In this document: in pieces, positions 1 to 41,533 of the stretch
Position numbering within the stretch: position 1 is the first letter of the stretch
Layout of the letters: each line of letters opens with the position of its first letter
Origin: Parcubacteria group bacterium GW2011_GWD2_42_14
GTDB taxonomy: Bacteria > Patescibacteriota > Minisyncoccia > Phycocordibacterales > UBA12088
NCBI GenBank assembly: GCA_000998045.1
Contig: LCCS01000013.1
Coordinates: 1-41,533, forward strand
Direction of reading: 5' to 3'
DNA: 41,533 bases
The notes under the pieces: model-generated
The model's input: the letters and a program-made list of their open reading frames with translations, nothing else
What the model was told of the DNA's origin: nothing
The model's database searches: none
Position numbers and translations under genes: made by a program

Positions 1-42
1 CAGTATCCACTGATATCGCTCCATTTGGATTGTTTCGTTCAT
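1..42 (-). CDS. possible 5' end of a gene cut by the window edge
   Basis: An ATG on the minus strand at 42-40 opens a frame that stays open to the left edge (14 codons, MNETIQMERYQWIL). No Shine-Dalgarno site is visible. It would be divergent from the gene at 276. It is too short for any functional statement and may be chance. Confidence 0.22.
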   Translation of the reverse strand, partial: MNETIQMERYQWIL

Positions 43-169
43 TTTGACGGTCATTTAGCTACTCTACTAAATCCGCCATATGTGTGTGCACATTACCGAA
101 GAGTGTTGACATATGCGAAAATAGTACTAACCTAAATATAGTTCTTTGATACAACTCAGGCTATATGTA

Positions 170-220
170 GGTCATAGCAAAAAGTCCCTTGAGTAGCTCG
201 GGGGTCTCCTTGCTATGACC
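170..220. repeat. 11-bp perfect inverted repeat (stem-loop)
   Basis: GGTCATAGCAA (170-180) and TTGCTATGACC (210-220) form a perfect 11-bp stem around a 29-nt loop, about 55 nt before the start at 276. There is no T-run, so it is not an ordinary terminator. It could be a leader structure or an operator for the downstream gene. Confidence 0.6.
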
Positions 221-275
221 ATACAGGATAGTGGCTTCCTCGGCGTAGAGGAAAATCAAAAGAAAGGGTGACGCT

Positions 276-920
276 ATGACACAGACCGTACCCGAAGCAC
301 CGATGACTCACGGTCAGATCGAAGAAGTTTTAGATAAACTCCGTGACGTCATGTGCGACCATCGCTTTGAGATCCCTTCCGCGGTCGTTCAACAGGTTCT
401 CAATCAAGTTCTCGGTGCCGAGAAACTCGGAAGAATACTGTTCACAACGTTTCGTGAACAAGTTGAAACGGTGAGCAACCACATTGTCCGTAGAGTTAAG
501 GTAAATCGTAACCGTACTCAGCAGGAAGCATTGGATGCCACCAATCGCACACAGAACATAGACCGCGAAGTTGTGTGCTGTATGCCTATAGGTGAGGGTG
601 ATGAAGTGGAGGTTGTGTTCTTCAAACCAGAGCCATGGGAGTATTCTGATATTGATTATATGAGCGACGACGATCTTAAGATGGCACTCAAACGACGTAA
701 GCTCAAGAACGACCCTATGGCGATAATTGCGGTTAATGAAGCAGACCCCACCTTCGCTGACGAGAACCCTCACGGAGCTCTCTGGGAGGATTTTCAGGGT
801 AACTTATACTTCATCATGTTTCGTCGTTGCAGGGTAAACGTTGGCCACAGTACCGCTTGCTGGCACTATGACTTGTGGTTTGGGGGTGTTCGTCTACCTG
901 CATGTCCTACACGCAGATAG
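276..920 (+). CDS. uncharacterised protein, CPR-type hypothetical family
   Basis: This 214-residue soluble protein has no signal peptide or membrane segment and I recognise no catalytic motif. The N-terminal third is helical. A basic segment around residues 70-92 (VRRVKVNRNRTQQEALDATN) is followed by an acidic, hydrophobic middle (GEGDEVEVVFF near 108-118). The C-terminal part has aromatic pairs (ALWEDFQGNLYFIMF, then WHYDLWFGG). The style resembles uncharacterised proteins I associate with Parcubacteria; that link is recalled, not searched. The start is supported by a purine-rich AAAGAAAGGG about 7 nt upstream, which is unusual here because most genes lack such a site. A stem-loop lies upstream and a terminator downstream, so it is probably transcribed alone. 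Confidence 0.75.
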   Translation: MTQTVPEAPMTHGQIEEVLDKLRDVMCDHRFEIPSAVVQQVLNQVLGAEKLGRILFTTFREQVETVSNHIVRRVKVNRNRTQQEALDATNRTQNIDREVVCCMPIGEGDEVEVVFFKPEPWEYSDIDYMSDDDLKMALKRRKLKNDPMAIIAVNEADPTFADENPHGALWEDFQGNLYFIMFRRCRVNVGHSTACWHYDLWFGGVRLPACPTRR

Positions 921-953
921 TAGGTCAAACTATGGCTTCAGTCCGTAAAAAAC

Positions 954-998
954 TTAGTCCATCTTGATATGTATCGGGATGGGCTAAATTTTTTTTTA
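954..998 (+). terminator. rho-independent terminator after the 276-920 gene
   Basis: TTAGTCCATC (954-963) pairs with GATGGGCTAA (978-987) with one G-U pair, and a run of nine T follows directly. Confidence 0.85.
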
Positions 999-1025
999 AA
1001 CATGTTCTACCCACATCTCTCATAA

Positions 1026-1054
1026 TTGAATGGTTGAAGTAATCGTGGTACTCT
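1026..1054 (+). promoter_or_regulatory. promoter of tRNA-Met
   Basis: TTGAAT (1026-1031), a 17-nt spacer, then TACTCT (1049-1054), 13 nt before the tRNA. The tRNA-Asp promoter has the same -10 and the same spacing, which supports both calls. Confidence 0.65.
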
Positions 1055-1067
1055 GGCGTCTAAGGTT

Positions 1068-1141
1068 GTCGGGGTAGCTCAGTTGGTTAGAGCACAACAC
1101 TCATAAAGTTGAGGTCGAGAGTTCAATTCTCTCCCCCGACA
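1068..1141 (+). tRNA. tRNA-Met (CAT)
   Basis: A cloverleaf can be drawn: acceptor GTCGGGG/CCCCGAC, D stem GCTC/GAGC, anticodon loop CTCATAA with anticodon CAT, T-arm GAGAG/CTCTC, discriminator A. The last anticodon-stem pair is an A-A mismatch. The acceptor starts with a normal G-C pair and the anticodon stem lacks the three G-C pairs of initiators, so it is elongator Met or possibly the lysidine-modified tRNA-Ile2, which also has CAT in its gene. CCA is not encoded. Confidence 0.9.
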
Positions 1142-1142
1142 C

Positions 1143-1184
1143 ATATAGAAAAAAGGAGGGTGGTCACCCTCATTTTTTCTATAT
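1143..1184 (+). terminator. long symmetric terminator hairpin behind tRNA-Met
   Basis: The arms at 1144-1162 and 1165-1183 pair over about 18 of 19 positions, with GAGGGTG/CACCCTC at the tip and A-run/T-run flanks. It should terminate on either strand. It separates the tRNA from the copy of its own 3' end at 1310. Confidence 0.8.
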
Positions 1185-1197
1185 AAAGCTTGGTAGT

Positions 1198-1329
1198 GAG
1201 AATTGAAAGCCGGAAGCGCGCGTGCCTAAGTACGAGTAAGCGCTGAGGCGGGGTCGAGAGTGCTTAGGATTTGAGGAGGTGCGATGAATAATCCTTAGCA
1301 ACTCGTGACCAATTCTCTCCCCCGACACA
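1198..1329 (+). repeat. tRNA-end hairpin element E1 (Met version)
   Basis: The right end (1310-1329) is a 20-nt exact direct copy of the 3' end of tRNA-Met (1124-1143). The left end, GAGAATTGAA (1198-1207), is an inverted copy of part of the same segment. The body has the helix GGTC/GACC, then GAGT/ACTC, then TGCTTAGGAT/ATCCTTAGCA with one T-T mismatch. Elements E2 and E3 after tRNA-Asp share this architecture, but their ends match tRNA-Asp. There is no ORF and the function is unknown. Confidence 0.8.
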
Positions 1330-1375
1330 AGTAAACATCTGCTCCAAGGTGGATGTTTTGCATTTGAAAGTTGCA

Positions 1376-1613
1376 ACTTTTTGATACGCTATCTCACTTC
1401 TGTCTCAAATTTGGTGAAGTGGTGTATTTAAAAGGTCTTTTAAAATTATAATTGTATTGTGTGGTGTAAATATATTGATATTAATCTACTTTTTTATATG
1501 GTATTTTTGTGAAAAAAACCACAAAGTACCTAACAAACACGCTATTTTCTTGCAAATACAATACTTGCGTAGTAAATACTAAGATTGTAGTTACCCAGTA
1601 CTAGCATTATAAA
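1376..1613. other. AT-rich intergenic region without a recognisable gene
   Basis: This is mostly low-complexity AT-rich sequence. An imperfect hairpin near 1500-1530 (GGTA...TTTGTG / CACAAA...TACC) is the only structure I see. It probably contains regulatory sequence for the gene at 1638. Confidence 0.5.
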
Positions 1614-1623
1614 ATGAGAATGC

Positions 1624-1629
1624 TATACT
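1624..1629 (+). promoter_or_regulatory. -10 box next to the start codon of the AbrB-like gene
   Basis: TATACT ends 8 nt before the ATG at 1638, so transcription would begin at or within a few nucleotides of the start codon. There is no Shine-Dalgarno site. This suggests a leaderless or nearly leaderless mRNA. Confidence 0.5.
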
Positions 1630-1637
1630 TTCTGCAT

Positions 1638-1823
1638 ATGGCACGAAGAAAATTAGAAGAAAGGAATGTACGCTCACTCTTTAAGCTTGCAGGCGGAAAG
1701 AGTTATGCGCTTACATTACCTATCGAGATTGTACGCATGTGGGGTTGGCAAGATCGCCAAAAACTCAAACTTACAATTGACGAAAAAAATAAGCGCGTCG
1801 TAGTCGAAGATTGGAAGAAGTAG
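1638..1823 (+). CDS. AbrB/MazE-like looped-hinge DNA-binding protein
   Basis: This 61-residue protein has a looped-hinge (SpoVT-AbrB/MazE) pattern: a basic N-terminus, a strand (SLFKLAGGKSYALTLP), the helix IEIVRMWGW, then an acidic turn and a strand (KLKLTIDEKNKRVVVEDW). Dimers of this fold bind DNA, either as transition-state regulators or as antitoxins. No toxin gene is adjacent, so a free-standing regulator is the simpler reading. The reading frame extends upstream to an ATG at 1614, but the ATG at 1638 fits the fold and the position of the -10 box better. Confidence 0.7.
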   Translation: MARRKLEERNVRSLFKLAGGKSYALTLPIEIVRMWGWQDRQKLKLTIDEKNKRVVVEDWKK

Positions 1824-1862
1824 GCTAGTAAGCGCAAGGATTGCAAGGCATGCTACATGCTC

Positions 1863-1891
1863 TTGTAATTTTTGCATACTTGCGGTACTCT
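1863..1891 (+). promoter_or_regulatory. promoter of tRNA-Asp
   Basis: TTGTAA (1863-1868), a 17-nt spacer, TACTCT (1886-1891), 16 nt before the tRNA. It has the same layout as the tRNA-Met promoter. Confidence 0.65.
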
Positions 1892-1907
1892 AATCTCGTT
1901 ACGTCCT

Positions 1908-1981
1908 GCGGACGTAGCTCAACTGGTTAGAGCACCCGCCTGTCACGCGGGAGGTTGAGGGTTCAAGTCCCTTCGTCCGCG
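1908..1981 (+). tRNA. tRNA-Asp (GTC)
   Basis: Acceptor GCGGACG/CGTCCGC, D stem GCTC/GAGC, anticodon stem CCCGC/GCGGG with loop CTGTCAC (anticodon GTC), T stem AGGG(T)/(G)TCCCT-type and discriminator G. All stems pair well. CCA is not encoded. Confidence 0.95.
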
Positions 1982-1989
1982 CAAAATGC

Positions 1990-2019
1990 TAAACCCAAAG
2001 CGAAAGCTTTGGGTTTTTG
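1990..2019 (+). terminator. terminator behind tRNA-Asp
   Basis: AAACCCAAAGC / GCTTTGGGTTT with a GAAA loop, followed by further T residues. It ends the tRNA-Asp transcript before element E2. Confidence 0.8.
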
Positions 2020-2029
2020 CAATTTTGTA

Positions 2030-2188
2030 GCGGACGAAGGGACTTGAAAGGCGGAGGTCGCGAAGCCGACTTCGGAGCGAAGCGGAGAAGGCGAGACCGA
2101 GCCTAGACGAAACACACTTACCATCTTTTCGAGCATTGCGAAGAAAAGTGGTTAGTGAAGTATCGTCAAGTCCCTTCGTCCGCGCAAA
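2030..2188 (+). repeat. tRNA-end hairpin element E2 (Asp version)
   Basis: The left end (2030-2048) is a perfect 19-nt inverted copy of the tRNA-Asp 3' end. The right end (2166-2188) is a perfect 23-nt direct copy of 1963-1985, running past the tRNA into its flank. The two ends can form a stem of about 18 bp. Inside, CACTTACCA pairs with TGGTTAGTG with one T-T mismatch. E1 and E3 have AGG/CCT at the place where E2 has ACC/GGT, a compensatory change. Confidence 0.85.
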
Positions 2189-2220
2189 CGCACAAAGCCC
2201 TTCGGGGCTTTTTGTGTGCG
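2189..2220 (+). terminator. terminator-like hairpin between E2 and E3
   Basis: GCACAAAGCCC, a TTCG tetraloop, then GGGC, T-run and GTGTGC. It is a strong hairpin directly behind the tRNA-end copy of E2, in the place the terminator at 1990 has behind the tRNA itself. Confidence 0.7.
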
Positions 2221-2373
2221 CGGACGAGCGAGCAAACTGCTTTGCTCCCGTAAGGGACTTGAAGATCGGAGTCATATCGCGAAGCGATAGACGAACTGGG
2301 GTCGCGACCACTTAGGATTTGAAGAGCTTGCTCTGAACAACCCTTAGTGAGTCGGACCAAGTCCCTTCGTCCG
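2220..2373 (+). repeat. tRNA-end hairpin element E3 (Asp version)
   Basis: The left end is an inverted copy of the tRNA-Asp 3' end, GCGGACGA then AAGGGACTTGAA, interrupted at 2228-2251 by a small hairpin (GAGCAAA/TTTGCTC). The right end CAAGTCCCTTCGTCCG (2358-2373) is a direct copy. The body has hairpin TATCGC-GAA-GCGATA and helix CACTTAGG/CCTTAGTG with the same T-T mismatch as E1 and E2, enclosed by GGTC/GACC as in E1. Confidence 0.8.
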
Positions 2374-2435
2374 TAGTTGTCTGAAATGTCCGTTTTTATA
2401 TCCCAGTTACCTCATTTTGCTGGTATACTATATTG

Positions 2436-2832
2436 ATGGAGACGTACAGCTGGTATCAAACTCTGAGTAAACCAACATGGGCACCGCCTGCTTGGGTTTT
2501 TGGTCCTGTGTGGACTGTGCTCTATATCATCATTGCTATTTCGTATGGATATGTGGGGTACTTGTAAGTAAAAGGAAAAGATTCCTTTTATAGTTGCACT
2601 TCCTTTTATTCTTAATATCATTTTTAACCTTGCGTTTACTCCCATACAATTTGGACTTCAGAATAATGTTCTCGCAGCGCTCGATATACTTTTGGTAGTA
2701 GGTACGCTCATGTGGGCGTTGTGGGTTATACACCCCTATGCTTCGTGGGTCACGTACAGCAACATACCATATCTTGCGTGGGGACTATTTGCTACCGTCC
2801 TTCAACTCACCATTACCATCTTAAATAAGTAA
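2436..2832 (+). pseudogene. TspO/MBR-family membrane protein, broken
   Basis: The first part reads [20 protein letters not shown] and continues to GYVGYL, then meets an in-frame TAA near 2566. After a one-base frame change in the A-rich stretch near 2575, a second part continues (KIPFIVALPFILNIIFNLAF... to LTITILNK) and ends at TAA 2830-2832. Together they have the length (about 130 residues) and the W/P-rich helices of TspO/MBR proteins, which bind tetrapyrroles or similar ligands in membranes. A TATACT box ends 6 nt before the ATG. Both a stop and a frameshift must be repaired, so it looks inactive unless the sequence has errors. Confidence 0.65.
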
Positions 2833-2844
2833 ACTATCTTCAGT

Positions 2845-3099
2845 ATGTACCTGAACTCTTTTCGAGAACGTGTTTTTACAGTAGTTCGAGCTATACCGAA
2901 AGGGCAGACACGCACGTATAAAGAAGTCGCGACTGATGCAGGTAATCCACAGGCAGCTCGTGCTGTAGGCGCTATTTTGCATACCAATTTTGATCCTGCT
3001 ATACCGTGTCATCGTGTTGTTCGAAGTAATGGTACGCTTGGAGGGTACAACCGAGGTGTTCGGCAAAAAGCACGTTTACTCAAACAAGAACAGTCGTAA
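2845..3099 (+). CDS. MGMT-like DNA alkyltransferase domain protein
   Basis: This 84-residue protein corresponds to the C-terminal DNA-binding and active-site domain of O6-alkylguanine-DNA alkyltransferases. It has the helix-turn-helix segment TRTYKEVATDAGNPQAARAV, the Asn hinge region, and the PCHRV active-site motif with the nucleophilic cysteine (IPCHRVVRSNG), then GGYNRG. The cysteine separates it from alkyltransferase-like proteins that have PWHR. The N-terminal domain of full Ogt/Ada enzymes is absent, which is common for this single-domain subgroup. Expected role: direct repair or recognition of O6-alkylguanine. It starts 12 nt after the broken TspO-like gene. Confidence 0.85.
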   Translation: MYLNSFRERVFTVVRAIPKGQTRTYKEVATDAGNPQAARAVGAILHTNFDPAIPCHRVVRSNGTLGGYNRGVRQKARLLKQEQS

Positions 3100-3223
3100 A
3101 CCGTCATACGCAAAACAATGCGAGCAAAATTGGAACCAGTAGATGCTCTTAGGACAGAATAAGAAAAGCATTAGGACAGACTTTTCTCGGCGAGCGGATT
3201 TTTACAGTGGTATAATGTAGCCA

Positions 3224-3343
3224 AGACTTACGCAAATGGATGCAGTTCGAGGCGCTCAAACAAAATACTGCGAGGCGTATAGGTAGTACGGTGAGAAGTA
3301 TTTTGTGTAGGGCAACGAAGAAATGCGCCGTTTGCGTAGGTCT
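3224..3343. repeat. dispersed repeat family B, copy 1
   Basis: The terminal inverted repeats AGACTTACGCAAA (3224-3236) and TTTGCGTAGGTCT (3331-3343) match at 12 of 13 positions. The internal block at 3310-3327 (GGGCAACGAAGAAATGCG) recurs inverted in copies at 5308 and 12244. A TATAAT box lies at 3211-3216 just before the element, so the cupin mRNA may begin at its left edge and carry the whole hairpin as leader. Confidence 0.7.
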
Positions 3344-3373
3344 CGTAGAGGTATACAACTAACTTATTACATT

Positions 3374-3760
3374 ATGAAAGGCTACATTACAAACATGGAG
3401 AAAGAAACAATAGAAAATGAAAACTATCGTAAGGTGCTGTATACAGGGAAATATAGTCAGCTGGTACTCATGACCATTCAGCCGGGAGACGAAATTGGTG
3501 CGGAAGTACATACGCTCGATCAATTTATTCGCATCGAGGCCGGAAAAGCAAACGTAACGCTTGATGGCGTAGAGCACACGCTTTCAAAAGATTGGGCAGT
3601 AATCATTCCTGCGGGAACAAACCACAATGTTGTTAATACGGGGGATGAGCCACTTCGACTGTACTCCATATATTCTCCAGCAGAACACAAGGACGGTACT
3701 ATACACAAAACAAAAGCAGATGATGTTGAAGAACACTTTGACGGAATCACTACTGAATAG
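3374..3760 (+). CDS. cupin domain protein
   Basis: This 128-residue single cupin has motif 1 as GDEIGAEVHTLDQFIRIEAG (G...H....F.....G) and motif 2 as IIPAGTNHNVVNTG (P.G..H...N). Two histidines and a glutamate are in the usual metal-binding places; the substrate is unknown. The start at 3374 (MKGYITNMEKET) was chosen over the upstream ATG at 3323 because 3323 lies inside repeat copy 1 and would add an arginine-rich tail. A later ATG at 3395 is possible. It is probably monocistronic. Confidence 0.8.
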   Translation: MKGYITNMEKETIENENYRKVLYTGKYSQLVLMTIQPGDEIGAEVHTLDQFIRIEAGKANVTLDGVEHTLSKDWAVIIPAGTNHNVVNTGDEPLRLYSIYSPAEHKDGTIHKTKADDVEEHFDGITTE

Positions 3761-3799
3761 GAACTTTCAACTTTAAACATTCAACATTTAACTTTTAAC
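3761..3799. repeat. AACTTTCAAC-type intergenic repeat
   Basis: This short AT-rich string of near-repeats (AACTTTCAAC, AACATTCAAC, AACTTTTAAC) sits directly after the cupin stop codon. The same motif follows other genes at 19341-19422 and 20391-20476. Confidence 0.6.
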
Positions 3800-3838
3800 T
3801 AGTGTACATACGGCACCCTCTGCTATTATTGGAATGAT

Positions 3839-5254
3839 ATGGGTCGTTACACAACAAACCAACTTTCAAACTCTACATACCCACCAGAGCAACGACGCTT
3901 TGTGCGCAAACCATCGGATTTTCGTTTGAGAAGAAGTCCTGAACAAGAGTTGGAGGAGGAACAGGGATATGTCGAACGGCCTTCGCCAACTCCACCTGTC
4001 AGGGAGAAGGAGGAACAAGCACAAGAGATTCATCAGGACGCGTTGCTTTTTGCCCGAGGAGTTCTTGGTGAGGCTATTATGCAAGGTGCATCTGATGTGC
4101 ATTTTGAACCAAAAGATTACAGCTACCTGGTACGTTTTCGCATTGATGGCGTTCTTCATCAGTACATGGAGCGCTCTATTGAAGAATATGAGGAGATTCT
4201 TAATGCTATCAAGGTTTTGGGTGATATGGACATCGCTGAGCATGCAACTCCCCAAGACGGACACATAGAGCTGGTGCAGGAAGAGGTTAAGAAATCAGCT
4301 ACTGAGCAAGAGCAAGAAGAGATGCATAGTTCTCAACACGGCATGGAGCTGGGGAATAAACAACACTACTTTGATATTCGAGTTTCAGTATTCCCTTCGG
4401 TGAATGGGGAAGTGGTGGTTATGCGTATCTTAAATCGTGAAAATGCACTTATAACCATTGATGGGCTTGGAATGGATATGGATTCACTGGGAAAGCTTCA
4501 CGAGGTACTGCTGACCTCCTACGGCATGATGCTTATTACAGGGCCTACAGGTTCAGGTAAAACAACAACACTCTATTCAATCATGAGTGAGTTGCGTAGT
4601 GACGAAAAAAACATTATTACGCTCGAAGACCCTATTGAGTTTCATTTGAGTTGGCTCCGTCAATGTGAAATTCGAGAGGAGCGTGGATTTACCTATGAAG
4701 CTGCGATGGCTTCTGTGTTGAGGCAAGACCCTGACGTTCTCATGGTAGGAGAGATTCGGGATCCGCAAACTGCTGAGCATGCGGTTCGCAGTGCGCTTGT
4801 TGGGCGAATTGTCGGTTCAACGATTCATGCAAATACTACTATCAGTACGATAGCTCGACTGATAGAACTGGGAATTCCACGAAGTATTCTTGCTCATACA
4901 CTGAACTGTATTATTGCTCAGCGACTTGTTCGTCGTGTTTGCGACTTTTGCAAACAACCATATACACCTTCGCAAACACACCTCAAGTATTTTGGATTAG
5001 AAAATGTTGAAGAACCTTTTTATAAGGGAAAAGGTTGTGAAAAATGTAAACAGACAGGATTTAAGGGAAGAACGGGTATTTTTTCCATCATGGTTTTTGA
5101 TGATGCAATTCGTAACATGATGTTTGAGGAAAAACCGCTAAATGAAATACAGAATTATGCAATAGAAAACGGCATGAAGACACTTAAGGCAGATGCGGTC
5201 TCAAAAATACTGTCAGGAACCACCACAATAGAGGAAGCTGTTCGAGTGGTGTAG
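3839..5254 (+). CDS. pilB: type IV pilus / type II secretion assembly ATPase (PilB/GspE-like)
   Basis: This 471-residue hexameric-ATPase-type protein powers pilus or secretion-filament assembly at the inner membrane. Residues 60-200 form the shortened N-terminal ATPase subdomain (GASDVHFEPKDY, FRIDGVLHQY). Walker A is GPTGSGKTTTLYS near residue 234, the Asp box ITLEDPIEF follows, then Walker B VLMVGEIRDPQTAEHA and the His-box region GSTIHANTT. Two CxxC pairs (CDFC, CEKC) near 365 and 399 form the zinc site typical of PilB/GspE rather than PilT. It is shorter than the usual 550-570 residues because the N-terminal MshEN domain is absent. A TATTAT box ends 9 nt before the ATG. Receiver and kinase genes follow. 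Confidence 0.9.
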   Translation: MGRYTTNQLSNSTYPPEQRRFVRKPSDFRLRRSPEQELEEEQGYVERPSPTPPVREKEEQAQEIHQDALLFARGVLGEAIMQGASDVHFEPKDYSYLVRFRIDGVLHQYMERSIEEYEEILNAIKVLGDMDIAEHATPQDGHIELVQEEVKKSATEQEQEEMHSSQHGMELGNKQHYFDIRVSVFPSVNGEVVVMRILNRENALITIDGLGMDMDSLGKLHEVLLTSYGMMLITGPTGSGKTTTLYSIMSELRSDEKNIITLEDPIEFHLSWLRQCEIREERGFTYEAAMASVLRQDPDVLMVGEIRDPQTAEHAVRSALVGRIVGSTIHANTTISTIARLIELGIPRSILAHTLNCIIAQRLVRRVCDFCKQPYTPSQTHLKYFGLENVEEPFYKGKGCEKCKQTGFKGRTGIFSIMVFDDAIRNMMFEEKPLNEIQNYAIENGMKTLKADAVSKILSGTTTIEEAVRVV

Positions 5255-5307
5255 GGAGCTTTACAGAGAATATGCTTGTATGGAGTCTATGAAAAGGGTA
5301 GGATAGA

Positions 5308-5402
5308 AGGACTTCACGCAAACGACGTACCACAGGGGCATTCCCATTTTTATACTTCCTGCGGTCGTTAAAAATTAGGTTGCATTTCATCGTTGCCCAG
5401 CA
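5308..5402. repeat. dispersed repeat family B, copy 2 (right end missing)
   Basis: It begins with AGGACTTCACGCAAACGACG and contains GGTTGCATTTCATCGTTGCCC-like core at 5378-5398. Its reverse complement aligns well with copy 4 at 6937 (blocks ACCTAATTTTTAA and TATAAAAATGG). The expected right terminal repeat is not found before the next gene. Confidence 0.6.
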
Positions 5403-5456
5403 AAAATATGTAGTATTAATACATCTCATTTAAAAATACAATTTCAAAACAGTACT

Positions 5457-5840
5457 ATGTCATTAAGCAAATTTATTAAACATTTTCGAAAAATACTTGT
5501 CGTCGAGGATGACGCGGTTCTAAGGAGTGCACTCGCAGATAAGTTTAGGGAAAAAGGATACGTTGTGCTTGAGGCAAGTGCTGCACAAGGGGTTTTAACG
5601 ATCGTTGCGTCCGAAAAGCCGAATGCTCTTGTGTTAGATCTCATTCTTCCCATGGAAGACGGTATCTCTCTCTTAGAAGAGTTGAGGAACTCGGGGTATA
5701 CTATGCCAGTAGTCATACTCTCAAATCTGCTGGGATCAGAAGATTTACGTGCAGATGCCACCAGACTTGATTCAGAATTTTACAACAAATCCTCAACATC
5801 ATTGGACGAAGTGGTGAGTGCTATAGAAAAGAGACTTTAA
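5457..5840 (+). CDS. single-domain response regulator (receiver)
   Basis: This 127-residue CheY-like receiver has an acidic pocket in KILVVEDDAVLR, phosphoacceptor Asp in ALVLDLILPMEDG, a Thr/Ser position in PVVILSN and the Lys in FYNKSS. There is no output domain, so it must act by protein contact. It sits between pilB and a second receiver, which suggests control of pilus function. No Shine-Dalgarno site is evident. Confidence 0.9.
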   Translation: MSLSKFIKHFRKILVVEDDAVLRSALADKFREKGYVVLEASAAQGVLTIVASEKPNALVLDLILPMEDGISLLEELRNSGYTMPVVILSNLLGSEDLRADATRLDSEFYNKSSTSLDEVVSAIEKRL

Positions 5841-5850
5841 AAACAAACGC

Positions 5851-6261
5851 ATGGGATTATTTGATTTTTTTAAGAAAAAAAAAGAATGGAAAGTGCTCGT
5901 GGTGGAAGATGATGTTCCATTACGGCAGTTTATGGCTGAACGGCTACTTTCGTTAGGTGTTGATGTTATTGAAACAGGTGATGGATTGACGGTACTAGGC
6001 TTAATACAAGAGCATAATCCAGATTGCGTCATACTTGATATCATGCTCCCAGGGAAAAGTGGTATGCAGATTCTTGAAGAGCTTCGTGCTTCTGACAAAA
6101 AGACACCTGTGGTGATACTCACTACACTTTCTGGGGAAGGTGGACTGAAGCTTGAGGCCACAAAACATAATGCTATATTTCTTAACAAAGCAAACACTGC
6201 GCTTGAAGTGGTGATTGATACAGTGTTGAGGCGTTTATATGAAAAAGATGATAGATCATAA
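5851..6261 (+). CDS. single-domain response regulator (receiver), second copy
   Basis: This 136-residue receiver has a short basic N-terminal extension (MGLFDFFKKKKEWK). It has the acidic pair VVEDDVPLR, phosphoacceptor in CVILDIMLPGKSG, TT in VVILTTLSG and Lys in IFLNKAN. It is paralogous to the receiver at 5457, 10 nt upstream, and its 3' end overlaps the kinase-like gene by 23 nt, so the three are likely co-translated. No output domain is present. Confidence 0.9.
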   Translation: MGLFDFFKKKKEWKVLVVEDDVPLRQFMAERLLSLGVDVIETGDGLTVLGLIQEHNPDCVILDIMLPGKSGMQILEELRASDKKTPVVILTTLSGEGGLKLEATKHNAIFLNKANTALEVVIDTVLRRLYEKDDRS

Positions 6262-6913
6262 TGCACTTCTGTTGCAGGTGATGGCACATGATTTACTTGC
6301 ACCACTTACTGCGACCAAGTGGCAAGTGGAACTCCTAGAGAAATCGTATAAAGATAAGGAAAAAAGAGAAAAATATCTTTCAGGAATTTCGGCTTCTACA
6401 GAACTTGGAATTGCCCTAACGAAACATGCGCATGTTGCTGGAAAGATACTCAGTAATTCATATGATGGCGATATTACAAAAACAAATCTTCCTGCTGAGA
6501 TACGTCAAGCCACTGCAGAGTTGAAAATGCAGTATGAACGACATGGACTTATCCTCGAAGCTGAAATTGAGGATGAAAATAAAGAACGAGAGATGGATGT
6601 GTCGCTGACAAAACTTTTTATTTGGTCTATTGCAAAATTTTTTCTGTCGTGTGTTCCCCCACAGACAAAGGTAACTATGCGTGGTTTCCATGCACAAAAG
6701 GAAACGGATAAAAAGTATATTTTTATTGTTATGGCAGACAAAGTCCCCAACGCACAGGAATATGTAAACCTGGTAGTCGCTCAAGAGGCGCGCGGAGCAC
6801 TGGATCAGTCTTTTGTTTTTTCAAAGCTTATCAAAGATATTGCTCCACACCTAAATGTTTCGTACTCAGCAGATGTTCAGGCAGATGGTGTTTCACTCGA
6901 AGTTATTTTTTAG
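6239..6913 (+). CDS. histidine-kinase-like protein with degenerate ATPase domain
   Basis: This 224-residue protein has no membrane segment. Residues 1-75 look like a DHp (HisKA) helix pair with an H-box (LQVMAHDLLAPLTATKWQVE), including the phosphorylatable His and the following Asp. The C-terminal 100 residues have the length and strand pattern of a HATPase domain, but the region aligned to the N-box (LTKLFIWSIAKFFLSCV) lacks the Asn and no G1 or G2 glycine boxes are visible. It may be a phosphotransfer protein or pseudokinase that docks the two upstream receivers. It overlaps the second receiver gene by 23 nt. Confidence 0.7.
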   Translation: MKKMIDHNALLLQVMAHDLLAPLTATKWQVELLEKSYKDKEKREKYLSGISASTELGIALTKHAHVAGKILSNSYDGDITKTNLPAEIRQATAELKMQYERHGLILEAEIEDENKEREMDVSLTKLFIWSIAKFFLSCVPPQTKVTMRGFHAQKETDKKYIFIVMADKVPNAQEYVNLVVAQEARGALDQSFVFSKLIKDIAPHLNVSYSADVQADGVSLEVIF

Positions 6914-6936
6914 ACCTATTCTCCGGCTCTTATAGG

Positions 6937-7107
6937 TCTTACATAAACGGATGCGACCTAATTTTTAAGGAGCACCGCGACTATAAAAATGGAAATACTC
7001 TTGTGGTGTAGTTCTAGGAAAACGAACAAAATGGAGTGAGCTGTACATGTCGTACAGTGAACGACATTTTGTGAAGTTTGACAAAGAAATACACTGTTTA
7101 TGTAAGA
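6937..7107. repeat. dispersed repeat family B, copy 4 (longest)
   Basis: Perfect 12-bp terminal inverted repeats TCTTACATAAAC (6937-6948) and GTTTATGTAAGA (7096-7107). The core GATGCGACCTAATTTTTAA is shared with copy 2 (inverted). An additional nested hairpin ACAAAATG/CATTTTGT with CTGTAC/GTACAG lies inside. There is no ORF. Confidence 0.75.
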
Positions 7108-7149
7108 ACTAGTGTGTAAAAACGCACACAGAGAAACCCTCCTGTGCGG

Positions 7150-7155
7150 TATACT
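7150..7155 (+). promoter_or_regulatory. -10 box of the export operon
   Basis: TATACT ends 10 nt before the ATG at 7166, right behind repeat copy 4. The predicted transcript has almost no leader. Confidence 0.45.
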
Positions 7156-7165
7156 GACAGTACTC

Positions 7166-8746
7166 ATGAAAATGCGGACAAAGATGTATGTGTTTCTTTT
7201 TGTGCTTGTGCTCGGAGCTATTTTTTGGATGACTCGAGATTCGGGCAACGACACACCGAGTTTTGAAGCAGTCAAAGTAGAACGTGGTCAGGTATACAAT
7301 GATGTTTCAGTTACAGGACATGTTGAACCCACCACACGAATGACACTCGCTTTTTCAACGGGTGGACGTTTGGAACATTTAGCGATAGAAGAGGGGACTC
7401 AAGTTGAAAAAAATACTCGTATTGCAGTACTTGACACAGGCACGTCGGAATATGCAGTACAAGAAGCTGAAGCACGTTTGGCAGGCGAACAAGCAAAGTT
7501 GAAAGAATTACTTGCACCGCTACGCTATGAAGAGAAGGCGTTGAAAGATGAGTCTGTGATACAGGCAGAAAGGGCTCTTACCCAAACCCAAGAGACCTCC
7601 CGCGCGGTACTCGAGAGAGCGTTTGTGTACGCAGACGATGCTATACATGAAAAAGCTGATGAACTTTTTGAAATGAAAAAATCCACGAGTCCTGAGCTTG
7701 GAGTGGCGTTTACCTATGGCACTACCAAGTACTATCTCAAGGCAGATGAAGCAACGAAGCTTGAGCTTACTGAAAAGCGTAAAGAGATTGAAACGCTTCT
7801 TATGAATATGAAAACACGCGCAAGTGATACCACAGTACCAGTCGACGAGGCATTATTGGCGACAAGTCGTGACCTACTCTACATTGAAGATTTTCTGACT
7901 ACCTTGGCGAAAGTTATCAATGACTATGCAGCAAGTGATACCTATGATCAAACAGTGTATGAGACCTTTCAAACCTCTATCACAGGAGCGCGTACTGCGG
8001 TAAGTACCGTGCGTGGAGAGGTCCTCACTTCCCATACTGCCTTACTTTCTGCAGAGGCATCACTCTCACTCGCTCTCCGAGACCTTGAGCTCTCTGAAGC
8101 AGGTGTGTCCGATGAGACAATTTCTGTACAGGAGGCTATGGTGGCGACTGCACTTGCAGGGTTGAATAAGACGACAAAGCAACTTGGAGATAGTGTGCTC
8201 AATGCCCCCCGAGCGGGGGTAGTATCAAAAGTATTTTTTGAGTCAGGAGAAATGGTGACTCCCTACGAACCTATTGCCGAGCTTATTACAGAGGGAACGT
8301 TTGAAGTAGAGGCGTATATACCGGAAGCAGATATTGCTCGCGTTAAACTTGGTGACTCCTGCACGATTACCTTTGACGCATTTGAGAGAGGGGACGTGTT
8401 TAATGCAGAGGTTGTTAGGATAGCACTTTCTGAGACCATACGAGATGGCGTACCAACCTACAAGACCACACTTAGACTCACTGACGCAGAATTGGAGGAT
8501 GTTCAGATTCGTCCAGGGATGACTGCCGATATTGAGATACGTACTGACATGCGCAAAGATGTACTCTTTGTACCCATACGTAGTGTGTTGCGAAAGGGGT
8601 CCCAGAGTTACGTGCGTGTTTTCTCTGATGGTATTTTCACTGAGAAAAATATTGAAATCGGATTACGTGGTTCAGAAGGAACTGTAGAAGTTACCTCAGG
8701 GTTAGAAGAAGGTGAAGAAATTGTTCTGTATGTTGAAGAAGCGTGA
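7166..8746 (+). CDS. periplasmic adaptor (MacA/HlyD-type membrane fusion protein)
   Basis: This protein of about 526 residues has an N-terminal membrane anchor (MYVFLFVLVLGAIFW), then a barrel-sandwich/lipoyl half (VSVTGHVEPTTRMTLAFSTGGRL, VLDTGTSEYAV). A long helical hairpin of about 250 residues follows, then the second lipoyl half (LNAPRAGVVSKVFFESGEMV) and beta-barrel and membrane-proximal domains ending in VTSGLEEGEEIVLYVEEA. It would couple the ABC transporter encoded next to an extracytoplasmic exit path. The start at 7166 was chosen over 7112 because the upstream codons lie across the -10 box. Its TGA stop is the left base of intercistronic hairpin copy 1. Confidence 0.85.
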   Translation: MKMRTKMYVFLFVLVLGAIFWMTRDSGNDTPSFEAVKVERGQVYNDVSVTGHVEPTTRMTLAFSTGGRLEHLAIEEGTQVEKNTRIAVLDTGTSEYAVQEAEARLAGEQAKLKELLAPLRYEEKALKDESVIQAERALTQTQETSRAVLERAFVYADDAIHEKADELFEMKKSTSPELGVAFTYGTTKYYLKADEATKLELTEKRKEIETLLMNMKTRASDTTVPVDEALLATSRDLLYIEDFLTTLAKVINDYAASDTYDQTVYETFQTSITGARTAVSTVRGEVLTSHTALLSAEASLSLALRDLELSEAGVSDETISVQEAMVATALAGLNKTTKQLGDSVLNAPRAGVVSKVFFESGEMVTPYEPIAELITEGTFEVEAYIPEADIARVKLGDSCTITFDAFERGDVFNAEVVRIALSETIRDGVPTYKTTLRLTDAELEDVQIRPGMTADIEIRTDMRKDVLFVPIRSVLRKGSQSYVRVFSDGIFTEKNIEIGLRGSEGTVEVTSGLEEGEEIVLYVEEA

Positions 8747-8864
8747 TCCCGTTAGAGACTAAAACGGTATTGTTTCTGAAAGTAGTAAAATATGGAGTAT
8801 GGTAACTGTACAGACAATTAATAATCTAACCGACGGTCACTCCGTGACCTGTCTCTAACGGGAT
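8746..8864 (+). repeat. stop-to-start hairpin element, copy 1
   Basis: The 14-bp terminal stem ATCCCGTTAGAGAC (8746-8759) / GTCTCTAACGGGAT (8851-8864) begins with the last base of the upstream TGA stop and ends with the A and T of the downstream ATG. The loop holds a second hairpin GGTCAC-TCC-GTGACC. The 3' half is nearly identical in copies 2 and 3, while the 5' half varies. Confidence 0.85.
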
Positions 8865-9537
8865 GACCCCTCTTATTGAGGTAGTTGACCTCGTAAAAAC
8901 ATATACGGACGGTACGCAAGCACTTCGAGGAGCCAGTTTTGTGATACAAGAAGGTGAGTTTGTTGCGATTATGGGACCTTCGGGGTCTGGAAAATCAACA
9001 TTGTTGCATATTCTGGGTTTCCTAGATCCACAAACCTCGGGTATCTACAAATTTACAGGAAAGCTTTTTCAGGATTTTACGCCGTCAGAACTTGCTCGTG
9101 TACGCAACGAAGAGCTTGGTTTTGTCTTTCAGCAATTTAACCTCATGCCACGTCAAACGGTACTGGAAAATATCTACATGCCCTTGTACTACTCCTCGGT
9201 GCCTAAAAAGGAATGGCGTACTCGTGCAGAAAAAGTCGTAGCACAAGTAGGGCTTTCACATCGGATAGACCATGAGGCATATACCCTGTCAGGTGGCGAG
9301 AAACAACGTGTCGCCATTGCGCGTGCTCTTATCAACAAACCAAAGCTTATTTTTGCAGACGAGCCGACAGGTAATCTTGATACAAAATCCGGAACGGATG
9401 TTATGGAACTTCTCAAGGCACTGCATACTCTTGGTCATACCATTATCTTGATTACTCACGATCAAAAAATAGCGAACCATGCACGACGGATGCTATTCAT
9501 TCAGGATGGTAGACTTCAGAGTGATACAGAAATATGA
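8863..9537 (+). CDS. ABC transporter ATP-binding protein (MacB/LolD type)
   Basis: This 224-residue ABC ATPase has Walker [10 protein letters not shown] near residue 38, Q-loop in [12 protein letters not shown], signature [15 protein letters not shown] near 143, Walker [13 protein letters not shown] and the H-loop LITHD. The Q-loop-adjacent [10 protein letters not shown] and GNLD features match the LolD/MacB/FtsE subgroup. It works with the adaptor upstream and the permease at 9781, probably in export or mechanotransmission. Its ATG is the right base of hairpin copy 1 and its TGA the left base of copy 2; no Shine-Dalgarno site is present. Confidence 0.92.
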
Positions 9538-9658
9538 GTCCCGTTAGAGACGAGAATAATTTATCTTTCTTGTGATGGTTCAAATATATACTATGATAAA
9601 AATACCAACCATTATTAATCTAACCGACGGTCACTCCGTGACCTGTCTCTAACGGGAT
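9538..9658 (+). repeat. stop-to-start hairpin element, copy 2
   Basis: The stem TCCCGTTAGAGAC (9539-9551) / GTCTCTAACGGGA (9645-9657), plus a G-T pair at the base, starts one base after the ATPase stop codon. The right end provides an ATGA at 9657-9660, i.e. a start and a stop overlapping with no gene between, followed at once by copy 3. Confidence 0.85.
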
Positions 9659-9660
9659 GA

Positions 9661-9782
9661 GTCCCGTTAGAGACCAAAACAGTATGGAGTCTGAATGTGT
9701 TTTAATATAAAGGAATATGATACATGTACCGATAATTAATAATTTAACCGACGGTCACTTCGTGACCTGTCTCTAACGGGAT
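9661..9782 (+). repeat. stop-to-start hairpin element, copy 3
   Basis: Same family: stem TCCCGTTAGAGAC (9662-9674) / GTCTCTAACGGGA (9769-9781), with a G-T pair outside. The internal hairpin is GGTCAC-TTC-GTGACC. It begins right after the TGA at 9658-9660, and its last paired A is the A of the permease ATG. Confidence 0.85.
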
Positions 9783-11025
9783 GAGAATACTCAACTCATT
9801 TGAACTTGCGGTACATGGATTGAAGACGAAACCTTCAAGGACATTTTTGACGCTACTCGGAGTTGCTATTGGTGTGGCCGCAGTTATTATCGTTGCTTCA
9901 CTTGGAGCAGGGACCCAAGCACTTGTCTTAGATGAAATCAGTGGACTTGGTGCAGACATAATGGCAGTGCAACCAGGGGGAGAACCGGAAAGTTTGGCGG
10001 ATATTACGAATGTGCTTTTTGCTGAAAACCTCACACAAGAAGACATTGATGCAATTTTGCGGAAAGAAAATGTACCTCATGCGGTAAGTGCTTCACCTTT
10101 TGTTATGGTGTCAGGGGCAGTCTCATATGGGAATGAGAGCTACGTGCCACAAATCATAGGAGCTGAAGCAGAAACATACACCGATATTTTCGACATCTAT
10201 CCGTCTGAGGGAATAATGTTTGGAGAGGATGCAATAAAAGAAAAATCATCTGTTGCGGTCATTGGATATACTGTGCAAACAGAACTATTTGGACAAATGT
10301 CTGGACTCGGAGAAAGAATAACAATAAAAGGTAGAAAATTTCGTGTGGTGGGCGTGCTGCCCAAAACAGGACAAGTAGCATTTAACGATGTTGATACGCT
10401 TGTACTTATCCCATACACCACCGCTCAGACATATCTTACAGGGACATCACATTTTAACGAGTTTTTGGTTCGAGTAGATGATCCTGCAAATCTTGCTCGT
10501 ACAGAGAAGGATGTAGAGCTCACCCTTCGCGAAACCCATGAGTTGGAAGAGGGTGAAGAAAATGATTTTGCGGTTCGCACGCCTGCAGCGATGGCAGAAC
10601 AAGTAGGAACCATTCTTCTTTCGCTGACACTGTTCCTCTCTGCTGTCGTTGCAGTAGCGCTCGTTGTTGGGGGAATTGGTATCATGAACATGATGCTCAT
10701 TTCCGTAACAGAGCGGACTCGAGAAATAGGTTTGCGCAAAGCCGTAGGGGCGACCGATGCTGACGTACTCGGACAGTTTTTAATAGAGGCTATGCTCCTC
10801 ACTTTTTTGGGTGGTGCACTCGGCATACTGTTTGGTGCATTGGTGTCATATCTGGCTGGTCTCGGGATAGTCCGGTTCACTGAACTTAACTGGACGTTTC
10901 AGCTACCGTTCTCAACCTCGCTAGGCGCGCTCGTCTTTTCTGTTGTGATTGGTCTTGTTTTTGGGATGTACCCCGCACGAAAAGCTTCCAAAAAGAGTCC
11001 TATGGAGGCTCTGCGGTATGAGTAG
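9781..11025 (+). CDS. ABC transporter permease (MacB/FtsX fold)
   Basis: This 414-residue permease has the MacB-type layout: an N-terminal helix (FLTLLGVAIGVAAVIIVASL) after a short cytoplasmic segment, then an extracytoplasmic MacB_PCD-like domain (residues about 45-275). Three C-terminal helices follow (LTLFLSAVVAVALVVGGIGI, FLIEAMLLTFLGGALGILFG, LGALVFSVVIGLVFGMYPA). The conserved ERTREIGLRKAVGA and the terminal PARKASKKSPMEALRYE are typical. It pairs with the ATPase at 8863 and the adaptor at 7166. Its ATG overlaps the end of hairpin copy 3 and there is no Shine-Dalgarno site. Confidence 0.9.
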   Translation: MRILNSFELAVHGLKTKPSRTFLTLLGVAIGVAAVIIVASLGAGTQALVLDEISGLGADIMAVQPGGEPESLADITNVLFAENLTQEDIDAILRKENVPHAVSASPFVMVSGAVSYGNESYVPQIIGAEAETYTDIFDIYPSEGIMFGEDAIKEKSSVAVIGYTVQTELFGQMSGLGERITIKGRKFRVVGVLPKTGQVAFNDVDTLVLIPYTTAQTYLTGTSHFNEFLVRVDDPANLARTEKDVELTLRETHELEEGEENDFAVRTPAAMAEQVGTILLSLTLFLSAVVAVALVVGGIGIMNMMLISVTERTREIGLRKAVGATDADVLGQFLIEAMLLTFLGGALGILFGALVSYLAGLGIVRFTELNWTFQLPFSTSLGALVFSVVIGLVFGMYPARKASKKSPMEALRYE

Positions 11026-11065
11026 TCACATAATTCTTGTGATGATTTTAAAGGTAACCGCTTTC

Positions 11066-11120
11066 ATGCGGGGCATGCCCCGCATAAACCCCGTACCGAG
11101 CTATGCTCTGGTACCGGGGC
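11066..11120. repeat. two GC-rich hairpins behind the permease gene
   Basis: A perfect 20-bp palindrome at 11066-11085 (centre GGGGCATGCCCC) is followed by a hairpin CCCCGTACCGAG (11089-11100) / CTCTGGTACCGGGG (11106-11119). A related but changed hairpin occurs at 19305-19340. Confidence 0.65.
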
Positions 11121-11167
11121 GAAAAGCTTCCAGGAAAAGTCCCATGGAGGCTTTGCGGTATGAATAA
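11120..11167 (+). pseudogene. remnant 3' end of a second MacB-type permease gene
   Basis: These 48 nt align without gaps to the last 48 nt of the permease gene (10978-11025) with 7 differences. Translated, both read RKAS-K/R-KSPMEALRYE and stop. Four of the codon changes are silent, the stop changes from TAG to TAA, and only one residue changes (Lys to Arg). This points to a former full paralogue that was deleted except for its tail. Confidence 0.7.
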
Positions 11168-11290
11168 GTCCGAAGGGTAGTAACGAGTAAGGCGAGTAAC
11201 GAGTAACGAGTTGGAAAAAGTTCCAAGTTCACAGTTCCTAGTTCGAAAAAAGAAAACGAGTTCTGAGTTGCGAGTAAAGAAGCCTGTGGA
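11168..11290. repeat. ACTCG-type interspersed repeat (inverted orientation)
   Basis: Degenerate 6-10-nt units such as CGAGTAACGAGTAA and GAGTTCTGAGTTGCGAGTAA. Blocks of 19-20 nt recur as reverse complements at 20937-20990, and related units lie at 20477-20540. There is no ORF. Confidence 0.65.
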
Positions 11291-11375
11291 AAATGACGCG
11301 AAGAAAAAGTTTTATCTTGAAAAAAAGAATACACCGCAGAATTTTCCACGGTGTAGATAGAGAATAAATGAAAAA

Positions 11376-11636
11376 CTACTCTGTGAGATATAGACAGGGA
11401 GGATATTGCCCTGGAAAAGTTGATGACCAAAAGGTCCAACTATTTCCGTGGAATGTATTAAGCCACATCTTCCCATACGTGGTTTGGCGCCAAACGAAGC
11501 CAATCTTTGTTCGGAGCCACATCCACGAATCACCACACATGAGCCAGTTAAACCCTTCTGATGTTGAGAGCCATGCCTGACCCTCAGGTGTCGAAAGCCA
11601 TTCTTGTCCTTCCATGGTGCTCAGTTTCCGATACAT
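11376..11636 (-). CDS. small tryptophan nonapeptide-repeat protein
   Basis: This 86-residue protein is built almost wholly of a 9-residue unit L-x-T-x-x-G-x-x-W. Successive units read LSTMEGQEW, LSTPEGQAW, LSTSEGFNW, LMCGDSWMW, LRTKIGFVW, RQTTYGKMW and LNTFHGNSW. There is no signal peptide or membrane helix. The start ATG at 11636 follows a strong AGGAGG (11646-11651 on the minus strand) and a TTGACA promoter, so it is well supported even though it is antisense to a plus-strand open frame. I do not recognise the family. A repeat of this period could form a stacked beta or short-turn structure; that is inference. Confidence 0.75.
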   Translation of the reverse strand: MYRKLSTMEGQEWLSTPEGQAWLSTSEGFNWLMCGDSWMWLRTKIGFVWRQTTYGKMWLNTFHGNSWTFWSSTFPGQYPPCLYLTE

Positions 11637-11645
11637 AGGCAAGTT

Positions 11646-11651
11646 CCTCCT
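11646..11651 (-). promoter_or_regulatory. strong Shine-Dalgarno site for the nonapeptide-repeat gene
   Basis: AGGAGG on the minus strand, 9 nt before the ATG at 11636. It decides that the minus-strand frame is the real gene here and fixes its start. Confidence 0.8.
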
Positions 11652-11702
11652 TCATCCTTTTGTTTCTATAATTTCTTGGTATCGTTGAAGGTTTCTAATT
11701 TT

Positions 11703-11731
11703 TATTAAATCAGATTTTGATATTTTGTCAA
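11703..11731 (-). promoter_or_regulatory. promoter of the nonapeptide-repeat gene
   Basis: On the minus strand a consensus TTGACA (11731-11726) is followed after 17 nt by TTAATA (11708-11703), about 70 nt ahead of the start codon. Confidence 0.55.
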
Positions 11732-11801
11732 CTAATTTTAGTAATTCTATTCCCCCCGCGTTGTCACAATTTAAATGCTTTTTATGTTACTGTATTCAGA
11801 T

Positions 11802-12218
11802 ATGAAGGAAGTAGCTAGTGGATGTATACCGTGGAGACGGATGAAAAACGGAACTGTTGAGGTTCTAATGGTTTTGCGAACTGGTGGGTACTGGGAGTTT
11901 CCAAAGGGCAAACAAGAAAAAGGGGAGACGGACGGAGAAACAGCATTACGAGAGCTTAAGGAAGAAACAAATCTAAAAGGCGAGTTGTCCACCGAGCACC
12001 CTATTTCTCTAAAGTATTCCTTTTCTCGAAACGGGGTGAAGGTAGACAAACAGGTGAAGTTTTTTATGTGTGAAGTAGGTTTGAAGTCAAAAGTGTCTAT
12101 AGAAAAGAAAGAAGTGACGGACTACATTTGGTTACCTGTTGAGGATATTGAACAAAAAGCGACCTATCCCCAAGTGAAAGAAGCAGCTCGTGAGGCTTGT
12201 AAACGTCTGTCTGTTTGA
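11802..12218 (+). CDS. Nudix hydrolase
   Basis: This 138-residue single Nudix domain has the box GKQEKGETDGETALRELKEE followed by TNL, matching GX5EX7REUXEEXGU except that the final glycine position is Asn. The N-terminal strand (ASGCIPWRR) and LRTGGYWEFPKGK fit the MutT/Ap4A-hydrolase-like group. It would cleave a nucleoside-diphosphate-linked substrate such as oxidised dNTP or Ap4A. The start at 11802 (MKEVASG) is preferred to 11775 because the extra residues are hydrophobic and atypical. It is divergent from the nonapeptide-repeat gene. Confidence 0.88.
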   Translation: MKEVASGCIPWRRMKNGTVEVLMVLRTGGYWEFPKGKQEKGETDGETALRELKEETNLKGELSTEHPISLKYSFSRNGVKVDKQVKFFMCEVGLKSKVSIEKKEVTDYIWLPVEDIEQKATYPQVKEAAREACKRLSV

Positions 12219-12243
12219 TGTATTGGGAAGAATGTATTAGGAT

Positions 12244-12383
12244 AGGGCTTACGCAAACGACGCACCACCCCAGTACCACAAAGTTTCGCAATGGGTACGG
12301 GGCAGGCAGGAGTACTTAGGGTCATAAGAAAAATTGGTCGCATTTCCTTGTTGTACTGCACATTCGCTTGCGAAAGTCCTATA
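12244..12383. repeat. dispersed repeat family B, copy 3
   Basis: It starts with GGGCTTACGCAAACGACG and ends in GCTTGCGAAAGTCC, which are imperfect inverted repeats (11 of 14). The core GGTCGCATTTCCTTGTTG at 12337-12354 matches copies 1 and 2. It lies between the Nudix gene and tRNA-Thr. Confidence 0.65.
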
Positions 12384-12413
12384 AGATACAGAAGGTTCTC
12401 TTGAGCAGAACAT

Positions 12414-12486
12414 GCCGTTGTAGCTCAGTTGGTAGAGCGCATCCATGGTAAGGATGAGGTCCCCAGTTCAATCCTGGGCAACGGCT
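12414..12486 (+). tRNA. tRNA-Thr (GGT)
   Basis: Acceptor GCCGTTG/CAACGGC, D stem GCTC/GAGC, anticodon stem CATCC/GGATG with loop ATGGTAA (anticodon GGT), T stem CCCAG/CTGGG, discriminator T. CCA is not encoded. Confidence 0.95.
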
Positions 12487-12490
12487 CATT

Positions 12491-12528
12491 AAATACTAGT
12501 ACTAATTCTAGTACTACTACTAGTATTT
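12491..12528. repeat. hairpin between the two tRNA-Thr genes
   Basis: AAATACTAGTA (12491-12501) pairs perfectly with TACTAGTATTT (12518-12528). It is built from ACTAGT/TAGTAC units. It may be a processing site in a shared tRNA transcript. Confidence 0.6.
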
Positions 12529-12539
12529 AGTATAGTCAC

Positions 12540-12612
12540 GCCGTCTTAGCTCAGTTGGTAGAGCATTGCACTCGTAACGCAAAGGTCCCGAGTTCGATCC
12601 TCGGAGACGGCT
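12540..12612 (+). tRNA. tRNA-Thr (CGT)
   Basis: Acceptor GCCGTCT/AGACGGC, D stem GCTC/GAGC, anticodon stem TTGCA/CGCAA (last pair A-C mismatched) with loop CTCGTAA (anticodon CGT), T stem CCGAG/CTCGG, discriminator T. CCA is not encoded. It lies 53 nt after tRNA-Thr(GGT), probably in the same transcript. Confidence 0.93.
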
Positions 12613-12619
12613 CACTAAA

Positions 12620-12667
12620 ACATTTTCTCTGGAAAATGTTCGTGCGAGCATGTGTCAAAACACATGC
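12620..12667 (+). promoter_or_regulatory. two hairpins between tRNA-Thr and prfB
   Basis: ACATTTTC-TCTG-GAAAATGT (12620-12639) and GCATGTGT-CAAA-ACACATGC (12648-12667). Neither has a long T-run; they may be processing or weak termination signals before prfB. Confidence 0.5.
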
Positions 12668-12700
12668 TTTAGCAGAAGAAATTTGTGGTAAAGTTGCTAT

Positions 12701-13588
12701 ATGGAAGAAGAAAACACCAAGGCGCACCGTATTACGCAAATCGAGTATGAAATGTGTCAGCCTGACTTTTGGAGTAATCCCGAAAAAGCTCAAGCGTTAA
12801 TCCAAGAACTGCAAGATTTAAAAACTGAAAAAGAGGGTGGTTCACCGTACGACAAGTGCCGAGCCATTATATCCATATATGCAGGAGCAGGTGGTGATGA
12901 TGCAGAGGACTTCGCGAGTATCCTTTTTCGCATGTACCAAAAACTTTTTGAACGAAAAGGATGGGGGTGGCACATACTTCACACACATGAAAACGACCAC
13001 GGTGGGTACCGTAACCTCTCCTTTGAAGTAGATGCGAAGGGCACATTCGGCATCCTAAAACATGAGTACGGCGTTCACCGCTTGGTGCGTATCTCACCGT
13101 TTAATTCAAACGCCAAGCGCCACACGAGTTTTGTACTCGTTGAAGTGCTCCCTGTGATAGAGAAGAAACAGCTTGAAATACCCGAGACGGATCTCGACAT
13201 ATCATTTGCAAAATCAAGTGGCCCAGGTGGGCAAAACGTCAATAAGAGAGAGACTGCAGTTCGTGTGGTACATACACCGACTGGTATCGCCGTTCATGTA
13301 GAAGGCGAGCGTACACAAAATGCAAACAGAGAAAAGGCGTTCGCCCTTATTGAGGCAAAACTTGTGCGTCGTATGGAGGAAGAACGTAAAGAAACGCTTG
13401 CGGAACTTTCGACTGACGCAGGAAAAATAGAGTGGGGTAGCCAGATTCGCTCGTACGTACTCCACCCATACCAGATGATAAAAGACCATAGAACGGGGGT
13501 AGAAACTGCGAAAATAGACGATGTGCTGGAGCGGGGGGAGCTCGATATGTTCCTTGAAGCACCAATTCCTAACGATATTTCACAATAA
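12701..13588 (+). CDS. prfB: peptide chain release factor 2, short form
   Basis: This 295-residue class I release factor reads UAA and UGA stop codons in the ribosomal A site. The codon-recognition SPF motif is in RISPFNSNAKRHTS near residue 128, and the catalytic GGQ is in SSGPGGQNVNKRE near residue 173. Domain 1 is reduced to about 45 residues (QIEYEMCQPDFWSNPEKAQA), against about 110 in typical 365-residue RF2. No internal TGA frameshift site of the usual autoregulated prfB type is present. It is followed by ftsE-ftsX, with a TGgTATACT promoter-like box near 13612. Confidence 0.93.
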   Translation: MEEENTKAHRITQIEYEMCQPDFWSNPEKAQALIQELQDLKTEKEGGSPYDKCRAIISIYAGAGGDDAEDFASILFRMYQKLFERKGWGWHILHTHENDHGGYRNLSFEVDAKGTFGILKHEYGVHRLVRISPFNSNAKRHTSFVLVEVLPVIEKKQLEIPETDLDISFAKSSGPGGQNVNKRETAVRVVHTPTGIAVHVEGERTQNANREKAFALIEAKLVRRMEEERKETLAELSTDAGKIEWGSQIRSYVLHPYQMIKDHRTGVETAKIDDVLERGELDMFLEAPIPNDISQ

Positions 13589-13686
13589 TTGTTACAGGGA
13601 TATATTCTCGTGGTATACTACTTTGCGTACGAGTACGCAGAGTGTGAAAGCATTCTGTTCGGTACCAATCAAGTGCATTCATTCAA

Positions 13687-14367
13687 ATGATTTACTTCGA
13701 TAACGTTTCAAAACACTACACTGATAATTCTGTTGCCCTCCATGAGGTAACGCTCTCCGTCGCCCCAGGTGAATTTGTCTCTATTGTCGGACACTCTGGT
13801 GCTGGGAAAACGACCCTCCTGAAGCTTCTGCTTGCGGAAGAACACCCCACGCAAGGCGCAGTGTATTTTCATTCCACTGATATTCACCAGCTTCGACGTG
13901 CACACCTTACGAAGTACCGTCGTCGTATCGGAACTGTGTTTCAGGACTTCAGACTACTTCCCAATCGTACGACGTATGAAAACATAGCGTTTGCTATGGA
14001 AGCTGCGGGACGTTTGGATGATGAAATAAATGCTGATGTGCCACATGTGCTTGACCTTGTCGACCTTGGAGACAAAATGTGGAACTTCCCGCACGAGCTT
14101 TCAGGGGGAGAACGCCAACGTGTCGGTATTGCACGAGCCATAGTGAACCAGCCAGACGTTATCATTGCGGATGAGCCGACTGGTAACTTAGACCCTATCA
14201 ATACCTACGAGATTGTGCAGATTTTGAAAAAGATTAACGACCTAGGAACGACCGTGGTCTTAACGACGCATAACAAAGGGGTTATTGATTCCCTTGGGAA
14301 GAGAGTGATTACCATGGATTCAGGTCGTATCGTACGCGATGATGCGACAGGCAGATACGTTCTATAA
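13687..14367 (+). CDS. ftsE: cell division ATP-binding protein FtsE
   Basis: This 226-residue ABC ATPase partners FtsX and controls septal peptidoglycan hydrolases. It has Walker A GHSGAGKTTLLKLL, Q-loop FQDFRLLPNRTTYENIAFAM, signature LSGGERQRVGIARAI, Walker [14 protein letters not shown] and the H-loop TTHN. The N-terminal MIYFDNVSKHY and DFRLLPNRT are characteristic of FtsE. The ftsX gene begins 15 nt downstream, so they form an operon. Confidence 0.95.
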   Translation: MIYFDNVSKHYTDNSVALHEVTLSVAPGEFVSIVGHSGAGKTTLLKLLLAEEHPTQGAVYFHSTDIHQLRRAHLTKYRRRIGTVFQDFRLLPNRTTYENIAFAMEAAGRLDDEINADVPHVLDLVDLGDKMWNFPHELSGGERQRVGIARAIVNQPDVIIADEPTGNLDPINTYEIVQILKKINDLGTTVVLTTHNKGVIDSLGKRVITMDSGRIVRDDATGRYVL

Positions 14368-14382
14368 CACTGTACTTAAAGT

Positions 14383-15309
14383 ATGATACTTGCAATTAAA
14401 CGAATAATTAGAACAGGGTTTGTAAATTTTTGGCGTAACGGATTTGTTTCAACTTCTTCTGTAGTAGTGATGTCTATCACACTCTTTGTGATTGGTTCGC
14501 TTATTTTTGTGAATGAGATGCTTGACTCTTCACTCAATCTCTTAAAAGACAAAGTAGATATCAATGCATACTTTACTATTGATGCGCCGGAAGAAAGTAT
14601 TTTGGCGGTTAAATCGACACTAGAACAGCTAGATGAAGTTGAGAAAGTCACCTACATTTCTCGAGAAGAGGCAGAGATACGTTTCCGAGAACGACATAAA
14701 GACAAAGAGATTGAAATTCAAGCGCTCAACGAGCTTGGTACCAACCCTCTTCTTGCGTCACTCTCTATTAAGGCAAAGGATCCTTCATACTATGAGCGTA
14801 TCAACAACTTCCTTCAGAGTGACGAGTCAACAGTGAGTCAAGATGGTGTCCCGATTGTTGCAAAGGTAAACTTCAATGACAATAAGACGGCGATAGAAAA
14901 ATTACAGAAAGTGATTCATGGTATAGAAACGTTTGGACTCGCAGTATCTATCGTCCTTATCGTGGTCTCTATCGTTATTGTGTTTAATACGATACGAATG
15001 ACCATTTACATCTCTCGAGAGGAGATATCCGTCATGCGACTCGTCGGCGCAAGCGATGCCTATATTCGAGGACCGTTCGTGTTTGCAGGTATTATGACCG
15101 GATTGATTTCCGCTACTATAACGCTGGTCGCATTTTATCCTTTGGCTATATGGCTTGGCCCAGGAACGCAAGAGTTTTTTGGTGAGTTTAATTTGTTTGT
15201 GTACTACACGCAAAACTTTGGGGAAATGTTCCTCATTATCATGTCGTCAGGCGCATTTTTGGGCGCATTATCAAGTTTCCTAGCTGTTAAAAAATATCTA
15301 CGAATTTAA
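14383..15309 (+). CDS. ftsX: cell division protein FtsX
   Basis: This 308-residue integral membrane protein has an N-terminal cytoplasmic segment and helix (FVSTSSVVVMSITLFVIGSL). An extracytoplasmic domain (about residues 45-180) is followed by three C-terminal helices (LAVSIVLIVVSIVIVFNTIR; FVFAGIMTGLISATITLVAF; MFLIIMSSGAFLGALSSFLA). The motif YISREEISVMRLVGASDAYIRGPF before the second helix is typical of FtsX. It transmits FtsE ATPase cycles to murein hydrolases. The start is 15 nt after ftsE. Confidence 0.93.
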   Translation: MILAIKRIIRTGFVNFWRNGFVSTSSVVVMSITLFVIGSLIFVNEMLDSSLNLLKDKVDINAYFTIDAPEESILAVKSTLEQLDEVEKVTYISREEAEIRFRERHKDKEIEIQALNELGTNPLLASLSIKAKDPSYYERINNFLQSDESTVSQDGVPIVAKVNFNDNKTAIEKLQKVIHGIETFGLAVSIVLIVVSIVIVFNTIRMTIYISREEISVMRLVGASDAYIRGPFVFAGIMTGLISATITLVAFYPLAIWLGPGTQEFFGEFNLFVYYTQNFGEMFLIIMSSGAFLGALSSFLAVKKYLRI

Positions 15310-15321
15310 ACTAGAGTATCC

Positions 15322-16953
15322 ATGCCAACAAAACAAAAGAGTAAAAACACAAAATATATTTTTGTCGTAGGAGGTGTAATGAGTGGCGTTGGAAAGGGAG
15401 TGACTGTTCTATAGGGACTATTCTGCAAGCACGAGGGTTTACGGTGACTGCTATGAAGGTAGATCCGTACATCAACGTAGATGCTGGAACCATGAACCCC
15501 ACCGAACATGGTGAGGTGTTTGTGCTTGAAGATGGGCGTGAGACCGACCAAGACATGGGACGCTTGATGGCATGAACTACATGACGACAGGGCATGTGTA
15601 CCAAGAGGTTATCGAAAAAGAACGCAATCTAGAGTACAACGGCAAGTGCGTGCAAGTTGTTCCACACATTCCGCTTGAGGTGATACGACGTATTAAGCGT
15701 GCAGCGAAGAAAGCTGATGCGGATGTAGTGGTAGTGGAGATAGGTGGTACGGTAGGAGAGTATGAAAATATTCTATTTATAGAAGCTATCCGCATGCTCA
15801 AGCTCATGCAACCCAAAGATGTGACTACGGTGATGGTGAGTTATGTCCCTATCCCAAAGAAGGTAGGCGAGATGAAGACCAAGCCGACCCAGCATGCAGT
15901 ACGTACCTTGAACTCAACGGGAGTACATCCAGATTTTATTGTGGCTAGAAGTGACTACGCACTTGATGCAAAGAGGAAAGAAAAAATTGCACTCTTCTGT
16001 AACATATCTAAGGACCATGTAGTCAGCGCTCCGGATATTGAGAGTATTTATGAAGTCCCCGTCAATTTTGAAAATGCGCATCTTTCAGATTTCTTACTTG
16101 CTCAGCTTTCACTGAAACCTAAAAAACCTTCTGACCTGAGCGAGTGGAAGACACTTGCAAAGAGGGCGGTACAAAGTCATACAGAGGTGAATATTGCAGT
16201 TGTGGGCAAATACTTTGATACAGGTGACTTCATGCTTTCTGACGCTTACATCTCAGTACTTGAGGCTATTAAATGCAGTGCATACAAGGTGGGAGTGAAG
16301 CCGATTATTCATTGGGTGAGCTCCAAACAATTTACCGAAAAAGTGCTTAAAAAAGACGTTGTAAAATTTGATGGCATCTTGGTTCCGGGCGGATTTGGAG
16401 AGACGGGTATTGAGGGAAAAATACACGTGATTGAGTACGCACGAAAAAACAAAGTCCCGTACTTCGGGCTTTGTTACGGTATGCAACTCATGGTGGTGGA
16501 GTACGCACGCCACGTGTTGAAACTTGCAGATGCTCATACGGTAGAGATTAATCCAAACACAACGAATCCTGTGATAGACATCATGCCTGAACAAAAGAAA
16601 CTTATGGAAGCTGGTAACTACGGAGGCACGATGCGTCTTGGGGCATACCCAGCACTACTCAAGAGAAGCTCTACGGCAAGGCAGAAATACAAGAACGACA
16701 CCGACACCGATACGAAGTCAACCCTGAGTACATTGCACAGCTCGAAGCACATGGACTCGTATTCTCGGGCCAATCACCAGATGGTGTGCTTATGGAAATA
16801 GCCGAGTTGCCTGTGTCAGAACATCCTTTTTTCCTCGGAACGCAGTTCCATCCAGAATTTACCGCGCGACCACTCTTCCCCCATCCTCTGTTTACCGGTT
16901 TTGTACAAGAAGTAAAGAAGTATAAAGAGCGACGGGAGACCTCTCTAAAGTAG
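15322..16953 (+). pseudogene. pyrG: CTP synthase gene with three frame-breaking deletions
   Basis: CTP synthase makes CTP from UTP and glutamine. The frame starts with MPTKQ and [13 protein letters not shown], then breaks at 15405-15410, where about 4 nt of the TVSSIG region are missing. The second frame ([20 protein letters not shown] to DQDMG) ends near 15555, where about 13 nt are missing. The third frame runs from 15572 through the rest of the synthetase and the glutaminase nucleophile motif (YFGLCYGMQLMV) to 16660, where about 19-22 nt are missing. The last frame carries the ERHRHRYEV and QFHPEF motifs to the TAG at 16951-16953. Each loss is 3n+1 nt. It is either a decaying gene or an assembly problem. 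Confidence 0.85.
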
Positions 16954-17029
16954 GTTTTACCTTTCATTTTTGCCATTTATTAAGCCCTCTCGGTACACGT
17001 ACTGTCTGTACAAAATTAACTTATTGTGA

Positions 17030-17035
17030 TATAGT
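17030..17035 (+). promoter_or_regulatory. -10 box next to the start codon of the 7TM gene
   Basis: TATAGT ends 6 nt before the ATG at 17042, with no Shine-Dalgarno site, so a leaderless mRNA is likely. Confidence 0.45.
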
Positions 17036-17041
17036 ATTACT

Positions 17042-17989
17042 ATGCAGAAGAAATACGTAGTCCGCCTATTGGCGGTGTTTATTTTTGCACTGACCGCATT
17101 TGGGCTTGTTTCAGCTGCCACAGCACAAGAAACTCTGAACGATGAAGCAACTACCTCTACCAGCACCGCTACCTCAAGTCAGGTGACTTCGACGGATATA
17201 GACAGGGGGAACAGTCTCCTTGAAGCTCTTACCACTGCGCCAAAGCAGGACCTTACGAAGCCGGAGGAAGAGCCAAAAAAAACTGAAATACAAACATTGC
17301 TTGAAAAGCGACCGGTGAAAGACCCTGGGGTATTCAACTTTCTTGCGTATTGGGTACAAAAAGCAATATCTCTGGGAATCCCTGCTAACACTATTGTGTT
17401 AATTTTTCTGATTCCGGTCATCGCCACCCTTATTGCCTTTGTACGAGTAGTGATTGGTTTGCCCTCCCTTGAGATGCTGGTGCCTATCGTCCTTGCGTTT
17501 GCATTCGTGGCCGTGGGTATTACCGCTGGGCTTATTATCTTGAGTGCTGTGGTCTTGGCATCGTTTGTATCTCGAACACTATTGCGGAGTGTTCCTATTA
17601 TGTATTTCCCCAAGCGATCGCTCTCGCATCTTTTCCTTGCAGTGTTCGTCTTTGCCGCACTCACGCTCGCTATTATTCTTGAACTAGAAACTATTCGTGA
17701 CCTGTCTATTTTCCCCGTACTTATTCTAACCTTGCTTGGTGATTCTATCGTTTCTGTACAGCTACGCAAAACAGTACGCGAAACTATTTTGATAACCTCG
17801 GTAACTATAGGACTTGCGCTTATTGGGTATCTCCTTGCGACGAGCTCCTCAGTGCGAGAGACGATTATCTTGTGGCCGGAGATTATTCTTTTAACAGTGC
17901 CTGTGAACTTCATGCTCGGACGATACTTCGGTCTCCGATTGGCAGAAGTGCTCAGGTTTAGAACACTCGAATCCTATGCCAGTGAGTAA
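17042..17989 (+). CDS. 7TM membrane protein of the ATP-grasp/peptidase cassette
   Basis: This 315-residue protein has a signal peptide (LLAVFIFALTAFGLVSAATAQ) and a Ser/Thr-rich linker to about residue 95. A C-terminal seven-helix block follows, with helices beginning near ANTIVLIFLIPVIATLIAFV, LEMLVPIVLAFAFVAVGITA and LSHLFLAVFVFAALTLAIIL. This matches the 7TM domain that is usually fused to an inactive transglutaminase; here the transglutaminase part is absent. It overlaps the ATP-grasp gene at 17976 by 14 nt. Such 7TM proteins are thought to act with ATP-grasp ligases in a membrane-linked peptide or amino-acid ligation system of unknown product. Confidence 0.8.
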   Translation: MQKKYVVRLLAVFIFALTAFGLVSAATAQETLNDEATTSTSTATSSQVTSTDIDRGNSLLEALTTAPKQDLTKPEEEPKKTEIQTLLEKRPVKDPGVFNFLAYWVQKAISLGIPANTIVLIFLIPVIATLIAFVRVVIGLPSLEMLVPIVLAFAFVAVGITAGLIILSAVVLASFVSRTLLRSVPIMYFPKRSLSHLFLAVFVFAALTLAIILELETIRDLSIFPVLILTLLGDSIVSVQLRKTVRETILITSVTIGLALIGYLLATSSSVRETIILWPEIILLTVPVNFMLGRYFGLRLAEVLRFRTLESYASE

Positions 17990-19259
17990 AATAGCATTGG
18001 GAATGAATGCACGAAACTATTTGTATATCCGCCCCAACAACATGCGGATGGCGAAGAAGCGTGCAGACAACAAGCTACTCACAAAAAAGAGACTCATTAA
18101 ACACAAGATTCCGACACCAAAACTTCTAGAAGTGTTTCGGAAGCATCGCGATGTGCGAGACTACGATTGGAAAAAGCTAAAAGGAAGTTTTGTCTTGAAG
18201 CCTGCACGTGGGTATGGGGGAAACGGTATATTGGTAGTACGAAACTGGAATGGCATGGAGGGGAAGGTATTGGGAGGCGGGATGCTTACCGCAGAGCAGC
18301 TCGAGGCGGAAATATTTAGTATCCTTGATGGGGCGTACTCGATTAATCATTTACCGGACACAGCGCTTATAGAAAAAAGGGTGGTGGTTTCAAGCACGAT
18401 GCGGAAACTATCGAAAAAGGGCGTTCCTGATATTCGCGTGATTGTCTACAACAAGGTACCTGTCATGGCAATGCTTCGGCTACCTACGGAACACTCAAAT
18501 GGTTGCGCAAACCTACACCAAGGGGCTATTGGTATCGGTATTGATATTCGCACGGGGATTACGACCAAAGGAGTGTTCTTTGGTGAGATAACCCCATTAA
18601 TCCCAGGAACAAAAACGAAGGTTCGGGGAATAAAGATACCGCGATGGAACAAGATTCTTAAGTATGCGGTGCAAGCACAAGAGGTCTCCAGTTTAGGGTA
18701 CGCAGGTATTGATATCGTACTCGATGAAGTAGAAGGTCCGCTCGTACTTGAGGTCAACGCTCGTCCAGGATTGCAGATACAGATTGCTAACGGTGCGTCA
18801 CTTAGAACACGGCTTGAGCGCATTGAAGACATGCAGATTCCTACAGTCGAATATGGTATAGACCTTGCAAAGTATCTTTTTGCTGAAGCTGCTTTGACGA
18901 GAGTTCCTGACTCAAGCAATGTACTGCACGTGCTCGAGAAGGTGACCTTGTACGGCCCGAAGGGTAAGAAGACAGTGCAGGCAAAAATGGATACGGGTGC
19001 GTACAGTAGCTCCATAGACGAGTCACTCGTGGAAGAACTCGGTTTAGCAGATCATCCCAAGAAGAAACGAGTGCGCTCTGGTATAGGATATGAAGTGCGT
19101 GACATGGTGGGTGTGACGTTCCGTTTACAGAGTAAGGTAGTTACTACAGTTGCCTCATACACTGACAGGACGCATATGAAGTATTCTATGATTGTAGGTC
19201 GTCATGACCTGAGGGGTTTTTTGGTTGATCCGAACGTTGATTCTAAAATTATCAAATAG
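17976..19259 (+). CDS. ATP-grasp ligase fused to a retropepsin-like peptidase domain
   Basis: This 427-residue two-domain protein has, at residues 1-290, an ATP-grasp (alpha-L-glutamate-ligase-like) enzyme: GSFVLKPARGYGGNGILVV binds ATP, with IRVIVYNKVPVMAMLRLP and the Mg-binding LVLEVNARPGLQIQ. The C-terminal 110 residues (VTLYGPKGKKTVQAKMDTGA... MIVGRHDLRGFLVDP) have the DTGA aspartyl motif of RimK-associated pepsin-like proteases. The ligase would form an amide or peptide bond and the peptidase domain could remove or trim the product. It is translationally coupled to the 7TM protein upstream. Confidence 0.85.
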   Translation: MPVSKIALGMNARNYLYIRPNNMRMAKKRADNKLLTKKRLIKHKIPTPKLLEVFRKHRDVRDYDWKKLKGSFVLKPARGYGGNGILVVRNWNGMEGKVLGGGMLTAEQLEAEIFSILDGAYSINHLPDTALIEKRVVVSSTMRKLSKKGVPDIRVIVYNKVPVMAMLRLPTEHSNGCANLHQGAIGIGIDIRTGITTKGVFFGEITPLIPGTKTKVRGIKIPRWNKILKYAVQAQEVSSLGYAGIDIVLDEVEGPLVLEVNARPGLQIQIANGASLRTRLERIEDMQIPTVEYGIDLAKYLFAEAALTRVPDSSNVLHVLEKVTLYGPKGKKTVQAKMDTGAYSSSIDESLVEELGLADHPKKKRVRSGIGYEVRDMVGVTFRLQSKVVTTVASYTDRTHMKYSMIVGRHDLRGFLVDPNVDSKIIK

Positions 19260-19295
19260 TCGTAGTGTGAGGGAACTCGAAGGGTTAAAAGTTCA

Positions 19296-19422
19296 TAAAG
19301 CATGCCTCGTACCAAGTCACGCATGACTTTGGTACTGGGGTTATAAAGTTTTTAAAGTAGAAAGTGACAAGATTATTCTTTCTGCTTTTAACTTTCAACA
19401 TTATAACTTTCAACTTTTAACT
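19296..19422. repeat. intergenic hairpins and AACTTTCAAC repeats
   Basis: First, hairpin CCTCGTACCAAGTC (19305-19318) / GACTTTGGTACTGGGG (19325-19340), related to 11089-11119. Then TTATAAAGTTTTTAAAGTAG at 19341 pairs imperfectly with CTTTTAACTTTCAACATTATAA ending at 19408, and the AACTTTCAAC motif repeats to 19422. It may serve as a bidirectional terminator. Confidence 0.6.
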
Positions 19423-19511
19423 CGGTCAGTTTACTCGTGAGGGGGTTACTTGAATATGGTTTACTATAGAAACAATGGTAGTGCGGAAAATTATACAATA
19501 ACGAAAGGAAT

Positions 19512-20390
19512 ATGAGATTCAATTTATTATATCGATCACTCAATAAGAAGGGAAAAGAGAACACCATACCAGTACTCTTCAAAAACGCTTGTGAACAACA
19601 AGGAGTCGAGTTTGTAGGAATAGACGCAAGTGATTTGGGAAAATCTTTTACTCTTTCAACATTACCCAAACTAGGAAAGGGAGATTTGATATATCGAAGT
19701 GCTGTTGGACCAACGGTGTCTATTGCCGAAAAAATGATGGTAAACGATGATGTGATGTCGTTTTATACCACGTGGCAATCAGTGAATCTTACACGAGTAG
19801 CTTCTTGGTTTACGCATAAAAAGTTTGGACTACCGGTAGTGCCAACGTTTCCAGACATACCATCTTCCGCAGAAGAGCTTCATCAAGTGGTGGAGCGACT
19901 TGGTTCGTTTCCCATTATTGTAAAAGTAACAGGAGGATCACTCGGTGTAGGAGTGATGAGGATTGATTCTATGAAAAGTCTGCAGTCTGTTCTCGACTAC
20001 CTTGTCTCTACAAAGGCGGTGGCGATGCTTCGCAGGTATATACCGCATGATTTCTATGTACGTGCTGTGGTTGTGGGGGATAGAGTGGTCGCGAGTCATG
20101 CTACATACGTTGCCGAGGGAGAGTTCAGGACAAATGTGTTAAATGGAAATGTCGAACAACAGAGACGTGAAGCACGCGTGCTTCCCGAGGAGATTCAAAA
20201 CATTGCCGTGCAGGCAGTACGTACACTCGGTCTAGAGACAGGAGGGGTGGATTTGCTCTATGACAAAGATAACCAACCGTATATTGCTGAGGTCAACTTT
20301 CCCAATGATTTTGCCACTACGCAGAAAGTGACCGGTATAGATATCGCAGGGGAGATGGTGGCATATCTTGTTAAAAAAGCAGGAAAATAG
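19512..20390 (+). CDS. RimK-like ATP-grasp ligase
   Basis: This 292-residue ATP-grasp enzyme shows FPIIVKVTGGSLGVGVMRID (phosphate-binding loop), LRRYIPHDFYVRAVVVGDRVVAS, and the metal-binding GGVDLLYDKDNQPYIAEVNF. The order and length match RimK/LysX-type ATP-dependent carboxylate-amine ligases, which add amino acids to a protein or small-molecule carboxylate. AAAGGA lies 4-5 nt before the ATG. It follows the 7TM and ATP-grasp/peptidase genes after a 250-nt repeat-filled gap, so it is likely a functional partner, with its own promoter. Confidence 0.85.
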   Translation: MRFNLLYRSLNKKGKENTIPVLFKNACEQQGVEFVGIDASDLGKSFTLSTLPKLGKGDLIYRSAVGPTVSIAEKMMVNDDVMSFYTTWQSVNLTRVASWFTHKKFGLPVVPTFPDIPSSAEELHQVVERLGSFPIIVKVTGGSLGVGVMRIDSMKSLQSVLDYLVSTKAVAMLRRYIPHDFYVRAVVVGDRVVASHATYVAEGEFRTNVLNGNVEQQRREARVLPEEIQNIAVQAVRTLGLETGGVDLLYDKDNQPYIAEVNFPNDFATTQKVTGIDIAGEMVAYLVKKAGK

Positions 20391-20545
20391 TTGAAAGTTA
20401 TAAAGTTTATAAAGTTATAAAGTAGCAATCTAGCTCGTTTTTTTAACTTTCAACATTATAACCTTTAACATTCAACTCAGTCGCTCCTCGCTTTACTCGC
20501 TACTCGTCCTCGCTACTCGCTACTCGTAACTCGTTTTTATTTTTT
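20391..20545. repeat. AACTTTCAAC hairpin plus ACTCG repeat
   Basis: Directly after the stop codon, TTGAAAGTTATAAAGTTTAT (20391-20410) and following repeats pair imperfectly with AACTTTCAACATTATAACC to 20476. ACTCGCT/ACTCGTA units follow at 20477-20540 and then a T-run. The hairpin plus T-run may terminate transcription of the RimK-like gene. Confidence 0.6.
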
Positions 20546-20605
20546 TTTCATATATACTACCTTCCAGAATTCGCTCTAAATCAAACATGAACATGGAGGT
20601 GTCCT

Positions 20606-20818
20606 GTGGTAAGAAAACGGATTAAGGAACGCGAAGTTTCAACCAAACAGTTTGCAGGACTCGCGGGCGTGAGTGAGAAAACTGTACGAGGTTACTGCTT
20701 ACAAATCTATAGCGGGAATCAGAGAGTATTGGATGAACTGAGCAGGGATTACGGACTTATCTCAGTTGAACGCCTCCCCAACAGATGGAGTATGCGAGTG
20801 CGAGAGATGAAAAAGTAA
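20606..20818 (+). CDS. small helix-turn-helix protein (MerR/excisionase-like)
   Basis: This 70-residue protein contains VSTKQFAGLAGVSEKTVRGY, a helix-turn-helix of the MerR/excisionase type, and a basic C-terminus. It starts with GTG, supported by GGAGGT 5 nt upstream (20595-20600), one of the few strong ribosome-binding sites here. It may be a DNA-binding regulator or recombination directionality factor. It lies about 0.4 kb before tRNA-Gln and the accessory island, so a role in the island is possible but unproven. Confidence 0.65.
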   Translation: MVRKRIKEREVSTKQFAGLAGVSEKTVRGYCLQIYSGNQRVLDELSRDYGLISVERLPNRWSMRVREMKK

Positions 20819-20838
20819 CTGTTTTACCAAGGTGTAAA

Positions 20839-20867
20839 GTCCCCGAATCAGTCGGGGATTTCTTATT
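20839..20867 (+). terminator. terminator after the small HTH gene
   Basis: TCCCCGA-ATCAG-TCGGGGA followed by TTTCTTATTT. Confidence 0.8.
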
Positions 20868-20929
20868 TAAACACAAGGAAAACACGAGAATACTGGAATT
20901 TGAGTGATAATTAAAACGACCACTTTACC

Positions 20930-20995
20930 CGCTACGTAACTCGCAACTCAGAACTCGTAACTCAATACTCGCCTTACTCGTTACTCATCACTAGA
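20930..20995. repeat. ACTCG-type interspersed repeat
   Basis: Units AACTCGCAACTCAGAACTCG and ACTCGCCTTACTCGTTACTC are exact or near-exact reverse complements of blocks at 11183-11280. Confidence 0.65.
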
Positions 20996-21035
20996 ATTGT
21001 GGTATATTGCGGAGGCAAATATCGTTAACAGGTAG

Positions 21036-21063
21036 GCGTCATTGCGAGCGAAGCGAAGCAATT
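21036..21063. repeat. GCGAGCGAAGCGAAGC-type repeat
   Basis: CGTCATTGCGAGCGAAGCGA and the following AGCAAT match a short palindromic intergenic sequence seen in many unrelated bacteria (recalled, not searched). Single copy in this window. Confidence 0.5.
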
Positions 21064-21119
21064 CATGTTTAACGTGATATGCAAAATAGTCAGTTAAGAC
21101 TAATGTTAAGATAATATAT

Positions 21120-21132
21120 TGCCGGATCATCT
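21120..21132 (+). repeat. copy of the 5' end of tRNA-Gln
   Basis: TGCCGGATCATCT is identical to the first 13 nt of tRNA-Gln (21214-21226), 94 nt upstream in the same orientation. The rest of the tRNA is not duplicated. It could be a remnant of integration or of a lost tandem tRNA. Confidence 0.6.
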
Positions 21133-21213
21133 TCCCCTAGTGAGTGGGCGAGTAGGCCCGCACACCAACTTGTCTTATAATTGTGTATACTTGTGGCAGT
21201 TCGTGAGTAGCGC

Positions 21214-21284
21214 TGCCGGATCATCTAATGGTAGGATGCATCCCTCTGGAGGATGTCATCTTGGTTCGAATCCAAGTCCGGCAG
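21214..21284 (+). tRNA. tRNA-Gln (CTG)
   Basis: Acceptor TGCCGGA/TCCGGCA, D stem ATCT/GGAT with loop AATGGTA, anticodon stem CATCC/GGATG with loop CTCTGGA (anticodon CTG), T stem CTTGG/CCAAG, discriminator G. The D-loop and discriminator fit Gln. It marks the left side of the accessory island. Confidence 0.93.
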
Positions 21285-21364
21285 CTAATTTGAGATAGGT
21301 TCGGAGTCCGAACTGCATCGAAAATTCACTATACAGTTACGGAAGACGCCGCAGGCACACCAGA

Positions 21365-21394
21365 CAGAAAAAGCGCCTTAGGGCGCTTTTTCTG
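21365..21394 (+). terminator. terminator between tRNA-Gln and the island
   Basis: AGAAAAAGCGCC-TTA-GGGCGCTTTTTCT, a symmetric hairpin that could act on both strands. Confidence 0.85.
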
Positions 21395-21448
21395 TTCCTT
21401 TGCGGTAAGTTACTAGTTTTCTTTATGAAGAAGAGTATTATTTAAACA

Positions 21449-23240
21449 ATGTTTAATCTCGATCAATTTAAGCAATCTGTACAAAAAGAGTCCCGTTTTC
21501 GTCGAAGGATTGATTATCTCCAATCAAACGATAGAGATACCCAATATATTGAAAAAGCTGTAGACCTTGCGGCAAATAATATTAAGAAAGGAATACGTTC
21601 TTTTATTGTTTACGGTGATCCTCAAAGCGGCAAGACTGAAATGATGATTGCATTGACTGCGAAACTACTCGATCTAGGTCATAAAATAATCATTGTTCTT
21701 TTAAAAGATGATGTACTACTTTTAAGTCAAAACCTGAACAGATTTCGTCGGTCAAATATTGACCCAGCTCCAAAAAACTTCAGTGAAATTTTGAGTGAGG
21801 ACGTGACCATCGGGAATAATGAATGGATAATTTTCAGCAAGAAAAATTCCCAGGATCTCAAAAAACTTTTAACAAAACTTTCACAATATAAAAACAAGGT
21901 CATTATTGATGATGAGGCTGATTATGCTTCACCAAATGGTAAGATTAATAAAAATGAAAAGACAAAAATTAATGAACACATCTCCGAGTTATTAGCTAAT
22001 GAGGGTATTTATATCGGAGTAACAGCGACGCCTGCACGACTAGACTTAAACAATACTTTTGAAAATGCGAACAATAGCTGGGTGTCTTTTGACTCTCATG
22101 CAGCATATACGGGCCAGGATGTATTTTTTCCTGTCGTATTAAATCAACCGCTTAAATTTACCCTCACCCTTTTACCTGATAAGGGGGATGGTCCCGTGTA
22201 TCTTCGTGAAGCGATCTTCAGATTCCTTTGTAATGTTGCATATTTAAACCATATTAACGTTGGCGGTAACGAGCGAAATTTTAGCATGCTTATTCACACT
22301 AGTGGTAGTACAAGTGATCACTCAGCTGACTTAAAAATACTTACAAAAACAGTGGATGTACTAAAAAATATTGAAGATCCAAATTTTGAAAAATACGTAA
22401 AGAGAATTTGGGAAATTAGTAAAGAAAGATACCCCGGTACTGAAAATGACCTTGTGACCTATATCCTCGAAAACATTGGTCGAAATACTGTAGTGGTAAT
22501 GAATAGTAAAACAGACAAAGAACAAGTTGATTACACTGCAGCAACAAACCCTGCTTCACCATTTACTTTTGCAATAGGAGGTAATGTAGTTTCCCGAGGT
22601 GTAACATTTGAAAATGCAACAGGATACTTATATTCAGCGTGCGCGAATGTTTGGTTCTCGAAACGAGTATCTAAAATATTTTGAACTTTCAATACCTGAG
22701 AATTTGTATCTGGATTGGCACAAATGTTTTATTTTTCATCGCCTCTCACTTCAGTCGATTCGTTCAGGAAGCGCACCAGTATGGATGGAGGATAAAAGGG
22801 TATCAGTAGCGGCATCTGCATCAATAGACAAAGCAACTGTTTCCATTGATTCTGGTGAAATGGGATTTGAAATTTTTGATTTTAACAAGAATGTTTTAGA
22901 CGTGATAAATGACCATCTAAGTGACATTGAAAAATTAGAAAAACTTCAAACAGTCCTCGGAAAAACCGGCCTCCCTAATCATTTGGTTGATTTTATTAAA
23001 GGATTCAGTCCAGAAGGAAGCCGCTCTCTTGCAGTACATTCTCCATTTAATATATCTAATTATTCCGACGCAGATCAAGAATTAATAAAACGAACACGAG
23101 GTTTTATTGGTAGTACTGAAAGAGCTAAGTATCCTGACGCAATTCACCATATAAGAATTTTCCATAATTCCAATGAAAAGGCCCGACTGTACTACAGGTA
23201 TGTAAATGGAAGCATTAAATTTCTAAAAAATCTAAAGTAG
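21449..23240 (+). pseudogene. Z1-domain P-loop ATPase, split by a small deletion
   Basis: The first frame (21449 to about 22620) has Walker A VYGDPQSGKTEMMI, Walker B KVIIDDEADYAS, motif III VTATPARL and the Z1 signature GGNVVSRGVTFEN. The second frame carries on from 22614 as QQDTYIQRARMFGSRNEYLK and runs to the TAG at 23240. Between FEN and QQD, Z1 proteins normally have about 13 more residues, so about 38 nt seem lost and the frame has shifted. Z1 ATPases occur in restriction-modification-linked defence operons with nucleases and methyltransferases. The next genes, a small protein and a BsaWI-like nuclease, lie on the same strand 0-3 nt apart. Confidence 0.8.
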
Positions 23241-23663
23241 ATGCTGGGTTATACTTACTATTATGGAGCTGCGATTTGTAGGATTATAAAACATCCTACG
23301 TATCAAAGAATTATCGGGTGTAAGAATATGTCTTCTGCCTATATTGTTAACGATGCGGTTGTTTACTTTAAACACTCAACGAAAAGACTGACTCCGTGGC
23401 AATTCACATTTCAAAATAACCATCTACAAGACTTAAAAGAGTTAAAAACTAAATTCAATAAAGTTTATATTGCGTTAATTTGTGGCGATGATGGTATATG
23501 TTGTATAAGCTATGATGAATTTCTACTAATTACTTCAAATAGTGTGGAAGGGATCTGGATAACTGCGGATAGGTCCAGAAATGAAAAGTACAAAGTTAAA
23601 GGAAACTCTGGTAAACTTAAGAACAAAATTGGCAATAATCAATTTCCCGATAAAATTTTATAA
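23241..23663 (+). CDS. uncharacterised protein between Z1 ATPase and restriction enzyme
   Basis: This protein has up to 140 residues; a start at 23328 (MSSAYIVNDAVVYFKHS, 111 residues) is more natural and would leave an 87-nt gap. It contains KRLTPWQFTF, then VYIALICGDDGICCISYDEF, and a basic C-terminus (YKVKGNSGKLKNKIGNNQFP). There are no membrane segments and no catalytic motif that I recognise. Its position ahead of a type II restriction enzyme suggests an accessory or control function. Confidence 0.6.
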   Translation: MLGYTYYYGAAICRIIKHPTYQRIIGCKNMSSAYIVNDAVVYFKHSTKRLTPWQFTFQNNHLQDLKELKTKFNKVYIALICGDDGICCISYDEFLLITSNSVEGIWITADRSRNEKYKVKGNSGKLKNKIGNNQFPDKIL

Positions 23664-23665
23664 AT

Positions 23666-24562
23666 ATGATAATCCTTGCTTATAGTTATGACCGGAGTTC
23701 TAGCGTGGAAGTTGATGTTGAGCATGTTACGGAAGAACAATACGAAGCCGTCCGGGCGGATCTAACTAACCGACTTGCTACAGAACAAGCTTATCTGGCA
23801 ATTGCTAGAAGTTATATTTTTGCGCTTACACTGTGCCCTGAGGCAAACCCGAGTGATCTGTGGCAACACATCTTGTATCGCTTGTTTATTGAAGGCGGTA
23901 GAAATGAACAAAGCTGGAAAAGAGCTAGCGGTCAGGCTTTTGAAACAGCGATCGCTGAAATCTATAATCCCAGACTCATTGAGTATGGAGTTCGTCTTGT
24001 AGTGCTCAGTAATTCGACTGCGACTCGCGCCTTGCAAGAAATGAACTTGACTGGGCAGATTGCTCCATCAAAGATGGATATTGCAATTGAAGGATATGAC
24101 AATACTTCAGGTGCTTGGAAGATTTTTGGCGTTGTCCATGGAAAGACAAGTATTGCAGAACGCATAAAAGATGATGCTCCAGCTAGTCATGTGATTATGA
24201 AGGCAGGATTCTTTTCTGTACTTGCTACACTGGATTCAAAATCTTTCCCGCCACCTCATGGTAATGGTATTAACTGGGGTGAGTTAGGTGGAAGAACCGT
24301 GGGGCAAAGCAGAACAACAGCACAACCAAAACGTGATTATTTTGAAGTTGATGGAGATTTTCATTTTGGATATTCCTACAATCTGCGCACACCTGAATCC
24401 CCTGAAGTTACTCCTTCTGGCAGTAGGATCAAGACACTTTCATTTAGCATGAAGCAACCCGATGAATTCGTTAAAGACATGGTCAATTACTGGAAGAATG
24501 AAAAAGCACGGCTCATCAAAAGTCAGGCGGCAACAGTAGTTCTTAATGAACCTACTTCTTGA
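23666..24562 (+). CDS. type II restriction endonuclease, BsaWI/CCGG-family-like
   Basis: The 298 residues include a conserved WKRASGQAFETAIAEIYNPR helix, a candidate catalytic Asp in SKMDIAIEG (near 146), and GVVHGKTSIAERIKDD near 165, where K-x-S-x-x-x-R resembles the catalytic K and recognition Ser/Arg of the NgoMIV/BsaWI CCGG group. This family assignment is by motif memory. The facing methyltransferase at 24552 has an SPPY motif, consistent with N4-cytosine protection of a C/G-rich site. The 3' ends of the two genes overlap by 11 nt. It starts 2 nt after the preceding gene. Confidence 0.7.
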   Translation: MIILAYSYDRSSSVEVDVEHVTEEQYEAVRADLTNRLATEQAYLAIARSYIFALTLCPEANPSDLWQHILYRLFIEGGRNEQSWKRASGQAFETAIAEIYNPRLIEYGVRLVVLSNSTATRALQEMNLTGQIAPSKMDIAIEGYDNTSGAWKIFGVVHGKTSIAERIKDDAPASHVIMKAGFFSVLATLDSKSFPPPHGNGINWGELGGRTVGQSRTTAQPKRDYFEVDGDFHFGYSYNLRTPESPEVTPSGSRIKTLSFSMKQPDEFVKDMVNYWKNEKARLIKSQAATVVLNEPTS

Positions 24563-25823
24563 ACACTAAAATGTGCTCCACGTTGATACCACCTCCATCC
24601 CCACCTAAGTTAGGGATTCTTTTTTTATTTAATACGCGTGTGTAGTGATGAAGAAGTTCCACTCCGTGATCTTTCAATACCTCTACTGTAATAGCTGCGT
24701 TATCAAATTCAGTTCTTGCTAGGACACGATTCCCTATGACAATTATTATCTTGTCTCTGGTAACCCTAACCATTTCACTAAGCCCTTTTGCATAGTCACT
24801 ATAAAACGCTACAGCCTCATTGTATTTCTCAGGCTTTTGCGCGAGTACATTTTTAAGTGACTTGGAAAGTGATTTTGATTTCGGGGGGGTTTTACCAGTG
24901 GTGACGACACCTAAAAATAACGATCGGTGGTCTTTAATTTCTTCAGGTGTAAATCCTAGAAGAGACAACATATTCTTTGAAAATTGGAAATATCCGACAC
25001 CGTTTTTGTCATCTGCATATGGTGGTGAGCAAACAATGCTATGAAAAGTATTGTCTTCAAATGGCAAGTCTCTTACATCCCTAACGTTAATATCGGATCT
25101 GTGTTTAGTTGGGAGGGAGTCAACTCTTTCAATTGTTAACCTCGCTCTCTTTTCAAATACTGCAAAAGTATCTGGATCAAATTTTTCAAAATCCTTATTT
25201 TGAAGTTTTCTCAGTCTTACCTCGCCACGATATGTGAGCATAACGTCACGTATTGTAGCTGATAGAATAGCTTGAAAGAGATTGCGTATATCGCCTGAAG
25301 TTTTTTGATCTGCAAAAGCTTTTGATAGTGAAACTAATTGACTCAACTGCTTATCCTTAAACCAAAATCTAATTTTAGAATCAATTTTAGATAAATCGAT
25401 CTCTTTTAAATAAATGTGAGCACCCTGAAGTATGTTTTCTATCAGATATGCAGTTTGTTTTTTTGAAATATGTGTAGTCTTTGCTTTTGAAATTATTAAG
25501 CCAAGTGGATTAATTTCTCCACCAGTTGATACTCTGCCACTTAAGGCTGCTTCCACCAATACTCCCCCTCCACCACAAAATGGATCTAGAATGGATTCAC
25601 CTTCAGGAATATAAGTTTCAATAAGTTTCCTCGCTAGTGGTGGATTTATCGCAGCTACGTAAGTATGTAGAGCGTGAGTTGAGTGTTGCGTTTCGCAGCC
25701 CTTAAAAGAAAGATCCTCCCCATAAAGATTATTACTTTTATCGATTGCCAGGGCGCTTTTCTTCTGCCTCTTTGGCGTTAGGCTCTTCACTTTGAATATT
25801 TCTCTGTTTGTTGAAAGTCCCAT
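24552..25823 (-). CDS. DNA methyltransferase, SPPY type (probable N4-cytosine)
   Basis: This 423-residue AdoMet-dependent methyltransferase has motif I as ILDPFCGGGGVLVEAALSGR near residue 88 and motif IV as IVCSPPYADD near residue 263, an order found in the alpha/gamma groups. SPPY favours N4-cytosine as target. Residues 110-250 probably hold recognition functions. It should protect DNA from the convergent BsaWI-like nuclease. The gene starts 7 nt downstream of the serine recombinase stop, so it can be transcribed from the recombinase operon. Confidence 0.8.
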   Translation of the reverse strand: MGLSTNREIFKVKSLTPKRQKKSALAIDKSNNLYGEDLSFKGCETQHSTHALHTYVAAINPPLARKLIETYIPEGESILDPFCGGGGVLVEAALSGRVSTGGEINPLGLIISKAKTTHISKKQTAYLIENILQGAHIYLKEIDLSKIDSKIRFWFKDKQLSQLVSLSKAFADQKTSGDIRNLFQAILSATIRDVMLTYRGEVRLRKLQNKDFEKFDPDTFAVFEKRARLTIERVDSLPTKHRSDINVRDVRDLPFEDNTFHSIVCSPPYADDKNGVGYFQFSKNMLSLLGFTPEEIKDHRSLFLGVVTTGKTPPKSKSLSKSLKNVLAQKPEKYNEAVAFYSDYAKGLSEMVRVTRDKIIIVIGNRVLARTEFDNAAITVEVLKDHGVELLHHYTRVLNKKRIPNLGGDGGGINVEHILVFKK

Positions 25824-25830
25824 GCGTCTA

Positions 25831-27186
25831 CTATCTTAACAGTTCTACTCGGCTTTTCCCATTATTTATCAATACCTCCTTGTTATTTAAAAGTATTTTG
25901 CTTTTTAGGCATGAGAGAAGCTCTCTTTTTTCTACATCAAACCCTTCTTTAAGAAGATATTTGGCATAATTACGTATATCTACCTCTTTTACCTCTATCT
26001 TGCTCTGTATACCTAAAATTGAACGCTGAAACCTCATAAATCGCTCCACCTCATCTTTAATCTTCTCTTTGATACTAATCTCATTTAAATCTATTTCATC
26101 CATTAACTTTACGAATTGCTCAATCAGTTCTTCCTCACGAATATACCCACACTTACAATGTTTATCTTTTGACTTGGTACATCCGTAGTACACATAACGA
26201 TGAATATTACCACTTTTCTGTTTTTTGAACTTCTCATCTGCACAAATACCAGAACCGCATAGCCCGCACTCCATGAGCTTGGTAAATGCAAACTCCTTAT
26301 CTTGAACCCTAATAATTTGACTCTTAACTTGCTCTTGAACTTGAACAAATAATTCCTTTGTGATCAAAGGTTCGTGTATACCTTTGTACCACAGTCCACT
26401 TTTTCTTGGATACTCAAACGATCCGTAGTAGAAGTCATTTTGTAGAAGTAGATAGATGTTGCTTAAAGTCAGTCCCTTGTTACCATTTGGTGTTTTAAAA
26501 TTCATCTCAAATTTTAACCAGTGGTATATTTTCTTTCCGCTCCATTTCTCGTAAGCAACTTTCTCAAACATTTTTTTGATGATGTGACCACGTTCTGGGT
26601 CAACGTAGACATGACCTTTACGATCTACTCGCTTCTCATTGAGATATCCCATGGGGGCAGGGGCAGGCCAAAGACCCATTTCACAGCGTGTTCGTAGTCC
26701 ACGCTTCACGTTAATGCTCTTGTTATCGTTCTCGAGTTTTGCTTGAGAACAGAGAATCATTAAAAGAAACTTTTCGTTAGGTGAGTTTTGAAACGATTGA
26801 CCGTAGGTACGAATTTGTAGTAGTTTCTTCTCGTCCATCATATCTACCAGCGATCCTAAGTCGCCAGCGTTACGACTTAAGCGATCTGGCGCCCACGTCA
26901 AAATTCCTGTATATCGACCAATCTCAATATCACGGAGTAATTCACTAAAGACTGGCCGTTGGCCCGACGCTTTTGCTGAATGGGATTCTCGTCGAATATC
27001 GACAATTTCGAGTTCCTCCCGTTCTGCAATAGCGAGCATTTCTTTTACTTGGGAATCAATTGATAAGGCTTGCTTTTCATCAGACTCTGTTGATTTACGA
27101 GCATAAAGGCAGTACCGCACTTTTACAAGCGGCACTGCCTCTGGTGCACTGAATTGAGCACCATGCATCATTGTAGCTGTCTCCAT
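25831..27186 (-). CDS. large serine recombinase
   Basis: This 451-residue protein has an N-terminal resolvase domain with the catalytic serine in YCLYARKSTESDEKQALSID, the arginine-containing ILTWAPDRLSRNAGDLG, a Recombinase domain (PAPMGYLNEKRVDRKG...) near 185-290, and a zinc-ribbon C-terminal region (CGLCGSGICADEK, then CTKSKDKHCKCG). A coiled-coil segment follows. It is expected to integrate or excise the element it sits in. It is transcribed after the ParB-methylase and HTH genes. No obvious attachment-site pair was identified by eye. Confidence 0.93.
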   Translation of the reverse strand: METATMMHGAQFSAPEAVPLVKVRYCLYARKSTESDEKQALSIDSQVKEMLAIAEREELEIVDIRRESHSAKASGQRPVFSELLRDIEIGRYTGILTWAPDRLSRNAGDLGSLVDMMDEKKLLQIRTYGQSFQNSPNEKFLLMILCSQAKLENDNKSINVKRGLRTRCEMGLWPAPAPMGYLNEKRVDRKGHVYVDPERGHIIKKMFEKVAYEKWSGKKIYHWLKFEMNFKTPNGNKGLTLSNIYLLLQNDFYYGSFEYPRKSGLWYKGIHEPLITKELFVQVQEQVKSQIIRVQDKEFAFTKLMECGLCGSGICADEKFKKQKSGNIHRYVYYGCTKSKDKHCKCGYIREEELIEQFVKLMDEIDLNEISIKEKIKDEVERFMRFQRSILGIQSKIEVKEVDIRNYAKYLLKEGFDVEKRELLSCLKSKILLNNKEVLINNGKSRVELLR

Positions 27187-27219
27187 ATTTCACTATGGAT
27201 GACAGATGGGTCTGTGAAG

Positions 27220-27801
27220 TCAAGGGCTTTCGTCTGGGAACGCTTTTTTTTCTTTTTCCTCATATTCAGTTTTTTCTGCCTTCCACTCTGCGTAGGAAGC
27301 ATAAAAAATCTGTTCAAGATTCTCGTCACCGTGACACATGAACTTAACGAACTTTTCTATATGCTTTCGTGCATGTTCAATTCCTAAGATATTCTCCGAG
27401 CGTTCATACAAATCAAACATTACTTCAAATGCCGTCTCACCTGGTCCCACGGAGAACGCGGTCTCGCTTAGAATTTCTGAAGCATGTTTAGTATGCATGT
27501 ATATCCTTCTAGTTTGCTCGGATGTCGCGTAATGAGAACTATTATGGGTAAGCCAAAATATAGCAGCTTTGTAATCGTCATTTTGGAGACGTTTGATGAT
27601 GATTCCTTCAGCTACGTCAGTAGTATTGTCGCGCCCCATTACGAGTGCCGCAGTGACCAGCTTAAAGAAAGTATGATGCTGAGACATCCAACGGTAGAAG
27701 GTGCTGTGGTCAATACCAATTTTTGCACAGACATACCGAATGTTTGGAATTTTCACCAGCTCTTTTACTATATGTGTTGTGATATCAGGATTGTATTTCA
27801 T
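27220..27801 (-). CDS. phage-like HTH protein (terminase-small-subunit-like)
   Basis: This 193-residue protein has an N-terminal helix-turn-helix (IRYVCAKIGIDHSTFYRWMS) followed by AALVMGRDNTTDVAEGIIIKRLQNDDYKAAIFWLTH, a pattern seen in phage terminase small subunits and phBC6A51-like proteins. The C-terminus is acidic and basic with a likely coiled coil. Its ATG overlaps the stop of the ParB-methylase gene by 4 nt. Without a terminase large subunit nearby, a DNA-binding role in recombination or regulation is more likely than packaging. Confidence 0.65.
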   Translation of the reverse strand: MKYNPDITTHIVKELVKIPNIRYVCAKIGIDHSTFYRWMSQHHTFFKLVTAALVMGRDNTTDVAEGIIIKRLQNDDYKAAIFWLTHNSSHYATSEQTRRIYMHTKHASEILSETAFSVGPGETAFEVMFDLYERSENILGIEHARKHIEKFVKFMCHGDENLEQIFYASYAEWKAEKTEYEEKEKKAFPDESP

Positions 27802-29081
27802 GCACTGACTTTGATTGCTTTTTCACCAGTCAATTTTTCATAGCGCCTAATAATAAGATCAACAAACATAGGATCCCTCTCGACCATGTAACAGTTACGT
27901 TTTAGTTGGTGTGAACAAATAAGTTCACCGCCACTACCTCCAAAAAGAGATAAAATATTATCTCCAACCTTAGTACAACGTTTAATCGGCTTATCGTGCA
28001 GAGTCACGGGTTTTTCTGTCGGATGTTCATAGCTGTTTCCTGCAAGTCTTTGCACTGCCCAGACATCAATCATTTCCATGAATTGTTCAATCATCTGGTG
28101 ACCAGTACCAATCTCCTTATTCAACACCTCATCAAAATTGGTATGGTGTGGTGAAAGATAGGGTTTCTTGCGGGTCCCGTATACGCATGGCTCGTAGACT
28201 TTCGAAAATGCAATCTGAGGAGTCGGATTTGCTATTCCCTTAAGCCATAGGCAGATGCGACGAAATTTAATCCCAAGCTCTTTGTATAACTCAGCGACCA
28301 ATGGAACATACGATTCGTCGCAGTAGTAGAAAACGTGTGTATCTGTATGAGATACCGCAAGTGCGTTTTCCATTGTCTTCTTTAAGAATTCAGCATACTC
28401 CTTGTCACTACGCTTATCTTTGGCAGAGCCACCATAATTTTTCGTACCTCCGATACCAGACTTATAACTTAAGTTAATATTGTATACAGGATCGTTATAA
28501 ATCATGTGTATCCGAGTGTCACCAACTACCTTTTGTACCGCCTCAAATTTGGTGGAGTCACCGCAGTACAGCCTGTGCGATCCAAGCTGGTATAAGTCAC
28601 CAAGTTTCGACTTCGGCTTTTTAATTTTCTCTAACTCTTTTATAGTATCGAATTTGTCATCCTCAGAGTCTACTATGTCACTGAAAATGTCGGTTAGCTC
28701 ATCTTGACTAAAACCCGAATCAAGTAGGAGATCGGTCTCGAAAAAATCAAAAAGCAGTTCTTCGTTCCAGTCACCATGAATTTTATTACTCATAATGAGG
28801 TACTGCTTTGCTTCACTCTCAGTAAGCTTTCGGTTGGGTCGACGGCACTCAATAATTTCATCACCACGACCAAGTAGTTGCATAACTGCTAATCTCTGAT
28901 GACCTGCAAGGATGTGATTGTCAAAATCGATAGCAGGTATTTCAACTAAATTGTACTTTTCGATAGACTTCTTTAAATCAGCTATTTGTTTTTCATTCAT
29001 CTTACGTGGATTGTGTTTGAAGGGAAGCAAGTCACTTACCTTACGTTGCACTGTACTCCAAACTAATTTTGTTTTTTTCAT
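27798..29081 (-). CDS. ParB-like domain fused to DNA methyltransferase
   Basis: This protein has about 427 residues. Residues 10-100 are a ParB/Srx-like domain (LLPFKHNPRKMNEKQIADLK, NHILAGHQRLAVMQLLG). Residues 160-427 are a methyltransferase with motif IV written as NDPVYN (normally DPPY) near 190 and motif I as LSLFGGSGGELICSHQL near 390, i.e. the beta order IV before I. The Val in place of the second Pro is unusual; I recall similar DPVYN forms in CPR element proteins but did not check. The start at 29081 (MKKTKLVW) was chosen because the upstream extension crosses a hairpin and terminator. It heads the recombinase operon. Confidence 0.82.
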   Translation of the reverse strand: MKKTKLVWSTVQRKVSDLLPFKHNPRKMNEKQIADLKKSIEKYNLVEIPAIDFDNHILAGHQRLAVMQLLGRGDEIIECRRPNRKLTESEAKQYLIMSNKIHGDWNEELLFDFFETDLLLDSGFSQDELTDIFSDIVDSEDDKFDTIKELEKIKKPKSKLGDLYQLGSHRLYCGDSTKFEAVQKVVGDTRIHMIYNDPVYNINLSYKSGIGGTKNYGGSAKDKRSDKEYAEFLKKTMENALAVSHTDTHVFYYCDESYVPLVAELYKELGIKFRRICLWLKGIANPTPQIAFSKVYEPCVYGTRKKPYLSPHHTNFDEVLNKEIGTGHQMIEQFMEMIDVWAVQRLAGNSYEHPTEKPVTLHDKPIKRCTKVGDNILSLFGGSGGELICSHQLKRNCYMVERDPMFVDLIIRRYEKLTGEKAIKVSA

Positions 29082-29114
29082 TGTGTTTGTATAGTTAATA
29101 AATTTGTAATGTGC

Positions 29115-29151
29115 ACAATAAAAAAACGCCTCAACTTGGAAAGTTGGCGTT
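29115..29151 (-). terminator. terminator in the leader of the recombinase operon
   Basis: On the minus strand AACGC-CAACTT-TCC-AAGTTG-GCGTT followed by a run of seven T, 34-70 nt ahead of the ParB-methylase start. It would stop a transcript before the operon, so it may be an attenuator or the end of a small RNA. Confidence 0.65.
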
Positions 29152-29170
29152 GTATACAGGTGGATTGGTG

Positions 29171-29230
29171 GTGAAAGCACGTGTAACAATACCAACCCTT
29201 AACAGGTTGTATTGTTACCTCTGCTTTCAC
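29171..29230 (-). ncRNA. strong leader hairpin or small RNA of the recombinase operon
   Basis: GTGAAAGCA (29171-29179) / TGCTTTCAC (29222-29230) and GTAACAATAC / GTATTGTTAC inside it give about 19 bp of stem with one small internal loop. Together with the terminator at 29115-29151 it could be an independent RNA of roughly 100-150 nt. Confidence 0.45.
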
Positions 29231-29268
29231 AGCCTAGGTAAAAACTATATTACGTTTTCCTAAAGTAC

Positions 29269-29291
29269 ATACATACCTCTTTGGTATGTAT
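29269..29291. promoter_or_regulatory. operator-like palindrome ahead of the leader hairpin
   Basis: ATACATACC-TCTTT-GGTATGTAT is a perfect 9-bp inverted repeat with a 5-nt spacer, upstream of the recombinase operon leader. It is a likely repressor site or promoter-overlapping operator. Confidence 0.5.
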
Positions 29292-29468
29292 AGATACACT
29301 ACCTAGTATTTATACTTTATGCAATAAAAAGTTATCCACTGCAATTGGAGTAAGTGCTGGAATTGTAGTGAAGTAGGAAACTACTCTTCGCAAAACACAT
29401 AAAGTGCGATAGGGTGCATGGATTATTAATTATTTATTGGTATGATGTTGGTTACAACTGAATACAGT

Positions 29469-29650
29469 CGCCTAACCCTTATAAGTATTTATAAGGTATG
29501 GCGCAAAATCCCGCTAGAGAATAAAGGACTCCCAGTCCAGAGTCACTCTAGCGGGTTATGCAGGGAAACTTGTATAGGCAAGACCGAAAGGTTGCGTCGC
29601 GATGGCTGGGAGCCTTTTGTGTTCCCGCTATTTATAAAACCCGCTAGAAA
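29469..29650 (+). ncRNA. multi-hairpin region ahead of a nuclease gene, candidate structured RNA
   Basis: Four successive hairpins: CGCCTAACCCTTATAA / TTATAAGGTATGGCG (29469-29503); CCCGCTAGAG / CTCTAGCGGG (29510-29555); ACC-GAAA-GGT (29583-29592); and GGCT-GGG-AGCC then TTTT (29604-29618). CTCCCAG in the loop of the second hairpin is complementary to CTGGGAG of the last, allowing a pseudoknot. Two extra copies of CCCGCTA follow before the ATG at 29654 and could compete for the same partner. There is no convincing ORF. Confidence 0.5.
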
Positions 29651-29653
29651 AAT

Positions 29654-30247
29654 ATGTATAAAAAATTACCAGTGAGGAAACTCACGGGTTCTGAGCTATT
29701 TAGAAATTCAGGACATAAATCGTTTAGTGTGTTGGAGTTCTGGCAGTACGGATTTTCAAGTCTCAACTCCAATGTCCTCCGAGGTGCGCTCGCAGAATAT
29801 ATTGTCGAGAATGCACTCAAACAAAATAGTGAAATCGAAGTTCGTAGTCCTTGGGGAGACTACGATGTTTTGTTTAAGGATAAGAAGATAGAGGTTAAGT
29901 GCTGTTCGTATATACAAGACTGGGACCAATCAAAACTCACCACCATTAAGTGGTCTGGACTTAAAGCTACTGAACTTTATTATTCCGAGGCTGTAAAAAA
30001 ATTATCAGAACTAAAAACGTCAGACTATAAGTCTGATATTTATGTTCTCGCACTTTTTAAACACCAAGACCATGCCACGCTCGATATTCTCGATATGGAT
30101 CAATGGTGTTTTTACATCTTAAGTAAGGATAAGCTAAGAGAAGTCTCAAAGGATAAAAGAAGTATCTCACTAGCGCTCTTACAAAAGAATGGTATTGAGC
30201 CTGTTTCGTTTACTGATTTAGCAGAAGTAATAAAGTATGAATCCTAA
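29654..30247 (+). CDS. PD-(D/E)XK-like nuclease
   Basis: This 197-residue protein contains LRGALAEYIVENALKQN, then GDYDVLFKDKKIEVKCCSYI near residue 75, which fits the PD-(D/E)XK core (Asp, then E-V-K). A conserved QDWDQ and WSG follow. The fold is typical of restriction or other defence nucleases. There is no DNA-binding domain besides the core. The next gene overlaps by 11 nt, and a multi-hairpin non-coding region ends just before the ATG. Confidence 0.65.
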   Translation: MYKKLPVRKLTGSELFRNSGHKSFSVLEFWQYGFSSLNSNVLRGALAEYIVENALKQNSEIEVRSPWGDYDVLFKDKKIEVKCCSYIQDWDQSKLTTIKWSGLKATELYYSEAVKKLSELKTSDYKSDIYVLALFKHQDHATLDILDMDQWCFYILSKDKLREVSKDKRSISLALLQKNGIEPVSFTDLAEVIKYES

Positions 30248-31268
30248 AACGTTTCTTGTGGACTTCATGCCCACTATAAATAAAGAGACTGTGTCTCAGT
30301 TACGAAAGAAGGAGTATGCGGATGAATTATTGAAGACATACGATCTTGGGGAGGTAGTATTCTGTACTCTCTCTGAGTGTAAGGAACGAGGTATTGTTGA
30401 AAAGCCTGACTTAATCATTTGTTGTTACGAGGTATATGCGAGAGAAATCAAAGATGTGATACCAGAAGCGGTGTTGTATGTTGCAGAAAGTGTAAACTCT
30501 GTTTTCTATCGCAAAGCTGAAACTGAGGAAAAGATAGAAAAGAACAGAAAGATCTTTAAGGAAGCTGCTGAAACGCTACAGCATTTGCGAGAAGCGACAC
30601 CAAAGGAACGAGAGGAGATACGAAAATTCCATGCACTGTCTTATGGTGAGTTATATAAGATAATTCAAAAGGCCTTCATTAGTGATGATGAGGATTTGCG
30701 TAAAAAGGCATGGGACTTGCTATGGGGTCCTGGCGAAAAGAATTCAAACATTGTTTGGATGCGAGTGCAAATGATGGCTGAAGTTTGGGAAAACTCAAAA
30801 GGTGAGATTCTTGAAAAGTTAATGCTCATGTCCATGGAGCGACATATTGATTTTGGTCTGGCTCGCAAAATTGAGAATTATACCGACGAGAGGGGTCAAG
30901 AATATCATCAGTACGTATACATTGATCCGTTTGGAAATGATATGGAGTTCATTCGAAAATTACCATGTGCAAGTAAAAACCAAGAAAGATTCTCATACGA
31001 AGCTTTGCTTGAAAGGAATGAGGTACCAAAGAATTACCTGAGAGTACAAATGGAGGCAAATCAGTTCAAGGAACAGTGTGATGAGTATCGTGAAGCTGAA
31101 TGTGAGAAAGTGAGAAAGGTTTTGGAAGAGTATAAGAAAGACCCTAGTAAAAGTAGAAAAGAGCTTGGAGTGGCAACCCATGGCAACAATAAAGATGGCG
31201 ATTCGTTGTCTCAAGGGGAGCTAGACACTTTAAGAAATTTCCTAGAAAAATATAAGCCGAAGACTTGA
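30237..31268 (+). CDS. unknown protein paired with the PD-(D/E)XK nuclease
   Basis: This 343-residue soluble protein overlaps the nuclease gene by 11 nt. The N-terminal 90 residues look like an alpha/beta fold (TFLVDFMPTINKE, PDLIICCYEVYAREIKDVIP, AVLYVAES). A long charged helical stretch (YRKAETEEKIEKNRKIFKEA to about 145) suggests a coiled coil, and a mixed C-terminal region follows (HIDFGLARKIENYTDERGQ, EYHQYVYIDPFGNDMEF). I do not recognise the family. The tight coupling suggests a two-gene unit with the nuclease. Confidence 0.6.
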   Translation: MNPKTFLVDFMPTINKETVSQLRKKEYADELLKTYDLGEVVFCTLSECKERGIVEKPDLIICCYEVYAREIKDVIPEAVLYVAESVNSVFYRKAETEEKIEKNRKIFKEAAETLQHLREATPKEREEIRKFHALSYGELYKIIQKAFISDDEDLRKKAWDLLWGPGEKNSNIVWMRVQMMAEVWENSKGEILEKLMLMSMERHIDFGLARKIENYTDERGQEYHQYVYIDPFGNDMEFIRKLPCASKNQERFSYEALLERNEVPKNYLRVQMEANQFKEQCDEYREAECEKVRKVLEEYKKDPSKSRKELGVATHGNNKDGDSLSQGELDTLRNFLEKYKPKT

Positions 31269-31310
31269 CATTTCATTGTTATTCAATCATAAATATGTTA
31301 AGACAACATA
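31265..31310 (+). promoter_or_regulatory. promoter and operator-like repeat ahead of hamA
   Basis: TTGACA (31265-31270) overlaps the stop codon of the preceding gene; an AT-rich -10 candidate (CATAAA/ATAAAT) lies 17-18 nt downstream. Just behind it TATGTT-AAGAC-AACATA (31294-31310) is a perfect hexamer inverted repeat, a possible repressor site. Confidence 0.45.
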
Positions 31311-31319
31311 AATTAAATT

Positions 31320-32201
31320 ATGGCTATCCCTGGCACACAAGAGTTGAATACAGATGGACAAGTAAATGTTCCTGAGGATGAGAGACTCTTCTGTTTTTGC
31401 ATTGAAGAACTTGCGTCGGAGACTTATTTGAACGATTTTCTGACTGGTTTGAATGATTTCCTACCCTCATATGTTTTTGATAGAAACACTCTTGCTACAC
31501 ATGAAGCAAGAGTGAGAGATGGAACAAGCACAACAACTCCTATTGATAGAGCACGTGAATTTTTACAGCGAACTCAGGCAGGTAGAGCGTTTGACTCAGG
31601 TGAATTAGGTGAATTACTTTTACATCTCTTTGCAAAAGAAGTGCTTGGTGCACACAAGTTGGCCTCAAAAATTCAGTCGAGAGGTGATAATCGGACAACT
31701 ATACCTGGTAGAGATAATGCATATGCATGGATGGATGAAGAAGATAATGTTTACATGTTGGTTGGTGAGGCAAAACTTAAACCAAACTCCAACGATGGTC
31801 TTCGAGAGGCTCAGGGTGATTTAAATCATTTTTGGCAGACTGCTAGAATTGAACATGAAATTAGTTTAGCCTCAACTCATATACGCTCAGAGATGACTGA
31901 AGAGAACCTAGCTATGTATGAAGCTTTCTTTATAGATGATAATGAGGCACACCAGAGATTGCGATATAGAAATATTGTGTTTGTCGGTTACAACCATAAT
32001 TCTCTTCAAAATCTTAGGAATCAAACTATTGACGATGAGGAATTCATCCGCCTAACGAGTGAAGATTTGCAGAGATGTTTAACTAATCAACAAACACTCA
32101 TTAGTGAAAGTCCACATCATGGCATATATTGCTTTCTGCCCTTTGAGTCGGTAGAGGCGGCTCGCACTGCTTTCGCTCAGATAAATGGATTGGTTGTTTA
32201 A
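31320..32201 (+). CDS. hamA: Hachiman defence protein HamA (DUF1837)
   Basis: This 293-residue protein is followed at once by a helicase in the Hachiman arrangement. The core GELGELLLHLFAKEVLGAHK, then RDNAYAWMDEEDNVYMLVGE and AKLKPNS, gives the D...E-x-K pattern of a PD-(D/E)XK-like effector nuclease (Glu and Lys in GEAK). In known Hachiman systems HamA is a DNase held inactive by HamB and released on DNA damage or phage replication. A TTGACA promoter and an inverted repeat precede it. Its stop lies 10 nt before the preferred start of hamB. Confidence 0.85.
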   Translation: MAIPGTQELNTDGQVNVPEDERLFCFCIEELASETYLNDFLTGLNDFLPSYVFDRNTLATHEARVRDGTSTTTPIDRAREFLQRTQAGRAFDSGELGELLLHLFAKEVLGAHKLASKIQSRGDNRTTIPGRDNAYAWMDEEDNVYMLVGEAKLKPNSNDGLREAQGDLNHFWQTARIEHEISLASTHIRSEMTEENLAMYEAFFIDDNEAHQRLRYRNIVFVGYNHNSLQNLRNQTIDDEEFIRLTSEDLQRCLTNQQTLISESPHHGIYCFLPFESVEAARTAFAQINGLVV

Positions 32202-32211
32202 ACTATATTTT

Positions 32212-34884
32212 ATGCCTCCTCTTAACTCAATTACACAATTGTCCAGTCAAATCCTAGAAAGTGAAGCTTTTATAAATAGATTTCTACAACTTCAAACTTA
32301 TGCTGGACAAAGCAGATTATCTTTCGACATTACTGACCTATCTGATGCGGTAGTAAGTAAGTTGCTATTTCAAGGTTCGGTCTTGGCAATGAGTGATGAT
32401 GTTCCGCATAAAAAAGTATCACAGAAAATCAATGCACTTTTGTTCGAGACAAAGGCAGATCAACCTTTAGTTAATCTTTCCATTCAAATTTTATCTTCAC
32501 GTCTTGGTAACTATCCTGTAATCAGTGAGGACTCTGAAGTATTTGGTGAGCAGAATATTGTTCGCAAACTAAATGACGGTGCTGATGTGATTGAAGTGCT
32601 CGATCCAGAAATTCTAGGCAGTTTAAGTTTTGAAGAAGAGCAGGCTCGTCTGCTAATTAATAACCAAGTTTTTCACTTTAATCTTTATCAAAAAGAAATA
32701 CTTGATGAGCTGGCGGATAAGGCACTGGTCAGCTTTTCTGCTCCAACTTCGTTTGGTAAATCATTTATTGTTAGACATCACCTAGCACGAGAATATGCAG
32801 AGGGTCGCACAAGTAAGGTTCTGATAATTGTGCCAACCAAGTCTTTGATTGACGATTTTCATGAGAGTGTGTCAAGCCTTAAAAGGCGACTCGGACTAGA
32901 TTTCTCTATTTACACCCACGCACGTTCAGTTGAAGAGGTTCCAGAGAGAAGTGTGTTTATTTTGACGCAAGAAAGATTATCGTTCCTGATTGAAAAAAAT
33001 CCAGATTTTGTTAGGACATTTCAAATTGTTTATTGTGACGAGGCCCAGTACATTTCAAGAGGATATAGGGGGTTTGTGTTGAGAAGTGTGTTACGTAGAG
33101 TTATTGATTTGTGCGGTATATTAGGTGTTAATGGAAACACACAATATATCTTTAGTTCTCCTTTGATAAAAAATCCAGAATACTACAAAGAAAGATTTTT
33201 TCCTGAGTTAACAGAAGATCATTTTTTTCACAAAGAGGTCCTCTATTCGCCAGTGGAGAAAAATATTCATTTCGTTACAAAGGGGAGTGTTGATTTTTCT
33301 TATTCTCTACTTAATGACTCTTCAAATCAAGAAGGATTTGCTGAAAAAATTCAAGAGTTGGGAAACAGGACTTTCCCACAGCAGCTTAGAGGTAATAATA
33401 ATTCGGTTGAGAAAGAAATTGAAAGAAACATTCACGTTGTACTGAATTCTAATCTAGGTTCGGGGACAATCCTCTATACTACTAGCCCGTTAAAAACGCA
33501 TGAGTATGCACATAAACTTGCCGAAATATTACCAGAAAAAAATATTCTCAATCAGAGAGAGATTTTAGATATCACACAATATATTAGAGATCATTATGAT
33601 GAGAGTTTTGGTTTGATTGATCTTATTAGACGTGGGATAGGTCTCCACTACGGTCGCATGCCAATTGGTTTGCGGCGAGCAATGGTGCGTCTCTTTGAAA
33701 ATAGAACAATTGATTATCTTGTTTGTACCTCAACCCTTCTTGAAGGAGTAAATTTGCCTGCAAAGAATATTTTTCTATTCTCAAATAAGCATAACGGAAA
33801 TACTAAGCACACTGCTTTGTCATTTTGGAATCTTGTTGGTAGAGCAGGTAGAATTACATTTGGTCTTTCTGGAAATATATTTTGTGTAACACAAAGAATG
33901 GAAGAGTTTAGAGAATTGTTCGAGAAACAGGACTCAGAGATAGTTGATCCAGAAACAGAAGTTTCAGACAATCAGACCAGAAGAAATTATGTATTGTCTT
34001 CGTTTTTGGACCAAGAGAAAAGATTTGATTATTTACGTTCAAGAAGCAGAAGTGACATTGAGTATTTAATTTACGAACTACTAACTGTCAACAATATTGA
34101 AGAAATAGTTAACAGATTTAAGTTGCCAGAAGAAGAGAGAGTGTCTCTTATGCAGTCAATTCAAATAGAAAAAGACTCCCTTCAACTTCCTGTTAATGTG
34201 TTAAGGAAAAATCCAGGTATTGATCCTCGGCTACAGGATTCACTACTAACTTTATTGGAAGGGCTTACACAATTACAACTTCGTACACTGTGCGAAATAG
34301 CAGCGAATCCTTTAGCTGTTAATAAACTTAGTCTTAAGCACATTCTTGAAAAAACTGGAGAAACATTACAATGGCCACAAAACGGTCAATTTGATGAGGT
34401 TGATACGACCGCTGGAAGAATTTCCCAATGGCTTCACGAACTATCTATTGCTCAATTCATTCAGCAGGCATTGAGACACCATCAAGATGCAACCCCAATT
34501 GAACGAGTTGAAAAGGCATTAAGAGTTGTTGATAGGCTCGATAAAGATCTTTCTTATAACGCTCCGAAATATATCAAATGTTTTTATGATTTAGTTTTAT
34601 ATGATGCTCAACGGAGAGGGATGCAGGATTTGGATACCTATGAAGAGCGCATCGAGTCATTTTTATTTTCAATTGAGTCTGGCGTCTCTTCTTTTATTGG
34701 TCGTTTTTTATTTGAAAGAGGTGTTTCAAGGCCAATCGCTATTAAAACAAACTTTCTGGTAGAAGAGTTGGCAGGTGGACCTGTTAATCTCACATTCTTC
34801 GAGAGAGAAGACGTAGTTAGAGCGTTAAGTGAAGGTTTGTCGCGCATTGCTTTTGATGAGTTGATGGAACATTTAAATGCCTAG
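32212..34884 (+). CDS. hamB: Hachiman helicase HamB
   Basis: This 890-residue superfamily 2 helicase has the Q-like FHFNLYQKEILDEL, motif I SFSAPTSFGKSFIVR, Ia LIIVPTKSLI, motif II VYCDEAQYISRGYRG, and C-terminal helicase motifs VCTSTLLEGVNLPAKNIFLF and FWNLVGRAGRITFG (motifs V and VI). In Hachiman, HamB scans DNA and controls the HamA nuclease. The start at 32212 (MPPLNS) was chosen because it lies just after the hamA stop; an in-frame ATG at 32185 overlapping hamA by 17 nt is possible. Base composition is AT-rich like its neighbours. Confidence 0.88.
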   Translation: MPPLNSITQLSSQILESEAFINRFLQLQTYAGQSRLSFDITDLSDAVVSKLLFQGSVLAMSDDVPHKKVSQKINALLFETKADQPLVNLSIQILSSRLGNYPVISEDSEVFGEQNIVRKLNDGADVIEVLDPEILGSLSFEEEQARLLINNQVFHFNLYQKEILDELADKALVSFSAPTSFGKSFIVRHHLAREYAEGRTSKVLIIVPTKSLIDDFHESVSSLKRRLGLDFSIYTHARSVEEVPERSVFILTQERLSFLIEKNPDFVRTFQIVYCDEAQYISRGYRGFVLRSVLRRVIDLCGILGVNGNTQYIFSSPLIKNPEYYKERFFPELTEDHFFHKEVLYSPVEKNIHFVTKGSVDFSYSLLNDSSNQEGFAEKIQELGNRTFPQQLRGNNNSVEKEIERNIHVVLNSNLGSGTILYTTSPLKTHEYAHKLAEILPEKNILNQREILDITQYIRDHYDESFGLIDLIRRGIGLHYGRMPIGLRRAMVRLFENRTIDYLVCTSTLLEGVNLPAKNIFLFSNKHNGNTKHTALSFWNLVGRAGRITFGLSGNIFCVTQRMEEFRELFEKQDSEIVDPETEVSDNQTRRNYVLSSFLDQEKRFDYLRSRSRSDIEYLIYELLTVNNIEEIVNRFKLPEEERVSLMQSIQIEKDSLQLPVNVLRKNPGIDPRLQDSLLTLLEGLTQLQLRTLCEIAANPLAVNKLSLKHILEKTGETLQWPQNGQFDEVDTTAGRISQWLHELSIAQFIQQALRHHQDATPIERVEKALRVVDRLDKDLSYNAPKYIKCFYDLVLYDAQRRGMQDLDTYEERIESFLFSIESGVSSFIGRFLFERGVSRPIAIKTNFLVEELAGGPVNLTFFEREDVVRALSEGLSRIAFDELMEHLNA

Positions 34885-35023
34885 TGAGTGTCGCTTTTGT
34901 CGCATTTTGACCCATTCCGAGGAGCGTCAGGAGCTGAATCAAATTGATAATGAAAAAGCCTTATGGTGCTTGATGGATGAATTTCCGAATCCGATGAGGT
35001 CAGCGCTGAACATGAATAAGTAA
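34877..35023 (+). CDS. small CxxC protein overlapping hamB
   Basis: This 48-residue frame begins MPSECRFCRILTHSEERQEL and overlaps the hamB stop by 8 nt. The CRFCRI start resembles the N-terminal CxFC of HIT-family proteins, but no HIT motif follows, so it may be a truncated remnant or a small zinc-binding protein. No Shine-Dalgarno site is evident; translation could be coupled to hamB. Confidence 0.4.
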   Translation: MPSECRFCRILTHSEERQELNQIDNEKALWCLMDEFPNPMRSALNMNK

Positions 35024-35132
35024 ACTCACATAGGTTAGTGTGCGGGTGAAAAATTTAAGTCCAGTAGATAGGTTTGGAATCCCATACGGGCTAAGTTTAC
35101 TTAATTTCTAATCACGATTTACTTTGATCACT

Positions 35133-35330
35133 ATGGACTTTGAAGAATTTCTAAAAAAACTTGGGGATGATTTCAATCCAGAACGCGCGTATAAAATATA
35201 TTCGCAGGCGCAAATTAGCATCCTTCAAGAGCTTCTTGTTGCTCAATCAAATGGTTCTGTGACTAGAGAGATGATAAATAATATAGAGCAAAAAGTTCTG
35301 GAGAAGGTTGCAACACAAGCTAAAAAATAG
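35133..35330 (+). CDS. small helical protein of unknown function
   Basis: This 65-residue protein (MDFEEFLKKLGDDFNPERAY...) is predicted helical, with no cysteines or catalytic motif. The upstream in-frame TTG at 35124 is a weaker start. It ends 2 nt before the membrane protein at 35333, so the two are probably one operon. Confidence 0.5.
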   Translation: MDFEEFLKKLGDDFNPERAYKIYSQAQISILQELLVAQSNGSVTREMINNIEQKVLEKVATQAKK

Positions 35331-35332
35331 CT

Positions 35333-35920
35333 ATGGCAATAGACGAAAATAAAATTATTCAGGAAATTGAACGACTGGAAGTAAGGTCTGAGAGAGATTA
35401 CGATTTCTTTTTGAGAGAATATCAACAAAGGAAGAAGCAACAGAAATTAATCTTTGCTACCGCGAGTTTGCTCGTTTACATGATTTTTATACTTATTTTC
35501 TTTGTTTCTTTTAGAAGCAATCCATCGTTTCTTTTTTGGCCATTTAAGATAAATACCCCTTCGTCTGATATTTCTATATTAGAGCGCCAAGTTGACTTAC
35601 TCTCAAAGAAAGTTGATGAGCTTAATAATTCAACTACCACCCCAGTAAGAGGTGAGACCACGCAAAACCTCTCAATTCGTTTAAATACACTCGAAGAAAC
35701 AATTTCGCTTAATCCAGACAAGGCGCTTACGGCTGTACTCTTGCGCGAAAAACAGAAAAATCTCGAAGAAAATTTTAATAACTTAAGAGACGCTCAGTCA
35801 CGATTGGATTCCAAGGTTGACAATTTTGTCATAACTGTATTGATTGCTCCTGTTGTCGCAGCTTTACTTGGTCTATTAATCTGGTTTCTCCAGAGTCGAT
35901 TCTGGAAGAAAAAAGACTAG
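35333..35920 (+). CDS. two-helix membrane protein with coiled coil
   Basis: The 195 residues comprise a charged N-terminus (residues 1-37), helix LIFATASLLVYMIFILIFFV, and a central heptad-rich segment (ISILERQVDLLSKKVDELNN and LREKQKNLEENFNNLRDAQS). A second helix FVITVLIAPVVAALLGLLIW lies near the C-terminus, followed by a basic tail. The layout resembles membrane effectors or phage lysis/sensor proteins, but no family is recognised. It sits in the defence island after the small helical protein. Confidence 0.6.
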   Translation: MAIDENKIIQEIERLEVRSERDYDFFLREYQQRKKQQKLIFATASLLVYMIFILIFFVSFRSNPSFLFWPFKINTPSSDISILERQVDLLSKKVDELNNSTTTPVRGETTQNLSIRLNTLEETISLNPDKALTAVLLREKQKNLEENFNNLRDAQSRLDSKVDNFVITVLIAPVVAALLGLLIWFLQSRFWKKKD

Positions 35921-36084
35921 TGTGAGACAGGTTGAGTTAGGCTTAAAAAAATTGCTAACAGCTTGATGGTAATAAATTGTACCCGTTCTTTATGGTCTAT
36001 TAGTCAGTCAAGCATGAAAAAAGTTATTGAATTTGTGACACTTCTTCCTTCGTTTTTTTTATAAAATATTATATAGTTATCATA

Positions 36085-36585
36085 ATGAGTAATAAACTTG
36101 AAGCGAATTTAAACAAAAATGAATTTCATTACCATTCTTCAGGGGGAAGTGTTTGGGATTACCTATCGAGGTTGCTTCCTAAAAAGAAAGTATCCTTGAC
36201 GAAGGAATCAATAAGAATCTTGTTTATTGATGATAATAAATTTCCGATTATTGAAAATTTAAAAAATGCTGGATACATTGTTGATTGGATTAAGGATATT
36301 AAAAGCGTTGAAGACTCGAAGGTAATTGATGCGCATGTTCTATTTATTGATTACAAAGGTGTCGGAAAAAATTTGTCTCAGAATAAAGAAGGTATTGGTG
36401 TCTGTAAAAAATTAAAAGACACGTACAAAGAATCTAAATATATCGTCTTATGTACAGGTGAGAGCATTCCTAATGAACTGCTAAAGGAAATTAAGTCTGT
36501 ATCTGATGAAATAATAACAAAATCTTTGGAAACAACTGATTTTATAAATATAATTGATACAGCAAAAAATAAAATCGTGCTATGA
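36085..36585 (+). CDS. receiver-like protein of an island two-component pair
   Basis: This 166-residue protein has an N-terminal tail (about 40 residues). A receiver-like fold follows: SIRILFIDDNKFPIIENLKN (acidic pair), AHVLFIDYKGVGKN with a candidate phosphoacceptor Asp, YIVLCTGESIP (Thr position) and a C-terminal helix with IITKSLE (Lys). It overlaps the histidine-kinase-like gene by 4 nt (ATGA). No DNA-binding domain is present. It is AT-rich and unlike the receivers at 5457 and 5851. Confidence 0.7.
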   Translation: MSNKLEANLNKNEFHYHSSGGSVWDYLSRLLPKKKVSLTKESIRILFIDDNKFPIIENLKNAGYIVDWIKDIKSVEDSKVIDAHVLFIDYKGVGKNLSQNKEGIGVCKKLKDTYKESKYIVLCTGESIPNELLKEIKSVSDEIITKSLETTDFINIIDTAKNKIVL

Positions 36586-37553
36586 AATATGAAGTAAGAA
36601 AGAGTAACGATGAGCTCATATTTTCTTCCTCTTCCATGTCTATAAGGAGAGATTACTCCCGTAATTTTCAGCACGAAGGAGTAGAATACCTAATTTATCT
36701 TGAAGTAGAAAATAATGATGAAAAAAAAGCTGTAGCAGTAAGAAAAAGATTTTTTGATATTCTAGAGAATGTATCAAAAAACTTTATAAATGAACAACGA
36801 AACAGATTCAATAAGTATAATCATATAATACAAACTATTTCCACCCAAATTTTGCAAAAAATGGATGGTTTTTGGGAAAATAAAAAATGGCATAGTTCTG
36901 TTTATTCTGAAGCATTAAAAAATATTGAAAATATTTCTTCTTATAAAAAAAACGAAACTAATAAACTGATTCATTATTTTAATAAGATGTCGCTTGATTT
37001 AAAAAGCCACATAGAAGGTTGGGATATAATTTATATTAAAGATAACTATGTTCCCAAATATGAAGAGGTTTCTTTAAGAAAGGCAATATTAAATCAGTAC
37101 TCTTCTTTTGCTGAAGATTTTAATGAGTTAGGAATCCAAATTAGATTTTCAGAGTATTTTTCTGAAGATTATACAGTTGATTTGGATAAAAAATTATTTA
37201 GTTTAATTATGTATAATTTTTTTTCTAATATTTTGAAATACGCTAAGCCAGGAGAAGAAGTTAGGTTTAATTATCTAGATGAAGAAAAAAAATTAGATAT
37301 TTCAATGTATTCGATAAAGATTGAGAGGTGCGAGATCAAAAAACTTTTTGATGATGGAGAAAGGGGTAAAAATGCAAATAAGGCTTCAAGTAGCGGTAGT
37401 GGCTTTGGTTTGTATGTAATTAAAAAAGCATTAAGACTAATGGAGATGCCAAATATGTATATTGATCCTCAAAATTCAAAAAGCAAACCTTTGGATAGTA
37501 TCCCATATTATGAAAATCATTTTAAGTTTGAATTAAAACCAGAAACTAATTGA
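36582..37553 (+). CDS. soluble histidine-kinase-like protein
   Basis: This 323-residue protein has no transmembrane helix. A central helical region contains NKYNHIIQTISTQILQKMDG, which may be the DHp H-box. The C-terminal HATPase domain has the N-box LIMYNFFSNILKYAKPGEEV with the Asn, and the G-box ASSSGSGFGLYVIKKALRLM with the glycines. It should bind ATP and act with the receiver encoded just upstream. The first 80 residues are a possible sensor domain. Because both lack membrane and DNA-binding parts, an intracellular stress or phage sensor is one possibility (inference). Confidence 0.75.
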   Translation: MKYEVRKSNDELIFSSSSMSIRRDYSRNFQHEGVEYLIYLEVENNDEKKAVAVRKRFFDILENVSKNFINEQRNRFNKYNHIIQTISTQILQKMDGFWENKKWHSSVYSEALKNIENISSYKKNETNKLIHYFNKMSLDLKSHIEGWDIIYIKDNYVPKYEEVSLRKAILNQYSSFAEDFNELGIQIRFSEYFSEDYTVDLDKKLFSLIMYNFFSNILKYAKPGEEVRFNYLDEEKKLDISMYSIKIERCEIKKLFDDGERGKNANKASSSGSGFGLYVIKKALRLMEMPNMYIDPQNSKSKPLDSIPYYENHFKFELKPETN

Positions 37554-37710
37554 TGTATAAACCTCTTTGATGCGGAGAGTTTATAATAATTTATGTTATT
37601 GGGGATAAGAACAATTTAATGTGCACACTTCATGGTAATTGACCGAGTTCGACTGCGCTGTTCAACACTTAGTCAGAACGTTGAAGTCTTTTACTATATA
37701 CTATTAAGTA

Positions 37711-38280
37711 ATGATTGAAGCTTCTTTTCACCCAAAAGTTCACAGTAAAAACAAACACGTAGTACTTAAATTATGTATCGGACTTGTATTCATTGGCGTA
37801 GTATTTTTATACCTCGTATACCTCACGTTTCCTCGATTTTCTCTTATTCATCCCACAAACTTGGTTGATTCAAGTAATCCGTTAGTTGATAGTAGGTTTA
37901 CAATACGTAGCGACGCCTTTGTGCTTCTTGATAAACCTGTGGTTGATTTATGTTACATCAACTTTAAAGCAGGTGGGTTAACTATACAGAATACTAAATT
38001 AGACTTATCAGTTGGTGATATTTTCCCAACATTTCCGATACACAACGCTAGTGTTTCATTTGGTATTGATTCGCCGGACTTTACAACTGATTACACTAGT
38101 AACCCAATCGAAGAATTCTATTTTGGAGTTGGAATACGTTATCGTTACTTCACACTACATTTCGATGACAGAGAGTGTTATAAAATTCGCAGATTGAATA
38201 AACAAACTATGATGTGGAATCCTGTTCCTTGTGAGGACTTTGATTTAGCAAAGTGTGGAACTGGTGAATTTTATAATTAA
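37711..38280 (+). CDS. single-pass membrane protein, unknown
   Basis: The 189 residues comprise a basic N-terminus, one helix (LKLCIGLVFIGVVFLYLVYL, residues 24-43), then an exported or surface domain of about 145 residues with four cysteines (LCYINF, ECYKIRR, VPCEDF, KCGTG) that could form disulfides. I do not recognise the family. No clear ribosome site is seen. Confidence 0.55.
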   Translation: MIEASFHPKVHSKNKHVVLKLCIGLVFIGVVFLYLVYLTFPRFSLIHPTNLVDSSNPLVDSRFTIRSDAFVLLDKPVVDLCYINFKAGGLTIQNTKLDLSVGDIFPTFPIHNASVSFGIDSPDFTTDYTSNPIEEFYFGVGIRYRYFTLHFDDRECYKIRRLNKQTMMWNPVPCEDFDLAKCGTGEFYN

Positions 38281-38362
38281 GTACTATCAAGAGATAGTGG
38301 TTGAACATAAATTCTAGTATTCAAGTGATAATTTTTTACAAAATGCTTTTGCTAAATTCTGA

Positions 38363-38368
38363 TATACT
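38363..38368 (+). promoter_or_regulatory. -10 box next to the start codon of the HExxH gene
   Basis: TATACT ends 6 nt before the ATG at 38375; no Shine-Dalgarno site, so a leaderless mRNA is likely. Confidence 0.5.
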
Positions 38369-38374
38369 TTTCAA

Positions 38375-39235
38375 ATGAATGAAAAAATTCAAGTGCCTCA
38401 AGCAGAAAAAATAGTTGGTGATGTGGATGATTTTGATCCTTACGCTTATGATAGTGAAAAGTGTTTTGGTGAATTCATAACTGACCCTACGGAGATTCTA
38501 AAAAAACTTTTTCATGAAAATTCTACCCTTTTCATCGAACCCTTTGAAATAGAAAAAACAGAACGAGATTTTGAAATTATAAATCTCGTAACAGATTCGA
38601 TTAAAACATATACGAAGCACTACGGAAGAAATAACTTCATTGAACTAACCTCTGATCATATTCATTATTTTGAAGAAAATGGGGTTAAAGAAATGACGAA
38701 TGATTTTTTTGAAAATGGTATGTCTGATAATAAAGGCGGTCAACTTATTGTTGACCGTGGAGAGGATCTTGAAACAGCAATATTAACGTTCCATGAACTC
38801 TGGCACATACTTGCGTCGTACACAGCTCTTCAAGTTACAACTGAGGGGGAAATAGAAATATACCGATCTGGTTTTTCTGTTGTAAAAAGAGACGGTAGTA
38901 AAGCATTTTTTAATACTGTAGATGAAGCATTAACGGGGTATGCAACAAAAAAATTTTTCACGGAAATACTGCGATCGAGATCTGATTTCCAAGATTCAAT
39001 AGCACAACGCGAGGTTGATGGGAAAGAGGTGGATACGAGCCGAAAGGATGAACTTGCAACACTGCTTAAATACATTGATTCAGTGTATGAAAAAAACAAA
39101 GACAACTTTAAAAATAGAGACGAAATTATTGACATGTTCATGAGGGCGCAAGTGACGGGAAACATTTTACCTGTCGGTAGGTTAATTGAAAACACCTTTG
39201 GAAGGGGTGCCTTCAGGAAATTGGATGAGCTTTAA
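38375..39235 (+). CDS. HExxH protein, putative metallopeptidase
   Basis: This 286-residue protein has no signal peptide or membrane helix. TFHELWHILASYTALQ near residue 138 contains HExxH, the zinc-binding pair plus general-base Glu of gluzincin/metzincin peptidases. A third ligand may be Glu in DEALTGYATKKFFTEI near 190, which follows the usual distance for gluzincins. Many acidic residues surround it. Function in the island is unknown; a protease effector is possible. Confidence 0.6.
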   Translation: MNEKIQVPQAEKIVGDVDDFDPYAYDSEKCFGEFITDPTEILKKLFHENSTLFIEPFEIEKTERDFEIINLVTDSIKTYTKHYGRNNFIELTSDHIHYFEENGVKEMTNDFFENGMSDNKGGQLIVDRGEDLETAILTFHELWHILASYTALQVTTEGEIEIYRSGFSVVKRDGSKAFFNTVDEALTGYATKKFFTEILRSRSDFQDSIAQREVDGKEVDTSRKDELATLLKYIDSVYEKNKDNFKNRDEIIDMFMRAQVTGNILPVGRLIENTFGRGAFRKLDEL

Positions 39236-39260
39236 ATTGCCTATATACAAAATACAAAGT

Positions 39261-39422
39261 ATGAACACTATCAACAAAGAATGGCATGTAAAAAATAAAA
39301 TGCCAAAAAATCCAACCATCAAAGAGAGGATACTGTGGCACACAGGGCATGCCAAACATTGTAGCTGTCGTGATTCTAAATCTCATCTATTGAAACTAAA
39401 AAAGTTGCTCGACAAAGAATAA
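39261..39422 (+). CDS. small conserved-looking protein with WHxxHAKxCSC motif
   Basis: This 53-residue protein (MNTINKEWHVKNKMPKNPTI...) has WHTGHAKHCSCRDSKSHLLK; the His and Cys residues could bind a metal. I recall similar short proteins in CPR genomes but the family has no known function. The frame is open further upstream to 39186, but the ATG at 39261 matches the usual EWHxxNKMPKNPT start. Confidence 0.6.
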   Translation: MNTINKEWHVKNKMPKNPTIKERILWHTGHAKHCSCRDSKSHLLKLKKLLDKE

Positions 39423-39657
39423 AATTCTTGCTTAAAAAATCTACAAAAAAGTTGTACTTATCCTCTTAGAACTACTCGTCCCCAATAACTCAAAACCCTA
39501 AGCGGGTATTGTGTCTTGCGTACTTTGTTATAAGTGATACTATTGCCCACAAAATTACAGTACTTTTTATGTAATTATACGTAGAAACAGGACAGTAGAC
39601 GTTTTGTATGTTGCGCAGTGTAGCAACATGAGATGAGCGAAACAATGGAGGTTACTG
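39423..39657. other. intergenic region before the carboxypeptidase
   Basis: No gene is seen. TGTTGC-GCAGTGTA-GCAACA (39608-39627) is a small hairpin 30 nt before the carboxypeptidase start. GGAGG at 39645-39649 is the ribosome-binding site. Confidence 0.5.
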
Positions 39658-41154
39658 ATGAAAACAGAACGAACAGGAAAAATGTATGAGGAATTGGTCG
39701 CGCTCTGTGCTCAGGCTGGGGAAGTTGGTTCTTCAATAGAAAGCATAGGCTGGGATCAGCATGTGATGATGCCTCGAGGCGCGAAGTCTGTCGAGGTGAG
39801 AGGCAGGGAAAGCAGTGCTTTGTCCGCACTCCATCACGGACTTATTACCACTCCACGTATCGGTGAATTACTTCAGAGCATCGATGTCGCAAAACTTTCA
39901 GAAGCAGAAGCTGCACAGGTGCGTGAAATCAAAGAAATGTACAAACGCGCGGTTGGTGTACCGACGGAGCTTGTGGCACAAATTACCAAGCTTGCAACGG
40001 AAGCTGAGATGGTGTGGCGCAACGCACGATCGAGTAACGATTTTGCGTTATTTCAGCCATACCTTGAACAGCTTGTTGCGCTGAAGTGTGAAGAAGCGAG
40101 ATGTATCGACCCACGTCGAAGGCCGTATGAAGTACTCTTGCAGGAATATGAGCCGGGTATGACGTTGGGAAAACTCGATAAGTTTTTTGCTTCGATACGT
40201 AGCGTTTGTGTTCCGCTCATCCAGGAAATTGCCAATCGCCCCCAACCAGACGTGAGTATGCTGAACAAAGAAGTTCCCATGGAACTTCAAGTTGCATATA
40301 ACAAAATGCTTGCTGCTCTTCTGGGATATGACTTTGAAAACGGCAGACTGGATACATCCACTCATCCAATGACCTGCGGGTTTGGTAGAGTTACCAACCG
40401 CTATACGAATGGTTGGCTGTCTGCCCTTCTGGGAACGGCGCATGAGGTTGGGCACGGGAACTATTGCCACAACCTGCCACTTGAGCACTACGGAACACCG
40501 CTCGGTACATATCGTTCGCTCGGAGTTCATGAATCGCAATCACTGATGATGGAACGTCACATTGCGAAATCGTATCCATTTTGGCGAGGTCACTTCCGGT
40601 ACCTTCAAGCGATGTTTAGTCCGGCGCTCAATGGTGTAACCGCAGAACAGTTCTATCATGTGGTAAATCTGGTAGAGCCGGGATTCATTCGTGTCGAAGC
40701 GGATGAACTTACCTATACTATGCATATCATCCTCAGGTATGAGATCGAAAAAGCTCTTATGGACGGAAGTCTCGAAGTAAAGGACTTGCCTCTGGTGTGG
40801 AACGGAAAGATGAAAGACTTGCTTGGTATCGTACCGCCCAATGATACTTTGGGTTGCTTGCAGGATATTCATTGGACCGATGGGTCGTTTGGATACTTTC
40901 CCACATACACCCTGGGCGCCATTGGAGCAGCTCAACTCTTTGCCGGAGCAGAGGCACAGGTACCTACCCTTGAACGAGATGTTGCGGAAGGGGATTTATC
41001 TTCGTTGAATATCTGGCTCAAGAAAAACGTGCATCAGCATGGATGTCGGTATAGGTCGGATGAGTTGTACAGACTCGCTACCGGCAGTGAGCTTACCGTT
41101 GGTCCATACCTTGCATACCTTACGGAGAAATTTACAAACCTGTACAAACTGTAG
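39658..41154 (+). CDS. M32-family metallocarboxypeptidase
   Basis: This 498-residue zinc carboxypeptidase removes C-terminal amino acids. Its characteristic motifs are: GRLDTSTHPM (usually DxSxHPF), zinc motif GTAHEVGHGNYCH (HExxH), GVHESQSLMMERHI with the third zinc-ligand region, PGFIRVEADELTYTMHIILR, and LGCLQDIHWTDGSFGYFPTY near the C-terminus. Full length for the family (about 500). A clear GGAGG lies 8 nt before the ATG. Its composition is less AT-rich than the island, so it marks a return to ordinary chromosome. A terminator follows. Confidence 0.93.
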   Translation: MKTERTGKMYEELVALCAQAGEVGSSIESIGWDQHVMMPRGAKSVEVRGRESSALSALHHGLITTPRIGELLQSIDVAKLSEAEAAQVREIKEMYKRAVGVPTELVAQITKLATEAEMVWRNARSSNDFALFQPYLEQLVALKCEEARCIDPRRRPYEVLLQEYEPGMTLGKLDKFFASIRSVCVPLIQEIANRPQPDVSMLNKEVPMELQVAYNKMLAALLGYDFENGRLDTSTHPMTCGFGRVTNRYTNGWLSALLGTAHEVGHGNYCHNLPLEHYGTPLGTYRSLGVHESQSLMMERHIAKSYPFWRGHFRYLQAMFSPALNGVTAEQFYHVVNLVEPGFIRVEADELTYTMHIILRYEIEKALMDGSLEVKDLPLVWNGKMKDLLGIVPPNDTLGCLQDIHWTDGSFGYFPTYTLGAIGAAQLFAGAEAQVPTLERDVAEGDLSSLNIWLKKNVHQHGCRYRSDELYRLATGSELTVGPYLAYLTEKFTNLYKL

Positions 41155-41175
41155 ACTCGTATAGTTTCGTCTTTG

Positions 41176-41204
41176 AAGCCGTTGGTTATGCCAACGGCTT
41201 TCAA
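41176..41204 (+). terminator. terminator after the carboxypeptidase gene
   Basis: AAGCCGTTGG-TTATG-CCAACGGCTT followed by a short T-rich stretch. Confidence 0.8.
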
Positions 41205-41214
41205 ATTTACCTCA

Positions 41215-41236
41215 ACACCAGCTATGCTGGGGTGTG
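41215..41236. repeat. small hairpin with AGCTATGCT core
   Basis: ACACCAGCTATGCTGGGGTGT is a stem of ACACC/GGGGTGT and AGC/GCT around TAT. The same AGCTATGCT core is in the hairpin at 11089-11119. Confidence 0.45.
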
Positions 41237-41413
41237 TTGTTACCCTATAAACCCACAGCGTAGCGGGGTGCACATTTGAAGGCGACGCCGTATGCTTAAC
41301 AAATTTAAAGAAGTGTTATCTACACTTGGGCTTAGTTTCATAACAAGTCTAATCTTGTGGAGTAGGCATCGCCAAAAAACTAACAGAGGTATTGGGCACT
41401 TATACAAATATAC

Positions 41414-41439
41414 TAGTAGTAGTTATATAACTACTACTA
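41414..41439. repeat. 26-bp perfect palindrome next to an IS end
   Basis: Half-site TAGTAGTAGTTAT (41414-41426) is followed by its exact reverse complement (41427-41439). IS30-family elements are known to insert into symmetric targets of about 24 bp, so this may be the target of the IS whose end follows. Confidence 0.6.
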
Positions 41440-41454
41440 CTTGGTCTCAACGTT

Positions 41455-41533
41455 TTAATGCAACAGTTTTGCTAATGCTTCGTATGGTGTCTTCCAGTCT
41501 AGCACTTTTCTTGGACGAGTGTTGAGGAGGAAT
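41455..41533 (-). CDS. IS30-family transposase, C-terminal end (cut by window edge)
   Basis: The minus strand reads FLLNTRPRKVLDWKTPYEAL then AKLLH and stops at TAA (41457-41455). NTRPRKxLxWKTPxEAL is the highly conserved C-terminus of IS30-family transposases (DDE type). About 25 codons are visible; the rest lies beyond the window. The IS terminal repeat probably lies between the stop and the palindrome at 41414-41439. Confidence 0.85.
   Translation of the reverse strand, partial: FLLNTRPRKVLDWKTPYEALAKLLH

Follow-up and report, generated by a model that had tools for sequence, protein, structure and literature searches.

The closest described counterpart of the elements reported here is the RtT/rttR family of E. 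coli (RF00391), the 178-bp repeats of tyrT. An RNA processed from the tyrT operon has been described under the name rtT. In E. coli K-12, RF00391 has four matches at tyrT/tyrV, one after proK and one after lysV, and similar units are present after argV, argZ and argQ (argVYZQ, L229; L and G numbers are our handles for loci and genomes). A copy of the tail of the local tRNA (Tyr, GGGGAAGGAT...ATCCTTCCCC; Arg, GGGAGGAT...ATCCTCCC) forms the end of each of these units and is exact at proK and argVYZQ. An inverted T-arm copy closing the body is clear at tyrT and argV, partial at proK and weak at lysV; at proK (L227), the tail, terminator and unit start recur after the body. The annotated small RNA RttR starts just after tyrV and stops at the end of the copied tail. 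The 3′ ends of tRNA and tmRNA genes are also classical integrase targets. Among the papers searched, none dealt with such elements in Patescibacteria.

The window analysed here is a 41,533-nucleotide stretch of contig LCCS01000013.1 of Parcubacteria group bacterium GW2011_GWD2_42_14, whose assembly comprises 1.08 Mb in 44 contigs. An initial annotation had placed in it three hairpin elements following tRNA-Met and tRNA-Asp, each beginning with an inverted copy and ending with a direct copy of the tRNA 3′ end. All three were recovered on the + strand (E1, 1198-1329; E2, 2030-2188; E3, 2220-2373; Table 1), with the ends in that order and with the body helices and common T-T mismatch as described. 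The inverted copy of E1 is short, and that of E3 is split into acceptor and T-arm parts by a 9-bp hairpin, P1x, a feature that the annotation had missed. Only tRNAs scored above threshold in an Rfam scan of the window segment; microRNA-like matches were sub-threshold and reflect palindromes. A reading of the elements on the opposite strand was rejected, since the weak matches there overlap much stronger + matches. Downstream of E3, a reading frame that we take to be TspO/MBR-like (2437-2830) apparently runs into an early stop and resumes in a different frame.

Table 1. Features of the tRNA-Met and tRNA-Asp loci in the window (R, module of tRNA tail, hairpin and inverted tail)
Feature	Coordinates	Strand	Basis
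tRNA-Met(CAT); the first R begins with its 3′ tail (from T-loop position 57)	1068..1142	+	ARAGORN, Rfam RF00005
Palindromic terminator-like hairpin, tRNA-Met/E1 interval	1143..1184	+	20-nt arms, 95% complementary
E1 inverted copy of tRNA-Met T-arm, GAGAATTG	1198..1205	+	Sequence; short
E1 body, type A: GAA, P2 with GGA/GA loop, P3 TGCTTAGG/CCTTAGCA with T-T mismatch	1205..1310	+	Model R1, 67 bits, E 7.5e-14
E1 direct copy of tRNA-Met 3′ tail, CAATTCTCTCCCCCGACACA	1310..1329	+	20/20 vs 1124-1143
tRNA-Asp(GTC)	1908..1982	+	ARAGORN, Rfam RF00005
Terminator-like hairpin, tRNA-Asp/E2 interval	1991..2018	+	Sequence
E2 inverted copy of tRNA-Asp tail	2030..2048	+	19/19, 100% complementary to 1962-1980
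E2 body, type B: P3 CACTTACC/GGTTAGTG with T-T mismatch	2046..2167	+	Model R1, 45.7 bits
E2 direct copy of tRNA-Asp tail and a few nt after the tRNA	2166..2188	+	23/23
Terminator-like hairpin, E2/E3 interval	2189..2220	+	Sequence
E3 inverted copy, acceptor part, GCGGACGA	2220..2227	+	Sequence
E3 inserted 9-bp hairpin P1x, loop CTGC; constant module of most relatives	2228..2249	+	Model R3, 37.1 bits at 2226-2263
E3 inverted copy, T-arm part, AAGGGACTTG	2252..2263 region	+	Sequence comparison with tRNA-Asp
E3 body, type A: CACTTAGG/CCTTAGTG	2261..2358	+	Model R1, 98.6 bits, E 7.1e-22
E3 direct copy of tRNA-Asp tail	2358..2373	+	16/16

Three covariance models were used. R1 was seeded with four type A and B bodies without their ends (all eight bodies, when aligned with MAFFT, matched up badly at the 5′ end), and R2 was built from 103 distinct copies (108 rows). 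R3 covers the 37-nt 5′ module (P1x, GT, the T-arm copy and GAA); it is independent of the body and also detects type C loci. The initial annotation had named as refuting outcomes a search without further copies, or copies with unmatched ends and helices that do not covary. The search instead yielded further copies, whose ends fit the neighbouring tRNA and whose helices covary.

The element folds as a three-way junction. The inverted T-arm copy closes the body as stem P1, which reproduces the acceptor 3′ strand and T-arm of the host tRNA. In body types A and B, P2 has a GGA/GA loop and P3 has the CACTTAGG/CCTTAGTG helix. Type D has the same P2 and a different P3; in type C, the first domain is large and a small hairpin adjoins the tail. 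A hammerhead-like reading of the junction was rejected; the core motifs do not fit. In the 103 copies, pairing holds in 95.5% of cells, compared with 69.5% in shuffles and 32-39% in slid controls. Double changes occur in 27 of 29 pairs (676 double-change cells; 165 expected from shuffles). The unpaired letters kept across relatives are GGA/GA, T-T and GGG at the junction; 92 of the 103 copies keep the T-T mismatch and about 97 the internal loop GGA/GA (or GCA/GA).

G-U accounts for 2.2% of element pairs, compared with 6.6% in the stems of the tRNAs at the same loci (p 8e-9). The GT:AC ratio is 58:29 in elements and 57:8 in tRNA stems (2:1 vs 7:1; p 0.004). Thus, the element helices change mostly by Watson-Crick swaps. 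The low G-U content favours pairing at the DNA level or correction of the arms by template switching, and is less expected for RNA; it is an indirect pointer that may have other causes.

Inspection of 30 of the 37 tRNA matches in the source genome revealed this anatomy downstream of Ala(TGC), Leu(TAA), Leu(TAG), Trp, Tyr, Arg(TCG), Arg(GCG) and Lys(TTT); additional 5′ modules or bodies follow Pro(TGG), Arg(CCT) and Glu(CTC). About 14 of the 37 tRNAs bear an element. At tRNA-Thr, -Val and -Ser (L006, L009 and L032), partial duplications of the tRNA 3′ end lie directly downstream without a body. At tRNA-Tyr (L029, 1586-2060), an ORF of ~80 codons lies between the tRNA and its element and is followed by a diverged copy of the tRNA tail, an arrangement that resembles the outcome of integration at a tRNA.

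Of 61 order-level relatives, 45 were matched by model R1, at up to 18 copies per genome. R3 gave matches in 17 of 21 relatives, with 26 in one genome (G012). With ten candidates per genome scored by R2, at least 33 of 380 phylum genomes were matched: at least 11 of 17 from the same order (including the source genome), 4 from the same class and 18 from the rest of the phylum. The element is also present across the phylum Patescibacteria, in sparser form. All named records with the exact P2 pattern belong to Patescibacteria, some of them under Kaiserbacteria and Yonathbacteria labels.

Almost all copies are on the same strand as a tRNA or tmRNA gene and 40-450 nt downstream of it. Among 107 inspected R1 rows, about 95 have a same-strand tRNA within 600 nt upstream. 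The others include three that follow tmRNA (L103, L078 and L087), a kind of site absent from the initial annotation, as well as some at contig starts and a few remaining. At another of these loci (L062 in G040, 1694-1974, minus strand), an intron-bearing tRNA-Met call upstream of the element overlaps a group I intron (RF00028). With R3, 55 of 63 matches have a tRNA or tmRNA no more than 600 nt upstream, and another four are at contig starts. A further 20 loci, most of them from distant classes, gave 23 matches, of which 19 follow a tRNA, most with visibly matching ends. A T-run terminator separates the tRNA from the element in 39 of 66 first elements. It is a separate hairpin to which the element is additional, and the distance from terminator to body is only 24-58 nt, which leaves little room for a promoter upstream of the body.

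We compared four tail-derived segments of the 66 first-position elements with their own tRNA and with other tRNAs. In the 5′ arm, the T-arm part matched the own tRNA at 8 or more of 9 positions in 42 of 66 elements (2.7% for other tRNAs), and the acceptor part at 7 or more of 8 positions in 31 (4.1%). In the 3′ copy, the T-arm part matched in 33 (2.9%) and the acceptor part in 35 (2.5%). Permutation of the tRNA labels gave an end-match score of 848 ± 18, compared with the observed 1262 (z = 23.5). The initial view, that the body is a conserved structure whose ends fit the host tRNA, was general enough for testing across genomes and is supported. One subtype, starting TTTAG-P1x, is an exception: its closing stem is unrelated to the tRNA, yet it is still mostly found downstream of one.

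Near-identical bodies adjoin different tRNAs, each with different, matching ends. In G049, the bodies after Arg(CCT) and Arg(CCG) are 98% identical and differ in P1x. In G036, the 5′ modules after Lys(TTT) and Arg(TCT) are alike except for the 8-nt acceptor complement (GTCCGCCC / GTGCCCTC), and each fits its own tRNA.

The loci are organised as arrays R(body R)n, also missed initially, in which R is often split by the constant 9-bp hairpin. The first R begins within the tRNA (or tmRNA) gene, so that every insertion leaves an intact 3′ end. After a tRNA-Leu (L184), we observed two identical tandem units and a terminal R without a complete body. Arrays follow Leu(TAA), Lys and Leu(TAG) at L186. 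Two units at L134 have a common 5′ module and different bodies, and at a tRNA-Pro (L148) a direct repeat of ~55 nt (tail and terminator) lies on both sides of the insert.

Turnover was evident in a comparison with a close relative (G005). At the orthologous tRNA-Met, whose flanks are 85-92% identical, the element body differs, and an A/G difference at tail position 57 is mirrored in both element ends. At the tRNA-Asp locus of this relative (L220, G005:C12:9500-13200, minus strand), only the first 9 nt of the tRNA are left at ~1350-1515 of the reversed locus, with GCGGACG joined to element remnants. Judged from the sequence, this is consistent with a deletion between the 5′ acceptor strand of the tRNA and the inverted arm of the element.

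Two origins had been left open initially: capture of the ends from the tRNA, or selected pairing with it, for example as a decoy, anti-tRNA or processing RNA. Capture is better supported, because near-identical copies at different tRNAs differ exactly in the tRNA-matching stretch, because close relatives can have another body at the same tRNA with ends that still follow that tRNA, and because G-U pairs are unusually rare. Nothing that we found supports a role as decoy or anti-tRNA; by analogy with E. coli rtT, the direct copy may have a role in processing. The earlier proposal is thus partly supported.

The anatomy, distribution, covariation, end matching, array form and turnover between close relatives were observed directly, and the description of the elements is secure; the mechanism is not. 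The explanation that we favour, with belief and doubt about balanced, is that they are non-autonomous repeat cassettes associated with tRNA genes, whose ends are taken from the host gene and which are an architectural counterpart of E. coli RtT. New copies would arise at the T-loop, at the boundary of positions 56/57. A DNA process, either template switching or recombination on folded single-stranded DNA, would copy the resident tRNA tail into both ends, and the folded body would be what this process or its enzyme recognises. Elements would be lost by recombination between tail copies. The host replication/repair machinery or a single Xer-type recombinase could serve as the enzyme.

This explanation rests on the same-strand position of the copies just downstream of tRNA and tmRNA genes, on ends that track the resident gene, and on bodies common to different tRNAs (G049 and G036). 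The arrays and the direct repeat flanking the L148 insert also favour it, as does the replacement of the body at the orthologous tRNA-Met with ends that follow the tRNA difference. The rarity of G-U pairs is as predicted for DNA-level pairing or template-switch correction, and the terminator and short gap leave little promoter room. It is weakened by the constant hairpin between the acceptor and T matches, which a simple end-copying step does not explain, and by the conserved unpaired letters, which are usual for functional RNA. No clean pair of empty and filled orthologous sites was obtained, which also counts against it.

The search for a partner enzyme or carrier weakens it further, because no enzyme tracks the element and the patterns tried turned up no copy in viral contigs. 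Y1 (HUH) transposases, reverse transcriptases and extra tyrosine recombinases were rejected as partners. Y1 transposases are present in 38 of 61 genomes, their number does not track element copies, and none was found in the carriers G001 (100% complete, 9 copies), G003, G019 (also complete) and G047. Reverse transcriptases, present in 26 of 61 genomes, are absent from many carriers, and their number does not track element copies either; some element-rich carriers have neither of these enzymes. Tyrosine recombinases (PF00589) are present in 59 of 61 genomes, mostly as a single copy and mostly as one or two at most, and no tracking of element copy number was seen across the 61 genomes. Three exact pattern scans of viral contigs gave no match, or chance matches without tRNAs or model matches.

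The strongest rival is a host-encoded family of structured RNAs, which we consider possible but less probable. Here, transcription would read through the tRNA into the element, and 3′-end processing enzymes would cut at the copied tail. The released P1-P2-P3 RNA would act in tRNA maturation, tRNA supply or protein binding, and the inverted arm would prevent the copied tail from misfolding with the tRNA. The very strong covariation and conserved internal loops, the orientation to the tRNA (fixed in the copies examined), the spread across the phylum and the extent of E. coli RttR all agree with such a family. However, terminator-like hairpins part the tRNA from the element in most loci, G-U content is low, most tRNAs of the source genome lack an element, and bodies at the same tRNA are swapped between close relatives.

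An integron-like system seems improbable to us. In it, R would serve as a recombination site in folded single-strand form and the structured bodies as cassettes, with circles inserted at the tRNA T-loop by a tyrosine recombinase. Different bodies do lie between near-identical R modules (L134, L184 and L186), integrases classically target tRNA and tmRNA 3′ ends, and the pairing is of DNA type. However, recombinase number does not track copies, and the bodies, which lack genes, form P1 by pairing with R. The attC core motifs were not seen: at the fold ends inspected, the R boxes RYYYAAC / GTTRRRY are absent, and the ends are GAA...C, adjoining the copy of the tRNA T-loop. That the elements are ordinary tRNA terminators with tail remnants of old integrations, alike only by chance, finds some footing in the bodiless duplications at Thr, Ser and Val, but is refuted by the model search, the cross-genome copies, the covariation and the permutation test, and we give it practically no credence.

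The cassette explanation has a wider form, which we put forward only tentatively: that one class of elements, found in two or more bacterial phyla, makes its home at tRNA and tmRNA genes, rewrites its ends to the local tRNA 3′ end and, having no enzyme of its own, spreads in the form of folded single-stranded cassettes. What process copies the end of a host gene into both ends of an insert is a sharply testable question raised by the end matching. The elements also bear on how tRNA loci of reduced genomes change, as in the apparent tRNA-Asp deletion in G005.

Among known systems, tRNA-associated external transcribed spacer RNAs, such as 3′ETS-leuZ of E. coli, also lie directly 3′ of tRNAs; unlike the Patescibacteria elements, 3′ETS-leuZ is annotated as a 67-nt trailer, and no tail copy was found after leuZ. 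REP/REPIN sequences with RAYT (Y1) are likewise short, non-coding, palindromic, numerous in a genome and mobilised in trans, if at all. In contrast, the Patescibacteria elements are near-absolutely associated with tRNA or tmRNA, their ends fit the site and Y1 is absent from several carriers; the RAYT (Y1_Tnp) transposase expected in the genome for REPIN/BIME was not found in G001, G003, G019 or G047. Integron attC/cassette arrays have in common with them foldable imperfect palindromes between cassettes and pairing at the DNA level, but differ in their integrase, their cassette genes and the origin of their ends; the Patescibacteria elements have no found integrase association and no cassette genes, and copy their ends from the host tRNA.

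RtT, a precedent not considered in the initial annotation, has the same layout as the Patescibacteria elements: tail, spacer/terminator, inverted T-arm, structured body and direct tail copy. Both form arrays with a partial last unit. The likeness is one of architecture, without homology of sequence or structure: R2 and R3 gave no match at the E. coli tyrT locus, and RF00391 gave none in the source genome or the window segment (the E. coli control was positive). RtT bodies are multi-branched and have neither the P1x hairpin nor the CTTAG helix, and RtT was seen here at a few E. coli loci, whereas the Patescibacteria elements occupy many sites per genome. The match in layout suggests a widespread class of elements living on tRNA genes, and the multi-copy Patescibacteria family provides a comparative handle on the nature of the E. 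coli tyrT/RtT repeats.
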